Origin: Shewanella litorisediminis
Lineage (GTDB): Bacteria; Pseudomonadota; Gammaproteobacteria; Enterobacterales; Shewanellaceae
Direction: 5' to 3'
Assembly: GCF_016834455.1 (NCBI RefSeq)
Contig: NZ_CP069213.1
Location: 1,488,501 to 1,552,500, forward strand
Length of the DNA: 64,000 nt
The position numbers and the translations under genes are program-made. This document shows, piece after piece, positions 1 through 64,000 of the stretch. How positions within the stretch are numbered: the stretch's first letter is position 1; each line of letters begins with the position of its first letter. The notes beneath the pieces are model-generated. The model was not told the origin of the DNA. It worked only from the letters and a program-made list of their open reading frames with translations, and ran no database searches.

Positions 1-243
1 CAGATCGACAGCAACCGCCAGCGCTTCCTGAATGCGTCGATAAAGCACCATCACTACATGGGTGCTGCAGGGAAACATACCTGTGTTGGAAAGTACGCCT
101 TCGGTCTCATCGATAATTGCCCGTTGCCGTGCAACTTCTGTACGCCGCTCGGCCTCTGCGCGTTCCTTTTGCTGCTGAACGACGTTGACTCCAATAATGA
201 GCAGCAACAAGGCCCCACATGCGAGCAGGATCATTAATAACAT
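1..243 (-). CDS. Hypothetical membrane-anchored protein (3' end missing)
   Basis: Open reading frame on the minus strand that runs off the left edge, so only the first 81 codons are visible. The product begins MLLMILLACGALLLLIIGVN, a single hydrophobic segment followed by a charged stretch rich in Q, K, E and R (about residues 23-45) that looks like a short coiled coil. This suggests an N-in, single-pass inner membrane protein with a soluble remainder. It is divergent from cysB. I do not recognise the family and propose no function. The ATG at 241-243 is the first in frame; a second ATG lies three codons further in, and no strong ribosome site separates the two. Confidence 0.55.
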   Translation of the reverse strand, partial: MLLMILLACGALLLLIIGVNVVQQQKERAEAERRTEVARQRAIIDETEGVLSNTGMFPCSTHVVMVLYRRIQEALAVAVDL

Positions 244-367
244 AGGTCGTCCATTATTGTTACAATTCAGCCAATGCTACAATAAATCAATAAACTAGCA
301 TAGATATCTTAGCGCAGCTTGGGGGACATGTCGCTCAAATTGGACGAATGGGTTTTGTTATTCCTGT

Positions 368-396
368 TTGATTTAATTTATTCGGTGTACTATAAC
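368..396 (+). promoter_or_regulatory. Candidate sigma-70 promoter of cysB
   Basis: TTGATT (368-373) and TATAAC (391-396) are separated by 17 bases and lie about 65 bases upstream of the cysB start. The match is good by eye, but no transcript data are available. Confidence 0.4.
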
Positions 397-452
397 CCAT
401 GATTATAGATAGCCTGCTTAAGATTGGCCTCCCGCCCCTTGGGAGTGGCTAA

Positions 453-1436
<984 letters not shown>

Positions 1437-1452
1437 GTTGGTTTACGCCCAT

Positions 1453-1482
1453 AAAAAATCCCGCACGAAGCGGGATTTTTTA
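1453..1482. terminator. Bidirectional intrinsic terminator between cysB and sdaA
   Basis: AATCCCGC/GCGGGATT stem with a short loop, A-run on the left and T-run on the right, so it can serve both convergent genes. Confidence 0.85.
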
Positions 1483-1493
1483 TGGAGTGAGAA

Positions 1494-2870
1494 TTAACAC
1501 TCTACAATATTCACTGCCAGGCCACCCTTGGCGGTTTCCTTGTATTTACTGCGCATATCCCGGCCGGTGTCCATCATGGTTTTAATCACCTTATCAAGGG
1601 ATACCTTGTGATTACCATCGCCACGCAGTGCCAGACGAGAGGCGTTGATAGCCTTTACCGCGCCCATGGCATTTCGCTCGATACAAGGCACCTGTACCAG
1701 GCCACCTACCGGGTCGCAGGTGAGGCCCAGGTTATGCTCCATCCCAATTTCGGCGGCATTTTCAACATGCTCAACCGTGCCACCCATGATTTCAGTCAGC
1801 GCGGCGGCGGCCATGGAGCAGGCGACGCCCACTTCGCCCTGGCAACCTACTTCGGCTCCTGAGATAGAGGCGTTTTTCTTGTAAAGAATGCCAATCGCGG
1901 CGGCAGTCAGGAGGTAGCGGGCGCAGATGTCCATATCCACCTGCTGTACGAAGGTATCAAAGTAACAGAGCACTGCAGGAATAATCCCGGCGGCACCATT
2001 GGTTGGCGCGGTCACTACGCGATCGCCAGCCGCATTTTGCTCGTTAACTGACAGCGCAAACAGGTCTACCCAGTCCATGGCATTGAGTGGGTCGACGTTG
2101 TTGCGACCTTCAGCCTGCAGGCGACGATAGAGTCCAGGGGCACGGCGACGCAGTTTGAGACCGCCCGGAAGCATACCTTCCTTTTTATAACCCTTTTCAA
2201 TACAGGTTTTCATGGTCTGCCAGATATGCCACAGCCGTTCCTTGACGTCCTCTTCGCTGGCCAGTGTCAGCTCGTTTTGCATCATCAGGGATGAAATCGA
2301 CAATCCATTATCTGTACACATCTCCAGCAACTGTTGGGCACTGTTGAAGTCGTAAGGTGCCGCCTTGATTGGGGTGGCGGGTGAGGGGTCTTTGCGCTCG
2401 ATTTGGTCTTCATCCAGCACAAAGCCACCACCCACAGAATAGTAGGTACGCTGATACAGGCACTCACCGCCGGCAAAGGCATAGAGGGTCATGGCGTTGG
2501 CGTGGGCTGGCAGGGTCTTGCGTCTGTGGTAAATGATGCCGTCTTCACGGGTAAATTTGACGGTTTTCCCCTGGGCCAGAGTCAGGGTTTCCTGACTCGA
2601 TACCTGGGCCAGAATGCCATCAATGGCGTCGGTATCAACGGTTTCAGGATCTTCACCCATGAGGCCCAGAATAACGGCTTTACCGGTGCCGTGGCCTTTA
2701 CCGGTTTGGCCCAAAGAGCCAAACAGCTCGGCACGCAGTTCATCGACTTGCGCCAGCATGCCCATGTTTTCGACACGGGCAACAAATTCTTTGCCAGCCT
2801 TCATGGGGCCGACGGTATGTGAACTGGAAGGACCTATTCCAATTTTAAAAATGTCAAATACACTGATCAT
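1494..2870 (-). CDS. sdaA: L-serine ammonia-lyase (iron-sulfur type)
   Basis: Deaminates L-serine to pyruvate and ammonia with a [4Fe-4S] cluster. The 458-residue single-chain form is the usual gammaproteobacterial length and fuses the beta and alpha domains. The N-terminal signature [11 protein letters not shown] is at about residues 13-23. The cluster cysteines are expected among CQGEVGVAC and the later [12 protein letters not shown] segment near residues 340-400, all of which are intact. The product ends AVNIVEC, and a C-terminal Cys is typical of this enzyme family. It is transcribed toward cysB and shares the terminator with it. Confidence 0.95.
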
Positions 2871-3210
2871 AGCTTGGGCCCTGTTAGGATGTAGTTGTTA
2901 TTTTAGTCGTCTGTCCGATGCTTGCTCGCTCACCGGAGTGCTTTGCGGTAACCTCGGCTGGTCCCCTCAGTACTGAGGGCAGCGTCATTCGGGACAATCC
3001 GGCTCCGCAGCCAATAAGTATCCCACAATCCTGAGAGATAGTTTCATTAGTTATTTTTATGCAATCAGGTTCGGATTAATCTGACTAACGTCTGATGTTC
3101 ACGCTGGATTTGGCGTTAAGATAGCGTTATCGCAGAATGGATTTTTACTAATTGTTGATAGGCGTTGTTCAACTGGCCTGATATGTGATGAATTTTTATA
3201 GGGAGAATCT
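2871..3210. other. Intergenic region between divergent sdaA and nagZ
   Basis: 340 bases with no supported gene. It must hold the promoters for sdaA (leftward) and nagZ (rightward). A GGGAG ribosome site sits just before nagZ. I see no confident regulator site. Confidence 0.5.
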
Positions 3211-4236
3211 ATGGGCTTTTTGATGCTTGATATAGCAGGCACCCAACTTGAGCGTGACGAAGAGGCCTTATTGGCTTCCCCCATGACGGGCGGTCTTATT
3301 TTGTTCAGCCGCAACTTTGAAAATCGCGCCCAGTTAAATGCCCTGATAGCGTCTGTCAGACGGGTACGCCCCGACCTCCTTATTGCCGTCGACCACGAAG
3401 GCGGCAGGGTTCAGCGTTTTCGCGAGGGATTCACCCAAATCCCCGCCATGGGAGACATATTACCGGCCGCAGGCCAGGATCTGGCGCTGGCAAAACGCTG
3501 GGCCACTGAGCTGGGCTTTCTGATGGCGGTGGAGCTCCTTGCCAGTGATATCGATTTAAGCTTTGCCCCCGTATTGGATGTTAATGGCGTCAGTGACGTG
3601 ATTGGCAGGCGCGCATTCAGCAGCAATCCAGACGAGATTACCGAGCTTGCTGATGCCTTTATCCGCGGGATGGAAAGCGCCGGCATGAAGGCGGTGGGCA
3701 AACATTTCCCCGGACACGGCAGCGTTAAGGCCGACTCCCACGTGGCCATGCCTGTGGATAGCCGCGAGGCAAGTGAGATCCTCAACCTTGATATGCAGCC
3801 GTTCAAACAGCTGATTGGTGCCCAGCGCCTCGATGGTGTGATGCCAGCCCACGTGGTGTATGACAAACTGTGCCCCAATCCTGCTGGATTTTCGTCTTTC
3901 TGGTTACAGGAGAAACTGAGAGGCGAACTGGGTTTTGACGGCGTGATTTTTTCGGACGATTTGGGCATGGAAGGTGCCGCCTTTGCCGGAGACTATCCCG
4001 CCAGAGCCCATGCAGCGCTGTCGGCAGGTTGTGACATGATTTTGGTCTGTAATAACCGTGAAGGCGCCTTGGCGGTATTGGCAGCTCATGCGTCACTGAA
4101 TGAGAATGATGGCAGGGCGCGTCGTAATGCGGCAGCGCTGAGGCCTGACCCAATCAAAGCCATTAAGGCGTTGGATAACCAAGAACGTTGGGAAAAAGCC
4201 CGTGAGCTTGCCCTGTCCATAGGCTATCAGCCTTAA
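3211..4236 (+). CDS. nagZ: NagZ, cytosolic beta-N-acetylglucosaminidase
   Basis: Glycoside hydrolase family 3 enzyme that removes N-acetylglucosamine from muropeptide fragments during peptidoglycan recycling in the cytoplasm. The 341-residue length is typical. The diagnostic loop KHFPGHG is at residues 164-170 with DSH just after it. The nucleophile motif FSDDLGM lies near 247-253, with the first Asp (about 249) expected to be catalytic. No signal peptide is present, consistent with a cytosolic enzyme. The adjoining ycfP gene repeats the E. coli neighbourhood. The start is supported by a GGGAG site eight bases upstream. Confidence 0.95.
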   Translation: MGFLMLDIAGTQLERDEEALLASPMTGGLILFSRNFENRAQLNALIASVRRVRPDLLIAVDHEGGRVQRFREGFTQIPAMGDILPAAGQDLALAKRWATELGFLMAVELLASDIDLSFAPVLDVNGVSDVIGRRAFSSNPDEITELADAFIRGMESAGMKAVGKHFPGHGSVKADSHVAMPVDSREASEILNLDMQPFKQLIGAQRLDGVMPAHVVYDKLCPNPAGFSSFWLQEKLRGELGFDGVIFSDDLGMEGAAFAGDYPARAHAALSAGCDMILVCNNREGALAVLAAHASLNENDGRARRNAAALRPDPIKAIKALDNQERWEKARELALSIGYQP

Positions 4237-4261
4237 TTCTGTCCGTCTAAGTTCGCAAAGT

Positions 4262-4286
4262 TTGCGCATTATTTGATGATGCGCAA
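4262..4286 (+). other. Hairpin between nagZ and ycfP
   Basis: Perfect 8-bp arms TTGCGCAT/ATGCGCAA with a 9-base loop, followed by a weak T-rich stretch. It may be a leaky terminator or an attenuating hairpin between the two genes. Confidence 0.4.
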
Positions 4287-4344
4287 GCTTTTCTGCCCCT
4301 TGCCCTGTTAGGGTTTAGCTATCACAGCACAGTGGGCTTTTCTG

Positions 4345-4887
4345 ATGATCCTCTATTTCCACGGTTTTGACTCCACCAGTCCCGGCAACCACGAAAAAAT
4401 GCGCCAGTTGCGATTTATCGATACTGATGTGCGCCTGATTAGCTATTCCACCGAGCATCCCAGATACGACATGCAGCAGATGCTGAATGATGTTGCCCGT
4501 GAACTGGCTGACGTAGATAAGCAACAGGTCATCGCCCTGGGTGTTGGGTTGGGGGCGTTTTGGGCCGAACGTATTGGCTTTTTGAACGGCATCCGTGCGG
4601 TGCTGATTAATCCCAACCTTACGCCTGAGCACAACATGGTGGGGCGCATCGACAGACCAGAGGAATATGCCGATATCGCGGCCAAGTGTGTTACTGAGTT
4701 TCGTAAGAAGAATCAGGGGCGCTGCCTGTGTATTCTTTCACGCCGTGACGAAGTGCTCGACAGCAAGGTGGCGTCTGCCACCTTGTCTCCCTTTTATCCC
4801 ATCGTTTGGGATGATGAACAGCCCCATAAATTCCCGGAGCTTGGCAGCCACCTGCCGACCATAAAAGCCTTTATGACTGCGCCTTGA
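4345..4887 (+). CDS. ycfP: YcfP family protein (UPF0227, alpha/beta-hydrolase fold)
   Basis: 180 residues, collinear with E. coli YcfP ([10 protein letters not shown], then [20 protein letters not shown]). It belongs to the alpha/beta-hydrolase fold (HGFDS resembles an oxyanion turn), but the place where a nucleophile elbow would sit reads GVGLGAF without a serine, as in the E. coli protein. Ordinary hydrolase activity is therefore not implied. The biochemical role is not established to my knowledge. It lies downstream of nagZ in the same orientation, as in E. coli. Confidence 0.85.
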
Positions 4888-5057
4888 TCCCGGGCCTCGC
4901 TCTTAAATTCGTTTTCGCGACATCTCAGGTCTCTGGCTGAGTATCGGCCGATTTCAGGGGCGCAGCACCTGAGCCTGAAATGCATGGCTTAAATAGAACT
5001 TCCGTACCATATCACGCAGCCAAAATACAGTACGCGGTCTTGATAAAAGCGCTTTCA

Positions 5058-5077
5058 TTTGTGATGTGCGTCACAAG
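5058..5077. promoter_or_regulatory. Candidate CRP binding site
   Basis: TGTGA-TGTGCG-TCACA is a perfect match to the CRP half-sites with six-base spacing (core 5060-5075). It lies in a gene-free region about 85 bases before the proposed small RNA start and 270 bases before the acylphosphatase gene. Confidence 0.6.
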
Positions 5078-5145
5078 TTAAAGCATTTTTATCGTTGAGG
5101 GGGATCCTGGCATTGAAAATTCACGGTCAGGCGGTAGAGTGTCGG

Positions 5146-5263
5146 CCTTTCCTGATGCGGTTGTAACAATTCGTATCAATGAAAGCACTTTGGTCCCAAG
5201 GGACCAACCGATTGCGTATGTCGCCCGATGCAGCTAACAGCCGTTTTGTTAGCTGTTTTTTTT
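5146..5263 (+). ncRNA. Candidate small RNA, possibly CRP-controlled
   Basis: A gene-free stretch that ends in a strong intrinsic terminator (5231-5263). It contains a perfect 18-base palindrome, TTGGTCCCAAGGGACCAA, at 5190-5207, which would form a tight hairpin or could be a protein operator. A loose promoter (TTGAAA at 5114, TAGAGT at 5135, short 15-base spacer) lies between the CRP-type site and this stretch. The start is only a guess. The alternative is that it is the 3' untranslated end of the nagZ-ycfP transcript, since no terminator is visible just after ycfP. It does not resemble Spot 42 or CyaR by eye. Confidence 0.35.
5231..5263 (+). terminator. Intrinsic terminator in gene-free region
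   Basis: Stem CAGCTAACA/TGTTAGCTG followed by eight T residues. It ends whatever transcript crosses 5.1-5.2 kb: a small RNA or the ycfP mRNA tail. Confidence 0.85.
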
Positions 5264-5347
5264 GCTCCTCATAAAATTCCGCTTCAATTTTCCTTGTTCC
5301 AATTGATGTCGTATGCTCATTACACAATCACTTAGGTGGAGGTCCAC

Positions 5348-5623
5348 ATGAGGCGTGTGCTGATTCGGGTGAAAGGCAAGGTGCAGGGCGTATGTTTCAG
5401 GCGGTTTGCCCTGGAGCGGGCGAGGGAGCTGGGAGTCACAGGATATGTGACCAATATGGATGATGGCTCAGTACAAATTCTGGCTCAGGGAAGTGCGCCT
5501 TTGGTGGAGAAACTCATCGATTGGTGCTGGGAAGGTTCGCCTGCCGCCAGCGTCAACGCAGTCGAAGTCAATGAAGACGAGGCAGATGAAATCTACCTCG
5601 ACTTCTCAATCACTCAATCCTGA
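5348..5623 (+). CDS. yccX: Acylphosphatase
   Basis: Small cytoplasmic enzyme that hydrolyses acyl phosphates. 91 residues, the normal size. The first signature GKVQGVCFR carries the substrate-binding Arg, and GYVTNMDDGSV carries the catalytic Asn. The ATG at 5348 is chosen over the in-frame GTG at 5336 because the GGTGGAGG ribosome site lies between them and is correctly spaced for the ATG. The 3' end overlaps the convergent csiV gene by 10 bases. Confidence 0.92.
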   Translation: MRRVLIRVKGKVQGVCFRRFALERARELGVTGYVTNMDDGSVQILAQGSAPLVEKLIDWCWEGSPAASVNAVEVNEDEADEIYLDFSITQS

Positions 5624-6780
5624 GTCTGCTGATTTATCACGTCTGCCTCGGGGGTATCATCCCCCTCGGGTTCTGCTGCTGGCTCTTCCACATCCACGGC
5701 GCCAGTGGGCTGCGCCATCTTGCGGATTTGGATAACCATACCAAGTTTGGGATGGTCGAAGTAATGCACCTGTCCGCTACGGACCCGTCGGTTCTGGGTC
5801 AGCGGGATTGCAAACAGGAAAGGCTGCTCTTCAAATGCTATTTGCTGGCCGCTCTTTGTGGCCGAAGCACCTGCTGCCAGGGTGTCGCTTTGGCTCGAAG
5901 CCAGCAGTTCTTGCTCAACCGCTACCTTACGGGTTCCCGGGGTTCTTAACACCAAATCGGACTCAATATAGAGATAGTGACTCAGATAAATATTGATCAG
6001 GCCGTCCAGTTGCCACACCGGATCTGGTGTTTTGTGCCGAAATACCGTACCGCTGGACAGGCCATTATCAGTCTGCAGCTGGCCGTATGTCCCACCTGAG
6101 GCATCAGATGCAATCAGGGCCTGAGAATCGCCGCTGTTTGACCCGGCAGTGTCTTGCGTCATGTCGGACGTAATCGTCAGCCCAAAGGCATTGCTGCTTT
6201 CTCCGGCTTCCATCACAGGGTCCTGCGCGGGCCTCAATGTGCCCATGGCGGTAAAACGGTCGGCAAAGTTCTCTCCACCGAACAGGCGAATCGGTGTGGA
6301 GGCGTGTCTGGGTTGCATCGCCTGCTGCCAGCTCATATGGAGCAGTGGCGTGATACCGGATTCCCGGGAGAGCTGACGCACAGCATCATTGAATTGCAGT
6401 TTGGTGCTATCCATCAGAAGGGCACCGGCACCGGGTTCAGCCGCCCGCTGAGATGGTGCCACTACCTTTACCGGCATTGGGCTTGGGTAACTTGGCGTAA
6501 CACTGGTTATCTGCATATCCATGGCATCGCAACGCAGGCTGTCGACGATACGCTCTTCCTCTGAACAGGGCACCAAAGATGCATCCCTTGGCACCAGCAC
6601 AGGGCTGATAAGATCCCGTCCCTTGGCGAAGGCTGGCAGCCGGGTTTGCTCTGGCCACTCCTCGGCGCTGGGCTGATTGCGCTCGAACAGGAACACTTCG
6701 ACCTCAAACCAGGACTCGGCCATGGCCTGACTCAGGGGCAGCAAACAAAAAGCTGCGCTCATCGCAAGTTTGCGGATCAT
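5614..6780 (-). CDS. csiV: CsiV-like peptidoglycan-binding protein
   Basis: 388 residues starting with a signal peptide (MIRKLAMSAAF, cleavage expected after SQAMA) followed by ESWFEVEVFLFER, the hallmark start of the CsiV (formerly DUF2803) family. In Vibrio cholerae CsiV is a periplasmic protein that binds peptidoglycan and supports LpoA/PBP1A; here that role is inferred from family membership. The mid-region is low complexity (many S, D, G, Q), and the C-terminus contains IPLTQNRRVRSGQVHYFDHPKLG split over two conserved blocks. The ATG overlaps the mfd stop codon by one base (TAATG), implying translational coupling. An upstream in-frame extension into mfd is rejected because the signal peptide starts at this ATG. 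Confidence 0.8.
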   Translation of the reverse strand: MIRKLAMSAAFCLLPLSQAMAESWFEVEVFLFERNQPSAEEWPEQTRLPAFAKGRDLISPVLVPRDASLVPCSEEERIVDSLRCDAMDMQITSVTPSYPSPMPVKVVAPSQRAAEPGAGALLMDSTKLQFNDAVRQLSRESGITPLLHMSWQQAMQPRHASTPIRLFGGENFADRFTAMGTLRPAQDPVMEAGESSNAFGLTITSDMTQDTAGSNSGDSQALIASDASGGTYGQLQTDNGLSSGTVFRHKTPDPVWQLDGLINIYLSHYLYIESDLVLRTPGTRKVAVEQELLASSQSDTLAAGASATKSGQQIAFEEQPFLFAIPLTQNRRVRSGQVHYFDHPKLGMVIQIRKMAQPTGAVDVEEPAAEPEGDDTPEADVINQQTQD

Positions 6781-9700
6781 TATTTTCCTTCTCCAACGCT
6801 GTGTTGTTCGAGCTGCTCCAGCAGCAGTTCCAGTAGGTCCAACCGTTCCTTGGCGGTTTCGCAAGGCAGGGTGAACCTGAGTTTATTGGGGCCGTCCATA
6901 CGATAGACTTGGGGCTGTGACGAAAGCAAGCCGATGATAAAGCCGGGGTCGACCCTGTGCTCTTCACCAAACTCGATACTGCCGCCGCGGGCGTGCATCT
7001 CAATTTTACTGGCGCCCAGTCGGGTGGCCCTGTGCTTTTGTACTGTCATGGTTAACAGGTTGCGCGTGGCGTCAGGCAATAATCCGAAGCGGTCGATAAG
7101 TTCAACCTTCATTTCGTCCACGGCTTTTTCAGTGTCGCAGCCCGCTATCCGCTTATAGAGCGACAGTCGCATATTCACATCGCTTACGTAATCGTCGGGC
7201 AGAAGGGCCGGGATCCGCAAGTCGATTTCACACTGAGCGCCCAGCATTTGCCTCAGCGACGGCTCTTTGCCCTGCTTGAGTGCCTTTACCGCCCCTTCCA
7301 GCATTTCCATATAGAGACTGAAACCTATCTTGGAAATGTGGCCGCTTTGTTCATCACCCAGGAGTTCTCCGGCGCCGCGGATTTCCAGATCCTGGGTGGC
7401 GAGCATAAAACCTGCGCCCAAATCTTCCAACGCATCAATGGCCTCGAGCCGTTTGCGGGCATCCACCGTCATCAGTTTGGGATGGGGCGTCATCAAATAG
7501 GCATAGGCCTGGTGATGGGAGCGCCCAACACGGCCCCGCAACTGGTGCAGCTGCGCCAGGCCAAAGTGGTCGGCCCTGTCTATCAAGATGGTATTGGCAC
7601 TGGGGACGTCGATGCCCGTTTCTATGATGGTGGTACACACCAGCACGTTAAAGCGCTGGTGGTAAAAGTCCGACATCACCCGTTCCAGCTCGCGCTCGCG
7701 CATCTGTCCGTGGGCGGTGACGACCCGCGCCTCGGGCAGCAGTTCTCGAATATCCTGAGCAGCCTTTTCGATGGTTTCGACCTGATTGTGCAGATAATAC
7801 ACCTGACCACCGCGCAGAATTTCCCGCAGTATCGCCTCGCGCACCGTGGCCTTGTCGTATTCCCTCACAAAGGTTTTCACCGCCAGACGCTTGGCCGGTG
7901 GGGTGGCGATAATAGACAGGTCACGCATGCCTGACATGGCCATGTTCAGGGTACGGGGAATGGGTGTGGCGGTCAGGGTCAGAATATCCACATTGGCGCG
8001 CATGGCCTTGATACGTTCTTTCTGGCGGACCCCAAACCTGTGCTCTTCGTCGATGATAAGCAGACCGAGAGATTCAAAGTTCAGCTCGGTATTCAAAAGC
8101 TTGTGCGTGCCAATTACGATATCGACCTTGCCTTCACCCATGGCCGACAGTACCGCCTGCTGCTCTTTGGCAGTTCTGAAGCGCGACATCACTTCAATGC
8201 GCACTGGCCAATCGGCGAAGCGGTCTTTAAAGTTTTCAAAATGCTGCTGCGCCAACAGTGTCGTGGGAACCAATACCACCACCTGCTTTCCGCTGGATAC
8301 CGCAAGGAAGGCCGCACGCATGGCCACTTCGGTTTTACCAAAGCCCACATCACCACACACCAGTCGGTCCATGGCCTTGGGCTGGCACATATCGTCGATA
8401 ACCGCCTTGATGGCAGTTTCCTGATCCACGGTTTCCTCAAAGGGGAAGCCCTGGGCAAACTGCGCGTATTCGGCTTCATCCAGGGTGCAGGGCTCCCCGG
8501 GACGGGCCTCGCGGCGGGCATAAACGTCCAAAAGCTCTGCCGCCACATCGCGGATTTTTTCGATGGCCTTGCGCTTGGCCTTGCTCCAGCTTTCGTTACC
8601 GAGGCGATTGAGCGGCGCACTGTCATCGTTGCCCACCGCAAAACGGCTGATAAGGTGCAGTGCCGATACAGGCACATAAAGCTTGTCGCCGCCGGCATAC
8701 TCGAGTTTGAGGTACTCGGCTACCAGGCCTCCCGTGTCGAGGGTTTCCAATCCCTGATACAGGCCCACACCGTGTTCAAGGTGTACCACCGGCTGGCCAA
8801 CCTTGAGCTCGGCCAGGTTTTTGATGAGCACATCCTGACTGAGCTGGCGCTGTTTGTCCCGGCGTCTCTCCTGTGAAACCCGCTCACCGAAAAGCTCGGT
8901 TTCGCAGACCACGGCTACCTGGGATTTACCGATTTTCAGCTGACAGCCCATGGACAGCGGTGCCACTATCAGGCCGTGGTGGCTGTCTGATGCGAGAAAC
9001 TCATCCAGATGGCTGAAAAGCTTTGGCTTCAGGCTGGCTTTGCCCAGGAGATCCAGCAGTGCTTCCCGGCGGCCTTCCGATTCGGCAACAAAGGCGATGC
9101 GCTGGCCCGCCTGCGCCCAATGCGCAAGGGATTCAAGCGGCTGCTTGAGTTTGTGATTGGCCCGGATGTCGGGCAGGGGGGCGGCATCCAGGGATTTATC
9201 GCCTTCGTCGCCGGACAAATCAATTCTCGGATACTGTTTGAAGCGGGCAAACAGCTCTTCCGTTGTCTGGTACAGCGTCTTGGGCGGCAACAAGGGCCGC
9301 AGCGGGTCAACCCGCCGGTCTTCATAGCGGCTGTGGATTTCACTCAGGTGATGTTCCGCCGCCTGATGCAGGGCGCCTGTGGTGATGATTTGCAGCTCGT
9401 CCGGCAGATAATCGAACAGGGTCGCGGTGTCATCAAAAAACAGCGGCAGGTAGTTTTCAATGCCCGCGGGCATCAGATTGCGGCTGACCAACTGGTATAC
9501 AGACTCGGCCGCGTTGGTCACTGTCTCAAAGGTGCGGCGGTATCGCTGGCGAAACCCTTCGATGGCCTGGCTGTCGGTGGGAAACTCCCTTGCCGGCAGC
9601 ATGCGGATACTGTCAACTTCGCCGCTGGAGCGCTGAGTCTCAGGGTCGAAATGGCGAATCGACTCCACTTCATCGTCGAAGAGCTCAATTCGCAGTGGCT

Positions 9701-10247
9701 CCCGGGCGCCGCTGGGGAAAATATCGAGAATCGAGCCACGGATGGCAAACTCACCGTGCTCATAAACCTGCTCAACCAGGTGATAGCCGGTGTCTGTCAG
9801 ATGCTGACGCATCTGCTGCAGCTGATAACGGTCACCTTTTTTAAGAATAAGTACATTGGCCGCCAAAAACGCTTTGGGAGGCAAACGCACCATCAGAGTT
9901 GTCAGGGGCACTATCACTAAACGCCCCTGGCCCCGCTCCAGATTGGAGAGGGTTTCGAGCCGCTGGGAAATCAGGTCCTGGTGGGGCGAAAAGCTGTCGT
10001 AGGGCAGTGTTTCCCTGTCGGGAAACAGGCAAATGTCGATACCACGGGGCTTAAGCAAGTAACCTAGCTCTGCCTCCAGCACCAGGGCTGTGGGGGTATC
10101 GCTGGTGACTATCAGGGTGGTACCCGCGTAACTGCAGGTCATTTCGGCCAGTGTCAGGGCGCGGGCAACGCCGCCAGGCAGCCTGACAGCAGACACCCGG
10201 CCTTTGGCCGGAGTCTTGGGAAGACGGTCTACCGTAAATGAGCTCAT
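6780..10247 (-). CDS. mfd: Mfd, transcription-repair coupling factor
   Basis: Large (1155 residues) DNA translocase that removes RNA polymerase stalled at lesions and recruits UvrA. The parts are in standard order: an N-terminal UvrB-like module, an RNA polymerase-interacting Tudor-like domain (around LEHGVGLYQGLE), a RecG-like superfamily 2 motor with Walker A GDVGFGKTEVA and the DEEH box (IIDEEHRFGVRQKER), and a C-terminal TRCF domain. Length and motifs are complete, with no sign of damage. It forms a two-gene unit with csiV. Confidence 0.97.
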   Translation of the reverse strand: MSSFTVDRLPKTPAKGRVSAVRLPGGVARALTLAEMTCSYAGTTLIVTSDTPTALVLEAELGYLLKPRGIDICLFPDRETLPYDSFSPHQDLISQRLETLSNLERGQGRLVIVPLTTLMVRLPPKAFLAANVLILKKGDRYQLQQMRQHLTDTGYHLVEQVYEHGEFAIRGSILDIFPSGAREPLRIELFDDEVESIRHFDPETQRSSGEVDSIRMLPAREFPTDSQAIEGFRQRYRRTFETVTNAAESVYQLVSRNLMPAGIENYLPLFFDDTATLFDYLPDELQIITTGALHQAAEHHLSEIHSRYEDRRVDPLRPLLPPKTLYQTTEELFARFKQYPRIDLSGDEGDKSLDAAPLPDIRANHKLKQPLESLAHWAQAGQRIAFVAESEGRREALLDLLGKASLKPKLFSHLDEFLASDSHHGLIVAPLSMGCQLKIGKSQVAVVCETELFGERVSQERRRDKQRQLSQDVLIKNLAELKVGQPVVHLEHGVGLYQGLETLDTGGLVAEYLKLEYAGGDKLYVPVSALHLISRFAVGNDDSAPLNRLGNESWSKAKRKAIEKIRDVAAELLDVYARREARPGEPCTLDEAEYAQFAQGFPFEETVDQETAIKAVIDDMCQPKAMDRLVCGDVGFGKTEVAMRAAFLAVSSGKQVVVLVPTTLLAQQHFENFKDRFADWPVRIEVMSRFRTAKEQQAVLSAMGEGKVDIVIGTHKLLNTELNFESLGLLIIDEEHRFGVRQKERIKAMRANVDILTLTATPIPRTLNMAMSGMRDLSIIATPPAKRLAVKTFVREYDKATVREAILREILRGGQVYYLHNQVETIEKAAQDIRELLPEARVVTAHGQMRERELERVMSDFYHQRFNVLVCTTIIETGIDVPSANTILIDRADHFGLAQLHQLRGRVGRSHHQAYAYLMTPHPKLMTVDARKRLEAIDALEDLGAGFMLATQDLEIRGAGELLGDEQSGHISKIGFSLYMEMLEGAVKALKQGKEPSLRQMLGAQCEIDLRIPALLPDDYVSDVNMRLSLYKRIAGCDTEKAVDEMKVELIDRFGLLPDATRNLLTMTVQKHRATRLGASKIEMHARGGSIEFGEEHRVDPGFIIGLLSSQPQVYRMDGPNKLRFTLPCETAKERLDLLELLLEQLEQHSVGEGK

Positions 10248-10314
10248 TCGGATTGGATTGCCGGTTTTTTGCGAAAAATCAGGCGCTCATTGTAGAGGCA
10301 AGCACTAAGACTTG

Positions 10315-10896
10315 TCACCTTTCCGGGGGGCGTGGTGCTTGCTGTTTGCGCGCCTTTAACTGCTTTTGTTGTACGCTGAGGCTGGCTTTGACCAGATGCT
10401 CCACGTCGGCTTCGAGTATGGCCTCATAAACGAGCTCGGTAAGCTCACGGCCTTCTTCGTGGCTGACCGAGGCAACCCGGGCAATACACACCAGAGCAAT
10501 CAGCTCATCTCGAATGTAAACCGTGGTCTTGTAAAGATCGCCGGGGCGCAGCTCCCCCTGGGATTCAACCAGGATATTGCTGCCACCAAAACTCAAGCCC
10601 TGATGGCGTTTGCCATCGCGCTGCTCATTTTCAAGCACATAGTGCAGCACCATGTCTACTTTGCGCGACTGTAATTTTAAAAAGTCCACCACGGCTTTGG
10701 CTTCGTTATCGAGTTGCCTTAATTGCAACAGGCATCCGGCCTCCAGGGTCTTTACGTCACTGAGAAGCTGCAAGCCCACGCTGCGCATGCCAAGCAGCTC
10801 GGCATCATTCGGCATTGGGCCGTCAAACGGCTGTAAATAGGCATTGAAATCGTGCGTCACGCTGAAATAGGCGTTGGGATCGGCTAACAAGGACAT
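10315..10896 (-). CDS. PilZ-domain-like protein with atypical motif
   Basis: 193 residues, no signal peptide, no membrane segment. Around residues 93-105 it shows RDGKR followed by HQGLSFGG: the RxxxR motif of c-di-GMP-binding PilZ domains is present, but the usual D/N before the Ser of the D/NxSxxG motif is a Gly. The rest of the PilZ barrel (VLHYVLENE, GDLYKTTVYI) fits. The N-terminal 85 residues look like a YcgR-type leading domain. It may be a c-di-GMP effector with weakened binding or a non-binding PilZ variant. It lies 67 bases upstream of mfd in the same direction and is divergent from lolC. Confidence 0.6.
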   Translation of the reverse strand: MSLLADPNAYFSVTHDFNAYLQPFDGPMPNDAELLGMRSVGLQLLSDVKTLEAGCLLQLRQLDNEAKAVVDFLKLQSRKVDMVLHYVLENEQRDGKRHQGLSFGGSNILVESQGELRPGDLYKTTVYIRDELIALVCIARVASVSHEEGRELTELVYEAILEADVEHLVKASLSVQQKQLKARKQQAPRPPER

Positions 10897-10981
10897 GCCT
10901 CTTTATTTATAGGTGAGATACCCCTATTATCGTGCCCACTCAAATAAATACGCAAGCACAGCCAAGGCATCAGCAGCGCAC

Positions 10982-12217
10982 ATGTTTTCATCCTCTGCCT
11001 TTCTTATCGGATATCGCTACTGGCGGGCGCGCAAGGCCAATGCCTTCGCTTCCTTTATTACCCTGTTTGCCGTGAGTGGCATTTTCCTCGGTGTCGCCGC
11101 CCTGATTGTGGTCAGCTCAGTGATGAACGGCCTGGAAGGGCAGCTCAAAACGCGCATTCTTGGCGCCGTACCTCAGGTGGTTATCGACAAGCCTGATGGC
11201 TTTGCCGACTGGCGCCAAACAGCCGACCAGCTGCAAGCAAAGTTGCCGGACATCGTGGGCGTAAGCCCATCCACAGGTACCCAGGCCATGTTGCAATCGA
11301 GCAGCAACATCAGTGCCGTGCAGCTTTCCGGCATCCTGCCCGAAGTGGAGGCGAGGCTGGCCACCCAAACCACCACCGTCTATTCCCCCGCCTTCGACAG
11401 CCTTGTCAGCGGTGAATACCGTATAATCCTCGGCGTGCAGCTGGCGTCGGAGCTGGATGTGGCGGTAGGCGACACCATCCGGGTGCTGAGCGGTGAAGGT
11501 GTGGTCTTTTCACCTTTGGGACCCGTGCCCAGCCAACGTAAATTTATCGTCTCGGGCCTGTTTCAGATGGGATCTCAGGTGGATGCCCAGCTTGCCTTTA
11601 TTCACTACGACGATGCCCGTCGCTTGATGCGAAAGTCCCCTGACAGGGTGGATGCTGTCAGGTTGTATCTGGACGATCCCTTCAAGGCCGAAACCATAGG
11701 ACAATCAGTGCCGGAGATATTGGCGGGCGACGACAAGCCGCTCAACGTCCACGACTGGCGCGACAGCTATGGCCATCTGTTCGGCGCAGTGAAAATGGAA
11801 AAAAACATGACGTCGCTGATGCTCAGTCTGATTGTGGCGGTGGCAGCCTTCAACATCGTATCTGCGCTGGTGATGATGGTGGTGGATAAAACCACCGACG
11901 TGGCGGTGCTGATGACTCAGGGGCTGACCCGCAGCGCCGTGATGGGCGTTTTTGTGACCCAGGGTTCCCTGAATGCCCTGCTGGGGCTGGTGCTTGGGCT
12001 GATTGCCGGCCTGTTACTGACGCTGAACCTGAATCCGCTGCTAAGCAGCCTCGGCATTGCCGTACTGGGCGCCGGACAGCCACTGCCGGTGATTATTTCA
12101 GCGGAGCAGCTGTGGCTGATAGTGCTGGGCACCGTGGTCATCACCTTGCTGGCCACCCTGTACCCGGCGCTCAGGGCCTCCCGGGTGGAGCCTGCGTCGG
12201 CGCTCAGATACGAATAA
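10982..12217 (+). CDS. lolC: LolC, lipoprotein-releasing ABC transporter permease
   Basis: Inner membrane subunit of LolCDE, which extracts outer-membrane lipoproteins and passes them to LolA. From ATG 10982 the product has 411 residues. It has an N-terminal membrane helix (ITLFAVSGIFLGVAALIVVS), a periplasmic domain of about 220 residues, and three C-terminal helices, the MacB/FtsX layout. The conserved VMNGLEGQLKTRILG segment follows helix 1. The in-frame ATG at 10913 would add a polar leader not seen in the family, so 10982 is preferred. It is first in a lolC-lolD-lolE operon. Confidence 0.9.
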   Translation: MFSSSAFLIGYRYWRARKANAFASFITLFAVSGIFLGVAALIVVSSVMNGLEGQLKTRILGAVPQVVIDKPDGFADWRQTADQLQAKLPDIVGVSPSTGTQAMLQSSSNISAVQLSGILPEVEARLATQTTTVYSPAFDSLVSGEYRIILGVQLASELDVAVGDTIRVLSGEGVVFSPLGPVPSQRKFIVSGLFQMGSQVDAQLAFIHYDDARRLMRKSPDRVDAVRLYLDDPFKAETIGQSVPEILAGDDKPLNVHDWRDSYGHLFGAVKMEKNMTSLMLSLIVAVAAFNIVSALVMMVVDKTTDVAVLMTQGLTRSAVMGVFVTQGSLNALLGLVLGLIAGLLLTLNLNPLLSSLGIAVLGAGQPLPVIISAEQLWLIVLGTVVITLLATLYPALRASRVEPASALRYE

Positions 12218-12233
12218 TTCAGATACGAATAAT
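12204..12233 (+). repeat. 15-bp tandem duplication spanning the lolC stop
   Basis: TCAGATACGAATAAT occurs twice back to back (12204-12218, 12219-12233). The first copy encodes the last residues and stop of LolC; the second is untranslated. It looks like a recent slippage duplication without coding effect. Confidence 0.9.
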
Positions 12234-12281
12234 TTATGCCCAAGGCATTCAGGCGCGTGGCGCCGGTGAGAGAGAATACAG

Positions 12282-12971
12282 ATGCAAGACATATTGCTTA
12301 AAGTCGAAAACGTCAGCAAGACCTACCGGGAAGGCAAATTGGAAACCCAGGTCTTGTGCGGGGTGGACCTTTCGGTATACCGCGGCGAGCAATTGGCGAT
12401 TGTGGGCGGTTCAGGCTCGGGTAAAAGTACGCTCTTGCACATCATGGGCTCGCTAGATAAACCCACCAGTGGCAAGGTGCTGTTGGAAGGCGAAGACCTT
12501 TACCGTTTGAGCGCGGCTCGCCAGGCGCAAATCCGTAACGCCAGCCTCGGTTTTATCTATCAGTTTCATCATCTGCTCCCTGAATTCAGCGCACTCGAGA
12601 ACGTGGCCATGCCGGCTCGCATAGCCGGGGTGGATAAAAAGACTGCCTTTGGCCGCGCCGAAGCCCTGCTGGAGCGGGTGGGCCTGAGTCACAGGTTGTC
12701 CCATGCGCCCTCTGAGCTATCTGGTGGCGAGCGTCAGCGGGTCGCCATTGCCAGGGCCCTTATCAATCAACCCAAGTTGGTGCTGGCTGACGAACCCACC
12801 GGTAACCTGGATGCCGCCAGTGGCGAAGCCGTGTATGCCCTTATTCGTGAACTGGCCGCTCAGCTGGGCACCGCATTTGTGGTGGTTACCCACGACAATG
12901 CGCTGGCCGCCCGTATGGACAGACAGCTGTCGATGAAAAGTGGCAAATTAACCGCCGGAGCGCGCCAATGA
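12282..12971 (+). CDS. lolD: LolD, lipoprotein-releasing ABC transporter ATPase
   Basis: 229-residue ATPase of LolCDE. Walker [10 protein letters not shown] is near residues 42-50, Q-loop at [20 protein letters not shown] (the LolD-specific region), signature LSGGERQR, Walker [13 protein letters not shown]. It overlaps lolE by four bases (ATGA), so the two are translationally coupled. Confidence 0.95.
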
Positions 12972-14230
12972 GTTCCAGAGCTGGCAGTGCATTGCCGCTG
13001 TGGCTGGGGTTTCGTTTCTACCGCGCCCGCCAGTCGAACAGCTTTATCAGCTTCATCTCCTTTGCCTCCACCGCGGGTATCGCCCTTGGGGTGGCGGTAC
13101 TGATTATTGTCCTGTCTGCCATGAACGGCTTTGAGCGTGAACTCAGGGAGCGGTTTTTGGACGTGGTGCCCCATGCCGAGCTGGTCGGCGTGAATGAGCC
13201 TGTGCACAGCTGGCAGACTATGGTGGCCGATGCATCGAAAATCCCCGGTATTCGTGGCGCCGCGCCTTTTATCCGCTTACAGGGACTGGCCCAGCGCCAG
13301 GGTGGTTTTCAGGGGCTGAGCCTGGTGGGTATAGACACGTCTCTGGAAGGGCAGGTCTCGGGGATTGAGCATTATATGCCCGCAGATGCCTGGCAAGCCC
13401 TTGGTCAGGATGAAAACGCCATAGTGCTCGGTCAGTCGCTGATGGACAAGCTTGGCCTGAATGAAGGCGATGCCCTGGTACTCTTTGTGCCGGATTTGAG
13501 TGGTCGCCAGAGCGGCAAACTGGGTGCTACCCGCAGCCACCGATTTGTGGTGCGTGGCAGCTACCAGCTGGGCGGCGAGCTTGAGCTGGTTACAGCCTAT
13601 GCCTCCATGGCGCATCTGGCGCGGGTGCTGGAAATGGGAGAGGATGTCAGCGGGGTACGCATTGCCGTGGACGATGTGTTCAGGGCGCCCAAACTCATCC
13701 GCGAGCTGGGTTTTACCCAGACTCAATACCTTTACATGAGTGACTGGACCCGTACCCAGGGGCACCTGTACCAGGACATACAACTGGTGCGTACCCTGAT
13801 GTATCTGGTACTGGCACTGGTGATAGCGGTGGCCTGCTTTAACATCGTCTCTACCCTGGTGATGGCCGTGCGGGACAAAACCTCGGAAATTGCCATCCTG
13901 ATGACCATGGGGCTCAGACGCAGTGCCATAGTGCTGGTGTTTATGGTGCATGGCGCCATCAGCGGACTCCTTGGCACCCTGCTTGGCGTCAGTGCCGGCG
14001 TGCTGGTGGCGCTGAATCTGTCCGGATTGGCCAGGGCGGCCGAAAGCGCTTTGGGTATTCAGCTGCTGTCATCCGACGTTTACTTTATCGACTTCCTGCC
14101 GTCAGAACTTCATGGGCAGGATGTGGCTGTGGTTGCTGTGATGGCTCTGGTGATGAGTCTTCTGGCGACGCTTTATCCAGCCTATAAGGCGAGCCTTACT
14201 GAGCCGGCACCGGCACTTGCCGGCCGCTAG
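12968..14230 (+). CDS. lolE: LolE, lipoprotein-releasing ABC transporter permease
   Basis: Second permease of LolCDE, 420 residues. It has the same topology as LolC, with helix 1 followed by [17 protein letters not shown] and three helices near the C-terminus. It ends in a conserved [18 protein letters not shown] block. Last gene of the operon, followed by a strong terminator. LolE rather than a second LolC is inferred from its position third in the operon and its stronger likeness to E. coli LolE. Confidence 0.92.
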
Positions 14231-14242
14231 CATTATCAAAAC

Positions 14243-14273
14243 AAAAAAACGCGCCCCGGGGCGCGTTTTTTTA
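14243..14273 (+). terminator. Intrinsic terminator after lolCDE
   Basis: GC-only stem ACGCGCCC/GGGGCGCGT with a T7 run; the A-run upstream makes it potentially bidirectional. Confidence 0.85.
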
Positions 14274-14320
14274 TGGCTGACATGTGAGTTGGCGCCTGTA
14301 GCAGAGCTGCATAATGGCTC

Positions 14321-14371
14321 GCTACTTGGCTACTTGGCTACTTAACTACTTGTTGGCTACTTGGCTGCAGC
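14321..14371. repeat. Degenerate GGCTACTT tandem repeat
   Basis: About five close copies of an 8-base unit (GCTACTTG) between the lolE terminator and the DUF2062 gene. Noncoding, no known role. Confidence 0.7.
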
Positions 14372-14437
14372 CAATTGAGCTGTGTGGCTGATGCGGTGGG
14401 AATAATGGAACCTCTGCCAAGCCAGCCTGATGACGCC

Positions 14438-14947
14438 TCAGCGCGCGGTGCGGTTTTTCCACTTAAAGAGCACCGAATACTTCCATAGATTGCTAATCAC
14501 AAAGAAGCCGATGATGGCGCTTATCAATCCCAGCACCAGACAACCGAGCAGGAAAGGGGGGCCAATGGTAGCCAGGGAGGACTCCAGCCATTGCCAGCTG
14601 GCCTCAAAGACGAAGGGCTGCGGCGCATGGCCAAGCAGCTTGGCCCCCATCTGATAGGCGATATAAAACAGAAAAGGCATGGTCACTGGATTGGTTATCC
14701 ATACCAACGCCACAGACACCGGCAGATTCACGTTGAAGAAAATGGCCATGGCGGCGGCTGCCACCATTTGAAAAGGTATGGGCATCCAGGCCATAAAAAG
14801 CCCAACGGCAAACGCACCTGGCGCCGAACGGCGATTCAGGTGCCACAGATTGGGTTTATGCAACAGGGTGCCAAACATTTTCAGATGCTTGTGATCTTTC
14901 AGTGCATCCGGGTGCGGCATAAACCTTTTGATGAGCTTTTTTGGCAT
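14438..14947 (-). CDS. DUF2062 membrane protein
   Basis: 169 residues with the DUF2062 pattern: a basic N-terminus, then APGAFAVGLFMAWMPIPFQM (helix 1), a second helix pair around NLPVSVALVWITNPVTMPFLF containing the conserved NP, and a C-terminal helix. Probably four membrane segments. The function of the family is unknown. It is divergent from comEC, with only about 30 bases between the starts. Confidence 0.85.
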   Translation of the reverse strand: MPKKLIKRFMPHPDALKDHKHLKMFGTLLHKPNLWHLNRRSAPGAFAVGLFMAWMPIPFQMVAAAAMAIFFNVNLPVSVALVWITNPVTMPFLFYIAYQMGAKLLGHAPQPFVFEASWQWLESSLATIGPPFLLGCLVLGLISAIIGFFVISNLWKYSVLFKWKNRTAR

Positions 14948-14977
14948 AGGCGGATAATGCTGTCTTAACTTACTGCT

Positions 14978-17275
14978 GTGAAGAACCCATTTCTGCTGGG
15001 CTTTTGTGCCCTTGTCATCTCATCGCTGCTCTGGCCAGTGCTTCCGCCCTGGCCGGCCTGCCTGCTTTTGCTTGTGGCATTGGGGTGTTACCGCAAGTTG
15101 CCTGTGCTCAGTGGAGCCCTGACTGCCGTGGCGTGGGTTGCTGTTTACACCCATATGCTGTTCGATTACAGCCATCTGCAAAAAGCCGGTGATTCCTGGG
15201 TGCGTGGCGAGATAATAGCACCTGTGTCTGACAGCGGCGACTGGCAGAGTATAGATATACGCCTTGTTAAACCAAAATTAATCTGGCCTGTTGAGGGCAA
15301 AATTCGACTCAACTGGCGAACAACTGAACAAATCCGTCCGGGGCAGCTGTGGGAATTCCGTCTGGCGCCCCGTTCCATCACTTCGCCCCTTAACGAAGGT
15401 ACCTTTAACGGCCAGCGTTACCTGTTGTCGCGTCATGTCGGGATTAAAGCCAGGGTGCTGGACGCAAGAAAGGTCTCAGAGGCGGCGGGCCCCCGGGGAT
15501 ACTTGCTTGAGCGCATCGGACAGGCCATTTCGGATAAACCCCGGCAGGCGCTCCTCTATCCGCTGCTGACGGGGGAGCAGCAAGGCATAGATGCAGACAC
15601 CTGGCAGCGGCTCAGGCAGACGGGGACTGGGCACCTGATGGCCATTTCGGGTTTGCACATGTCGGTGCTTGGCGCCTGGCTATTACTGCTTTGCAGAGGA
15701 TTCCTGACCTCGGTGGCACCCCGTCAGGACAGGCGAAACCTGGTGATCGCCATGGTGGTAGCCACCTTCGGCTGCTTGCTCTATGGTCTGCTGGCGGGGA
15801 TGGGTATCCCCACTCGCCGTGCCTTTATCATGCTGGCGTTGGTGGTGCTGCTTACCCTCAGCCGCCGCTTTGCTTCGCCCTGGGAGCGGTTGTTGTATGC
15901 CCTGGCAGCAGTGCTGTTTCTGGATCCCTTATCACCCTTATCTGCGGGCTTTTGGCTGTCTTTTGGGGCCATTGTCATCATGTTGATGATATTGACCAGG
16001 CCGCCAGCGCCCATTGACGGGCTCCCAGGCCGGTTAAAACACTATCTGTGGTCACTGGTGAGGCTGCAGCTGGCGCTCAGTATCGGACTGGGGGGGCTGC
16101 AGCTGGTGCTCTTTGGCGGCGTGAGCGTCCACAGCCTGTGGATCAATCTGCTGATGGTGCCCTGGTTTTCGCTGGTGGCCATTCCACTGGCGCTGGCCGG
16201 GCTGTTATTTTTTATTTTGCTGTTGCCCTTTGGGATCTCGGCTGACTGGGCGTTTACGCCGGCTCTCGCGGCGCTGCTCCCACTCGACGGGCTTCTTCAG
16301 CTGAGTGATCGCTTACCCGGTGCCTGGGTGAGCGTACCAGAGCAGCTGATAGCGCCCCTGTGTTTTGCCACTGCAGGCGCTGTCTTACTGTTTTCGCCTG
16401 TTGGACGGGCTGTTAAGTGGGTGAGTGCCTCCTTACTGTTGCCGCTCTTGCTGGCAGTGAGTTTGAAAGGGACGCCCCAATGGCAGGTACATTTACTCGA
16501 TGTGGGGCAGGGGCTGGCAGTGGTGGTTTTCAGTCAGGATAAAACCCTGGTGTATGACACAGGTTTGGCCTTTGGTGAGAGCTTCTCCCATGGTGAGCGC
16601 ACCCTGTTACCGTTTTTGCGTACCAAGGGACGGGAGCAAATCGATATGTTGGTGTTAAGTCATGAGGATAAGGACCATGCAGGGGGCGCCGCTGCGCTTG
16701 CCAAAACGATGCCAATTACCTTGCTGATAAGTGATACCCGGGCAGGCGAATCGATTGCAGCTAAGCAGCGCATGCCCTGCAGACCCCGGGTGTTTGCCTT
16801 TGGTCAGCTGTTGGTGGAAGTCCTGTCACCCACAGCAGCGCCTTCCGGCCGGGTTGGCAATAATGCCTCCTGTGTGATTGCCGTGGGCGATGGTCGTTCG
16901 CGGCTTTTGTTGCCCGGCGATATCGAAGCCTCCGCAGAGGCCTTGCTGCTCAGCAGTGGCGCATCGCTGGCGGCCAATGTGTTGGTTGCGCCTCACCATG
17001 GCAGTCTTACGTCATCCACGCCGGCATTTATCGCGCGGGTGGCACCGGCCATCACTCTGTTTGCGGCGGGTGCCAACAACCGATATGGCTTTCCCAAAGA
17101 CGCTGTGCTGCAACGATACCTGTCCCAGGGCAGTCAGGCATTGACTGTTGCCGACACCGGCCAGATAAGCCTCTACCTGAACGATGAAATCACAGTGAAA
17201 ACTTATCGTGGCTCTCTGGCGCCTTTTTGGTATAACCGGGTCTTTGGAGTTGGTCACAGGCCGATTACAGAGTAG
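14978..17275 (+). CDS. comEC: ComEC/Rec2 family DNA uptake channel protein
   Basis: 765 residues. An N-terminal membrane and DUF4131-like region comes first, then the Competence domain (GTGHLMAISGLHMSVLGAW is the family hallmark) with many membrane helices. A C-terminal metallo-beta-lactamase-like domain begins at LDVGQGLAVVV and carries SHEDKDHAGG (HxDxDH) near residue 561. In naturally competent bacteria this protein carries single-stranded DNA across the inner membrane; here the role is inferred. The start codon is GTG at 14978. It is followed closely by msbA in the same orientation, as in other gammaproteobacteria. Confidence 0.92.
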   Translation: MKNPFLLGFCALVISSLLWPVLPPWPACLLLLVALGCYRKLPVLSGALTAVAWVAVYTHMLFDYSHLQKAGDSWVRGEIIAPVSDSGDWQSIDIRLVKPKLIWPVEGKIRLNWRTTEQIRPGQLWEFRLAPRSITSPLNEGTFNGQRYLLSRHVGIKARVLDARKVSEAAGPRGYLLERIGQAISDKPRQALLYPLLTGEQQGIDADTWQRLRQTGTGHLMAISGLHMSVLGAWLLLLCRGFLTSVAPRQDRRNLVIAMVVATFGCLLYGLLAGMGIPTRRAFIMLALVVLLTLSRRFASPWERLLYALAAVLFLDPLSPLSAGFWLSFGAIVIMLMILTRPPAPIDGLPGRLKHYLWSLVRLQLALSIGLGGLQLVLFGGVSVHSLWINLLMVPWFSLVAIPLALAGLLFFILLLPFGISADWAFTPALAALLPLDGLLQLSDRLPGAWVSVPEQLIAPLCFATAGAVLLFSPVGRAVKWVSASLLLPLLLAVSLKGTPQWQVHLLDVGQGLAVVVFSQDKTLVYDTGLAFGESFSHGERTLLPFLRTKGREQIDMLVLSHEDKDHAGGAAALAKTMPITLLISDTRAGESIAAKQRMPCRPRVFAFGQLLVEVLSPTAAPSGRVGNNASCVIAVGDGRSRLLLPGDIEASAEALLLSSGASLAANVLVAPHHGSLTSSTPAFIARVAPAITLFAAGANNRYGFPKDAVLQRYLSQGSQALTVADTGQISLYLNDEITVKTYRGSLAPFWYNRVFGVGHRPITE

Positions 17276-17308
17276 AATGCGGACTTTGTCATACGCTCAG
17301 ATGAATCA

Positions 17309-19108
17309 ATGACTACAGCTCATAATCAGGAAGTTTGGACGGTGTTCAAGCGTCTCATGGGGTACCTCAAACCCATGAAGTCCATCTTTATCGTCTCTGT
17401 TCTGGCGCTTTTGCTCTATGGCGCAGTGGACGCCAGCTTTATTGCTTTTATCCAACCCTTTATTGATAAAGGCTTTTCCGGCGTTGGTATGTCGGGAAGT
17501 GTCGACATGGGCAACTCATCCGGCTTTGACTCCAACAACAGCGTGCTGTTTTGGGCACCCTTTGTTGTAGTGGGGCTTTTTACCCTGAGGGGCCTGGCCA
17601 ACTTTGTGTCTACCTATGGCATTTCCTATATGAGCGCCAAGCTCATCATGGACATGCGCCAGCAGGTGTTTGAGCATTATCTGACCCTGCCGGTGAGCTA
17701 CATCGACAAGGAAAACTCGGGCAACCTGATTTCCCGCGTTACCTTCGATACCGAACAAATCGCCAGGGCCTCCGGCAGCGCGCTTATCTCCATCGTCCGT
17801 GATGGTGTGACCGTGATGGGCATGTTGGCACTGATGTTTTACAACTCCTGGAAATTGTCCCTCTGTATCCTGATTGTCGGCCCCATCATAGGATTGGTCA
17901 TCGCCACTGTGAGCCGCCGCTTCCGCAAAATTTCACGGCAAATTCAAAGCGCCATGGGCGGTGTCACCGCCGTGACAGAGCAGATGATCAAGGGCCATAA
18001 AAACGTGTTGGCCTTTGGCGGACAGGAAACCGAGTCCGAGCGTTTTGCCAGGGTGAACGATCAGAATCGCCATCAGAACATGAAGCTTGCCGTGGCCCAG
18101 GCCATCAGCCAGCCCACCATCATGATTATCGGCTCCTTCGCACTGGCCTTTGTGCTCTGGGCCGCCAGCTTCGACGCCCTGAAGAGTGAGCTTACCGCGG
18201 GCACCTTCGCCACCGTACTGGCTGCCATGATGGCAACGCTGCAGCCCATCAAGAACCTGACCCGCGTCAATGCCGAGTTTCAGCGCGGTATTGCCGCCTG
18301 TACCACGGTATTTGAGCTGCTGGATACTCCTTCCGAGGCCGACAAGGGACGCTTTGAAACCGACAGGGTCAAAGGCCATGTACGTTTTGACCAGGTGGCG
18401 TTTCGTTACGAAGGCCAGGAAAACCGTGCGCTCGATGGCATCAGTTTTGATGTGCCACCGGGCAAGACGTTGGCGCTGGTGGGGCGCTCGGGGTCAGGCA
18501 AGTCGACCATTGCCAGCCTGATTAATCGCTTCTATGGCGGACTCGAGCAGGGCGCCATTGAGCTCGATGGCGTGAATGTTGAGGAATATCGTCTCAAAAA
18601 CCTGCGCAGCCAGGTGGCGCTGGTCAGTCAGCAGGTCACCCTGTTTAACGACACCATCGCCAACAATATCGCCTATGCCTGCCCCTGGGAAGTGACCCGT
18701 GAGCAGATAGAGCAAGCGGCCACGCTGGCCCATGCCATGGAATTTATCAGCAAACTGCCCAATGGCCTGGATACCCAGGTGGGCGAAAACGGCGTGCTGC
18801 TTTCCGGTGGTCAGCGTCAGCGTATCGCCATCGCCCGTGCCATGTTGCGTAATGCACCTGTTCTCATCCTCGATGAGGCTACCTCGGCACTGGATACCGA
18901 ATCAGAAAAGGCCATTCAGGAAGGGCTGGAGAACCTGCGTCAGAATCGCACCTCTATCGTGATTGCTCACCGCCTGTCGACCATCGAAAGTGCCGATGAA
19001 ATTCTGGTGATAGAGCAGGGGCGCATTGTGGAGCGAGGCTGCCACAAGTCACTGTTGGCTCAGGATGGTATGTACGCCAAACTCTACCAAATGCAGTTTA
19101 CCGGCTGA
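17309..19108 (+). CDS. msbA: MsbA, lipid A flippase
   Basis: 599-residue ABC exporter that flips core-lipid A across the inner membrane. Six N-terminal membrane helices precede a nucleotide-binding domain with Walker A GRSGSGKST near residue 392, signature LSGGQRQR, Walker B VLILDEATSALD and the H-loop IVIAHRLST. The membrane domain carries a G/S-rich insertion (MSGSVDMGNSSGFDSNNS) after helix 1. It lies two bases before lpxK, an operon conserved in gammaproteobacteria. Confidence 0.96.
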   Translation: MTTAHNQEVWTVFKRLMGYLKPMKSIFIVSVLALLLYGAVDASFIAFIQPFIDKGFSGVGMSGSVDMGNSSGFDSNNSVLFWAPFVVVGLFTLRGLANFVSTYGISYMSAKLIMDMRQQVFEHYLTLPVSYIDKENSGNLISRVTFDTEQIARASGSALISIVRDGVTVMGMLALMFYNSWKLSLCILIVGPIIGLVIATVSRRFRKISRQIQSAMGGVTAVTEQMIKGHKNVLAFGGQETESERFARVNDQNRHQNMKLAVAQAISQPTIMIIGSFALAFVLWAASFDALKSELTAGTFATVLAAMMATLQPIKNLTRVNAEFQRGIAACTTVFELLDTPSEADKGRFETDRVKGHVRFDQVAFRYEGQENRALDGISFDVPPGKTLALVGRSGSGKSTIASLINRFYGGLEQGAIELDGVNVEEYRLKNLRSQVALVSQQVTLFNDTIANNIAYACPWEVTREQIEQAATLAHAMEFISKLPNGLDTQVGENGVLLSGGQRQRIAIARAMLRNAPVLILDEATSALDTESEKAIQEGLENLRQNRTSIVIAHRLSTIESADEILVIEQGRIVERGCHKSLLAQDGMYAKLYQMQFTG

Positions 19109-19110
19109 TT

Positions 19111-20154
19111 ATGCAAAGTTTTGTGCACAAAATCTGGTATCAGGGACACCCGGCGGCCTGGCTGCTGCTGCCCCTGTCGCTGCTGTTTTGGCTTATCAGC
19201 AGTCTGCGACGTTGGGCCTTTCGACTGGGGCTTAAGCGCAGCCAGCGCTTGCCTGTGCCCGTGGTGGTGGTGGGTAACATCACCGCCGGTGGCAGCGGCA
19301 AAACCCCCACTGTTCTCTATCTCATTGACATGCTGCGCCGCGAAGGCTGGCGTCCCGGTGTGATAAGCCGTGGCTATGGTGCCTCCTTCGAAGGAGAGCG
19401 TGAGGTTGTGGCGGGTATGTCTCCTGCCGAGGTGGGGGATGAGCCTGCCATGATAGCCATGCGTACCGGCGTTCCTATGGTGGTGGGGCGTAACCGCATC
19501 AAGGCGGCCCACAAGCTGCTGCAATGCCACGACGTGAATGTGATTTTATGCGACGATGGCTTGCAGCATTACGCCCTCGCGCGGGATGTTGAAATTCTGG
19601 TGATTGATGGTGAGCGCCGCTTTGGCAATGGCTGGCTCTTGCCCGCAGGGCCACTGCGGGAGGGCCGCTGGCGCAAAGACACAGTGAATTTTGTGCTCTG
19701 TAATGGCGCCAGTGCCGAAGCGGACGAATACGCCATGACCCTTGAGCCAACTGGCTTGCTCCCTGTTGCTGCAATCCATGGCAAGGCCAAAGACAGCAAC
19801 ACCAATGAGCAGGATAGTTCGGCGCCACGCCCCGGCGACGTTGTTAATGCCATGGCCGGCATTGGCAATCCTGAGCGTTTTTTCTCGACCTTGAGAGCCC
19901 AGGGCTTTGTGCTTAAAAAGACCCATGAGTTTGCTGATCACATGGCCTTCAGCGCCGCGGATATTGCCGCTGTCGACGATGGTCGCCCACTGCTGATGAC
20001 CGAAAAAGATTCGGTTAAATGTCGCGAATTTGCCAAACAACACTGGTGGTATCTCGCCGTTGATGCGAATCTACCGCCAACATTTTCACCCAGGCTGCTC
20101 GATGCCCTGAACCGGGCGGCCACTGCCAAGCAAGGAAACACCCATGGCCTTTGA
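19111..20154 (+). CDS. lpxK: LpxK, tetraacyldisaccharide 4'-kinase
   Basis: Phosphorylates the 4' position of the lipid A disaccharide at the inner face of the inner membrane. 347 residues with an N-terminal membrane-binding helix ([17 protein letters not shown]), P-loop [12 protein letters not shown] near residues 53-64 and the [12 protein letters not shown] motif. Directly follows msbA and overlaps the next gene by 11 bases. Confidence 0.95.
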
Positions 20155-20329
20155 TAAAAAACTCCTGGAAATCGTTGCTTGCCCCGTGTGCAAGGGCAAG
20201 CTGGAATACGACAAAGCGGCGGATCAATTGATCTGTAAATTCGACCGTTTGGCCTATCCCATCACCGAGGGTATCCCGGTACTGCTGGAAAACCGCGCCA
20301 CGCCATGGCATGAGCATGCTGCCGAGTGA
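20144..20329 (+). CDS. ycaR: Trm112/YcaR family small protein
   Basis: 61 residues, the usual UPF0434/Trm112 size. Starts [18 protein letters not shown], with the CPVC pair of a partial zinc-ribbon-like fold, and continues [13 protein letters not shown]. The molecular role in bacteria is uncertain. Its position after lpxK, overlapping its 3' end, is conserved. Confidence 0.9.
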
Positions 20330-20343
20330 GCTTGATGCCACTT

Positions 20344-20373
20344 AAAAAAGCCTCCCACAGGGAGGTTTTTTTA
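20344..20373 (+). terminator. Intrinsic terminator after msbA-lpxK-ycaR
   Basis: GCCTCCC/GGGAGG stem with tight loop, flanking A-run and T7 run. Confidence 0.85.
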
Positions 20374-20440
20374 TGCACATTGTTTCATGCAAACTACTTA
20401 AATTCTTGCTGGCTTAAGCCCCAGTCACTCCTTATACCCG

Positions 20441-20494
20441 CTTGGGGCGCTTGGGGCGCTTGGGGCGCTTGGGGCGCTTGGGGCGCTTGGGGCG
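20441..20494. repeat. Six perfect copies of a 9-bp unit
   Basis: CTTGGGGCG is repeated six times without error, then breaks down into CTTGGGGG. Noncoding on both strands apart from chance reading through it as Gly-Ala-Trp. Copy number is likely to vary between strains. Confidence 0.95.
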
Positions 20495-20663
20495 CTTGGG
20501 GGTTGGGCTCCCTAATGCCCTAATGCCTTATTGCCGCGTGGCGTTTTTACCCTGTTGCAGGCTGTCTGAATGCTGAACCGACGGCTATAACATACTCAGG
20601 TTTCATTGAAATTACACAAGGGCGCAGGGATAATGCCGCCGCAAACTTTGAGTTGGGATACGA

Positions 20664-21413
20664 ATGGAACAAGAGATCAGCACGCCTGAAACCTCAGCCG
20701 CCTTCAAGGCCATGGTTGCAGAGATATTGGCGACACATCAGGGCCACAGAGTGGTTCCCTTCGACTTTGAGGGACGCCGCTATTGGTTGAAACAGCCCGA
20801 GCGCCTGGAAGGCGCCATGAAATTTCTCAAAGACAATCCGGGCAAGGCGCTGCAAACCGAAATTCGCGCGCTGCAAACCCTCAATAAAAAACGCGCACCT
20901 GTGCCCAATGTGGTGCTGGCCGGTGAGGGGTACTTCGTTATCGAGGATGCCGGTAAAACCGTGAGCGATTGGTGGCACCTGTCTCATCAGGATGGCAGTG
21001 TTCCCTTTGATGATATTTTGAGTGACAGCGCGGCCGCACTGGCTGAGCTGCACTCGCTGGAGATCGCCCACGGACGCCCTGCGCTCAGAGACATCGGCTG
21101 GCAGGGCGGTGCGGTAAAGTTTATCGACTTTGAAGCCCATCAGCGCCAGCAAGATATGGCATCCCAGCAGCGGCGCGATTTGCTGGTATATCTGCACAGC
21201 CTCTATCGCTATCTGGGGCCCGAGCACGAGCCCATCACCCGGGCAATGCAGGCCTACCGAGAGGCAGGGGGAGAACCCATCTGGCAGGCCGCGAAACGAA
21301 AGCTCGCGCCCTGGCAGTGGCTTCGCCCCTTACTGAAACCCTTCCGTCGCATCGGTGGCCGGGATCTCAAGCCCTTGTATTGGGTGCTGTGGCATTTTCA
21401 CAACCACCGGTGA
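20664..21413 (+). CDS. Kdo-kinase/WaaP-like protein kinase fold protein
   Basis: 249 residues, cytoplasmic. The kinase-like features are a Lys in YWLKQPER (candidate ATP-binding Lys), LAELHSLEIAHGRPALRDI (a degenerate catalytic loop, with HGRPALRD in place of HGDLHPGN-type loops) and the FIDFEA motif (Mg-binding DFE). The C-terminal part is basic (KRKLAPWQWLRPLLKPFRR), suggesting contact with the membrane. This pattern is shared with lipopolysaccharide kinases of the Kdo/WaaP group, but the substrate cannot be told. The nearby msbA-lpxK operon makes an envelope role plausible (inference). Confidence 0.6.
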   Translation: MEQEISTPETSAAFKAMVAEILATHQGHRVVPFDFEGRRYWLKQPERLEGAMKFLKDNPGKALQTEIRALQTLNKKRAPVPNVVLAGEGYFVIEDAGKTVSDWWHLSHQDGSVPFDDILSDSAAALAELHSLEIAHGRPALRDIGWQGGAVKFIDFEAHQRQQDMASQQRRDLLVYLHSLYRYLGPEHEPITRAMQAYREAGGEPIWQAAKRKLAPWQWLRPLLKPFRRIGGRDLKPLYWVLWHFHNHR

Positions 21414-21884
21414 TTAGGCTTGGGCCGCGGGCCTGAAGCTGCCCACCTCGGGTTTAAAGGTCTTGGCGATACGGTTCCAGCTGTTGATGGCGTTAATGGC
21501 GATGGTTAAATCCACCAGTCCTTGCTCGCCAAAGGCCTCCACTACCTGAGCGTACTTCTCATCGTTAACCGGCAGCCCTTGAGTCAGGTGTTCCGCCCAG
21601 TCGAGCGCCATCATCTCTGTATCGCTGTAAAACGGCATATCGCGCCATGCGCTTAAGCCGATAATGCGCTCCTGGCTTTCTCCCTGTTGCAGCGTTGCCT
21701 TGCTGTGCATATCCACACAAAAAGCACACTGATTGATTTGTGATACCCGAAGCTTGACCAATTCCCACAGGGGCAGCGACAGCCGAGCTGACGTGCTGAA
21801 CTGTTGCTGTAAATAGTTCTCCTGATTCATCAGAATTTGCATGCCTTTTGCGGCCAATCCAAAGTAATTTGCGCGTAATGCCAT
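21414..21884 (-). CDS. Carboxymuconolactone decarboxylase/AhpD-like protein
   Basis: 156 residues with the AhpD core motif CAFCVDMH: Cys53, Cys56 and His60, the redox triad of alkylhydroperoxidase-like members. Probably a small peroxidase or thiol-disulfide protein; the substrate is unknown. The ribosome site AGAGAG precedes the ATG. It lies beside the right boundary of the core region, just before the integron island. Confidence 0.85.
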   Translation of the reverse strand: MALRANYFGLAAKGMQILMNQENYLQQQFSTSARLSLPLWELVKLRVSQINQCAFCVDMHSKATLQQGESQERIIGLSAWRDMPFYSDTEMMALDWAEHLTQGLPVNDEKYAQVVEAFGEQGLVDLTIAINAINSWNRIAKTFKPEVGSFRPAAQA

Positions 21885-22014
21885 TTGCTCTCTCCATGGT
21901 TTGATGATGAGACCAGCTTAGCGTTCCGAAACAGCACAAAATTGTATGAATTCGACATGCGCCAAACATTGGCGTTTAGCGGGTATAAACAAGGTTGGAG
22001 ACGGGTGATGCCTG

Positions 22015-22248
22015 ATGGCACAGGCTTGGGTGTCACGGGAGCTGGAGAGTCGTCAGCAAGACCATTCGATACCATTGCAAACCCGGTCCAGGGAAGTCCA
22101 GCAACGCTTGTGTCGGCGTTTCCATGCCCTGAAAGCCCGGGGCAAGGAATACAACAAGGTGGTGACCGCCGTGGCACGCGAGCTGACAGGTTACATTTGG
22201 GACATAGCCCAAAGCTTTGATGCAGACATACCACGAAAAGCGTGCTGA
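22015..22248 (+). pseudogene. C-terminal remnant of an IS110-family transposase
   Basis: The 77 codons end with ...LCRRFHALKARGKEYNK, then VVTAVARELTGYIWDIA, which resembles the extreme C-terminus of IS110-type (Piv/MooV) transposases. A stop codon lies immediately upstream in frame and the DEDD catalytic domain is absent, so this is only a fragment. A different-frame open stretch at 21885-22220 covers the same bases and has no recognisable content. Family assignment is from remembered sequence patterns, not a search. The fragment lies 280 bases from the distal integron attC. Confidence 0.5.
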
Positions 22249-22457
22249 ATCAGAGTTAACTTCACTCTGGCAGTAAAGGCGGCGGCAGCGGTGCGAGCAA
22301 CCCTCGAGGGCGTTAAGCGGTCACATCCGCGCTTCTAGACTGAGGCAAGGCTCCAGCGGCGAACACAAGTAATGCGAATAAACAAACTCGCGGCCTCACT
22401 ATCAACAAGAGTGCAAGGTCAACCGCCGACACTTACTCGCCAAAGCCCGTCTGCCAG

Positions 22458-22500
22458 AGTGTCCTTACCGGAGATTTTTTGGGTCTCCGGTAAGGACACT
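22458..22500. repeat. 17-bp perfect inverted repeat
   Basis: AGTGTCCTTACCGGAGA is followed after nine bases by its exact reverse complement. The T-run lies inside the loop, so it is not a standard terminator. It could be two head-to-head insertion sequence ends or a folded recombination site. It lies 28 bases outside the distal attC. Confidence 0.85.
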
Positions 22501-22527
22501 ATTATCCATTTGACAGAGGGAATCATA

Positions 22528-22613
22528 TCAACGCCCGCATTTGGGGCCGTAGTGAAGCGAAGCGGAACGGAGGTCCAAGCCCCGCAGGGGCGAACAACAT
22601 GCGCTTGTTAAGC
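22528..22613 (-). other. Integron attC site A (distal end of array)
   Basis: Read on the minus strand it starts with GCTTAAC and ends GTTGATA, with internal complementary blocks (GCGCAT near one end, GCGGGC near the other, CCCCTGCGGGG in the middle). 86 bases. It bounds the last cassette, which encodes a 73-residue membrane protein. The fit to the attC consensus is reasonable but the central part is less symmetrical than in the other sites. Confidence 0.65.
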
Positions 22614-22638
22614 GCACTGCCGATTATTAATTTAAACA

Positions 22639-22860
22639 TTAGAGAAATACCGTAATGCCTAAGGTAATTAGGAATGCCCAAAAAACCAACCCTACAATAA
22701 CAACCAACACACCATCAGGATCGGGAGCTGATTTACTGAAAGGTTTTACGAGTAAATATCCTGGGCCTTTGATCATAATCTCGAAAATGATCTCAACAAA
22801 GACCTCGACAATAAACCGAGCCACGACTTTGAAAGCACTTCCTATTACTTCATCTAACAT
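22639..22860 (-). CDS. Integron cassette 5 product: small membrane protein
   Basis: 73 residues with two hydrophobic segments (about residues 16-30 and 51-70) separated by a proline-rich polar loop. AGGAAAG precedes the ATG at 22860. It lies between attC sites A and B and is read in the same direction as the other cassettes, away from the integrase gene. Family unknown; such orphan small membrane proteins are common in integron arrays. Confidence 0.65.
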   Translation of the reverse strand: MLDEVIGSAFKVVARFIVEVFVEIIFEIMIKGPGYLLVKPFSKSAPDPDGVLVVIVGLVFWAFLITLGITVFL

Positions 22861-22875
22861 CGATTTCTTTCCTAG

Positions 22876-22932
22876 CGCTTAACGCTTAAATCAGCCGACG
22901 CGTTAGCGGTCGGCTGAATTTACTTGTTAGCA
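22876..22932 (-). other. Integron attC site B
   Basis: Short (57 bases) but very symmetrical. On the minus strand it runs GCTAAC...GTTAAGC with arms AAATTCAGCCGAC and GTCGGCTGATTT. It overlaps the stop codon of the FRG-domain gene, as is usual for cassette genes. Confidence 0.85.
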
Positions 22933-23633
22933 GTTTCACCTGACAACTCCCTCATGAATTCATCATGATCAGCCCAGTATCGTCTGTTCTCGAGAGTCCA
23001 GCACATATGTGAAGATAGACCATCCAAATCACCCATTAATGTCAACTTATTAATTCCATAATGATTTAACTCGAACAGCATTTGACGCTTATATGCAGCC
23101 TTGATGATATGAACTTCAAGCTTGTCTTTTGCAGTTAAACCTTTTGATAACTCCACTTCGGGTTTGGGGTGCGCCGTAAACAAGCCACTTTGACGGCCTA
23201 TTCTAGAGGCGACCATAGTAGGTTTATATTTTGCGATATTTTTATGGTTACCAGGCTTAGCGTTTTCCGGGACAATGTTCAAATTGGGAAGCAAGCAATA
23301 TATTGCTGCGTCCTTTTCAGGCTCTGAGAGCGATGCGAAAAAAGCGGCAACTAGTGGGTTATAAGTCCAATCCAATAATCTCGTAGGTAATCCATGGTGC
23401 TGGGCTATTGCCATCCATTCCCATTCATTTTCAGGTTTAATTTGGATGTATTCAGATGCTTTTCGTTTCCAGCTTGCGAAGTAATCTAGATCACTTCTTT
23501 CTGAATAGGGCGCTCTACCTGCTTTCGGTATAACAGCCCAATCTGAGTTCGCTTGACCGCGAAACATCCATCGATTGTCCTTTCGATAGGCGGAAAAAGC
23601 TTCATGAAAATCTGAAAAAGAGTTTATGTCCAT
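22920..23633 (-). CDS. FRG-domain protein (integron cassette 4, second gene)
   Basis: 237 residues from the ATG at 23633. FRG domain: WMFRGQ at residues 22-27, the conserved proline/arginine block AVIPKAGR after it, and AQHHGLPTRLLDWTYNPLVAAFF at residues 77-99, split here as AQHHGLPTRLLDWT and YNPLVAAFF. The biochemical activity of FRG is not established. An AAAGG site seven bases upstream supports this start, which lies 22 bases after the stop of the preceding coiled-coil gene. Longer in-frame starts at 23678, 23717 and 23768 would overlap that gene. Both genes lie within one cassette. Low GC compared with the core. Confidence 0.75.
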   Translation of the reverse strand: MDINSFSDFHEAFSAYRKDNRWMFRGQANSDWAVIPKAGRAPYSERSDLDYFASWKRKASEYIQIKPENEWEWMAIAQHHGLPTRLLDWTYNPLVAAFFASLSEPEKDAAIYCLLPNLNIVPENAKPGNHKNIAKYKPTMVASRIGRQSGLFTAHPKPEVELSKGLTAKDKLEVHIIKAAYKRQMLFELNHYGINKLTLMGDLDGLSSHMCWTLENRRYWADHDEFMRELSGETANK

Positions 23634-23655
23634 ATCACTGCCTTTTGCTATCGCT

Positions 23656-24342
23656 TTAAGAGCTGCTGCTTGAAGCATCCGAGTTACTTGACTTGTTAGC
23701 TTCACACTCTCCGTCATTTGAAGAAATAATCCCTCGAGAGTGCTTTGAAACAAACAAAGAATACTCATTACTAATTGAATATTTACTATTTAAGGCGCTA
23801 ATCTGGTCAATTAGAGCTTTTCCTCGGTAATACCTATTGGTGTAATCTTTATCACACCAATCCGGTTTTCTAATATTGACTCCTAAAGCAGAAAACTCAT
23901 TCATAGCTTTCAATATTAATTCTTCAGCCTTCGCTTTCAGGGCTTTTTCAGAATAATATGAATGGAGCTCGTTAATTTCTTTAACTTTTTTCTGGTATTG
24001 TTCAATTAAAATATTAAGATCATTTTCTTTAACTTTAATCGCGTCGCTTGTTATGGAAAGCTCAAACTCTTTTTCTTTCAACTCTGACTGTGATATCGAC
24101 TTTTCTTTCTCCAGCTTAAATTCTGCGTCCTTCAGTTCCAATTGCAGATGCGACTTTTCTTTTTCTAATTTTATCTGTGCATCTTTCAGACTTAGTAACT
24201 GTGTTGATACAGCATCTTTATCGGCCTGCACTGCTTTGTACTCATTCCACAAAAAAGCGCTTGCAACTGCAAAGAAAATAACAAAAGTTAAAAATCCTGC
24301 TAAGTAGGATTTAATTGCATCAAAAGTGTCTTTAAAATTCAA
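23656..24342 (-). CDS. Coiled-coil membrane protein (integron cassette 4, first gene)
   Basis: 228 residues from a TTG start with a good AAGGA ribosome site. One membrane helix is at about residues 13-32 (LAGFLTFVIFFAVASAFLW), followed by a long charged heptad-like region (about 35-150) with repeats around KLEKEKS and KEKEFEL. The C-terminal domain has several aromatic and Cys residues (KPDWCDKDYTNRYYRGKAL), and the tail is Ser-rich (DASSSSS). I do not recognise a family. The layout, an inner membrane anchor plus a coiled-coil stalk, resembles sensors or scaffold proteins. It is followed by the FRG gene in the same cassette. Confidence 0.7.
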   Translation of the reverse strand: MNFKDTFDAIKSYLAGFLTFVIFFAVASAFLWNEYKAVQADKDAVSTQLLSLKDAQIKLEKEKSHLQLELKDAEFKLEKEKSISQSELKEKEFELSITSDAIKVKENDLNILIEQYQKKVKEINELHSYYSEKALKAKAEELILKAMNEFSALGVNIRKPDWCDKDYTNRYYRGKALIDQISALNSKYSISNEYSLFVSKHSRGIISSNDGECEANKSSNSDASSSSS

Positions 24343-24379
24343 AGCTTATCCTTAATGTGCGCATGATTTGGTATTACGG

Positions 24380-24504
24380 CTAACGCCCGCCTAAGGGGCT
24401 GGCAACGCATAACACTAAACTCAAACGCAACAACTGCAACCACCGCGGCTCAATGGGACTGGAAACGCCACGCGTTGACAGTCCCTCTTGAGGCGTTTGT
24501 TAGC
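24380..24504 (-). other. Integron attC site C, VCR-type
   Basis: 125 bases. On the minus strand it begins GCTAACAAACGCCTCAAG and ends CTTAGGCGGGCGTTAGCC. The whole length, including the inner blocks GGGACTGTCAACGCGTGGCG and CCAGTCCCATTGAGCCGCGG, matches my memory of the Vibrio cholerae repeat almost base for base. It bounds cassette 3. Confidence 0.9.
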
Positions 24505-24505
24505 T

Positions 24506-24850
24506 TTATGTGATCGAATAGACAGCAATTGCTAAACCTATATTCACAAATAATGTTAAAGCACTTAGAAGATAATTCAGACCTGGTATTTGGAGAATGC
24601 CTGATGCAAATGCACCAGCAATAACCGCCAAAACAAAGTAAAGACCTTCAAGAAACCCATTACCGTAATCAGAACCGACAAAATATGCTGCAGGGATTAT
24701 ACAAAACCACCCACCTAGTCCACCTAAACTGGATAAAAGACCCATTACCTGATTTGAATATCCGTAACCAACAAAACGTCGAACCTGTTTTTCGACAAGG
24801 GCATTGGTACCAACAAAATACCCCATCAAAGCACCTATAAAATACTCCAT
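24506..24850 (-). CDS. Integron cassette 3 product: small membrane protein
   Basis: 114 residues with three or four hydrophobic helices (GALMGYFVGTNAL, GGWFCIIPAAYFVG, LYFVLAVIAGAFASGIL, LLSALTLFVNIGLAIAVY). The stop codon lies at the edge of the VCR-type attC. Family unknown. It may have arrived with that attC from a Vibrio array. Confidence 0.7.
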   Translation of the reverse strand: MEYFIGALMGYFVGTNALVEKQVRRFVGYGYSNQVMGLLSSLGGLGGWFCIIPAAYFVGSDYGNGFLEGLYFVLAVIAGAFASGILQIPGLNYLLSALTLFVNIGLAIAVYSIT

Positions 24851-24877
24851 TTATTTCCCCAATTTTTAATAAATAAA

Positions 24878-25005
24878 GCTAACGCCGCATTAAGTGGTGA
24901 GCGACGCTAAACACCTATGCTTCGACAAACCACTTAAAACGCAAAAACTGAATTTACACTAAAAACACCAAGCGTTGTGAATCTATCTTAAATGCTTTGT
25001 TATGT
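24878..25005 (-). other. Integron attC site D
   Basis: 128 bases. On the minus strand it runs CATAACAAAGCATTTAAGAT...CACTTAATGCGGCGTTAGC, with complementary ends (CATTTAAG/CTTAATG) and the R'/R'' cores in place. Ends the lipoprotein cassette's neighbour (cassette 2 boundary). Confidence 0.85.
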
Positions 25006-25012
25006 GATTGGG

Positions 25013-25366
25013 TTAATATTCACACTTAAACGCTTTGCCAATGGCAGTTGTGTTGGTAGTGCCTAGTGAACCCCAAGCATTTGTGTTTGCCATACCTTCC
25101 ACGTAAACAACATTAGCACCTAGTTGAAAGGCTTTATTTTTGAGCTCATTTCGAGCTCCAATAATCAAATCTTCATTTGAAGTGAAATCACCAGTTACCC
25201 AATTACCTTGGCTACCTACAACTTCACCTAAATACTCACAGTGAGCTCTGTCCGGGCGCTCTGTGGTCAGCTCTACTTTTTCGGCTCCTTCAATAATCGG
25301 TTTCGCGGCACACCCAGAAAGGATAGCGATAAATAGTAACCCGACCGATAACTTAAACTTTTTCAT
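25013..25366 (-). CDS. Integron cassette 2 product: DUF4156-type lipoprotein
   Basis: 117 residues. Lipoprotein signal MKKFKLSVGLLFIAILSGC with the lipidated Cys at position 19. The mature part reads CEYLGEVVGSQGNW...ARNELKNKAFQLGANVVYVEG, the DUF4156 pattern. Expected in the periplasm, attached to the outer membrane (residue after Cys is Ala, not Asp). The start at 25366 is chosen over a longer one at 25396 because AGGGAG lies nine bases before it and the signal peptide begins there. Confidence 0.8.
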   Translation of the reverse strand: MKKFKLSVGLLFIAILSGCAAKPIIEGAEKVELTTERPDRAHCEYLGEVVGSQGNWVTGDFTSNEDLIIGARNELKNKAFQLGANVVYVEGMANTNAWGSLGTTNTTAIGKAFKCEY

Positions 25367-25424
25367 TAGAACAAACTCCCTACATAAAAAAGGCACATCA
25401 TACCATGTGGATTACGAATAATCA

Positions 25425-25513
25425 CATAACGTCCGCGGTAATGGGGTGGCCTGTAGCATAGTGAGGAACGAACGACGCGGTAGGCCACTCCCAATTAACC
25501 GCGCTTGTTAGGC
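25425..25513 (-). other. Integron attC site E (proximal)
   Basis: 89 bases. On the minus strand it runs GCCTAACAAGCGCGGTTAAT...ATTACCGCGGACGTTATG, with arms GGGAGTGGCCTA and TAGGCCACCCC nearly complementary. Ends the first cassette. Confidence 0.85.
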
Positions 25514-25555
25514 AGGTTTTGTAAAATTAAAACTCCGTTGCCAGAAATTCAAAGG

Positions 25556-25753
25556 TTATGTTTTTGTGTTTGCAAACTGTGATACTAGTTTCAAATCCAT
25601 AATCGAGTCCTGCCCTATTAGTCTTGTTGTGCCATCCTCTCTTTCTACTCGATATGACTTTGGAGTTTTTTTGATGCACTTCACACCTTTCTCATATTCA
25701 ATATCGTAGCGGCCAGCCATGAAAGCCACATCATAGAATTTACCTATTTCCAT
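25556..25753 (-). CDS. Integron cassette 1 product: small soluble protein
   Basis: 65 residues, charged, no signal peptide or membrane segment (MEIGKFYDVAFMAGRYDIEY, later GTTRLIGQDSIMDLKLVSQF). GGAAAATGAT precedes the ATG. It lies in the cassette closest to the integrase gene, the position normally filled by the most recent insertion and read from the cassette promoter. I do not recognise it. Confidence 0.6.
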   Translation of the reverse strand: MEIGKFYDVAFMAGRYDIEYEKGVKCIKKTPKSYRVEREDGTTRLIGQDSIMDLKLVSQFANTKT

Positions 25754-25791
25754 ATCATTTTCCGTGCATATTTATTACTAAATAAAATGAT

Positions 25792-26056
25792 GCCTAACAT
25801 TTGTATAGTGCGCATGCGCATAATCTCACATCTGACCACTTGGTGAAATCTCACGCAACACGCTGTTTTTAAATTCGATTTTTAACTTAGCAAAAATCAT
25901 CCTGGGTGGAAAGTGCGCATGCGCATGATTTGCGCTCGCTTTGTTTCGCGCACCATTTTTAAGTCTATGAATTTACTAAAGCTATAAAAAGTGTTTCAGA
26001 AATAGTGCGCACATTTTTTGTCGTTTGAGCTGGCAAAATCATCCATTTTAAAATAA
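25792..26056. other. Integron attI region
   Basis: GCCTAAC at 25792-25798 (GTTAGGC on the minus strand) is the core where the first cassette joins attI. The rest, up to the integrase promoter, is gene-free. It contains two copies of AGTGCGCATGCGCAT (25807-25821 and 25911-25925), each holding the 12-base palindrome TGCGCATGCGCA, and a partial third (AGTGCGCA near 26005). The cassette promoter should lie here or at the start of the integrase gene, but I cannot place it. Confidence 0.65.
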
Positions 26057-26076
26057 TACTGTATGTACGTACAGTT
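26057..26076 (+). promoter_or_regulatory. LexA-type SOS box before intI
   Basis: CTGTATGTACGTACAG is a perfect CTGT-N8-ACAG operator ending 17 bases before the integrase ATG. SOS control of integron integrases is established in Vibrio and class 1 integrons. Confidence 0.8.
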
Positions 26077-26090
26077 TCGGGGCTTTCGAC

Positions 26091-27123
26091 ATGGCCTATC
26101 AAAGTCCGTTTCTGCAGGGCATTCGCGAAGAGATGCGGATGCGTGGTTACAGTATCCGTACAGAAAAGACATATCTGTATTGGATAAAGGCCTTTATCCG
26201 TTTTCACCATAAAAGGCACCCGGCAGAGATGGGACAACCGGAGGTCGCACAGTTTCTGACCTTTATCGCCAATCAACGCAATGTGGCAATAAACACCCAA
26301 AAGACGGCGTTAAATGCGCTGGTCTACCTTTATCATAAGCACTTGCATCAGGAACTTGGCAGCCTTGGTTTTCATTACGCCAGCAAACAGCGATTCCTGC
26401 CTGTGGTACTGACCGTTGATGAAGTAAAGCGCATTCTGAATTGTCTGGAAGGACGTAGCCGCCTGATTGTCGAAATGCTTTACGGTAGTGGCCTGCGGAT
26501 CTCTGAATGCCTCAGACTCAGGATCCAGGATGTCGATCTTGAGCATCTGTCTTTAACAGTGCGGGACGGTAAAGGCCGCAAAGATCGCAAAACAATGCTC
26601 AGCCAACATTGTGCGACGGCATTGCAATCATACATAACCACCGCCATAGCCCTTCAGCAGAAAGATAACCTACAAGGCCTGGGGCCATCGCTGCCCTATG
26701 CACTTGGGCGCAAATATCCCAACGCGTTCAGAAAATCTATCTGGATGTTTGTCTTCCCATCACATGCAATCTGCCATCATCCCATTACGGGGGTGTTATG
26801 TCGGCATCATCTGCATCAGAGTGTTGTGCGTAAAGCGCTGGCGGTCGCCGTTGCTAAATCTGGGGTCAACAAGCGGGTGACTTGCCATACTTTTCGTCAC
26901 TCATTTATAAAATACTTCCCTGTATTTTCCCCTTCGGGCCAGCGGAGCTGTTCAAATTCAGTCCCGCTGAATTTGTGCCACTCATCTTTTGCAGGCCGGT
27001 TACGATATCCGCACCGTGCAGGAGTTGCTTGGTCACAACGATGTGAAAACGACGCAAATTTATACCCATGTACTGGGTCAACACTATGCCGGGACTGTAA
27101 GCCCACTGGATAGACTGACATAA
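26091..27123 (+). pseudogene. intI: Integron integrase IntI, interrupted by a 70-bp insertion
   Basis: Tyrosine recombinase of the integron type. The N-terminal SAM-like domain is at residues 1-90. The catalytic domain has the first Arg in YGSGLRISECLRLR, the integron-specific extra region LPYALGRKYPNAFRK and FVFPS, and HTFRHSF with the conserved H and R. The frame is then broken: 26907-26976 (70 bases) is inserted between TTT and GCC. Afterwards the original frame resumes as [20 protein letters not shown] and ends at 27123 with the second His and catalytic Tyr ([12 protein letters not shown]). Read through, the gene gives an altered 340-residue product lacking the Tyr, so integrase activity is presumably lost. 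Without the insert it would encode about 320 residues. Confidence 0.85.
26907..26976. repeat. 70-bp palindromic insertion inside intI
   Basis: Contains three inverted repeats: AAAATAC/GTATTTT around 26910-26928, CCC-TTC-GGG around 26930-26938 and AAATTCAG/CTGAATTT at 26954-26974. The length (70, not a multiple of three) explains the frameshift exactly. It looks like a REP-type or other short mobile palindromic element. No open reading frame. Confidence 0.8.
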
Positions 27124-27477
27124 GCGGTCTGCTTGATATCGATGTGGCTGTGAAAGTCATAGCTACCGCAGGACGCCATTGGAGTTCAATCGCATCTAAT
27201 GCTGTGGGTGCTGGCGGCAAGCAGCGTAAATAACAGTGGGGGAAGTGTAAGGATGACCTTTGCGCTGTGCTTTTTGCGCTTCCCTGCTGCTATGGTGCTG
27301 GTGAGTGTTGAAACGCATCGCCCACTGGTTGAATGTCGATTGCGTTCAGGCGGTTGCTCACCCGCAATACTATTTGCACAGTGTCGAAGATACCCAAATC
27401 GCCGGGGCTTAACAAGCTTGTTATGCCCGTTATCAGCAGAGTAAAAAACTTTGCTATCTGAATGACTTGATTCAAAT
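27124..27477. other. Gene-poor stretch right of intI
   Basis: About 350 bases with no convincing gene. A 35-codon reading frame (27305-27412, + strand) ends inside an almost perfect 24-base palindrome (27405-27428, GGGCTTAACAAG/CTTGTTATGCCC) whose halves look like attC core sequences. Other open stretches on both strands lack recognisable content. Confidence 0.5.
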
Positions 27478-27505
27478 AAAAACACCCGCAGCTGCGGGTG
27501 TTTTT
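27478..27505. terminator. Bidirectional terminator after scoB
   Basis: ACACCCGC/GCGGGTGT stem flanked by A5 and T5, 28 bases past the scoB stop. Confidence 0.85.
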
Positions 27506-27533
27506 GTAGGCTGGCCTGAAAGCGCAGGCCCTG

Positions 27534-28190
27534 TTAAAACTGCATCTCAGGCACGTGCTCGGGCACGATAAGCTTGCCGGCAGTCTTCTCAACGATTTCT
27601 TCAACGGTCACGCCCGGGGCGCGCTCCAGCAGGTGGAAGGCGCCGTCTTTGATTTCGATAAAGGCCAGATCGGTGAGAACGCGCTTGATGCAACCAAAAC
27701 CGGTGAGCGGCAGCTCGCACTTGGGCAGCAGCTTGGAGTTGCCGTATTTATCGGCGTGCATCATGGTGACGATGATATTGTCGGCACCGGCCACCAAATC
27801 CATGGCGCCGCCCATGCCTTTTACCAGCTTGCCGGGGATCATCCAGGAGGCGATAGAGCCTTCCACGTCCACTTCGAAGGCGCCAAGGACGGTTAAGTCC
27901 ACATGGCCGCCGCGGATCATGGCAAAGCTCTCGGCGCTGGAGAAAAACGACGCGCCTTTTACCGCGGTCACGGTTTGTTTACCGGCGTTAATCAGATCCG
28001 GGTCAATGGTCTCTTCGGTGGGAAATTCGCCCATGCCGAGCAGGCCATTTTCCGACTGCAGCATGACCTGCATGCCTGCGGGGATGTAGTTTGCTACCAG
28101 CGTTGGAATGCCAATACCCAAGTTTACGTAATAGCCGTCTTTCAGCTCTTTGGCGACGCGCTGGGCCAGTTGTTCTCTTGAAAGTGCCAT
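27534..28190 (-). CDS. scoB: 3-oxoacid CoA-transferase subunit B
   Basis: Transfers CoA to acetoacetate, using subunit A as partner, to form acetoacetyl-CoA. 218 residues. The catalytic Glu47 lies in SENGLLGMG, and GIGIPTLV and GGHVDLTVLGA are family blocks. It completes leucine catabolism after HMG-CoA lyase releases acetoacetate. Twelve bases separate it from scoA, in the same operon. Confidence 0.92.
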   Translation of the reverse strand: MALSREQLAQRVAKELKDGYYVNLGIGIPTLVANYIPAGMQVMLQSENGLLGMGEFPTEETIDPDLINAGKQTVTAVKGASFFSSAESFAMIRGGHVDLTVLGAFEVDVEGSIASWMIPGKLVKGMGGAMDLVAGADNIIVTMMHADKYGNSKLLPKCELPLTGFGCIKRVLTDLAFIEIKDGAFHLLERAPGVTVEEIVEKTAGKLIVPEHVPEMQF

Positions 28191-28201
28191 GGCGTGTCTC
28201 C

Positions 28202-28903
28202 TTATGCCTTTTTCACGGTGCGCTGTTCAATGCGCTTCTCAAAGCTGCCTTTGATGATGCGATCCACATAAATCCCCGGGGTGTGGATGTGGTCCGGGTC
28301 AAGCTCGCCCGGCTCAACAATTTCTTCCACTTCCACCACGGTGATTTTACCGGCGGTGGCCATCATGGGGTTGAAGTTGGCGGCGGTTTTACGGAACACC
28401 AGGTTACCCATGGTATCGGCCTTCCAGGCGCGGATAAGGGCGAAATCGGCGGTCAGGGACTCTTCCAGCACATAGTGGCGGCCCTTGATTTTGCGGGTTT
28501 CTTTACCCTCGGCAACCGGGGTGCCGTAGCCGGTGGCGGTAAAAAACGCCGGAATACCGGCGCCGCCGGCACGGATTTTTTCGGCCAGGGTGCCCTGTGG
28601 GGTGAGAATAACATTCAGCTCACCGCTTAGCATCTGACGCTCGAAGGTCGCGTTTTCACCCACGTAGGAGGCTATCATGGTGCTTATCTGCTTGTTTTGC
28701 AGCAAAAGCCCCAGACCAAAGTCATCAACGCCAGCGTTGTTGGAGATGGCGGTGAGCCCCTTGGTGCCAAGCTTTACCATCTGATTAATCAGGCCTTCCG
28801 GAATACCGCACAGGCCAAAACCGCCCACCATGATGGTCATATTGTCGTTAAGGCCCGCCAGGGCCTGGTCGTAACTGTCGACGACCTTGTAGAGTCCAGC
28901 CAT
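28202..28903 (-). CDS. scoA: 3-oxoacid CoA-transferase subunit A
   Basis: 233 residues, partner of scoB. Family motif [13 protein letters not shown] is at about residues 28-40, with [15 protein letters not shown] and [19 protein letters not shown] downstream. A 260-base gap separates it from liuE, so it may have its own promoter or be read from the liu transcript. Confidence 0.92.
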
Positions 28904-29101
28904 CTTGTCTTCCTTTTGTTCTTAACCTGCTGTGTTCAGGTTTACTGTATTCTGTCGAATGCGTCCTGCCTTGGGTGAGGCAGGAAGATAGTTATTGTTA
29001 TCTTTTACCTGGGTTAGCTTGAGCTTCTGTCCAGTGCATCTTGCCTGAGTCGCTCAAGCTTGCGGCCCACAAACAAGGCGCGGCCGACGCTGTGGAATCC
29101 T

Positions 29102-29163
29102 TACACCCTCAATCCCTCAATCCCTCAACTAAATCCCTAAAAATCCCTTAATCCTTAAAACCC
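29102..29163. repeat. Degenerate AATCCCT tandem repeats
   Basis: About six imperfect copies of a CTCAATCC/AATCCCT unit directly downstream of liuE, in the gap before scoA. No stable structure seen. Confidence 0.7.
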
Positions 29164-30057
29164 TTACACCGAAAGCGCCCGCGCTACCTTGGAGCCATTT
29201 TGTCTGCCAAGGGCGGCGCTGATACGGTTACCGGCCTCAATCAGTTTGCCAAGGTCGATACCTGTGTCTATGCCCATACCGTGGAGCATATACACCAGAT
29301 CTTCGCTGGCCAGATTGCCCGACGCACCCTTGGCATAGGGGCAGCCACCAAGGCCTGCCACCGAGGTATCCACGGTGCGGATGCCGGTCTCAAGGCAGGC
29401 GAGGATATTGGCAAGCGCCTGGCCGTAGGTGTCGTGGAAGTGCAGCGCGAGCTTATCTGCCGGCACTTTAGCCGCCACGGCTTCCACCATTTTACGGGCC
29501 TTTGCGGGCGTGCCAACGCCGATGGTGTCACCCAAAGAAATTTCATAGCAGCCGAGTTTGTACAGAATTTCAGACACCCGCGCCACTTCGCTTGCGGCTA
29601 TCTCGCCATCGTAGGGGCATCCGAGCACGCAGGACACATAACCGCGCACCGGTAAATTGTGCTCTTTCGCTTTTTCCATCAATGGGATAAACCGCTCAAT
29701 CGACTCTTCAATCGAGCAGTTGATATTCTTCTGACTGAAGCCCTCGGAGGCGGCGGCAAATACCGCAACTTCTGAGGCATTGGCGTCAAGGGCGAGTTCC
29801 AGGCCCTTGAGATTGGGGGTAAGGGCGCTGTAACGCACGCCTGCCACACGGGAAATCCCCTTAAGTACCTCGCCTGAGTCGGCCATTTGTGGCACCCACT
29901 TGGGGGAGACGAAACTTGCCGCCTCGATGCGGTTAACGCCTGCGCTGGCAAGGTTCTCAACCAGCAGAATTTTATCGGCTGTAGTCACCTGCTTTTCGTT
30001 TTGCAGGCCATCACGGGGGCCGACTTCAAACAGGCTGATGTGTGAGGGCAATGCCAT
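29164..30057 (-). CDS. liuE: Hydroxymethylglutaryl-CoA lyase
   Basis: Splits HMG-CoA into acetyl-CoA and acetoacetate, last step of the leucine pathway proper. 297 residues. [11 protein letters not shown] at about 10-20 binds the metal and substrate, and the [12 protein letters not shown] loop carries the catalytic Cys. ATG 30057 lies one base after the liuD stop. A longer in-frame start inside liuD is rejected because the product is full length from here. Confidence 0.95.
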
Positions 30058-30058
30058 C

Positions 30059-32080
30059 TTAGGCCTCCGCTTCTTTGCTGTTGGCTGCAGCATCGGCTGG
30101 CTCAAGCGACAGCAGCAGGGTGCCGTCGGACACCAGCTCACCCGGGGCGAAGAAGAACTCGCTCACCACCCCATCGAAAGGCGCTTCGATGGTGTATTCC
30201 ATCTTCATGGCTTCCATTACCAGCAAACCCTGTCCGGCAGTGACCGTGTCGCCAACCGCAACCAGATGAGTCACCACAGTGCCGTTCATCGGTGCCTTGA
30301 GCTTGTCTTCGGAGCTTGCGGTTTCTTCCAATACCTGGCCGAGCACTTCGCGGAAATGGTAGCTGCCGCGCGCGAGGAATACGGTCAGGCCGCCTTCTTC
30401 GAGGGATACCGTCACCTTCATCTTGTGGCCGTTGATTTCGCACTTAAGCTCAGAGGCGTCAATGCTGCCACTGAGCTCAATCAGCTTGTCGTTAAGGCTT
30501 AGCTGGTAGCAGCCGCCCATCTCTGTCAGTTCGGCGCTGCGGCTCTGATGCGCGTCATCCAGCAGGGTTACGCTGTGGCGTTTTGGGCTGCTTAAGCGAA
30601 AGCCCTTGAGGCTCGACCAGGGGCTGAAAGGGTCGTGCCCGGCAGCTTGATGAATATCGGCTTCACGGAGAATAAGCTGGGTCAGCACCGCCAGTACAAA
30701 GGCGGTGTCGGCATCATCACGACTGTCGCCAATCAGGGCATCGCCATAGCGGCCAATAAAGTCGGTGGAGAAGTTGGCGCCTGCAAACGCCGGATGCTCG
30801 GCGATGTTCGCCAGAAACTCGATATTGTGCTTAAGGCCGCCCACACGGTAATCGCCAAGAGCGCGGGTAAGACGGGCCAGCGCGCGGGGGCGCGACTCAT
30901 CCCACACGATGAGTTTGGCAATCATCGGGTCGTAATAGTTTGAAATCACATCGTTTTCACGTACCCCTGAGTCGATGCGCACATGGCGGCTTGGCTCAGG
31001 CTCACGCAAAAAGGTGAGTTTGCCGCTGGCGGGCAGGAACTCATTATTGGGGTCTTCGGCGTAAATCCTTGCTTCGAACGAGTGACCGTGGATTTGAATT
31101 TCGTGCTGCTCCAGCGGCAATACTGATCCCGACGCCACCAACAGCTGCCATTTCACCAGGTCCTGACCTGTGACCATTTCGGTGACAGGGTGCTCTACCT
31201 GCAGACGGGTGTTCATCTCCATAAAGAAGAAGCTCATATCCAAATCAAGCAGGAACTCCACGGTACCGGCACCGCGATAATCGATGGCCTTGGCGGCGGC
31301 CACGGCGGCTTCACCCATTTGCCTGCGCAGGCTGTCGGGCAGGCCCGGGGCAGGGGCTTCTTCCACCACCTTTTGGTGGCGGCGCTGGATGGAGCAGTCA
31401 CGATCAGACAGATACACGCAGTTGCCGTGTGAATCGGCAAACACCTGCACTTCCACGTGGCGCGGCTGACGCAGATAGCGCTCCATGAGCAGTTTATCGT
31501 TACCGAAGCTGGAGGCGGCCTCGCGGCGAGCCGAGTCGATAGCAGCTTTAAGCTCGCTCTCACCCTCGACAATACGCATGCCCTTGCCACCGCCACCGTA
31601 GGCGGCTTTGATAAGGAGCGGATAACCAATCTTTTTTGCCTCGGCAAGCAGGGTGGCATCAGTTTGATCGTCGCCGTGGTAGCCGGGCACCAAGGGCACA
31701 CCTGCTTTTTCCATGATGAGCTTGGCGGCGCTTTTGCTGCCCATCGCATCGATGGCATCAGAGCCCGGGCCGACAAAGGCGATGCCGTTCGCCTCACAGG
31801 CGCGGGCAAATTCGGCGTTTTCAGAAAGGAATCCGTAGCCGGGGTGAATGGCCTCGGCGCCGCACTTTTTGGCGATGTCGATAATCAGCTCACCGCGCAG
31901 GTACGAGCTTGCCGGGGCGCTTTCCCCCAGGTAAAAGGACTCATCCGCCAGCGCCACATGGCGGGCGTCGCGGTCGGCGTCGGAATACACGGCCACGGTT
32001 TTAATGCCCATATCGCGGGCGGTGCGGATAACGCGGCAGGCGATTTCACCGCGGTTAGCAATTAAGAGTTTGTTAAACAT
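30059..32080 (-). CDS. liuD: Methylcrotonyl-CoA carboxylase, biotin subunit
   Basis: 673 residues: biotin carboxylase domain ([20 protein letters not shown] start, ATP-grasp loop [11 protein letters not shown], biotin carboxylase block [13 protein letters not shown]), a linker, and a C-terminal biotinyl domain with the attachment Lys in VMEAMKMEY. Partners with liuB to carboxylate 3-methylcrotonyl-CoA. The start at 32080 matches the family; the open frame upstream runs into liuC and is not used. Confidence 0.95.
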
Positions 32081-32090
32081 GGAAAATCCC

Positions 32091-32921
32091 TTAGTCCTTG
32101 CTGCCGGTATCATTAACCCAGGCTGGGCTTCGCTTATCGAAAAAGGCGTTGAGGCCTTCCTGTCCTTCGCCAGACACCCGAATGCGGGCGATGCGCTCGC
32201 TGGTGTAGTCGCGGGTGTGCTCATCAATCACGCCGCTTTGCAGCCGGGCGATGAGCGACTTGCACCAACCGAGGGCCTGGGGGCTGCCGCTGAGCAGGTT
32301 TTGAATGATGGGGGCAGCCGCGGCATCTAAATCGTCAGCAATTTCATGCACTACGCCTAAGGCCAGCGCCATGCTGGCATCGAAGCGCTCAGCCGTGAGC
32401 ATATAGCGGCGGCTCTGGCGTGGCCCCATGGCGCGCACCACGTAGGGGCTGATGACCGCAGGAATAAGCCCCAGTTTGACCTCAGACAGGCAGAAACTGG
32501 CTTTGTGGCTCGAAATCGCGATATCGCAGCAGCAAATCAGCCCCAGGGCGCCGCCGTAGGCTGCGCCGTTAACCAATACGATAGATGGCTTGGGGAAGCG
32601 GTCCAGGGTATCCATCAGGTTGGCAAGCTCGCGGGCATCTTTGAGGTTGGCGTCAAAGTCCATGGCGGCTTGCTTGCGCATCCAGTTCAAATCGGCGCCG
32701 GCAGAGAAATGCTTGCCGTCGCTTTTAAGCACCATCAAAGCGCAGTCGCTCTCATGGGCGAAGGCATTGATGGCCTGGGTCATTTCGCTGATCATCACCT
32801 CATCGAAGGCGTTGTGCACCTCGGGGCGATTCAAGATGAGATAACCCACCTTGCCCTTAAGCTCACAGCGCACGGCACTGAAGGAGGCAGACAGCTCGGC
32901 AATGGAAGTCATGGTTGTCAT
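32091..32921 (-). CDS. liuC: Methylglutaconyl-CoA hydratase
   Basis: Enoyl-CoA hydratase family, 276 residues. Oxyanion loops at KHFSAGADLNWMRK and VNGAAYGGALGLI. Hydrates 3-methylglutaconyl-CoA to HMG-CoA. The AAGGAG ribosome site before ATG 32921 fixes the start, ten bases after liuB. The specific substrate is inferred from its place between liuB and liuD. Confidence 0.92.
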   Translation of the reverse strand: MTTMTSIAELSASFSAVRCELKGKVGYLILNRPEVHNAFDEVMISEMTQAINAFAHESDCALMVLKSDGKHFSAGADLNWMRKQAAMDFDANLKDARELANLMDTLDRFPKPSIVLVNGAAYGGALGLICCCDIAISSHKASFCLSEVKLGLIPAVISPYVVRAMGPRQSRRYMLTAERFDASMALALGVVHEIADDLDAAAAPIIQNLLSGSPQALGWCKSLIARLQSGVIDEHTRDYTSERIARIRVSGEGQEGLNAFFDKRSPAWVNDTGSKD

Positions 32922-32931
32922 CTGCTTCTCC

Positions 32932-34539
32932 TTACATGCGGAACACGCCGAAGCGGGTCTCTTCGATGGGGGCGTTGAGGGCGGCGGAAATGGCCAGCCC
33001 CAGTACGTCACGGGTTTGCGCCGGGTCGATAATGCCGTCGTCCCACAGGCGGGCGCTGGCATGGTACGGATGACCCTCTTTGTCGTACTGGGCGATGATG
33101 GGGGCCTTGAATTTGGCTTCTTCTTCGGCGCTCATGGTTTCGCCTTTACGGGCGAGGCCATCTTTACGCACAGTGGCCAGCACGCCAGCGGCCTGCTCGC
33201 CGCCCATCACCGAAATGCGGGCATTGGGCCACATCCACATCAGGGTAGGCTCAAAGGCGCGGCCGCACATGCCGTAGTTACCGGCGCCGTAGCTGCCGCC
33301 AATCAGCACGGTGAACTTGGGCACAGTGGCGCAGGACACCGCGGTCACCATCTTGGCGCCGTGCTTGGCAATGCCTTCGTGTTCGTATTTTTTACCCACC
33401 ATAAAGCCGGTGATGTTTTGCAAAAACACCAGTGGAATCTTGCGCTGGCAGCACAGCTCAATGAAGTGGGCGCCTTTCTGGGCCGACTCTGAGAACAGAA
33501 TGCCGTTGTTGGCCACTATGCCCACCGGATAGCCGTGGATACGGGCAAAGCCGCACACCAGGGTGGCGCCGTAGTTGGCCTTGAACTCGTCAAAGTCGGA
33601 GTCATCCACGATACGGGCAATCACTTCTTTCACATCGAAGGGCTTTTTCAGGTCGGTACCGACGATGCCGTAAAGTTCGTTGATGTCGTACTTGGGCGGT
33701 TTGACTTTCGCGAGTTGCAGCTCAACCTGCTTTTGACGGTTAAGGCGGGATACCGCCTTGCGGGCGAGCTCCAGCGCATGTTCATCGTTTTGCGCCAGGT
33801 GGTCGGCTACGCCGCTGATTTTGGTGTGCACGTCGCCGCCGCCAAGCTCCTCGGCGCTGACTTCTTCGCCGGTGGCAGCTTTCACCAGTGGTGGGCCTGC
33901 CAAAAAGATGGTGCCCTGCTCACGCACGATAATGGATTCGTCCGCCATGGCAGGCACGTAGGCGCCGCCTGCGGTACACAGGCCCATCACCACCGCGATT
34001 TGCGGAATGCCCTTGGCGGACATGCGTGCCTGATTGAAAAAGATGCGGCCGAAGTGGTCGCGGTCGGGGAACACTTCATCCTGACGGGGCAGGTTGGCGC
34101 CGCCCGAGTCCACCAGATAGATGCAGGGCAGGTGGCAGCGCTCGGCAATGGCCTGGGCGCGCAGGTGCTTTTTCACCGTGATCGGGTAGTAGGTGCCGCC
34201 CTTTACCGTGGCATCGTTGGCGATAATCATGCACTCGACGCCGCTGACCCGGCCGATACCGGCAATGATGCCCGCCGCCGGTACGTCTTCATCGTACACC
34301 TCGAAGGCCGCAAACTGGCTCAGCTCCAGAAAGGGCGAGCCGGGGTCCAGCAGTTTTTCCACCCGGGCGCGGGGGGCGAGCTTGCCACGGGATAAGTGGC
34401 GCTCCATGGCAACCGGGCCGCCGCCTTGCTCGATATGGGCGAGCTTGTCTTTGAGGTCAGCCACCAGGGCCGCCATGGCATCGTGTTTTTGTTTGAATTC
34501 GTCGCTGCGTGGATTCACGCGGGAGGTAAGTTGAGTCAC
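32932..34539 (-). CDS. liuB: Methylcrotonyl-CoA carboxylase, carboxyltransferase subunit
   Basis: 535 residues, the standard length. Crotonase-like carboxyltransferase halves with RHLSRGK-type N-terminal block, [15 protein letters not shown], and [22 protein letters not shown] start at 34539, chosen because GGAGGA lies eight bases upstream and the sequence [16 protein letters not shown] matches the family N-terminus; the longer open frame has no such support. Confidence 0.95.
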
Positions 34540-34670
34540 GTCTTGTGTCCTCCAAGGGGCAGGCCTGTTGCCTGCCGCTGTGTCCTTATACCCCGGCACT
34601 TCGCCGGGGAATGGGATGTGAAGAGTTGGGCTTATCTACTTGGCTTAGCGGCCTGATTTATAAGACAGAG

Positions 34671-35840
34671 TTATTTAGTCTCGTTAAAGAGCTCGCGGCC
34701 AATCAGCATGCGGCGGATTTCCGATGTGCCGGCGCCGATTTCATACAGTTTGGCGTCCCGCAGCAGGCGGCCGGTGGCGTATTCATTCACGTAGCCGTTA
34801 CCACCGAGGAGCTGAATCGCATCCAGCGCCATCTTGGTGGCCAATTCGGCGGCATAGAGGATGACACCGGCGGCATCTTTACGGGTGGTTTCGCCGCGGT
34901 CGCAGGCGCGGGCCACGTTGTACACGTAGGATTTGGCCGCGTTCATGCCGGTGTACATGTCGGCAAGCTTGCCCTGAACCAGTTGGAACTCACCAATGGA
35001 TTTACCGAACTGCACCCGCTCGTGGATGTAGGGTACGACGATATCCATACAGGCGGTCATGATCCCAAGTGGGCCGCCGGAGAGCACCACGCGCTCGTAA
35101 TCCAGACCACTCATCAGCACCTTCACGCCGTTGTTGAGGCCGCCCAGGATGTTTTCTTCGGGTACTTCACAGTCTTCAAATACCAGCTCACAGGTGTTGG
35201 AGCCGCGCATGCCGAGCTTATCGAGCTTCTGCGCCTGGGAGAAACCCTTGAAGCCGCGCTCAACGATAAAGGCGGTGATGCCGTGTGGGCCCTTGTCGAG
35301 GTCTGTTTTGGCGTAAATCACATAGGTGTGGGCGTCGGGGCCATTGGTGATCCACATCTTGTTGCCATTGAGGATATAGCGGTCGCCTTCCTTGCGGGCA
35401 TGCAGCTTCATGGACACCACGTCGGAGCCGGCGTTGGGCTCGCTCATGGCCAGGGCGCCTATGTGCTCACCACTGACGAGCTTGGGCAGGTATTTGGCGC
35501 GCTGAGCCTCGTTGCCGTTGCGATAGATTTGGTTGACGCACAGGTTGGAATGGGCGCCGTAGGAGAGGCCAATGGAGGCCGAGGCGCGGCTGATTTCTTC
35601 CATGGCTACCACGTGGGCGAGGTAACCCATGTTCACGCCGCCGTATTCTTCGGCCACGGTGACGCCCAGCAGGCCCATGTCGCCGAATTTTGCCCACAGC
35701 TCGTTGGGGAAAGCGTTGTCGCGGTCAACCTTTTCGGCCAGCGGCGCAATTTCACCCTTGGCAAATTCGTATACTGCGTCCCGCAGCATATCCACGTCTT
35801 CACCGAGTCCGAAGTTGAGAGTAGAGTACAGGTGGCTCAT
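34671..35840 (-). CDS. liuA: Isovaleryl-CoA dehydrogenase
   Basis: FAD-dependent acyl-CoA dehydrogenase, 389 residues, first committed step of leucine breakdown after oxidative decarboxylation. The catalytic Glu in [12 protein letters not shown] is at the position special to isovaleryl-CoA dehydrogenases (in the mid-C-terminal helix, rather than near the C-terminus as in short-chain enzymes). First structural gene after liuR; 131 bases separate it from liuB. Confidence 0.95.
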
Positions 35841-35925
35841 GTGCTTGTGTCCTTAAATCTGCTTGTTGTCTTGTTATCTTTATTATTGTGTCGGTCTTTA
35901 TTCAGTCTGGGCGCTGGCGTAATCT

Positions 35926-36330
35926 TCAGGAACTCTTGGATTGACCTTCGAGTGCACCACGGCACTGGGCCTCGGCGCTGGTGAGTTCCATCAATACCAC
36001 CTTGATGTCGTCCATCTGCTGTTGCAGCGCGGCTTTTTTCTCTTCAATCAGCGCCAGCATGGTATTGAGCTGGGTTACGCTGGTTTTGTCGGCATCGTAA
36101 AGCTCAAACAAACGGCGGGTTTCCGCCAACGAAAACCCGAGGCGCTTGCCACGCAGGATAAGCTTTAAGCGAACCCTGTCTTTCAGGCTGTAGATACGTG
36201 TCTGGCCACGCCGCTTGGGCTTGAGCAGCCCCTGATCCTCATAGAAGCGGATAGAGCGGGTGGTAATGTCGAATTCTTTCGACAAGTCACTGATTGAATA
36301 GCTGGTTTGCGCACTGTTGGTTGAACTCAT
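35926..36330 (-). CDS. liuR: LiuR, MerR-family regulator of branched-chain degradation
   Basis: 134 residues from ATG 36330 (a TTG at 36357 would add nine residues). N-terminal MerR helix-turn-helix YSISDLSKEFDITTRSIRFY, then EDQGLLKPKRRGQTRIY, and a C-terminal coiled coil with no metal-binding Cys pattern. Known in Shewanella and relatives as the repressor of liu and related genes. It heads the cluster and a LiuR-type palindrome lies about 50 bases upstream of its start. Confidence 0.9.
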   Translation of the reverse strand: MSSTNSAQTSYSISDLSKEFDITTRSIRFYEDQGLLKPKRRGQTRIYSLKDRVRLKLILRGKRLGFSLAETRRLFELYDADKTSVTQLNTMLALIEEKKAALQQQMDDIKVVLMELTSAEAQCRGALEGQSKSS

Positions 36331-36378
36331 CTCGACACCGGATTTTTCTTGTTTCAATTGGATGCAAGATATATGAAG

Positions 36379-36394
36379 TTTACGTAAAGGTAAA
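36379..36394. promoter_or_regulatory. LiuR-type operator at the liuR promoter
   Basis: TTTACGTAAAGGTAAA, 6-base arms TTTACG/GGTAAA (one mismatch from perfect) around four bases. Similar to the site at 48378-48393. Confidence 0.65.
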
Positions 36395-36702
36395 GTTGGA
36401 GTGCGCGTGGCAAAGGCATTTTCATGGTGACCAGTGTCAGGCTTAGCTTACAGCCCTGCCGGGTGGTGTTTTCAAGGGACTCGCGTGTTCTTCAGGGCCG
36501 GGGCATCCGTTCATCTCAATCATTCAATCTCATGACTTACCCGTGGCTCCCGCCGTGATGGCCGTGTTTTTCATGCTCACACGCAAACCCTCCTAGGCTT
36601 TTGTCTAATGGGGGGCAGGGCGACTCCGCGCAATAATGCCGAAGATAAGGAAGGGACCTTACCGGCGCAGATGTCGCCACTCCACCCCGGAGGACCATTA
36701 CA
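36395..36702. other. Intergenic region before the acyl-CoA synthetase gene
   Basis: About 310 bases without a supported gene. It must carry the prpE-like promoter. A GGAGG ribosome site precedes ATG 36703. Confidence 0.5.
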
Positions 36703-38637
36703 ATGACAACAATAAGCACAAGCACAAAGATGCCAGCGGATCCTGCTGAGGCGCTGCGCCAGGAAGCCAGGGACAACCCTGAGCAATACTGGCGAAAGGC
36801 CGCTGCATTGGTGGACTGGCACAAGGCGCCGGAGACCATTCTGGATTCGTCACAGGCACCCCTGTACCGCTGGTACACAGACGGTGAAATCAATACCTGC
36901 TATAACGCCCTCGACCGTCAGGTGGCCGCAGGGCGGGGCAGTCAGACGGCATTCCACTATGTCAGCCCGGTGACAGACACCGAATATTCCATCAGCTACG
37001 AAGAATGTTTGGCGCAGGTGAAGCGCTTGGCGGGTTTACTCAAGTCACAGGGCGTGAACAAGGGAGACCGGGTGGTGATTTACATGCCCATGGTGCCCGA
37101 AACGGCCTATGCCATGCTCGCCTGTGCCCGCATCGGCGCGATTCATTCGGTGGTGTTTGGTGGCTTTGCTGCCAATGAGCTTGCCAGTCGAATCAATGAT
37201 GCCAAGCCGGTGATGGTGCTTTCAGCGTCCTGTGGGGTAGAGCCGTCGGGTGTGGTGGCCTATAAGCCGCTGCTGGATGCCGCCCTGGCTCAGGCGAGCC
37301 ATAAAGTCAGCAAGTGTCTGATTTTACAGCGCCCTCAGTATGAAGCCGGGATGACACCAGGACGGGATCTTGACTGGCAGCAGTCTGTGGCCAGCGCGCC
37401 GGATGCCGACTGGGTACCGGTCAAGGCGACCGATCCGCTTTATGTACTCTATACCTCTGGCACAACCGGCCAACCCAAGGGTGTGGTGCGGGACAATGGC
37501 GGCCATGCGGTGGCGCTGGCCTGGTCGATGCGCTACCTCTACGACATAGAGCCCGGCGATACCTTCTGGGCCGCCTCAGACGTGGGTTGGGTTGTGGGTC
37601 ACTCTTACATCGTGTACGGGCCGCTGATTGCCGGTGCAACCTCTGTGCTTTACGAAGGTAAACCCGTGGGAACCCCGGATGCCGGTGCGTTCTGGCGCAC
37701 CATTAAAAAGTATGGTGTGAAGAGCTTTTTTACCGCGCCTACCGCCATTCGCGCCATCAAGCGGGAAGACCCCGAAGGCTTTTTCTGCCGCAACACCAAC
37801 CTCGATTGCCTGAAACAGATGTTCCTGGCCGGGGAGCGCTGCGATCCCGATACCCTGCTGTGGGCCCAGGAGATGCTTGGAAAGCCTGTAATTGACCACT
37901 GGTGGCAAACCGAAACCGGTTGGCCGGTGGCGTCCAACTTAATGGGTATCGCGCAAATGCCCATCAAGCCAGGCTCTCCGGCACGCCCCGTGCCCGGTTA
38001 TCAGGTGGATGTGGTGGATGAGGCCGGTAACAGCGTGGGCGCCGGTGAATACGGCAACGTGGTTATTCGCCTGCCATTGCCTCCGGGCACACTGCCGACC
38101 CTGTGGCAAAACGACAGGCGCTACATCGACAGTTACCTCTCCATGTATCCGGATTGTTATCTTACGGGTGATGCGGGGTACATGGATGAAGACGGCTACC
38201 TGTACATCATGAGCCGCATCGACGATGTGATTAATGTGGCCGGTCATCGCCTGTCCACCGGCCGGTTTGAAGAGGTGCTCTGTCAGCATCCGGCGGTTGC
38301 CGAAGCGGCTGTGATTGGCGTGGAGGATAAGCTAAAGGGGCAGGTGCCGCTGGGATTGGTGGTGCTCAAGAACGGCGTGGATATCACCGATGAGCAGCTC
38401 AATAAAGAGCTGATTGCCCTGGTGCGCAGCGAAATAGGCCCGGTGGCGGCCTTTAAGCTGGTGAGTGCCATTCCCAAATTGCCCAAGACCCGCTCAGGCA
38501 AAATCCTGCGTGCCACCATGCGCAAGATTGCCGACAATCAGGAATACAGTGTGCCTGCGACCATTGAGGATCCGGCGACACTGGAGCTGGTGCGCAACAC
38601 CCTGACCCGAATGGGCTATGGTGACGCCAGGGTGTAA
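36703..38637 (+). CDS. prpE: Propionyl-CoA synthetase-like acyl-CoA synthetase
   Basis: 644 residues, AMP-forming. Adenylation motif YTSGTTGQPKGVV, the ACS block HWWQTETGWPVASN, and the C-terminal Lys motif KTRSGKILR (expected acetylation site). The CGVEPSGVVAYKPLLDAAL segment favours the PrpE/ACSS3 branch over acetyl-CoA synthetase. Activates short acyl acids such as propionate, which fits beside branched-chain amino acid breakdown. Exact substrate preference is inferred. Confidence 0.85.
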   Translation: MTTISTSTKMPADPAEALRQEARDNPEQYWRKAAALVDWHKAPETILDSSQAPLYRWYTDGEINTCYNALDRQVAAGRGSQTAFHYVSPVTDTEYSISYEECLAQVKRLAGLLKSQGVNKGDRVVIYMPMVPETAYAMLACARIGAIHSVVFGGFAANELASRINDAKPVMVLSASCGVEPSGVVAYKPLLDAALAQASHKVSKCLILQRPQYEAGMTPGRDLDWQQSVASAPDADWVPVKATDPLYVLYTSGTTGQPKGVVRDNGGHAVALAWSMRYLYDIEPGDTFWAASDVGWVVGHSYIVYGPLIAGATSVLYEGKPVGTPDAGAFWRTIKKYGVKSFFTAPTAIRAIKREDPEGFFCRNTNLDCLKQMFLAGERCDPDTLLWAQEMLGKPVIDHWWQTETGWPVASNLMGIAQMPIKPGSPARPVPGYQVDVVDEAGNSVGAGEYGNVVIRLPLPPGTLPTLWQNDRRYIDSYLSMYPDCYLTGDAGYMDEDGYLYIMSRIDDVINVAGHRLSTGRFEEVLCQHPAVAEAAVIGVEDKLKGQVPLGLVVLKNGVDITDEQLNKELIALVRSEIGPVAAFKLVSAIPKLPKTRSGKILRATMRKIADNQEYSVPATIEDPATLELVRNTLTRMGYGDARV

Positions 38638-38648
38638 TTCCCGATATT

Positions 38649-38675
38649 AAGCCCCCGCATTGCGGGGGCTTTTTT
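38649..38675 (+). terminator. Intrinsic terminator after prpE
   Basis: AAGCCCCCGC/GCGGGGGCTT stem followed by T6. Confidence 0.9.
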
Positions 38676-38811
38676 CTGGGCTAAGGCCGTCATTTTGCAA
38701 CAGTTTTACATTGCAATCCTATGCATTTTCTTACCTTGCTGTAATTCAGTTACCAAAATCGCTATAATCCGCCGCGAAATTTGGCTCTTTCTGTACCCGT
38801 GGAATAAAACC

Positions 38812-40347
38812 ATGCAAAACCACACCCAATTACACGACATCGGGGTTATCGGCCTGGGTGTCATGGGCAAAAACCTTGCCCTCAATATCGCAGACAACGG
38901 CTATCGGGTTGCCGCCTTTGACCTCGACGGTGGCAAGGTGCGTGCCGCCATCAGTCAATCGCAGGCTGAAGTTGCCGCCAAACCTGCCCACAGCAAGGCC
39001 ACAGAGCTGACAGGTGTGGACAGCCTCAAGTCCATGCTCTGTGCACTGAGCTCTCCCAGACTTTTACTGCTGTCGGTACCGGCCGGCGCACCTGTAGACG
39101 GCGTTTGCTCGGCGCTTATCGATGCCGGCATCAAGCCGGACGACATTGTTATCGATACCGGTAACAGCCTGTGGACCGACACGGTCAAGCGTGAGCAGGA
39201 GTACGCCGGCAAGTTTGTGTTTTTCTCCTCTGCCGTATCCGGCGGCGAAGTGGGGGCTCGTTTCGGCCCTTCACTGATGCCGTCAGGCAAAAAAGAAGCC
39301 TGGGACAGTGTTGCCCCTATCTGGCGCGCCATTGCCGCCAAGGTGGACAACGCCACAGGTTTGCCCATTGAGCGTTTCGAGCCGGGTAATCCGGTGCTCG
39401 AAGGCGAACCCTGCACCGCTTATATCGGCCCTGCCGGCAGTGGCCACTATGTGAAGATGGTGCACAACGGCATCGAATACGCCGATATGCAGCTGATTTG
39501 CGAGGCGTATCAGTTACTTTCAGATGTGCTGGGGCTGTCTGCGGTGGACATAGCCACTATTTTTGAACGCTGGAACCGTGGCAAGCTCAATAGCTACCTG
39601 ATGGGCATAAGCGCCGAAGTGCTGCGCCAGACAGATCCGCTTACCGGCAAGCCGCTGGTGGAAATGATTCTGGATAAGGCCGGTCAGAAGGGCACGGGTC
39701 TGTGGACTGCGGTCAGCAGCCTGCAAATAGGCACCCCGGCGCCGACCATTGCCGAGGCCGTATACGCCCGTGCGCTGTCGAACCAAAAGGCGCTTCGTAT
39801 TGAGCTGGCTGGCCGTCTTGAAGGCGCTCTGCCACTGCAAGACATAGAGGCGACAAGCTTTATCGATGAGCTGGAGCAGGCGCTCTTTTGCGCCAAAATC
39901 TGCTGTTATGCCCAGGGCTTTCAGCTGATGGCCATGAATGCCGATGAGCAGGGATGGGAGCTGGACTTTGCCGCCATCGCCCGCATTTGGCGTGCTGGCT
40001 GTATTATCCGTGCCACCTTCCTGCAGTCCATCACAGATGCCTTTGAGGCCGAGCCCAAACTCGCCAATCTGCTGATGGCGAAAAGCTTTGCCGAGGCCCT
40101 GAGTGAGGCGCAGCAATCCTGGCGCCGTTTGGTGTCCAAAGCGGTTCTCGCCGGTGTGCCTGCTCCTTGCATCACCTCGGCGCTCGCGTACTACGATGGT
40201 TATCGCCGTGAAACCCTGCCGGCCAACTTGCTGCAGGGCCAGCGTGACTACTTTGGGGCCCACAGTTTTGAGCGTATCGATACGCCAGCGGGTGAAAAGT
40301 ATCACCTCAACTGGAGCAGTCCGGCCCGTGAGTTACACAAGCTCTGA
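38812..40347 (+). CDS. gnd: 6-phosphogluconate dehydrogenase
   Basis: Oxidative decarboxylation of 6-phosphogluconate to ribulose 5-phosphate. 511 residues, the long form with extended C-terminus. Rossmann motif IGLGVMGKNLALNIADNG at about 12-29, substrate block SGGEVGARFGPSLMPSG, and catalytic Lys in GHYVKMVHNGIEY. ATG 38812 is preferred to 38695, as the longer leader is hydrophobic and lacks family support. A TATAAT lies 44 bases before this ATG. Confidence 0.93.
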   Translation: MQNHTQLHDIGVIGLGVMGKNLALNIADNGYRVAAFDLDGGKVRAAISQSQAEVAAKPAHSKATELTGVDSLKSMLCALSSPRLLLLSVPAGAPVDGVCSALIDAGIKPDDIVIDTGNSLWTDTVKREQEYAGKFVFFSSAVSGGEVGARFGPSLMPSGKKEAWDSVAPIWRAIAAKVDNATGLPIERFEPGNPVLEGEPCTAYIGPAGSGHYVKMVHNGIEYADMQLICEAYQLLSDVLGLSAVDIATIFERWNRGKLNSYLMGISAEVLRQTDPLTGKPLVEMILDKAGQKGTGLWTAVSSLQIGTPAPTIAEAVYARALSNQKALRIELAGRLEGALPLQDIEATSFIDELEQALFCAKICCYAQGFQLMAMNADEQGWELDFAAIARIWRAGCIIRATFLQSITDAFEAEPKLANLLMAKSFAEALSEAQQSWRRLVSKAVLAGVPAPCITSALAYYDGYRRETLPANLLQGQRDYFGAHSFERIDTPAGEKYHLNWSSPARELHKL

Positions 40348-40364
40348 GCACAGAATCGATAAAC

Positions 40365-40394
40365 AAAAAGGCTTCCCGAGGGAAGCCTTTTTTA
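40365..40394. terminator. Bidirectional terminator between gnd and menA
   Basis: AAGGCTTCCC/GGGAAGCCTT stem with A- and T-runs on both sides. Confidence 0.9.
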
Positions 40395-40435
40395 TGCCTT
40401 GGGGCTGATTTTTACGCCGGACACAATTGGGGCAA

Positions 40436-41317
40436 TCAGGCCTGCACCGGAATGAGCAACCCCACAGAAAAGAGCACGCTGAATACCAGCGTCAGCCGGG
40501 CAGTGCGGCCAAGCAGCGGGTTCAAAGCGCCGCCGCTGATTTCGCTGAATTCCCGCGACAGGCGTCTGGCAATCACCAGTGACAAGCCAGAGAGCAATAC
40601 CGGCCAGCCCGGCAAAATACCCATCAGAAAACTGCCGATAATCAGGCCAAAGGGCAGGTAAACCAGCGCCTGGTAGAGTACCCGTGACTGGGCTTCACCT
40701 ATGCGTACTGCCAGGGTGCGTTTACCGGCCTTGGTGTCGGTACTGATATCCCGGGTGTTGTTCACCAACATGATGGCGGCGTTAAAAAGACCTATGGCTG
40801 CGCCCAAGATCCAGGCGTCCACCGAGGTGACGCCTGCCTGCAGATAAAAGCTGCCCACTACGGCCACCAGGCCGAAAAACACGAAGGCGGCTACTTCACC
40901 GAGGCCATGGGAAGCGAGGGGATAAGGACCCCCACTGTAACAGAGGGCACCCAAAATGGAGGCGGCCGCGAGTACGGCAATGGGCCAGCCGCCGTGCCAA
41001 ATCAGCACAGAGCCAACGGTCAGCGCCGCGAGCAGCGAGGCTATCATGGCTGCTTTTACCCTGGCCGGAGCTATCAGGCCGCTTTGGGTTACCCGCACCG
41101 GTCCCAAACGTTCCTGGGTATCCACGCCGCTTTTGAAATCAAAATAGTCATTGGCCAGATTTACGGCAATCTGCAACAGCAAGGCACAGATCATCGAGGC
41201 GATGGCAATGGTAACGCTGAAGCTTTCAAGGCCAAGCGCGAGGGTATTTCCCACCAGGAGAGGGCCGATAGCCGCTGGCAGGGTGCGGGGTCTGATGGCA
41301 AGGATCCAGGGATTCAT
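40436..41317 (-). CDS. menA: MenA, 1,4-dihydroxy-2-naphthoate polyprenyltransferase
   Basis: Attaches the polyprenyl tail in menaquinone biosynthesis; integral membrane protein of 293 residues with about eight helices. UbiA-family motif NLANDYFDFKSGVD and the second Asp motif NNTRDISTDTKAGKRT bind the diphosphate through Mg. ATG 41317 gives the family N-terminus MNPWILAIRPRTLPA; the extra codons upstream do not fit. Menaquinone is the main carrier for anaerobic respiration in Shewanella. Confidence 0.93.
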   Translation of the reverse strand: MNPWILAIRPRTLPAAIGPLLVGNTLALGLESFSVTIAIASMICALLLQIAVNLANDYFDFKSGVDTQERLGPVRVTQSGLIAPARVKAAMIASLLAALTVGSVLIWHGGWPIAVLAAASILGALCYSGGPYPLASHGLGEVAAFVFFGLVAVVGSFYLQAGVTSVDAWILGAAIGLFNAAIMLVNNTRDISTDTKAGKRTLAVRIGEAQSRVLYQALVYLPFGLIIGSFLMGILPGWPVLLSGLSLVIARRLSREFSEISGGALNPLLGRTARLTLVFSVLFSVGLLIPVQA

Positions 41318-41535
41318 GGGGGCCTTTAAAAGATAAAAACGATTGCAGCCCATAGGATAACAAGAATTTCGTTGAAAGTTAGCACAATCGAAAACACGCA
41401 TTTAGCAGACTGGGACAAGGCGCACACAGGCGCCGGGGCCATCGGGCAAATTTGCCGTCAAGGTCAAAGTTTTACCAAGAACGCTGTGCTTTATTTAATC
41501 GGCTGTTTGATTTTTTTGCGCCTAAGGAAAGCGAG

Positions 41536-42432
41536 ATGCGATTCGATAACCAGTCTGCTCTGATATCCGGTGCCGCATCCGGGTTGGGCCGCGCCTATGC
41601 GCTGGCCCTGGCCGAACGTGGTGCCAAGGTCATGCTGATGGATTGCATGCCGCTGGAGGCCACCGAAGTACAAAGCCTGCTTCAAGCGCTGGAAACAACG
41701 GGGGCATCTTACCGCTACTGGTCGGTCGATGTGGGGAGTCCCGATGCCATTGAGGCCTGGGCGGCGGAGTTTGCGGCCGCCGGGTCTGGTGTGGATTTGC
41801 TTATCAATAACGCCGGGGTTCACACCCACAGCAGTTTTGAGCATCAGTCAATCACGGACATTCGCCGCCAGCTGCAGGTGGATTTACTGGGCAGCATAGC
41901 CCTGACACACGCGCTCTGGCCTGGGATGATGAACAGGGGCTATGGCCGTATCGTAATGTCTACCGGCGTCAGTGGGCTCTATGGCGACCTGCATCAAAGT
42001 GCCTTCGCCTGCGCTAAGATGGCTCTCATCGGCCTGGTGAATGGTTTGGCCGCCGAAGGGCTTGCCCGCAATGTGATGGTAAACAGCCTCTGCCCCCTTG
42101 CCCACACCGCCATGACAGATGCCCATTTGGCACCTCAGGTCAAGTCTCTGTTCTCAAAGGAAATAGTGACCGCTGCCATGTTGTTTTTACTGAGTGGACA
42201 GGCGCCGGGTGGGCGTCATCTGCTCGCCGGCGGCGGCAGTGTCAGCGAACTTTGCATTGCCGAGCACAGGTATTGTTATTTCGAATCTGAGCTGCGCACC
42301 CCCGAAGTGATTGCTGCCCATTGGGCAGATATCGACAACGCTTGGCCCATCCAAAAACACGCCAACGGTGAAGATCAGATCTTCGCCTTTGCCAAACGTG
42401 CCGCCCACGAGCAGGGCATACGACTCGACTGA
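41536..42432 (+). CDS. Short-chain dehydrogenase-like protein lacking the catalytic Tyr
   Basis: 298 residues from ATG 41536 (AAGGA seven bases upstream). Classical SDR core: GAASGLG at 12-18 for nucleotide binding, NNAG at 91-94 and Ser142. The YxxxK position reads FACAK, so Tyr is replaced by Phe157 while Lys161 remains. A nearby Tyr149 is not in the right register. Normal SDR catalysis needs the Tyr, so this may be a non-catalytic binding protein or use another residue. A C-terminal extension past residue 240 is unusual. Divergent from menA, 65 bases before tesB. Confidence 0.8.
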   Translation: MRFDNQSALISGAASGLGRAYALALAERGAKVMLMDCMPLEATEVQSLLQALETTGASYRYWSVDVGSPDAIEAWAAEFAAAGSGVDLLINNAGVHTHSSFEHQSITDIRRQLQVDLLGSIALTHALWPGMMNRGYGRIVMSTGVSGLYGDLHQSAFACAKMALIGLVNGLAAEGLARNVMVNSLCPLAHTAMTDAHLAPQVKSLFSKEIVTAAMLFLLSGQAPGGRHLLAGGGSVSELCIAEHRYCYFESELRTPEVIAAHWADIDNAWPIQKHANGEDQIFAFAKRAAHEQGIRLD

Positions 42433-42497
42433 GACTCGCCAGAGTATGGCGCTTTTTGTTACTCTCTTGGCAATTGACCTTAAATCAGAGAGATAAC

Positions 42498-43367
42498 ATG
42501 AGTCAGGTATTGAACGATCTATTGTCACTGCTGACACTCGAAACCCTGGAGATTGGACTTTATCGTGGTCAGAGCCAGGACCTGGGATTTGGTCATGTCT
42601 TTGGCGGCCAGGTGATGGGCCAGGCCCTGAGTGCCGCCCGTGAAACCGTAGAGCCAACACGCAAGGTCCATTCACTTCACAGTTACTTTTTGCGCGCAGG
42701 GGATGAATCCCTTCCCATAGTGTATGACGTGGAAATCATGCGCGACGGCGGCTCTTTCAGCGCCCGTCGGGTAAAGGCCGTGCAGAAAGGCCGGCCGATT
42801 TTCTACATGACCTGTTCCTTCCAGGGAGAGGAAGAGGGTTTTTCACATCAGATAAGCATGCCGGACGTGCCTGGCCCGGAGGGACTGCTCAACCAACAGG
42901 AGTTGGCGGTGACCTTAAGGGACAAGATCCCCGAAAAAATGCTGGAAAAGTTTATGGCCGATGCGCCCATCGAGATGCGCATTGTCGACCCTGTCAGCCC
43001 TGTGGCACCTCGCTCCCGGGAGCCGGTGCGTCATGTTTGGCTGCGTGCCAATGGCAAGGTGGAAGGCGACAGCCACGTGCACGATGCCTTGCTGGCCTAT
43101 GCCTCTGATTTCAACTTTTTGGTGACGGCCGCCCAGCCACACGGGGTGTCGTTTTTAACACCGGGCATGCGGATGGCCACCATAGACCACGCCATGTGGT
43201 TCCATCGACCCTTGGATATGAATGATTGGCTGCTATACAGTATCGATAGCCCCAATGCTAGCGGTGGTCGTGGTTTTGTAAAAGGACATTTTTTCAATCG
43301 CCGGGGTGAGCTGGTGGCATCGGCGACCCAGGAAGGATTGATGCGCATGAAGAAGGACAGCAACTGA
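42498..43367 (+). CDS. tesB: TesB, acyl-CoA thioesterase II
   Basis: 289 residues with two hot-dog folds. N-terminal HVFGGQVMGQAL and C-terminal SDFNFLV...MATIDHAMWFHRP contain the Asp/Gln/Thr site residues. Hydrolyses medium and long acyl-CoAs. The stop overlaps the ybaY start by one base (TGATG). tesB-ybaY adjacency also occurs in E. coli. Confidence 0.93.
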   Translation: MSQVLNDLLSLLTLETLEIGLYRGQSQDLGFGHVFGGQVMGQALSAARETVEPTRKVHSLHSYFLRAGDESLPIVYDVEIMRDGGSFSARRVKAVQKGRPIFYMTCSFQGEEEGFSHQISMPDVPGPEGLLNQQELAVTLRDKIPEKMLEKFMADAPIEMRIVDPVSPVAPRSREPVRHVWLRANGKVEGDSHVHDALLAYASDFNFLVTAAQPHGVSFLTPGMRMATIDHAMWFHRPLDMNDWLLYSIDSPNASGGRGFVKGHFFNRRGELVASATQEGLMRMKKDSN

Positions 43368-43774
43368 TGTTGAGTAAATTTGCCAAAGCGGCCAGGGCCC
43401 TGGCCGCCCTGTGTGTGCTGGGAGCCCTGAGCGCCTGTGTCACGGTTGAGGAGCCTAAACCCATCATCATTAATGGCGCGGCGGGTTATCTGGAGTCTGT
43501 GGTGCTGCCGCCAAACAGCGCCATCACCATTGCGGTTATCGATTTGGACACCCCCGGCGTTATCATCGCCCAGAAAACCTTTAATGTGGTGCGTGCGCCA
43601 GTGCCCTTTAAGTTCATCTTGCCGTCGGAATCCATAGATCCCAGGGTTAACTACGGTGTGGTTGCGCTTATCAAGCACAACAATCAGGTGATTTTTCAGA
43701 CCTACGACAGATTCCCTGTGATAAATAACAACAAGTTCACCACAGAAGTGGTGATGAAACCTGTTGGCAGATAG
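43367..43774 (+). CDS. ybaY: YbaY family lipoprotein
   Basis: 135 residues. Lipoprotein signal with the lipidated Cys24 (LGALSAC). Mature domain of the YscW/YbaY type (AITIAVIDLDTPGVIIAQKTF, PVPFKFILP). Role unknown; outer-membrane-linked. Translationally coupled to tesB. A second, related lipoprotein gene lies 3 kb downstream (46793-47203). Confidence 0.82.
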   Translation: MLSKFAKAARALAALCVLGALSACVTVEEPKPIIINGAAGYLESVVLPPNSAITIAVIDLDTPGVIIAQKTFNVVRAPVPFKFILPSESIDPRVNYGVVALIKHNNQVIFQTYDRFPVINNNKFTTEVVMKPVGR

Positions 43775-43780
43775 TTATCC

Positions 43781-44479
43781 ATGTCATCACAGGCCAGGGC
43801 CGTGTCACTTAGTACACCAAGTGCGGATTTATCCGCGAGATTGGCGGCCCTGCTCAGAGACGATGCGGCAGCAATGGCCTGCATGGAAGCGGCGCGGGAA
43901 GTGATGACCAGGGCCGGTATTGACCAGTATCTGCTGGCCGCAGGTTTTGTGCGCCAGCGGGTGTGGGACTGCCTCCACGGTATTGAGACCTCTCAGCTTG
44001 CCGATGTGGACCTGATTTACTGGGGAACAGGGGAGCGCGCATTGGAGGCATTGCTTACCGAGGCGCTCGGCAAGAGACTCACAGGTATCCCCTGGGAAGT
44101 GAAAGATCAGCGCCGCATGCACCTGCGCCACGGCGATGCCCCGTACCAGGGCCTGGTGGATGCCATGGCCGCCTGGCCGGAGCAGGAAACCGCTGTTGGC
44201 GTCAGGTTGACCCATAACGACGAGTTGCATATTGAGTCAGCCTGGGGGCTGGACTCCCTTTTTGCCCTGAAACTCACGCCATCTCCGCGTCGGCCCCTTG
44301 ATGTGTTTTTACAGCGCATCGGCTCAAAAGGCTGGCTTGAGCGTTACCCTAAACTGCAACTGGCTAAGGAAGGTGCGAACAAGTCGTCGCACAGCTCTGG
44401 CTTTGATAGCAGCGACAGTTCAAGGCATTCAACTGAGGGCATGGCTGGGCGCCCCCGCCGTTCTGCTGAAGTTGAATAA
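43781..44479 (+). CDS. DUF925 nucleotidyltransferase-like protein with a transposon-derived C-terminus
   Basis: Family of small nucleotidyltransferase-fold proteins: LLAAGFVRQRVWDCLHG, ADVDLIYW and PWEVKDQRRMHLRHG...DAMAAWPE. Function unknown. As it stands it has 232 residues, but the last 37 codons come from an inserted miniature element. Before insertion the gene would have read ...KLQLAKP and stopped at 44644-44646, giving about 198 residues. The added tail (EGANKSSHSSGFDSSD onward) is low complexity and probably tolerated, since the core is intact. Confidence 0.8.
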   Translation: MSSQARAVSLSTPSADLSARLAALLRDDAAAMACMEAAREVMTRAGIDQYLLAAGFVRQRVWDCLHGIETSQLADVDLIYWGTGERALEALLTEALGKRLTGIPWEVKDQRRMHLRHGDAPYQGLVDAMAAWPEQETAVGVRLTHNDELHIESAWGLDSLFALKLTPSPRRPLDVFLQRIGSKGWLERYPKLQLAKEGANKSSHSSGFDSSDSSRHSTEGMAGRPRRSAEVE

Positions 44480-44636
44480 CGCCGAAATGGTGTTGCTCCC
44501 GCAGGGCGTGGCTTACAGCGGCATCTGCTGCGTTACAGTTCTTGCGAAGGACTCGGGCCATTCGCCGCAAACTGTGCCTTGCATCTATCCACGTTAAGCT
44601 CACGCAGAGCAAGCACGGGACTTATTCGCACCTTCC
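44368..44636. mobile_element. IS5-type miniature element (MITE) with CTAA target duplication
   Basis: 269 bases. Ends are inverted repeats GGAAGGTGCGAACAAGTC and GGAAGGTGCGAATAAGTC (one mismatch in 18), the terminal repeat I associate with IS5. It is flanked on both sides by CTAA (44364-44367 and 44637-44640), the IS5-type target duplication. No transposase. Inserted two codons before the end of the host gene. Confidence 0.85.
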
Positions 44637-44640
44637 CTAA

Positions 44641-45061
44641 GCCATAAACCGGCCCGGCATTCTCCTCTCAGGAAACATAGCGCCAGTGCCTGCTCCGTTG
44701 CAGGATTCTCTAGCTGGCCCTTAGTCAGGCTTTCTCACGCTTTTCTGCTCGTTAGCTTTTTCTCATTCTGGCGATTTGCCTCGCACACTCAGTTCAATCG
44801 ATGAATTGTCCGCAAAAACGGATGGCAAACTCCTGGCTTGCTCCATCAGGCTTTCCCCCAACTCAACACCAGGCTTTGAGGCTTTTCATCATCGTCGAGT
44901 GGTTTTACCCAGTTGAATTCACCTTGGCTTGACCAGGCTTATTTCTCTGAAAGCCCTGTGACGATGGCAACACAATCTTGCTGAGCCACAAGACAAAATG
45001 CGCCAAAAGCGTGAGCTTGGTCTCGCTGCTGTTACCTCAAAGTGGGTATCGCGAGGCGGTG
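44641..45061. other. Gene-free stretch before ompW
   Basis: About 420 bases between the MITE and the FNR-type site. I see no supported gene or terminator; several CAGGCTTT-like short repeats (e.g. near 44725, 44850, 44868) recur. Confidence 0.4.
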
Positions 45062-45075
45062 TTGATTTGGATCAA
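45062..45075 (+). promoter_or_regulatory. FNR/EtrA-type site before ompW
   Basis: TTGATTTGGATCAA is a perfect TTGAT-N4-ATCAA box about 95 bases before the ompW ATG. A second palindrome, TGTTACGGACGTAACA, lies at 45114-45129 and could bind another regulator. Confidence 0.65.
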
Positions 45076-45163
45076 GAAAGTTAACGGATTGCTCTGGCAG
45101 GCTAGGCCTCAATTGTTACGGACGTAACAGAAAATAACAAAGCCCACGTGGTTAATGGAGTAA

Positions 45164-45844
45164 ATGATGAAGAAATCCTATCTGTCCGGTCTGATTGCTG
45201 CCTCCCTTCTGTCTGTTGTTTCTGCCTCTGCTCTGGCTCACCAGGCAGGCGATATTATCGTACGTGCCGGCGCCGTGGTTGTTGCCCCCAATGAGTCCAC
45301 TCAAGATGTTGTTACTCCGGACCTGGGAAATCTGGGCCAACTGCAGGTGAGCAGCAATACCCAATTGGGTCTGAACTTTGGCTATATGCTGACCGACAAC
45401 TGGGCCATTGAACTCCTTGCAGCTACCCCATTCAGCCATGACGTTTCACTTGCAGGCGTGGGCAAGATTGCTGAAACAAAGCACCTGCCACCGACTCTGG
45501 TTGCCCAATACTACTTTGGCAATGCCAATTCTGCCTTCCGTCCTTATGTGGGTGTGGGTGTGAACTACACCAACTTCTTCGATAACGAATTCACCAATGA
45601 TCTGGGCGGTAAGCTGACGGATCTGAGTCTGTCCACTTCAGTGGGTTGGGCCGCACAGGTAGGTTTTGACTACAGCTTCAACAAAAACTGGCTGCTTAAC
45701 GCCTCTGTGTGGTACGCCGATATCAGCACCGATGTGAAGTTCAATTACCACTATGGAGTTGATAATAGTCAGACTGCAGCAGTTACCATTGAGTCAGATA
45801 TCGACCCATGGGTATACATGGTGAGTGTGGGTTACAAGTTCTAA
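45164..45844 (+). CDS. ompW: OmpW family outer membrane protein
   Basis: 226 residues with a signal peptide (cleavage expected after SASALA near residue 25) and an eight-stranded barrel ending in the C-terminal aromatic YMVSVGYKF. Family blocks: AGDIIVRAGAVVVAPNE, LGLNFGYMLTDNWAIELLAATPF and YFGNANSAFRPYVGVGVNYT. Small channel for hydrophobic compounds in family members. The FNR-type site upstream suggests induction or repression by oxygen limitation. Confidence 0.93.
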   Translation: MMKKSYLSGLIAASLLSVVSASALAHQAGDIIVRAGAVVVAPNESTQDVVTPDLGNLGQLQVSSNTQLGLNFGYMLTDNWAIELLAATPFSHDVSLAGVGKIAETKHLPPTLVAQYYFGNANSAFRPYVGVGVNYTNFFDNEFTNDLGGKLTDLSLSTSVGWAAQVGFDYSFNKNWLLNASVWYADISTDVKFNYHYGVDNSQTAAVTIESDIDPWVYMVSVGYKF

Positions 45845-45877
45845 GGTTGTCCCTTCCCTGCCAAACCTTGGATGAAG

Positions 45878-45904
45878 AAAGGCGCCCACTGGGCGCCTTT
45901 TTTA
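45878..45904 (+). terminator. Intrinsic terminator after ompW
   Basis: AAAGGCGCCC/GGGCGCCTTT stem with T-run; the A-run upstream allows use from the opposite gene as well. Confidence 0.88.
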
Positions 45905-45930
45905 TACGTATTACTCATGTGGTAACAGTA

Positions 45931-46671
45931 TTAATGTTTGCCTTTTTTCTTCCAGTGGCGGGTGTTGTAGATGTATTCCGGCAGTATGCGTATAAGCCAG
46001 GCCACCAACGCCCAGCGGCGGGTAATGTAAGCCCGGCGTTTACCTTTTTTCAGCGCCCGTAATATTTGGGCGGCCACTTTGGGCAGTGGCTGCAACCAAA
46101 AGCGGCTCTGCTGCATGGCTGCCTTGTCCAGCAGCCCCAGTTGCAGATCGGTAATGGTGATGGGCAACTTCAGCCGCTGGGCATGCATCGATAAGCCTTC
46201 GAGATAATTCTGCGCAAAGGCCTTGGAGGCATGGTACGCGACGGCTGGGCCGCCGCGCTGCCCGGCAATGGAGTTGATGGCTGCCAGTTGCCCATAGCCT
46301 TGCTGGCGCAGTAATCTGAACGCCGTATTGCAAATCAGTGCGAAGCCCTGCACGTTAACCTTGATGATGTCGGCTTCAATTTGCCAGGGCAGGTCGGGGT
46401 GATAGCTATTGAGGCCGGTATTCACTAACACCAGATGTGCCCCCCCCATGCGTTGCCACAGGCTTTCGAAGGCTGCCATGGCGCCGTCGGGGTCTGTGAT
46501 GGGTAAGGCTTCAACCTGAATATCGCCGCCCAGAGACTGGATAAATTCAGTCATCAGTTCGGGCTCGGGCACCAGGAGCCCCACTCGGGTGCCTTCCTGT
46601 GTGAGCTGGGTCACCAATTCGCGGCCAAGGTGTGAGCTGGCGCCCACAATTATTGCAGTTGCTTGAGTCAT
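45931..46671 (-). CDS. Short-chain dehydrogenase/reductase
   Basis: 246 residues from ATG 46671. Nucleotide loop VGASSHLGREL is near the N-terminus, the Asn motif is replaced by LVNTGLNS, and the active site Ser (INSIAGQRG) and YHASK are intact. The C-terminal tail is basic (KKGKRRAYITRRW...WKKKGKH) with a hydrophobic stretch, which suggests membrane association. Substrate unknown. The upstream in-frame ATG at 46755 adds a leader not expected in the family. Confidence 0.82.
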   Translation of the reverse strand: MTQATAIIVGASSHLGRELVTQLTQEGTRVGLLVPEPELMTEFIQSLGGDIQVEALPITDPDGAMAAFESLWQRMGGAHLVLVNTGLNSYHPDLPWQIEADIIKVNVQGFALICNTAFRLLRQQGYGQLAAINSIAGQRGGPAVAYHASKAFAQNYLEGLSMHAQRLKLPITITDLQLGLLDKAAMQQSRFWLQPLPKVAAQILRALKKGKRRAYITRRWALVAWLIRILPEYIYNTRHWKKKGKH

Positions 46672-46792
46672 AAGGATATTCAGCAAAAGTACAGGGCTAC
46701 CATGATAGGGTGAAACCCCAAGCTGAACAAGATTCAAACTCGGATGTATAGACATCCAGAAGTCTTTATGTATGATTTAGGAGAATATCACC

Positions 46793-47203
46793 ATGAAGAA
46801 ATGGCTATTGAGTGTTGCCCTGCCGATGGCGGCATTGGTGGGGGCGGTTGGACTGGGTGGTTGTGCCAGCAGTGCCGACGATGTGGAGATAAGTGGCAGT
46901 GTCTGGTTCAGAGAGCGCATCGCACTGCCTGTTGATGCGGTGTTGACGGTTCAGGTGCGGGACGTTTCCCGTATGGATGTGGCGGCCGAGGTACTGGGGG
47001 AGTTCAAGGTGCCTGTCACCGCTGTGCCCAAGGACTTTGCGCTGCGCTTTAAGCCGGACACCTTTAAACAGGGCCACACCTATGCGGTGGGCGCACGTAT
47101 CACCCAGGGCGATAAGCTGCTGTTTATCAATACCCAAAGTTACAGAGTGGATTTCACACAGCCTACCGGCATGTCGGTGAGGCTGGACAGTGTGGGGCGT
47201 TGA
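46793..47203 (+). CDS. YbaY-like lipoprotein (second copy)
   Basis: 136 residues. Lipoprotein signal with Cys24 (GLGGC). Mature domain: VEISGSVWFRERIALPVDA, LTVQVRDVSRMDVAAEV, FALRFKPDTFKQGHTYAVGA, a YscW/YbaY-type fold. Related in layout to the lipoprotein at 43367-43774. Role unknown. 61 bases before metA in the same orientation and no terminator between them, so the two may be cotranscribed. Confidence 0.75.
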   Translation: MKKWLLSVALPMAALVGAVGLGGCASSADDVEISGSVWFRERIALPVDAVLTVQVRDVSRMDVAAEVLGEFKVPVTAVPKDFALRFKPDTFKQGHTYAVGARITQGDKLLFINTQSYRVDFTQPTGMSVRLDSVGR

Positions 47204-47264
47204 GCCGGGGTAAGCGTGATACTTACCGCCATCGCCCCGGAGTTAATCAAGGGAGAGGCGCAGT

Positions 47265-48215
47265 ATGCCGGTAAAAATCCCCGACAATCTGCCAGCGGCA
47301 GAGATACTGTCGGCAGAAAATATCTTTGTGATGTCAGAAACCCGGGCGGCCCATCAGGACATACGTCCGATGAAGGTGCTTATCCTCAATCTGATGCCAA
47401 ACAAGATAGAAACAGAGACCCAGCTGCTGAGGCTCCTTGGCAATACGCCCTTGCAGGTGGATGTGGACTTGCTGCGCATCCACGACAAGGAGTCGCGCCA
47501 CACCTCGCTCGACCACATGAATACCTTTTACCGGGACTTTGAGGATGTGCGTCATAAAAATTATGACGGCCTCATTATCACGGGAGCGCCCCTGGGGCAG
47601 CTCGATTTTGAAGAGGTGACCTATTGGGATCACATCCGCGAGATCATCGACTGGTCTCAAAGCCATGTGACCTCGGTGCTGTTTTTGTGTTGGGCTGCCC
47701 ACGCCGGGCTTTACCATCTTTACGGCCTCAAGCGCGAACTGCTCAAGACCAAACGCTCCGGGGTATTTGTGCACAGTCGCAGCTGCGATCACCATCCGCT
47801 GCTGCGGGGTTTCGATGAAGAGTTTTTTGCCCCTCACTCACGTTATGCCGAAATTCCCGTGGCGCACATCCATGCCCATCCGGCTTTGCAGGTGCTGGCG
47901 GAGTCTGACGAGGCCGGAGCCTATCTGGTGCTCAGTCGAAACAGCCGTAACCTGTTTGTTATTGGTCATCCCGAGTATCAAAAATCCACCCTGAGTGACG
48001 AATATCATCGGGATCTGGCCGCCGGTATTGACCCAGAAATCCCCAAAAATTACTTCAGAAACGATGACCCTGCCCAGGCACCGGTGGCGCGCTGGCACAG
48101 CCATGGGAGCCTGCTCGTCAGTAACTGGCTTAACTATTATGTGTACCAGTTGACCCCTTACGATCTGTCCGATATGAGTGCCATCACTCCCTGGGAAGGC
48201 AGCTCAACATCCTGA
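47265..48215 (+). CDS. metA: Homoserine O-succinyltransferase
   Basis: 316 residues, first committed step of methionine synthesis in gammaproteobacteria. Catalytic Cys142 in FLCWAAHAG, with His235 and Glu237 in GHPEY. N-terminus [15 protein letters not shown] and the [16 protein letters not shown] block are standard. Confidence 0.96.
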
Positions 48216-48230
48216 AAGTCAATATGAAAT

Positions 48231-48257
48231 GGCCGCGACTCTGCGGCCTTTTTATTT
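48231..48257 (+). terminator. Intrinsic terminator after metA
   Basis: GGCCGC/GCGGCC stem with a six-base loop and T5ATTTT tail. Confidence 0.85.
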
Positions 48258-48377
48258 TGTGCGCAGGCACTGGCAATCCGCCTTGGAGCCTGTGTCCATC
48301 CCGGTTCCCGCCACTGTAAATCCAGAGTGACAAGCCTTGGCCAGAAAATGCGGCTTGTTAGACCAATTTCTACTTGC

Positions 48378-48393
48378 TTTACGTTCGCGTAAA
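48378..48393. promoter_or_regulatory. LiuR-type operator before the valine degradation operon
   Basis: TTTACGTTCGCGTAAA: perfect 6-base arms around TTCG, about 95 bases before the thiolase ATG. Same arm sequence as the site at liuR (36379-36394). Confidence 0.65.
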
Positions 48394-48486
48394 CGTCACA
48401 TTCAATGCATCGGGTCGCAAACTGCGACAGCAATCACATTTGCCCGTTGTTTTGGCATAGGGCACGACAAGCAATTGGAGTGAGAA

Positions 48487-49665
48487 ATGAGCGTATCGGA
48501 TATCGTCATTGTTGCGGCAAAACGCACTGCCATGGGTGGTTTTCAGGGTAGCCTGTCTGAGGTGCCATCACCCAAGTTGGCTGCGACCGCAGTCAAGGCT
48601 CTGCTGGATGACACAGGCCTGGATGGCGCCAGGGTTGACGAACTCCTGATGGGCTGCGTGCTGCCAGCAGGCCTTGGCCAGGCGCCTGCCCGTCAGGCCG
48701 CCCTGGGAGCCGGTCTGCCGCTGTCTGTGGGTGCGACCACCGTCAACAAGGTGTGCGGCTCAGGCATGAAAACCGTTATGCTGGCCCATGACCTCATTAA
48801 AGCAGGCAGCGCCAATGTGGTGATTGCCGGCGGCATGGAAAGCATGAGCCAGGCCCCATACCTGCTGGACAAAGCCCGTGGCGGCATGCGCATGGGCCAC
48901 GGCAAGGTGCTTGACCATATGTTCCTCGACGGCCTTGAAGATGCCTACACCGGCGGCGCCATGGGCACCTTCGCCCAGAAAACCGCCAATGACTTCGGCC
49001 TGACCCGCGAGTCCATGGACGCCTTTGCCTTAAGCTCACTGGAAAAAGCCAACGCCGCCATCAACTCCGGCGCTTTCGAAGCGGAAATCGTGCCTGTGAC
49101 CGTGTCCAGCCGCAAAGGCGATGTGGAAGTGAAAGTTGACGAGCAGCCGGGTAACGCCCGCCCCGAAAAAATTCCTGCGCTGCGTCCGGCCTTTGCCAAA
49201 GACGGCACCATCACTGCCGCCAATTCATCATCCATTTCCGACGGCGCGGCTGCGCTGATGCTGATGAGCCGGGAGCAGGCTGATGCTCTGGGCCTTAAGG
49301 TGCTCGCCACCATCAAGGGCCACACTACCCATGCTCAGGAACCTGCCATGTTTACCACAGCCCCTGTGGGTGCCATGCAGAAGCTGCTCTCCAACGTGGG
49401 CTGGAGCAAGGACGAGGTAGATCTCTTTGAAATCAATGAAGCCTTTGCCATGGTGACCATGCTGGCCATCAGCGAGCTTAAGCTGGATGCGGCCAGGGTT
49501 AACGTGAACGGCGGCGCCTGCGCCCTCGGTCACCCCATCGGCTGTTCAGGTGCCCGTGTGCTGGTGACCCTCATCCATGCGCTCAAGGCTCGCGGCCTCA
49601 AGCGCGGTGTTGCTTCACTGTGCATCGGCGGCGGTGAAGCCACTGCAATGGCCATCGAAGTTTAA
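48487..49665 (+). CDS. Acetyl-CoA C-acyltransferase (thiolase)
   Basis: 392 residues, thiolase family. Acyl-accepting Cys near residue 90 (NKVCGSGMKT), NEAFA and GHPIGCSGAR, and C-terminal CIGGGEATAMAIE. Splits beta-ketoacyl-CoA, most likely 2-methylacetoacetyl-CoA or acetoacetyl-CoA from isoleucine or related degradation (inference from operon context). Heads a seven-gene operon for branched-chain catabolism. GGAGTGAG lies just before the ATG. Confidence 0.93.
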   Translation: MSVSDIVIVAAKRTAMGGFQGSLSEVPSPKLAATAVKALLDDTGLDGARVDELLMGCVLPAGLGQAPARQAALGAGLPLSVGATTVNKVCGSGMKTVMLAHDLIKAGSANVVIAGGMESMSQAPYLLDKARGGMRMGHGKVLDHMFLDGLEDAYTGGAMGTFAQKTANDFGLTRESMDAFALSSLEKANAAINSGAFEAEIVPVTVSSRKGDVEVKVDEQPGNARPEKIPALRPAFAKDGTITAANSSSISDGAAALMLMSREQADALGLKVLATIKGHTTHAQEPAMFTTAPVGAMQKLLSNVGWSKDEVDLFEINEAFAMVTMLAISELKLDAARVNVNGGACALGHPIGCSGARVLVTLIHALKARGLKRGVASLCIGGGEATAMAIEV

Positions 49666-49780
49666 TTGCCAGGACACGGCAAGCTGCAATCAACAAGACA
49701 CTCGACAGGAGACGCGGGCGCGGCCATACACAATACCTACAAGGCTGCGCCGCCACCTCTGACCCTCAAAAGGAAGCGAT

Positions 49781-51274
49781 ATGATCACACAAGTTAAGCA
49801 CTACATCGACGGTGAGTTCACCACAGGACAGGGTGAGCGCATCATTACGGTGACCAACCCGGCCAACAACCAACCCATCGCCGAAGTGCGTTGTGCCAGT
49901 GACGAGGAAGTGCACGGCGCCATTGCCAGTGCCAAGGCCGCTTTCCAAAGCTGGAAAGAAGTGCCTGTATCCGAGCGCGCCCGGGTAATGCTGCGTTATC
50001 AGGCGCTGCTCAAAGAGCACCACGATGAGCTGGCGACCATTCTGGCCAAGGAAACCGGTAAAACCTTTGAAGACGCCAAGGGTGATGTGTGGCGCGGCAT
50101 CGAAGTGGCCGAGCATGCTTGTAATATCGCTTCCCTGCTGATGGGCGAAACCGTTGAGAACGTGGCCCGCAAAATCGATACCTATTCTTACACCCAGCCC
50201 CTGGGCGTGTGCGCCGGTATTACCCCATTCAACTTCCCGGCGATGATCCCGCTGTGGATGTTCCCCCTGGCTGTGGCCTGTGGTAACACCTTTGTGCTCA
50301 AGCCCTCCGAGCAGGACCCCATGACGCCGCTGCGTCTGGCCGAGCTGTTTGAACAGGCCGGTGCCCCCAAGGGCGTGCTGCAGCTGGTGCACGGCGACAA
50401 GAGCGCCGTGGACATTCTGCTGACCCATCCGGACATCAAGGCCATTTCCTTTGTGGGCTCTGTGGGTGTGGGCCAGTACGTGTACAAGACTGGCACTGAC
50501 AACCTAAAGCGGGTGCAGGCGTTTGCCGGCGCCAAAAACCACTGTGTGATCATGCCCGATGCCAACAAGCAGCAGGTAATCAACAACCTGGTGGGTGCCT
50601 CTGTTGGCGCTGCCGGTCAGCGTTGTATGGCGATTTCAGTGGCCGTGTTTGTGGGCGCCGCCAAAGAGTGGATCCCAGAGCTGAAAGAGGCGCTGGCCAA
50701 GGTGCGTCCGGGTCTGTGGGATGATAAAGACGCCGGTTACGGCCCGCTTATCAGCCCAGCTGCCAAGGCCCGTGTACTCAAGCTCATTGAGCAGGGCAGG
50801 GCCGAAGGCGCCGAGTGTCTGCTGGATGGCTCCGACTTTACTGTGCCCGGCTATGAGTCAGGCAACTGGGTTGGCCCGACCATGTTCGACAAGGTCACCA
50901 CCGACATGAGCATCTACAAGGAAGAAATCTTTGGCCCAGTCCTCTGCTGTATGGAAGTGGATGAACTGGAAGACGCCATTGAGCTGGTGAACAAGTCGCC
51001 CTACGGCAACGGCACCTCCATCTTTACCGCCAGCGGCGCTGCCGCCCGTAAATATCAGCACGAAATTGAAGTGGGTCAGGTGGGTATTAACGTACCTATC
51101 CCGGTACCTCTGCCGTTCTTCTCCTTTACCGGTTGGAAGGGCAGTTTCTACGGCGACCAGCACGCCTACGGCAAGCAGGCTATCCGTTTCTTCACCGAAA
51201 CCAAGACCATTACCTGTCGCTGGTTTGAAGACGATATCCCCCATGGTCCCAACATGACCATCGCCCTGCGTTAA
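49781..51274 (+). CDS. mmsA: Methylmalonate-semialdehyde dehydrogenase (acylating)
   Basis: 497 residues, CoA-dependent aldehyde dehydrogenase that converts methylmalonate semialdehyde to propionyl-CoA in valine degradation. Catalytic Cys near residue 282 ([14 protein letters not shown]), cofactor blocks [15 protein letters not shown] and [12 protein letters not shown], and C-terminal [18 protein letters not shown] typical of MmsA. Confidence 0.95.
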
Positions 51275-51324
51275 TCACTCTCGGGTGCTTAACCTGGCGA
51301 GGCCGTAAAACATACCACCTTCAA

Positions 51325-51343
51325 GGCCGGCGTTATGCCGGCC
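51325..51343 (+). other. Hairpin in the mmsA to acyl-CoA dehydrogenase gap
   Basis: GGCCGGC/GCCGGCC stem with five-base loop and no T-run; a processing or stability hairpin rather than a terminator is likely. Confidence 0.5.
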
Positions 51344-51382
51344 ATCACATGAAGTGACCCCAGAGTCACGGGAGCAGTCAAG

Positions 51383-52540
51383 ATGGATTTCAATTTCAAC
51401 GAAGATCAACGTCAGTTCGCCGAACTTGCCCGCCAGTTTGCCGCCGATGAACTGGCCCCCTTTGCCGCCAAGTGGGACGAAGAGCATCACTTCCCCAAAG
51501 ATGTCATTCAAAAGGCCGGTGAGCTGGGCTTTTGTTCACTCTATTCCCCTGAATTAGAAGGCGGCATGGGCCTGTCGCGCCTGGACAGCTCGATTATTTT
51601 TGAAGAGCTCTCCAAGGGCTGTACCGCCACCACCGCCATGCTGACCATTCACAACATGGCCACCTGGATGGTGACCACCTGGGGTACGGAGGCGCTGCGC
51701 GCCGAATGGTCCGAGGCCCTGACCACAGGTGCCAAGCTGGCCTCATACTGCCTGACCGAGCCAGGTGCCGGCAGTGATGCCGCATCCCTCACCAGCAAGG
51801 CTGTGCGTGAAGGCGACGAGTATGTCATTAACGGCAGTAAGATGTTTATTTCAGGCGCCGGCGCCACTGAACTTCTGGTGGTGATGTGCCGCACAGGCGA
51901 AGCCGGTCCCAAGGGCATTTCGGCCATTGCCATTCCCGCCGACGCCGAAGGCGTCATTTACGGCAAGGCAGAAGACAAGATGGGCTGGAACGCCCAGCCA
52001 ACCCGCCTTATCACCTTTGAAAACGTGCGTGTGCCGGTGCAAAACCTGCTGGGTGAAGAAGGTCAGGGCTTTACCTTCGCCATGAAGGGCCTCGATGGCG
52101 GCCGTATCAATATCGCCACCTGCTCTGTGGGTACCGCACAGGCGGCCCTGGAGCGCTCAATCGCCTACATGAACGAGCGCAAGCAGTTTGGCAAGCCACT
52201 GGCGGCCTTCCAGGCGCTGCAGTTCAAGCTCGCCGACATGGCTACCGAGCTGGTGGCAGCGCGTCAGATGGTGCGCCTGGCCGCCTTTAAACTGGACAAC
52301 CAGGACCCGGAAGCCACGGCGTACTGCGCCATGGCCAAACGCTTTGCCACCGACATCGGCTTTGCTGTGTGCGACGCCGCACTGCAAATCCACGGTGGCT
52401 ATGGTTATATCCGCGAATACCCGCTGGAGCGTCATTTCCGCGACGTGCGGGTACACCAGATCCTGGAAGGCACCAACGAGATCATGCGTCTCATCATTTC
52501 CCGTCGTCTGCTGGACGAAAACGCCAACGACATCCTCTGA
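51383..52540 (+). CDS. Acyl-CoA dehydrogenase (isobutyryl-CoA type)
   Basis: 385 residues, FAD-dependent. GLDGGRINIATCSVGTAQ, YIREYPLERHFRDVRVHQI and the catalytic Glu in ILEGTNEIMR match short/branched-chain acyl-CoA dehydrogenases. The position between mmsA and the hydratase makes isobutyryl-CoA or 2-methylbutyryl-CoA the likely substrate (inference). Confidence 0.92.
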   Translation: MDFNFNEDQRQFAELARQFAADELAPFAAKWDEEHHFPKDVIQKAGELGFCSLYSPELEGGMGLSRLDSSIIFEELSKGCTATTAMLTIHNMATWMVTTWGTEALRAEWSEALTTGAKLASYCLTEPGAGSDAASLTSKAVREGDEYVINGSKMFISGAGATELLVVMCRTGEAGPKGISAIAIPADAEGVIYGKAEDKMGWNAQPTRLITFENVRVPVQNLLGEEGQGFTFAMKGLDGGRINIATCSVGTAQAALERSIAYMNERKQFGKPLAAFQALQFKLADMATELVAARQMVRLAAFKLDNQDPEATAYCAMAKRFATDIGFAVCDAALQIHGGYGYIREYPLERHFRDVRVHQILEGTNEIMRLIISRRLLDENANDIL

Positions 52541-52578
52541 TTTGGACGTCAGACTTCGACAGAAAAGGAATAACAGCC

Positions 52579-53352
52579 ATGGCATTTTTGATTGAACGTA
52601 TTGAAGGCAATACCGCCATCCTCACCATCAGCAATCCACCGGCCAATACCTGGACCCGTGAGAGCCTGAATGAGCTGAAGGAAAAGGTACTCGAGCTGAA
52701 TGACAACAAAGAGATTTACGCGCTGGTACTGACCGGGGAAGGGGAGAAGTTCTTTTCCGCCGGCGCCGACCTGAAGCTCTTTGCCGACGGCGACAAGGGC
52801 AATGCTGCCACCATGGCCAAGGCCTTCGGTGAAGCCTTTGAAACCTTGAGCGCCTTCCGTGGCGTGTCCATCGCCGCCATCAATGGCTATGCCATGGGCG
52901 GAGGCCTTGAAGTGGCGCTGGCCTGCGATATCCGTATCGCCGAAATTCAGGCGGTGATGGCACTGCCGGAAGCCACCGTGGGTCTCTTGCCCTGCGCCGG
53001 TGGCACCCAAAACCTGACCGCCCTGGTGGGCGAGGGCTGGGCCAAGCGCATGATCCTCTGTGGTGAGCGTATCGATGCCACCAAGGCACTGAATCTTGGG
53101 CTGGTGGAAGAAGTGGTGGAGAAGGGCGAGTCCCTGAGTGCCGCCATTGCCCTTGCCGCCAAGGTTGCCAAACAGAGCCCGTCTGCCGTGGCCGTGTGCA
53201 AACAGCTTATCCAGAGTGGCCGCACCATGCCGCGCACTCAGGCACTGCCTTTGGAGCGTGAGCTTTTTGTCGGTCTTTTTGATACCGAAGATCAGGCAGA
53301 AGGCGTGAATTCCTTCCTCGAGAAGCGTGCCGCCCAGTGGAAAAACCGCTGA
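52579..53352 (+). CDS. Enoyl-CoA hydratase
   Basis: 257 residues, crotonase fold. Oxyanion block KFFSAGADLKLF, NGYAMGGGLEVALACDIR, and the LPEATVGLLPCAGGTQ segment with the catalytic Glu. Hydrates methacrylyl-CoA or tiglyl-CoA in this pathway (inference). ATG 52579 follows an AAAAGGA site; a longer open frame overlaps the previous gene and is not used. Confidence 0.9.
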   Translation: MAFLIERIEGNTAILTISNPPANTWTRESLNELKEKVLELNDNKEIYALVLTGEGEKFFSAGADLKLFADGDKGNAATMAKAFGEAFETLSAFRGVSIAAINGYAMGGGLEVALACDIRIAEIQAVMALPEATVGLLPCAGGTQNLTALVGEGWAKRMILCGERIDATKALNLGLVEEVVEKGESLSAAIALAAKVAKQSPSAVAVCKQLIQSGRTMPRTQALPLERELFVGLFDTEDQAEGVNSFLEKRAAQWKNR

Positions 53353-53390
53353 GGCCTTGCCTTGGATAAGACAGCAAGCAAGGAGTGAGC

Positions 53391-54497
53391 ATGACACAGA
53401 AAGTTGTATTTCAAACCCTGGGCACCGCCTCGGGCAAACAGATAGGTGTGGCCACCCTCAATGTGGAGGCCGCGCTCAACGCCCTGGATTTGGACATGGT
53501 GCGGGCACTGACCGCCCAACTGAAAGCCTGGCAAGCCGATGACGACATTGCCATGGTGATGCTCGATGGCGCAGGTGATAAAGCCTTTTGTGCCGGTGGC
53601 GATGTGCGTGCCCTGTATCAGGCCAGTAAAGAGGCCCCCGGCAGCACAGAGACCCTGGCAAAAACCTTTTTCGAGGAAGAATATCGTCTCGATTACTTTA
53701 TCCACGAATTCGGCAAGCCATTTATGGTGTGGGGCGATGGCATAGTGATGGGCGGCGGTTTGGGGCTGATGGCCGGTGCCAGCCACCGTATTGCCACCGA
53801 GCGCTCCCGCATTGCCATGCCGGAAATCACCATTGGTTTGTATCCCGATGTGGGTGGCACCTTCTTTTTGGCCCATATGCCGGAAAAGACAGGCGTGTTC
53901 CTGGGGTTAACCGCGTTTCAAATGAATGGTGCCGATGCTCTGTATGCGGGTACGGCCAACTTCTTACTGGAAAGTGATGATAAGGAGCCGCTGCTTGATG
54001 CCCTGGCCGAGGTGGCCTGGGATGACAACAGCGAAGCCAATCATCAGCGTCTGAGTGATGTGCTCGGCACCAGAACCATGCCTGAGCAGCCGAGCTTCCT
54101 TAAGGACAATGCTGAGCTTATCTGTGAGCTTTGCAGTGGCTCTCTGGAGACTGTGATTGAGCGTTTCAAAGCACTGCCGGACGACAGCCACAAATCCCTG
54201 CTCAGAGCCCGCGACACCCTGCTGGCCGGCAGCCCGCTCAGTGCCCATCTGGTATGGCATCAGGCCATCATAGGTGAAGAGCTGTCGCTGAACGATTGCT
54301 TCCGCTGGGAGCTTGGCGTCAGCGTCAATTGCTGCGCCCATGGCGATTTTGTCGAAGGGGTGCGGGCCCTGCTTATCGATAAAGACAGAAATCCAATATG
54401 GCAGTATGCCGATGTGGCCTCGGTACCCGCCGAGGTAATTGGCAGCCTTTTGAGTTCACCCTGGCAGGGCGAGCAGCATCCGCTGCAGGACCTCTGA
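53391..54497 (+). CDS. 3-hydroxyisobutyryl-CoA hydrolase
   Basis: 368 residues, larger than hydratases and fitting HIBYL-CoA hydrolase. FCAGGDVRALYQ, the GDGIVMGGGLGLMAGASHR block and IAMPEITIGLYPDVGGTFF are signatures. Releases 3-hydroxyisobutyrate for MmsB. ATG 53391 is preferred over GTG 53385 because of AAGGAG five bases upstream. Confidence 0.93.
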   Translation: MTQKVVFQTLGTASGKQIGVATLNVEAALNALDLDMVRALTAQLKAWQADDDIAMVMLDGAGDKAFCAGGDVRALYQASKEAPGSTETLAKTFFEEEYRLDYFIHEFGKPFMVWGDGIVMGGGLGLMAGASHRIATERSRIAMPEITIGLYPDVGGTFFLAHMPEKTGVFLGLTAFQMNGADALYAGTANFLLESDDKEPLLDALAEVAWDDNSEANHQRLSDVLGTRTMPEQPSFLKDNAELICELCSGSLETVIERFKALPDDSHKSLLRARDTLLAGSPLSAHLVWHQAIIGEELSLNDCFRWELGVSVNCCAHGDFVEGVRALLIDKDRNPIWQYADVASVPAEVIGSLLSSPWQGEQHPLQDL

Positions 54498-54513
54498 GGA
54501 ATACCCTATTCAC

Positions 54514-54562
54514 AGCCCGGTAAATCCCGGGCTTATCCGATTTACGGCCCGGCCCACCGGGC
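54514..54562 (+). repeat. Two consecutive hairpins upstream of mmsB
   Basis: AGCCCGG/CCGGGCT at 54514-54533 and GCCCGG/CCGGGC at 54547-54562, in the 83-base gap inside the operon. The two stems share sequence and could also pair with each other. Confidence 0.6.
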
Positions 54563-54580
54563 TTGGCAAGGAGCGACATC

Positions 54581-55486
54581 ATGGCGAAGATAGCGTTTAT
54601 TGGCCTTGGCAACATGGGTGGCCCTATGGCGGCCAATCTGCTGAAGGCGGGACACAGTGTGTCCGTATTTGATCTTAACCCAACTGCGGTTGAGTCACTC
54701 AAGGCCCAGGGTGCAGGCAGTGGCGACACGGCGCAGGCCATTGCCGCCGATGCGGACTTTGTGGTGAGTATGCTACCCGCCGGTAAGCATGTGCGCGGTC
54801 TCTATTTAGGCACTGATACTGCCAAAGGCCTGATTGAGGTGGTGAAAGCAGGTTGTCTCTTGATAGACTGCTCCACCATTGATGCCCAGAGTGCGCGCGC
54901 CGTGGCCGAAGCCGCCGCGGCCAAGGGCCTGGAATTTATTGATGCACCTGTGTCCGGCGGTACTGCCGGCGCTGCTGCCGGTACCCTGACCTTTATCTGT
55001 GGCGGCACTGATGCGGCCTTTGAGAAGGCGCGTACCGTACTGGCCAATATGGGTGTGAACATTTTCCATGCCGGTGGCCCGGGAGCCGGTCAGGTTGCTA
55101 AAATTTGCAACAACATGCTCTTGTCTGTACTCATGGTGGGCACCAGCGAGGCGCTGTCACTGGGGATTGACCATGGGCTCGACCCCAAGGTGTTGTCAGA
55201 CATTATGAAGGTATCCAGTGGCGGTAACTGGACCCTGGAAAAGTACAATCCCTGCCCGGGTGTGATGGATAATGTGCCCTCTTCCAAGGGTTATCAGGGC
55301 GGCTTTATGGTCGACCTGATGGTGAAGGATTTGGGATTGTCACAGGAAGCTGCCCTCGGCAGTCAGTCCAGCACCCCCATGGGCGCACTGGCTCGCAGTC
55401 TGTATGTGTCCCATGCCCGCGCCGGAAATGGCTCAAGGGACTTCTCCAGTATTTTTGAACATTTTGCCAAAGGCGATAAGGCCTAA
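54581..55486 (+). CDS. mmsB: 3-hydroxyisobutyrate dehydrogenase
   Basis: 301 residues. FIGLGNMGGPMAANLLKAGH (Rossmann), DAPVSGGTAGAAAGTLTF, and catalytic Lys in GQVAKICNNMLL. Converts 3-hydroxyisobutyrate to methylmalonate semialdehyde, the substrate of MmsA. ATG 54581 has AAGGAG upstream; an in-frame TTG at 54563 would span that site. Confidence 0.94.
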   Translation: MAKIAFIGLGNMGGPMAANLLKAGHSVSVFDLNPTAVESLKAQGAGSGDTAQAIAADADFVVSMLPAGKHVRGLYLGTDTAKGLIEVVKAGCLLIDCSTIDAQSARAVAEAAAAKGLEFIDAPVSGGTAGAAAGTLTFICGGTDAAFEKARTVLANMGVNIFHAGGPGAGQVAKICNNMLLSVLMVGTSEALSLGIDHGLDPKVLSDIMKVSSGGNWTLEKYNPCPGVMDNVPSSKGYQGGFMVDLMVKDLGLSQEAALGSQSSTPMGALARSLYVSHARAGNGSRDFSSIFEHFAKGDKA

Positions 55487-55495
55487 GGAATCACA

Positions 55496-56254
55496 ATGGA
55501 ATTGAAGGATAAGGTAATAGTCATTACCGGCGGCGCCGGTGGTTTGGGTCTGGCCATGGCCAAGGATCTTGCCGCCCATGGCGCCAAACTGGCGCTGATT
55601 GACGTGGATCAGGAGCGTCTTGAGCGTGCCTGTGCCGATATCGGTGACGCCACCGAGGTGCAGGGCTACGCACTGGACATCACAGACGAAGAAGATGTGG
55701 TCGCCGGGTTTCGTTACATCCTCGAAGATTTCGGCGTTATCCATGGTCTGGTGAACAACGCCGGTATTCTGCGCGATGGTCTTCTGGTTAAGGCCAAGGA
55801 CGGCGTGGTGAGCGATCGTATGTCGCTCGCGCAGTTCCAGTCGGTTATCAACGTGAACCTGACAGGCACCTTCCTGTGTGGCCGTGAAGCCGCTGCTGCC
55901 ATGATTGAGTCGGGTGAGGGCGGGGTGATAGTCAATATCTCCAGTCTGGCCCGTGCCGGCAACATGGGCCAAACCAACTACGCGGCGTCCAAGGCTGGCG
56001 TGGCCACCATGGCGGTGGGTTGGGCTAAAGAGTTGGCCCGCTTTAACATCCGCGCCGCTGCAGTGGCGCCCGGGGTGATTGCCACCGAGATGACCGCAGC
56101 CATGAAGCCAGAGGCTCTGGAACGTCTGGAGAAAATGGTGCCTGTAGGGCGCCTGGGGCATGCCGAAGAGATTGCCTCGACCGTTCGCTTTATCATGGAA
56201 AATGATTATGTGAATGGCCGTGTGTTTGAAATCGACGGCGGTATCAGGCTCTAA
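55496..56254 (+). CDS. Short-chain dehydrogenase, last gene of the valine/isoleucine operon
   Basis: 252 residues. GGAGGLG nucleotide loop, VNNAG, Ser in NISSLARAG, intact YAASK. Possibly a 2-methyl-3-hydroxybutyryl-CoA dehydrogenase for isoleucine breakdown, by context (inference). Nine bases after mmsB. A GC hairpin (about 56262-56290) without T-run follows. Confidence 0.87.
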   Translation: MELKDKVIVITGGAGGLGLAMAKDLAAHGAKLALIDVDQERLERACADIGDATEVQGYALDITDEEDVVAGFRYILEDFGVIHGLVNNAGILRDGLLVKAKDGVVSDRMSLAQFQSVINVNLTGTFLCGREAAAAMIESGEGGVIVNISSLARAGNMGQTNYAASKAGVATMAVGWAKELARFNIRAAAVAPGVIATEMTAAMKPEALERLEKMVPVGRLGHAEEIASTVRFIMENDYVNGRVFEIDGGIRL

Positions 56255-56442
56255 GCTTTAATGCCCCGGCCATCGCTATTTGGTCGGGGCTGTTAATATT
56301 TGTCACCCTTTATTTTGTGTATCAAGTTGACAGAAGCTGACGCAGATTAAACAATGCGGCAGTAAAAATTGCCGTTAAATTCTCTTTAAAAGCAACACGA
56401 AAGCCGTCTCTTGGTCAGTCGTTTGCCCTAGCAGGACCCGGG

Positions 56443-56667
56443 ATGTCGCGTTTGGAACTCGTTGTAAAAAAACTCATGCTCTGGACAGGCTACGCGGGTG
56501 TTGTGGTGATTTATGGTGGTTTTCTGTTTCTGCTGTTGAGTGGACAGGACACCCGGGCACTCCCTTGGTATATCCTGTTATCGCCCTGGGTTTGTGTGTT
56601 TTTTGGCTTGCCCTCAACGCAGCAGCATGCGGTAGTGGGCTGGTTTATTAATAAATTCAGACGTTAA
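56443..56667 (+). CDS. Small membrane protein
   Basis: 74 residues with two hydrophobic segments (LMLWTGYAGVVVIYGGFLFL and WYILLSPWVCVFFGL). No family recognised. The ATG lies after a modest GGGATG region. Between the valine operon and the S9 peptidase gene. Confidence 0.6.
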   Translation: MSRLELVVKKLMLWTGYAGVVVIYGGFLFLLLSGQDTRALPWYILLSPWVCVFFGLPSTQQHAVVGWFINKFRR

Positions 56668-56721
56668 CCCGCCTTTTGTAAACAGGACTTCGCGCGCGAA
56701 GCGTTTTGGGGGATCAAAGAC

Positions 56722-58788
56722 ATGGGGCTTGGCATTGGGCACCGCGCTGGGGCGATTTGCTTAATGACACTGGCACTGCTGGGGTGTGAGCCCAGGCAGG
56801 AGTCTGTGCTGCCCCAAGAGAGCGACAGCGAACCCATGGCCGCCCGTTATGGCACCTGGATTTCTCCCCTCACCGCCGAAGATGTTTATGCCAGCTCCGA
56901 TGAACTGATTGAGCTCAGGGCTGTGGGCGAGCTGATGTACTTCTCTGAGTTTGACGGCAAGAGTGGCAACACAGGGATTAAGCGCCTCGAAGCCGATGGC
57001 ACTGTGACCCAGGTGGTGCCCACCGATTTCAACGTGGGCAGCCGGGTGCACGAATACGGCGGCGGCGACTTTCTTGGTATTGGTCAAAGCCTGTTTGCCA
57101 CCGGGAAAAGCGATCAGCTGTTTTACCGTTTTGCTCCCAATCAAGCCCCGCTGGCTCTCACGCCCAATGGCACCCGCCATGGCGATTGCATTTCCTACCC
57201 CAAGGGCTCGCGCATCATCTGCGTGCGGGAAGATCACCGCCAGCAGGGCAGTCCTGCGGCAAGTTTGGTCACCATTAACCTGAATTTCGCCGGTGAAGGC
57301 GATACCTTCGTCGCCGGACATGATTTTATCAGCTCGCCCAGCATTAACGGGGACAATACGCAGCTTGCCTGGCTCACCTGGGAGCATCCGGCCATGCCCT
57401 GGGACAATACCCGCCTGTGGCTGGGAGAGCTTGACCGAAAGGGGCGGCTTCATTCGTCCCAGGTCGTTGCCGGTGAGGGGGGCGATGTTGCCATCACCCA
57501 GCCCAGCTTTGGCCCCGATGGCAGACTGTACTTTATCGCCGATTATGATGACTGGTGGAACTTGTATCGCCTCGGCGATGATGGCAAACCGAAACTGCTT
57601 TATCGCAAAAATGCCGATTTTGCCGGCCCCGCCTGGCGCCTTGGCGAGCGCACCTATGCCTTTGAAAGTGAGAACAGCCTCATCGCCAGCTACGTGCATA
57701 ACGGTGAAGCCGGGCTTATTCGCCTCGATTTACACACCGGCCACGGTGAAGATATCGCCGTGGACTTTGGCGAAATCAAGCAGCTGACCGGTGGCAAGGA
57801 TGGCGTCTATTTTATTGGCAGCAAGGTGACCACCGAAAAAGGCATATACCGGGTCAGCGGCCGGGGAGTGGAGCTGGTCTATGCCCCCAGACTTATGGCG
57901 CTGGACCCGCGCTTTATTTCCAGAGCCCAAAGCATCAGTTTTGCCACGGCCGACGGTATGCGGGCCTGGGGCTATTTTTACTGGCCACGCAATCCCGCAT
58001 TTAAAGGGCTGTCAGACACCCGTCCACCGCTCTTGGTCAAGCTCCACGGTGGCCCCACTGCCAAGGCCAATCTGGCTTATCGCGGCGATATCCAATACTG
58101 GACCAGCCGCGGCTTTGCGGTGCTGGATCTGAATTTTCGTGGCAGCAGTGGCTTTGGCCGCGCCTACCGGCAATCTCTGTATGGTAACTGGGGCAAGGCC
58201 GACGTAGAGGATGCGGTAAATGCCGCCCGCTTTTTGGTGAAAAAAGGCTGGGTGAATGGCAGTGAAATGGCAATCAGTGGTGCCAGTGCCGGTGGTTTAA
58301 CGGCGCTTTCAGCGCTGGCCTATGACGATACTTTTAAAGCCGCAGTCAGTCGCGCTGGGATAAGCGATATAGAGCAGCTGGCCGGCGAGACCCATAAGTT
58401 TGAAAAGACCTATCTTGATCAGTTGATTGGCCCTATTGCGACCCACAGGGCTGTGTATCGGGAACGTTCACCCATCCATCAGCTGGAGCGTCTTGAGGAG
58501 CCCTTGCTGTTGTTGCAGGGATTACAGGACACAGTGGTGTTACCCAATCAAACCCTGACCATTTACGAGGCATTGGCGAAAAGTCAGATTCCGGTGGCAT
58601 TGCTTACCTTTGACGAGGAAAACCACAATCACTGGAAAGATGCCAACCTGGTCAAGGCGCTGGAGTATGAGCTTGGATTTTACGGCCAGGTATTTGGGTT
58701 TAGCGTCGCGGACAAGGTGCCCTCGTTGGACCTTAATCGGCAGGCACCGGTCGAAGTGTCGCAGCCAGCACAGCTTAAGCCCGACTGA
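56722..58788 (+). CDS. S9 family peptidase (prolyl oligopeptidase type), lipoprotein
   Basis: 688 residues. Lipoprotein signal ending at Cys22 (TLALLGC), a beta-propeller region (residues 60-420) with repeated strand blocks, and a C-terminal alpha/beta hydrolase with Ser near 521 (GASAGGL), Asp near 603 (GLQDTVV) and His near 634 (ENHNHW). Probably a periplasmic or outer-membrane-attached exopeptidase. Substrate specificity is unknown. Confidence 0.9.
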   Translation: MGLGIGHRAGAICLMTLALLGCEPRQESVLPQESDSEPMAARYGTWISPLTAEDVYASSDELIELRAVGELMYFSEFDGKSGNTGIKRLEADGTVTQVVPTDFNVGSRVHEYGGGDFLGIGQSLFATGKSDQLFYRFAPNQAPLALTPNGTRHGDCISYPKGSRIICVREDHRQQGSPAASLVTINLNFAGEGDTFVAGHDFISSPSINGDNTQLAWLTWEHPAMPWDNTRLWLGELDRKGRLHSSQVVAGEGGDVAITQPSFGPDGRLYFIADYDDWWNLYRLGDDGKPKLLYRKNADFAGPAWRLGERTYAFESENSLIASYVHNGEAGLIRLDLHTGHGEDIAVDFGEIKQLTGGKDGVYFIGSKVTTEKGIYRVSGRGVELVYAPRLMALDPRFISRAQSISFATADGMRAWGYFYWPRNPAFKGLSDTRPPLLVKLHGGPTAKANLAYRGDIQYWTSRGFAVLDLNFRGSSGFGRAYRQSLYGNWGKADVEDAVNAARFLVKKGWVNGSEMAISGASAGGLTALSALAYDDTFKAAVSRAGISDIEQLAGETHKFEKTYLDQLIGPIATHRAVYRERSPIHQLERLEEPLLLLQGLQDTVVLPNQTLTIYEALAKSQIPVALLTFDEENHNHWKDANLVKALEYELGFYGQVFGFSVADKVPSLDLNRQAPVEVSQPAQLKPD

Positions 58789-59080
58789 GAAAATCGCCCC
58801 TCGCTGCATTGGTGTGCAAAACGCCGCTTCTCCAATGCGTTGTCGCCATATTCCCTATTGCCATTATCATAACTTTCCCCCGCTTCACTGCCGCCCGAAA
58901 GATCCCGTGGCAGTGGCGAATGCGCTGTATGTTGAGTGGCGTAATCCGGGTCCCGTCGTTAATGTCCCGCAGGCTTTCCCTCGTGTTCACATTGATAAAC
59001 ATGCCCTCTTTTAAGGGGGGCGCTCCAATGCCCCAAAACTCTGTGATGAGCTAAACTCAATAAAGAGTCAAGGAGCCAAA
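58789..59080. other. Intergenic region before copA
   Basis: 292 bases without a supported gene. It should hold the copA promoter. I could not find a convincing CueR-type operator. Confidence 0.4.
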
Positions 59081-61627
59081 ATGCATAGCATTCATCTCAC
59101 CGTACCCACCATGAAGTGTGGGCGTTGCGGTAAAGAAATCACTTCACTGCTGGCTACCGAAGGCTGGCAAATACACACCGACCCTGCCAGTAAACACCTC
59201 GACATTAGCGCAAATTCGGACATTGATGTGGATGACGTACTGGCTCGGCTTGAGGCTGGTGGCTATCCGGCAACCTTGTTGGATGAACCCTTTCAGACAG
59301 CGGCAGGCTCGACAGGCACTGTGATTGGCGATGCGGCTGAAGAAGCAGGTACTGGTGCAAAGAGCACTGTGTCCAACCAGGTAAACGGTCCTCGTGAAGT
59401 CCAGCGTCAAGCAAGCCAACCGACACGGAGATTCAGTGTCCCTGCCATGAGCTGTGCAAGCTGTGTCACCAAGATAGAAGGAGCGCTGCGCTCGGCTGGC
59501 GGGCAAGGGCGGGTCGATTTGTCCCGTAAAGTGGTGCGGGTGAAGGGGTTATCCGCCGATAAAGCCCTGGCGGCGCTGAGTGGTGTGGGTTATCCCGGGG
59601 AGCTCTTGACCTCACAGCAAAAGTCCGCCGTGGATGATGGCCATCAATTCCGAACCCGCCTGTGGCAGGCTGCGGTGGGGTTGGGGCTTGGTATTCCCAT
59701 GATGCTGTGGGGGCTGCTGGGTGGCGATATGATGGTAAACGAAGCCACCCGATTTGGTTGGGGGCTGATGGGCGCAGTCACCGGGCTGGCTATGTTCTTC
59801 ACCGGTAGCCACTTCTATGTGGGGCTGTGGCGTTCGTTAAAGGCCAAAAGCGCCACCATGGACACACTGATTGCGCTCGGCACGGGTACAGCCTGGCTGT
59901 ATTCCATGGCGCTGGTGCTGGTGCCTGAGGTCTTTCCCCCGGGCAGTCGTCATGTGTATTTTGAAGCGAGCGTAATGATCCTGGGGCTGATAAACCTTGG
60001 TCATGCGCTGGAGGCGCGTGCAAGAGGTAAAACCAGCGAAGCCCTGGATAAATTGCTCGGGCTTAAAATCGATGAGGCCTTGCGCCTTGAAGATGGTACT
60101 GAGCGCTGGGTCAGTGTGGCGGATATTGTGGTTGACGATCTTATTCGCGTGCGGCCGGGGGATCGCATTGCCCTTGACAGTAAGGTCATCGAAGGCGAGT
60201 CCCTGGTTGACGAGTCCATGCTCTCCGGTGAGCCATTGCCGGTGGCCAAAGCGCCGGGTGAGCAAGTCTACGCCGGCACGGTTAATGGCAACGGCAGCCT
60301 GGTCATTAAGGTCACCGCCGAGGCAGATGAGAGTCGCCTGTCACAAATCATCGCGCTGGTGGAAGAGGCGCAAACCTCAAAACTGCCAATAGGCCGCCTG
60401 ACCGATGCCATTTCGGCGGTATTTGTCCCCGTGGTGGTGGCCATCGCCCTGCTCGCCGCCCTGATTTGGTATTGGATTGGGCCTGAGCCGGCACTGTCAC
60501 ACGCCATGGTGGTGCTCACCACTGTACTGATTATTGCCTGCCCCTGTGCCCTTGGGCTTGCCACCCCCATGTCCATTATGGTTGGGGTAGGGCGCGCGGC
60601 CGCCATGGGGATCCTGGTGAAAAACGGTGAGGCTCTGGAGCGTGCCAGCAAGGTCACCACTGTGGTGCTGGATAAAACCGGCACCCTGACCCTTGGCAAA
60701 CCCGAAGTCAGGAAGACCTTGTGGCTCGCAGGAGACGAAGTCATCACCAGACAGGCCATTGCGAGCCTCGAGCGCCAAAGCAGTCACCCGCTCTCAGATG
60801 CGCTTGCGGCTTTGTCGGATGCACCATCCCTCGCTGTGTCTGAGTTTCAGAATCTGCCCGGCGAAGGCCTTATGGGGAAGGTAACAACACAGGACGGCAC
60901 CCACGAATGGCATATAGGGAATCCAAGGTTAATCGCGCGTCTTGGTGAAGGCACTGCGGCTGAGCTGGATGTCGAATCTGAGCTGAGCGCCCTTGCCCGG
61001 GATGCGCTGACCCCGGTGCTGGTGGCCAAGAACGGCGAGCTGGTGGCCTTGCTTGGGGTTGGTGACCCTTTGCGAGCCGATGCCAAAGCCGCGATGGCGC
61101 GACTTAAAGCCCAGGGCAAACGACTGGTGCTGTTATCAGGGGATAACCAGCATACCGCTGAAGCCGTTTGCCGTGCGGTTGGCATTGAGGAGGTCATTGC
61201 CGGTGTGATGCCCGATGAAAAGCATCAGCACGTTGCCCACCTTAAAGCGTCCGGTGAGGTGGTCGCCATGGTGGGGGATGGCATTAATGATGCTCCGGCG
61301 CTGGCCGAGGCCGATGTGGGGATTGCCATGGGCACAGGCACGGACGTCGCCATTGAGAGCGCGTCCCTGACCTTGCTGTCACCCAGACTCGAGGCCCTTG
61401 CAGATGCTTTTGCCCTGTCGAAGGCCACCCTTGGCAATATCCGCCAAAACCTCTTTGGCGCCTTTATCTACAACGTGCTGGGTATTCCGGTGGCGGCGGG
61501 TGTGCTCTATCCGGCCTTTGGCATTTTGCTAAGCCCTGTGCTGGCCGGAGCGGCGATGGCAGCTTCGTCGCTCACTGTGGTGACCAACGCCAACCGGCTT
61601 AAAAGCAAGACACTGAAAGATGAATGA
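59081..61627 (+). CDS. copA: Copper-exporting P-type ATPase CopA
   Basis: 848 residues, P1B ATPase. Two N-terminal metal-binding domains (MKCGRC near residue 12, MSCASC near residue 124), eight membrane helices, the CPC motif near 486, phosphorylation motif DKTGT near 531, LSGEPLPV actuator, and HP motif SHPLSD. Exports Cu(I) from cytoplasm to periplasm. Single gene with its own terminator. Confidence 0.95.
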   Translation: MHSIHLTVPTMKCGRCGKEITSLLATEGWQIHTDPASKHLDISANSDIDVDDVLARLEAGGYPATLLDEPFQTAAGSTGTVIGDAAEEAGTGAKSTVSNQVNGPREVQRQASQPTRRFSVPAMSCASCVTKIEGALRSAGGQGRVDLSRKVVRVKGLSADKALAALSGVGYPGELLTSQQKSAVDDGHQFRTRLWQAAVGLGLGIPMMLWGLLGGDMMVNEATRFGWGLMGAVTGLAMFFTGSHFYVGLWRSLKAKSATMDTLIALGTGTAWLYSMALVLVPEVFPPGSRHVYFEASVMILGLINLGHALEARARGKTSEALDKLLGLKIDEALRLEDGTERWVSVADIVVDDLIRVRPGDRIALDSKVIEGESLVDESMLSGEPLPVAKAPGEQVYAGTVNGNGSLVIKVTAEADESRLSQIIALVEEAQTSKLPIGRLTDAISAVFVPVVVAIALLAALIWYWIGPEPALSHAMVVLTTVLIIACPCALGLATPMSIMVGVGRAAAMGILVKNGEALERASKVTTVVLDKTGTLTLGKPEVRKTLWLAGDEVITRQAIASLERQSSHPLSDALAALSDAPSLAVSEFQNLPGEGLMGKVTTQDGTHEWHIGNPRLIARLGEGTAAELDVESELSALARDALTPVLVAKNGELVALLGVGDPLRADAKAAMARLKAQGKRLVLLSGDNQHTAEAVCRAVGIEEVIAGVMPDEKHQHVAHLKASGEVVAMVGDGINDAPALAEADVGIAMGTGTDVAIESASLTLLSPRLEALADAFALSKATLGNIRQNLFGAFIYNVLGIPVAAGVLYPAFGILLSPVLAGAAMAASSLTVVTNANRLKSKTLKDE

Positions 61628-61657
61628 AAAAGCCGCCCACGGGCGGCTTTTTCATTC
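61622..61657. terminator. Bidirectional terminator overlapping the copA stop
   Basis: GAATGAAAAAGCCGCCC/GGGCGGCTTTTTCATTC, long symmetrical stem that includes the TGA of copA and lies just past the convergent acetyltransferase gene. Confidence 0.9.
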
Positions 61658-61687
61658 ATCGCTGATCCTATTGCCCGTCGGCCTGCT

Positions 61688-62368
61688 TCAGGTTATCTGG
61701 CGCTTCAGGGCTCCAAGGTTACCGCTTTTGATATCCGGCAGATGGGCGGTGATTTTCTCCACCGGCCAGTCCCACCAGGCGATGGCTTCGAGCAGCGCGA
61801 TATCTTTGTCATCAAAGCGCATTTTCACTACGGTGGCCGGGTTGCCGCCCACAATGGCATAGGCGGGTACGTCTCGGGTAACCACGGAGCGGCTGGCGAT
61901 AATGGCGCCGTTGCCCACTTTTACCCCGGGCATGATGAGGGCGTCATAACCTATCCACACATCGTTGCCGATTTCGGTATCGCCTTTAAAGGGTAAGTCG
62001 CCAGGCTCCGGCGCCGCCTTCTCCCAGCCGTTACCAAAGATAAAAAACGGATAGGTACTTACACCGGCCATGGGATGGTTGGCGCCGTTCATAATGAATT
62101 TCACCCCGCGGGCGATGGCGCAAAACTTTCCGATAATGAGTTTGTCGCCAATAAAGGGGAAGTGATACAGCACATTGCGCTCGAAGTTGGCGCTGTCCTC
62201 GGGGTCGTCGTAATAGCTGTAGTCACCCACCAAAATATTGGGGTTGCTGATGGTGTTTTTGATAAAGCACACCTGTGGAAAGCCTTCCATGGGGTACGGG
62301 TTACCGGGGCTGGGGCCGTGACCGGGTTTTGAGTCTGTGTTGGGGGGAGTATCGGAAGGTGTCGTCAT
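61688..62368 (-). CDS. CatB/Vat-type hexapeptide acetyltransferase
   Basis: 226 residues with a left-handed beta-helix (IGDKLIIGKFCAIARGVKFI, IGNDVWIGYDALIMPGVKVG, IGAIIASRSVVTRDVPAYAIV blocks). His98 in NGANHPM is the catalytic base of this family. Relatives acetylate chloramphenicol or streptogramin A, but many chromosomal members have unknown substrates, so no resistance is implied. Starts with a Pro/Ser-rich leader of about 20 residues. Confidence 0.85.
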   Translation of the reverse strand: MTTPSDTPPNTDSKPGHGPSPGNPYPMEGFPQVCFIKNTISNPNILVGDYSYYDDPEDSANFERNVLYHFPFIGDKLIIGKFCAIARGVKFIMNGANHPMAGVSTYPFFIFGNGWEKAAPEPGDLPFKGDTEIGNDVWIGYDALIMPGVKVGNGAIIASRSVVTRDVPAYAIVGGNPATVVKMRFDDKDIALLEAIAWWDWPVEKITAHLPDIKSGNLGALKRQIT

Positions 62369-62443
62369 AAACAGTCCTTGTGATGAACGGGGATGCTGGC
62401 GCGATTGCTGATACTTTCAGCGCGCTTACCTATGCGGCCTGCC

Positions 62444-62956
62444 TCAGCCTAGCGGTAAGTACAGGATATGCTGGGGGCCGGCGCTGCCACCCAAATACTG
62501 GTTTTCGGTGTCGATAAAGCCGTTTTTAAGATAAAGAACCCGCGCCGGTGTGTTCTTCAGATTGACCGTCAGCACCAGACGTTCAAACTGCGGATAGCGT
62601 GCTTTCACAAACTGCGGCAGGGCCTGCATCACTGCCTTGCCAAGGCCTTTGCCCTGATGATGTACATCAATCAGAAAGGCCCTGAAACCGAGGTCCGTGG
62701 TTTTGGCAAAATCATGTTCGCGGTCATATTCTTTATCCAGCAGAAAAAAGCCGACCAGTTTTTCGCCGTTATTGGCTTCTGCTTTAGCAATATTGGCCCT
62801 GTCAGCTTGATGCCACACCAGCACAGGCACTATGGGGCCGCCGGTAATGGCGAGGATTTCGTCCATGGTGCCCACAAAGCGCAATTGCGCAGGGTCCACT
62901 TCCAGCGCTTCGGCGAGGGGGCGAGTTGATGCTGTCATCTTTTCCAGCCGGATCAT
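62444..62956 (-). CDS. GNAT family acetyltransferase
   Basis: 170 residues. The acetyl-CoA loop reads HHQGKGLGKAVMQ (Q/RxxGxG/A), with the preceding strand TDLGFRAFLIDV. ATG 62956 has AAGGAG upstream; the longer start at 63010 lacks support. Substrate unknown. Confidence 0.82.
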   Translation of the reverse strand: MIRLEKMTASTRPLAEALEVDPAQLRFVGTMDEILAITGGPIVPVLVWHQADRANIAKAEANNGEKLVGFFLLDKEYDREHDFAKTTDLGFRAFLIDVHHQGKGLGKAVMQALPQFVKARYPQFERLVLTVNLKNTPARVLYLKNGFIDTENQYLGGSAGPQHILYLPLG

Positions 62957-63136
62957 TCGCTTCTCCTTTGTTACCCGCCTATATTGGCGGTTTTTGGCGC
63001 TATTGGGCAAGTCGGTTGATAATTCACGCAGGGGTGTTATAGTACCGCGCTTTATCAGAGGGTAGCCTTAAGCTCTGCCCTTGGGATTTTCGCCGCAGGC
63101 GTCTGCCTCGGCCTACAGACAAACGGAAACCAGCCC

Positions 63137-64000
63137 GTGATCACAACCGCCAATATCACCATGCAGTTCGGCGCCAAGCCACTGTTTGAAAACATCTCCG
63201 TCAAGTTCGGTGACGGCAACCGCTACGGCCTTATCGGTGCCAATGGTTGCGGTAAATCCACCTTTATGAAGATCCTCGCAGGTGAACTTGAGCCGTCCGG
63301 CGGTAACGTTCATCTGGATCCCAACGAGCGTCTGGGTAAGCTGAATCAGGATCAATTCGCCTACGAACAGTTCAGCGTAATCGATACCGTTATTATGGGT
63401 CACAAAGAACTGTGGGCCGTGAAACAGGAACGTGACCGCATCTATTCATTGCCCGAAATGAGCGAAGAAGACGGCATCAAGGTGGCCGAGCTTGAAATGG
63501 AGTTCGCCGAGATGGATGGTTACACCGCTGAAAGCCGCGCCGGTGAACTGCTGCTGGGTGTAGGTATTCCGGTTGAGCAACACTTTGGCCCCATGAGCGA
63601 AGTGGCTCCCGGCTGGAAACTGCGTGTGCTGCTGGCCCAGGCCCTGTTTTCCGATCCGGACGTACTCTTGCTCGACGAACCGACCAACAACCTGGATATC
63701 GACACCATCCGTTGGTTGCAGGACATGCTGAATCAGCGCAACAGCACCATGATCATCATCTCCCACGACCGTTACTTCCTCAACTCCGTGTGTACCCACA
63801 TGGCGGATTTGGACTACGGTGAGCTGCGCGTATATCCGGGCAACTACGATGAATACATGATGGCCGCAAGCCAGGCCCGTGAGCGCCTCCTGGCCGACAA
63901 CGCCAAGAAGAAGGCTCAGATTGCCGAGCTGCAAACCTTCGTGGCGCGCTTCTCTGCCAACGCGTCCAAGGCCAAGCAGGCCACCTCACGTGCCCGCCAG
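63137..64000 (+). CDS. ybiT: ABC-F ATPase YbiT (3' end missing)
   Basis: 288 codons visible from a GTG start; runs off the right edge. Walker [10 protein letters not shown] at residues 34-42, a degenerate signature ([17 protein letters not shown]) and Walker [12 protein letters not shown], then the start of the linker domain ([15 protein letters not shown]). Very close to E. coli YbiT, an ABC-F protein thought to act on ribosomes. The intact second ABC domain should lie outside the window. Confidence 0.93.

Follow-up and report, generated by a model that had tools for sequence, protein, structure and literature searches.

VCR-type attC sites and cassette exchange

The Vibrio cholerae repeats (VCRs) are the attC sites of the V. 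cholerae superintegron. Cassettes enter integrons when an integrase acts on the site's bottom strand in its folded form, with insertion mostly at attI. The VCR bottom strand has been described with VchIntIA, and the Shewanella integrase SonIntIA is active, according to passages of PMC3053210, and part of PMC8191803 places cassette uptake in V. cholerae mostly at attIA. Transfer of attC sites among Vibrio species has been published: in a section of PMC1382264, 151 of 173 V. cholerae sites fall in one clade together with four sites from other species. Vibrionales-type attC sites are also known from resistance cassettes, at 4 of 108 in a portion of PMC8352920, with PMC2600354 as a further reference.

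The locus described here lies in a Shewanella litorisediminis chromosome; "the window" refers to the whole 64,000-nucleotide stretch analysed. The attC site of its third cassette matches the VCRs of the V. cholerae superintegron in length, both ends, arms and inner blocks, with up to 99% identity, but it occurs only once, within an array of five cassettes in another genus, beside a gene that was not seen next to a VCR elsewhere in what was searched. Plasmid arrays with resistance cassettes also have VCR-type attC sites outside Vibrio, whereas the window's array is chromosomal and has no resistance family among its family matches. Like the Shewanella integrons described in part of PMC9229058, it is a short array beside a chromosomal integrase gene, and two-ORF cassettes occur in both; however, the word VCR is absent from that text. 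A Vibrio cassette gene has likewise been published in S. oneidensis (a section of PMC1382264). That gene was inserted non-specifically away from the integron, in its authors' reading, whereas the cassette in the window is complete and lies inside an array. Among the titles and abstract openings searched, there was no description of a VCR-type attC in Shewanella chromosomal arrays, which is not a claim of absence from print. Cassette traffic between aquatic bacteria is already known, and the site in the window is a further case.

A five-cassette array beside an interrupted integrase gene

Five cassettes on the minus strand lie beside an integron integrase gene on the plus strand (26091..27123). 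This gene is interrupted by a two-hairpin insert of about 70 bp (26907..26976, plus strand, ends approximate). Ahead of the insert, the gene reaches 304 bits against the integron integrase model TIGR02249 (cut-off 265), and the insert shifts the frame, so that the intact integrase of a complete, active integron is missing. With its integrase gene broken in this way, the array may now be frozen. It is common for intI genes to be broken, nearly one third of them in a passage of PMC2426708.

The insert is found at the same integrase position in five genes of four genomes (the window's gene, L022, L078, L079 and L080, among 97 genus genomes searched), and a second integrase-like gene in the window's own genome, found via the insert, has it as well. 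It is 98.6-100% identical across two integrase types, the left flanks of which are only about 61% identical. In L079, a type-1 left flank is combined with an extra 15-base insertion otherwise present in type-2 right flanks (L022 and L080), an arrangement of sequences that suggests that broken integrases have recombined with each other, with site-specific insertion as a possible alternative. Other genus genomes have part-elements related to the insert (L081-L091), with a common CTTCGGGCCA core and differing hairpins. Judged by eye, several of these lie within an apparent single conserved coding sequence, which we take to be a REP-associated transposase. Elsewhere in the window, an intergenic tandem run of approximately nine-base units (gcttggggc) is present at 20440-20503.

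The putative attI crossover point, GTTAGGC, is at 25792..25798 (minus strand), and cassettes 1-5 start at the G|TT points 25798, 25430, 24883, 24384 and 22883. Their own ends are complementary over 7, 10, 10, 5 and 8 bases, respectively, versus 3-5 bases in 20 wrong pairings of the array. All genes and attC sites of the array are on the minus strand. Cassette 1 consists of a 65-residue ORF (25556..25753), which has no plasmid match, and an attC at 25430..25513. Cassette 2 encodes a DUF4156 protein (25013..25396) and has an attC at 24883..25005. Cassette 4 (22920..24342) seems to contain two overlapping ORFs (228 residues, and a 282-residue FRG-domain protein) with one short attC (22883..22932). 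The FRG-domain protein is 45% identical to an S. baltica plasmid protein; a plasmid search with the 228-residue ORF found nothing. Cassette 5 has a 73-residue ORF (22639..22860) and an attC at 22532..22613.

Cassette 3 (24384..24882) begins directly after the G of the G|TT at 24883, ends on the G at position 24384, and includes a 114-residue ORF (24506..24850) followed by an attC site (24380..24504). Its ends are complementary over 10 bp in their own pairing and over 3-5 bp with those of the other four cassettes; thus, the ORF and the site form one unit. Chance neighbourhood of the two was considered and rejected, as the complementary ends speak against it. The same comparison was mixed in a control, Vibrio sp. 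HDW18, where own pairs have at least 8 complementary bases in 8 of 14 cases and 3-5 in the other 6, while cross pairs have a mean of 4.2, with 6.6% at 7 or more and a highest value of 11. The low own-pair values may reflect the pairing of non-adjacent sites, since the sites were located by exact VCR motifs alone.

The attC site of cassette 3

The preliminary description of this DNA called the site at 24380-24504 nearly identical to the VCR. It is indeed a full-length VCR-type attC, with both arms identical to the VCR consensus and 95.9% identity to it over the whole repeat, above the 90% taken to mark a VCR; against individual copies, identity reaches 99%. The core ends, AGCTAAC and GTTAGCC, are each one base off the strict consensus (RYYYAAC-like and GTTRRRY-like) and are those of an attC. 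It departs from the Vibrio consensus at four places, all of them in the central part: three substitutions and a gap of one base. This is within the spread of the 50 Vibrio copies compared (2-9 differences each). Chance is excluded as a source of the similarity: the best match has an E value of 1.2e-57, and the global score against the VCR consensus is 111, compared with 9.5 for the best of 200 shuffles. In unconstrained DNA folding, strong hairpins form to a similar degree on the bottom strand (-28.1, z -4.5) and on the top strand (-27.3, z -5.0). The two ends are unpaired in the minimum-energy folds, and the imperfect arm-to-arm hairpin with extrahelical bases of an attC bottom strand is not among them. 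Scanned against Rfam at gathering thresholds, the window gave no match.

The other four attC sites of the array were said to differ strongly. This holds with respect to the VCR consensus, to which the sites of cassettes 1, 2, 4 and 5 are 51%, 68%, 33% and 46% identical (identities are divided by the longer sequence, by which short sites score low by construction); however, that of cassette 2 closely resembles another Vibrio-like type of attC.

The nearest copies of the site are one difference away over approximately 122 columns, in the Vibrio-like genomes G571 and G549 (rows L046 and L047). Full-length alignments at 99% involve two sites in G571 and one in G549, and sites in these two and in G524, G597, G528 and G545 are 98-99% identical to that of the window. 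Given their many candidate sites and the agreement of named records, these six genomes are read as Vibrio. Among named records, the S. xiamenensis plasmid pNUITM-VS2_1 has a site that is 97.6% identical (3 differences), and sites on V. fluvialis and V. cholerae plasmids are 96.8% identical. Vibrio sp. HDW18 has at least 40 VCR places matching the site; its listed place is 96.0% identical, and copies within a 16.7 kb stretch reach 97.6%.

Distribution of VCR-type sites

The window's genome has one VCR-type site, not the many of a superintegron, and hence the site is referred to as a VCR-type attC, not as part of a superintegron. Copy numbers given here are first-look counts, and the number of candidates scored per genome varies by search (2, up to 4, or 6). 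Seven Vibrio-like genomes have more than 100 first-look candidates. There are 143 in G571 and 181 in G549, the 40 scored in each being listed at 95-99%; across the six genomes nearest to the window site, counts are 132-183 in five and 35 in G528. In a Vibrio-like genus (g22), 119 of 216 genomes are matched.

In the window's own genus, a match is found in 34 of 129 genomes, its own included. Nine of the 128 others have a full-length site at 89% identity or more, in one or two copies each, with up to 6 candidates scored per genome. By eye, the ORFs upstream of the VCR-like sites in the genus are unlike the window's gene and mostly unlike each other, several being acetyltransferase-like. That VCR-like sites recur in the genus agrees with a native or convergent origin there, as does the tree described below, whose well-supported branches require no more than one origin of the Shewanella rows. 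The low copy number, the different types of the other attC sites of the array, and the single difference in about 122 columns, central part included, which is very close for convergence, all argue the other way, and such an origin is highly improbable.

Origin of the site in the Vibrio pool is the preferred reading, and similar sites are found well beyond Vibrio. In an Aeromonas-like genus (g35), 17 of 37 genomes are matched, 6 of them with a full-length site at 89% or more. Plasmids have VCR-like sites in 56 records from at least ten genera, 28 of them typed conjugative, with identities of 92.6-97.6% in the 40 records listed; the one record inspected has a VCR-type attC beside dfrA14 and qnrVC6. 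No VCR was found in phage records. Since VCR-like sites are present in g35 and in plasmids of at least ten genera, the last donor of the site may or may not have been a Vibrio. The cassette might have come from a plasmid, or from a Shewanella or Aeromonas-like genome that already had VCR-type cassettes, Vibrio being only the remote source of the site. The full-length sites in the genus, in g35 and on plasmids fit this route, as does the S. xiamenensis plasmid site at 3 differences, but a search for the 114-residue gene found it in none of the plasmid records and, within the genus, in the window's genome alone (1 of 129), and the nearest sites by distance are Vibrio-like. Passage through such an intermediate host has close to an even chance of being correct.

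Distances and phylogeny of VCR-type sites

Distances and a tree were obtained for 71 rows, consisting of the window site and 70 sites with at least 88% identity over nearly the full length. These 70 were kept out of 92 full-length sites (HDW18 14/17, Shewanella 9/14, g35 9/15, Vibrio-like 36/43, S. xiamenensis plasmid 1/2 and f10 1/1). From the window, distances are 1-12 differences to the 36 Vibrio-like rows, 4-8 to the 14 of HDW18, 5-14 to the nine Shewanella rows and 5-18 to the nine of g35; short distances are favoured among the Vibrio-like rows, as a large part of these are the best of numerous copies. HDW18, with its copies taken from one stretch, offers a fairer yardstick, and the nearest chromosomal site of the same genus (L027) and the nearest g35 site (L065), at 5 differences each, are as close as most of the HDW18 copies. 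A closer relationship to other Shewanella sites than to VCRs, which would have spoken against the preliminary description, is not seen, as the nearest same-genus chromosomal site is 5 differences away and the nearest Vibrio-like one 1, although Vibrio is sampled more heavily and in part through pre-selected best copies, and only 3 differences separate the window site from the one on the S. xiamenensis plasmid.

In the tree, the window site groups with two Vibrio-like rows with support of 99/84, and thus falls among VCRs; the tree as a whole is poorly resolved, with 48 of 65 inner branches open and a bootstrap that had not settled. Sites are not sorted by genus. The Vibrio label requires 17 changes, against a mean of 17.5 when labels are shuffled, and 235 of 500 shuffles are as low. 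The ten Shewanella rows (nine chromosomal and one plasmid) are scattered, with ten label changes against a shuffled mean of 9.5. Repeated arrivals from a common pool would fit the Shewanella rows best.

The gene of cassette 3 and its relatives

The 114-residue protein is probably a small membrane protein, as judged from four predicted long helices; it has no Pfam or NCBIfam match. An AlphaFold model built from five sequences has four helices at modest confidence (mean pLDDT 68) and matches no PDB fold at E 0.001 or better, and a profile search of solved structures found none up to E 1. A likeness to small four-helix transporters, suggested by size only, was dropped as no PDB fold matched. The gene has a GC content of 38.6%, compared with 55.2% for the window.

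The nearest relatives in genome_contigs are from Arsukibacterium ikkense (73%) and Marinobacter (70%), followed by two from MAGs, one proteobacterial (61%) and one, partial, of Marinobacter (67%). The relative in the Marinobacter record sits after an attC-like sequence and, by eye, seems to be within an array there too. There is no Vibrio among these four loci, which were found with exact peptide patterns that detect close relatives only, in a collection that has one genome per species and covers a small part of the Vibrio cassette pool. A protein search across 394 genomes of the order gave matches in two, that of the window and G217 (52-54%). A profile search matched 2 of 212 Vibrio-like genomes, G642 over the full length and G536 with a weak partial match containing a stop. 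By eye, the G642 relative (52%) is a cassette with its own, different attC. No homologues were confirmed in viral contigs. Thus, the gene family moves as cassettes, and its pairing with a VCR is seen only here, within what was searched.

The preliminary description proposed a recent import of cassette 3 from Vibrio. For the site, origin in the Vibrio pool is well supported; recent import of gene and site together from a Vibrio array is not, as no Vibrio with both was found in what was searched. The expected Vibrio match to the gene is a weak one, consisting of the G642 relative with its different attC and the partial G536 match, with none in genome_contigs or plasmids. A narrower reading, in which the whole cassette, gene and VCR together, arrived directly and recently from a superintegron of the V. 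cholerae group, would agree with the 99% identity of the site to superintegron copies of that group, with the presence of the gene's relative as a cassette in a Vibrio-like array, and with the counterpart of cassette 2 on a V. harveyi plasmid, described below. It is set against the failure to find any Vibrio with the gene and a VCR in genome_contigs (exact peptide patterns), in plasmids or in 212 Vibrio-like genomes (profile), and is a tentative reading, somewhat doubtful in this narrow form.

Cassette 2 and its links to Vibrio

Cassette 2, which the preliminary description missed, has a closer counterpart. Positions 24987-25423 of the window are 92.9% identical in DNA over 437 bp to the V. 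harveyi plasmid pVH2, where the cassette ends look decayed by eye. The attC of cassette 2 is 95% identical to a site in the Vibrio-like genome G249, which by eye sits after other sequence, and 93.4% identical to a V. navarrensis plasmid site. It also has weaker matches over a wide range, in 55 of 295 genomes of the order (19 of 99 genera) and in 158 plasmid records (71 Vibrio and 59 Pseudomonas). Thus, the VCR is more strictly a Vibrio type than this attC. On the sequence comparisons, cassette 2 appears as more direct evidence of exchange with Vibrio than cassette 3.

Origin of the cassette and implications

It is likely that the VCR-type attC and the 114-residue ORF form a cassette whose site came from the pool of V. 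cholerae-group Vibrio by horizontal transfer. The distance of the site, its 99/84 grouping, the copy number in Vibrio, the low GC of the gene and the links of cassette 2 support transfer. Weighing against this reading are the non-Vibrio nearest relatives of the gene, the 52% Vibrio-like relative with another attC, the VCR-like sites in g35 and on plasmids, a tree unsorted by genus, a Vibrio sample biased towards short distances, and unconstrained folds that lack the arm-to-arm hairpin. With respect to the site itself, the Vibrio pool is probably the source.

Entry would have begun with an integrase recognising the site's bottom strand in folded form, and the circular cassette would have inserted at attI or another attC, with later insertions leaving it in third place. 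The site may have reached the lineage directly, or via a plasmid or another host, and the 114-residue gene may have joined its VCR outside Vibrio. With the local integrase broken, the cassette should stay put unless another integrase acts in trans.

More broadly, VCR-type sites could act as a cross-genus adaptor, parting from Vibrio genes and joining unrelated genes outside Vibrio. This is unlikely; if true, related cassette genes would have different attC types per host, as with a VCR here and another type in a Vibrio-like array, and attC type would no longer show the origin of a gene. From the survey, VCR-type sites seem to turn up singly and repeatedly throughout the Shewanella genus. The cassette is a clean case of exchange linking the repeat pool of V. 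cholerae with another genus, and it sets a limit on inferring the origin of a gene from its attC, as the site and the gene point to different sources.
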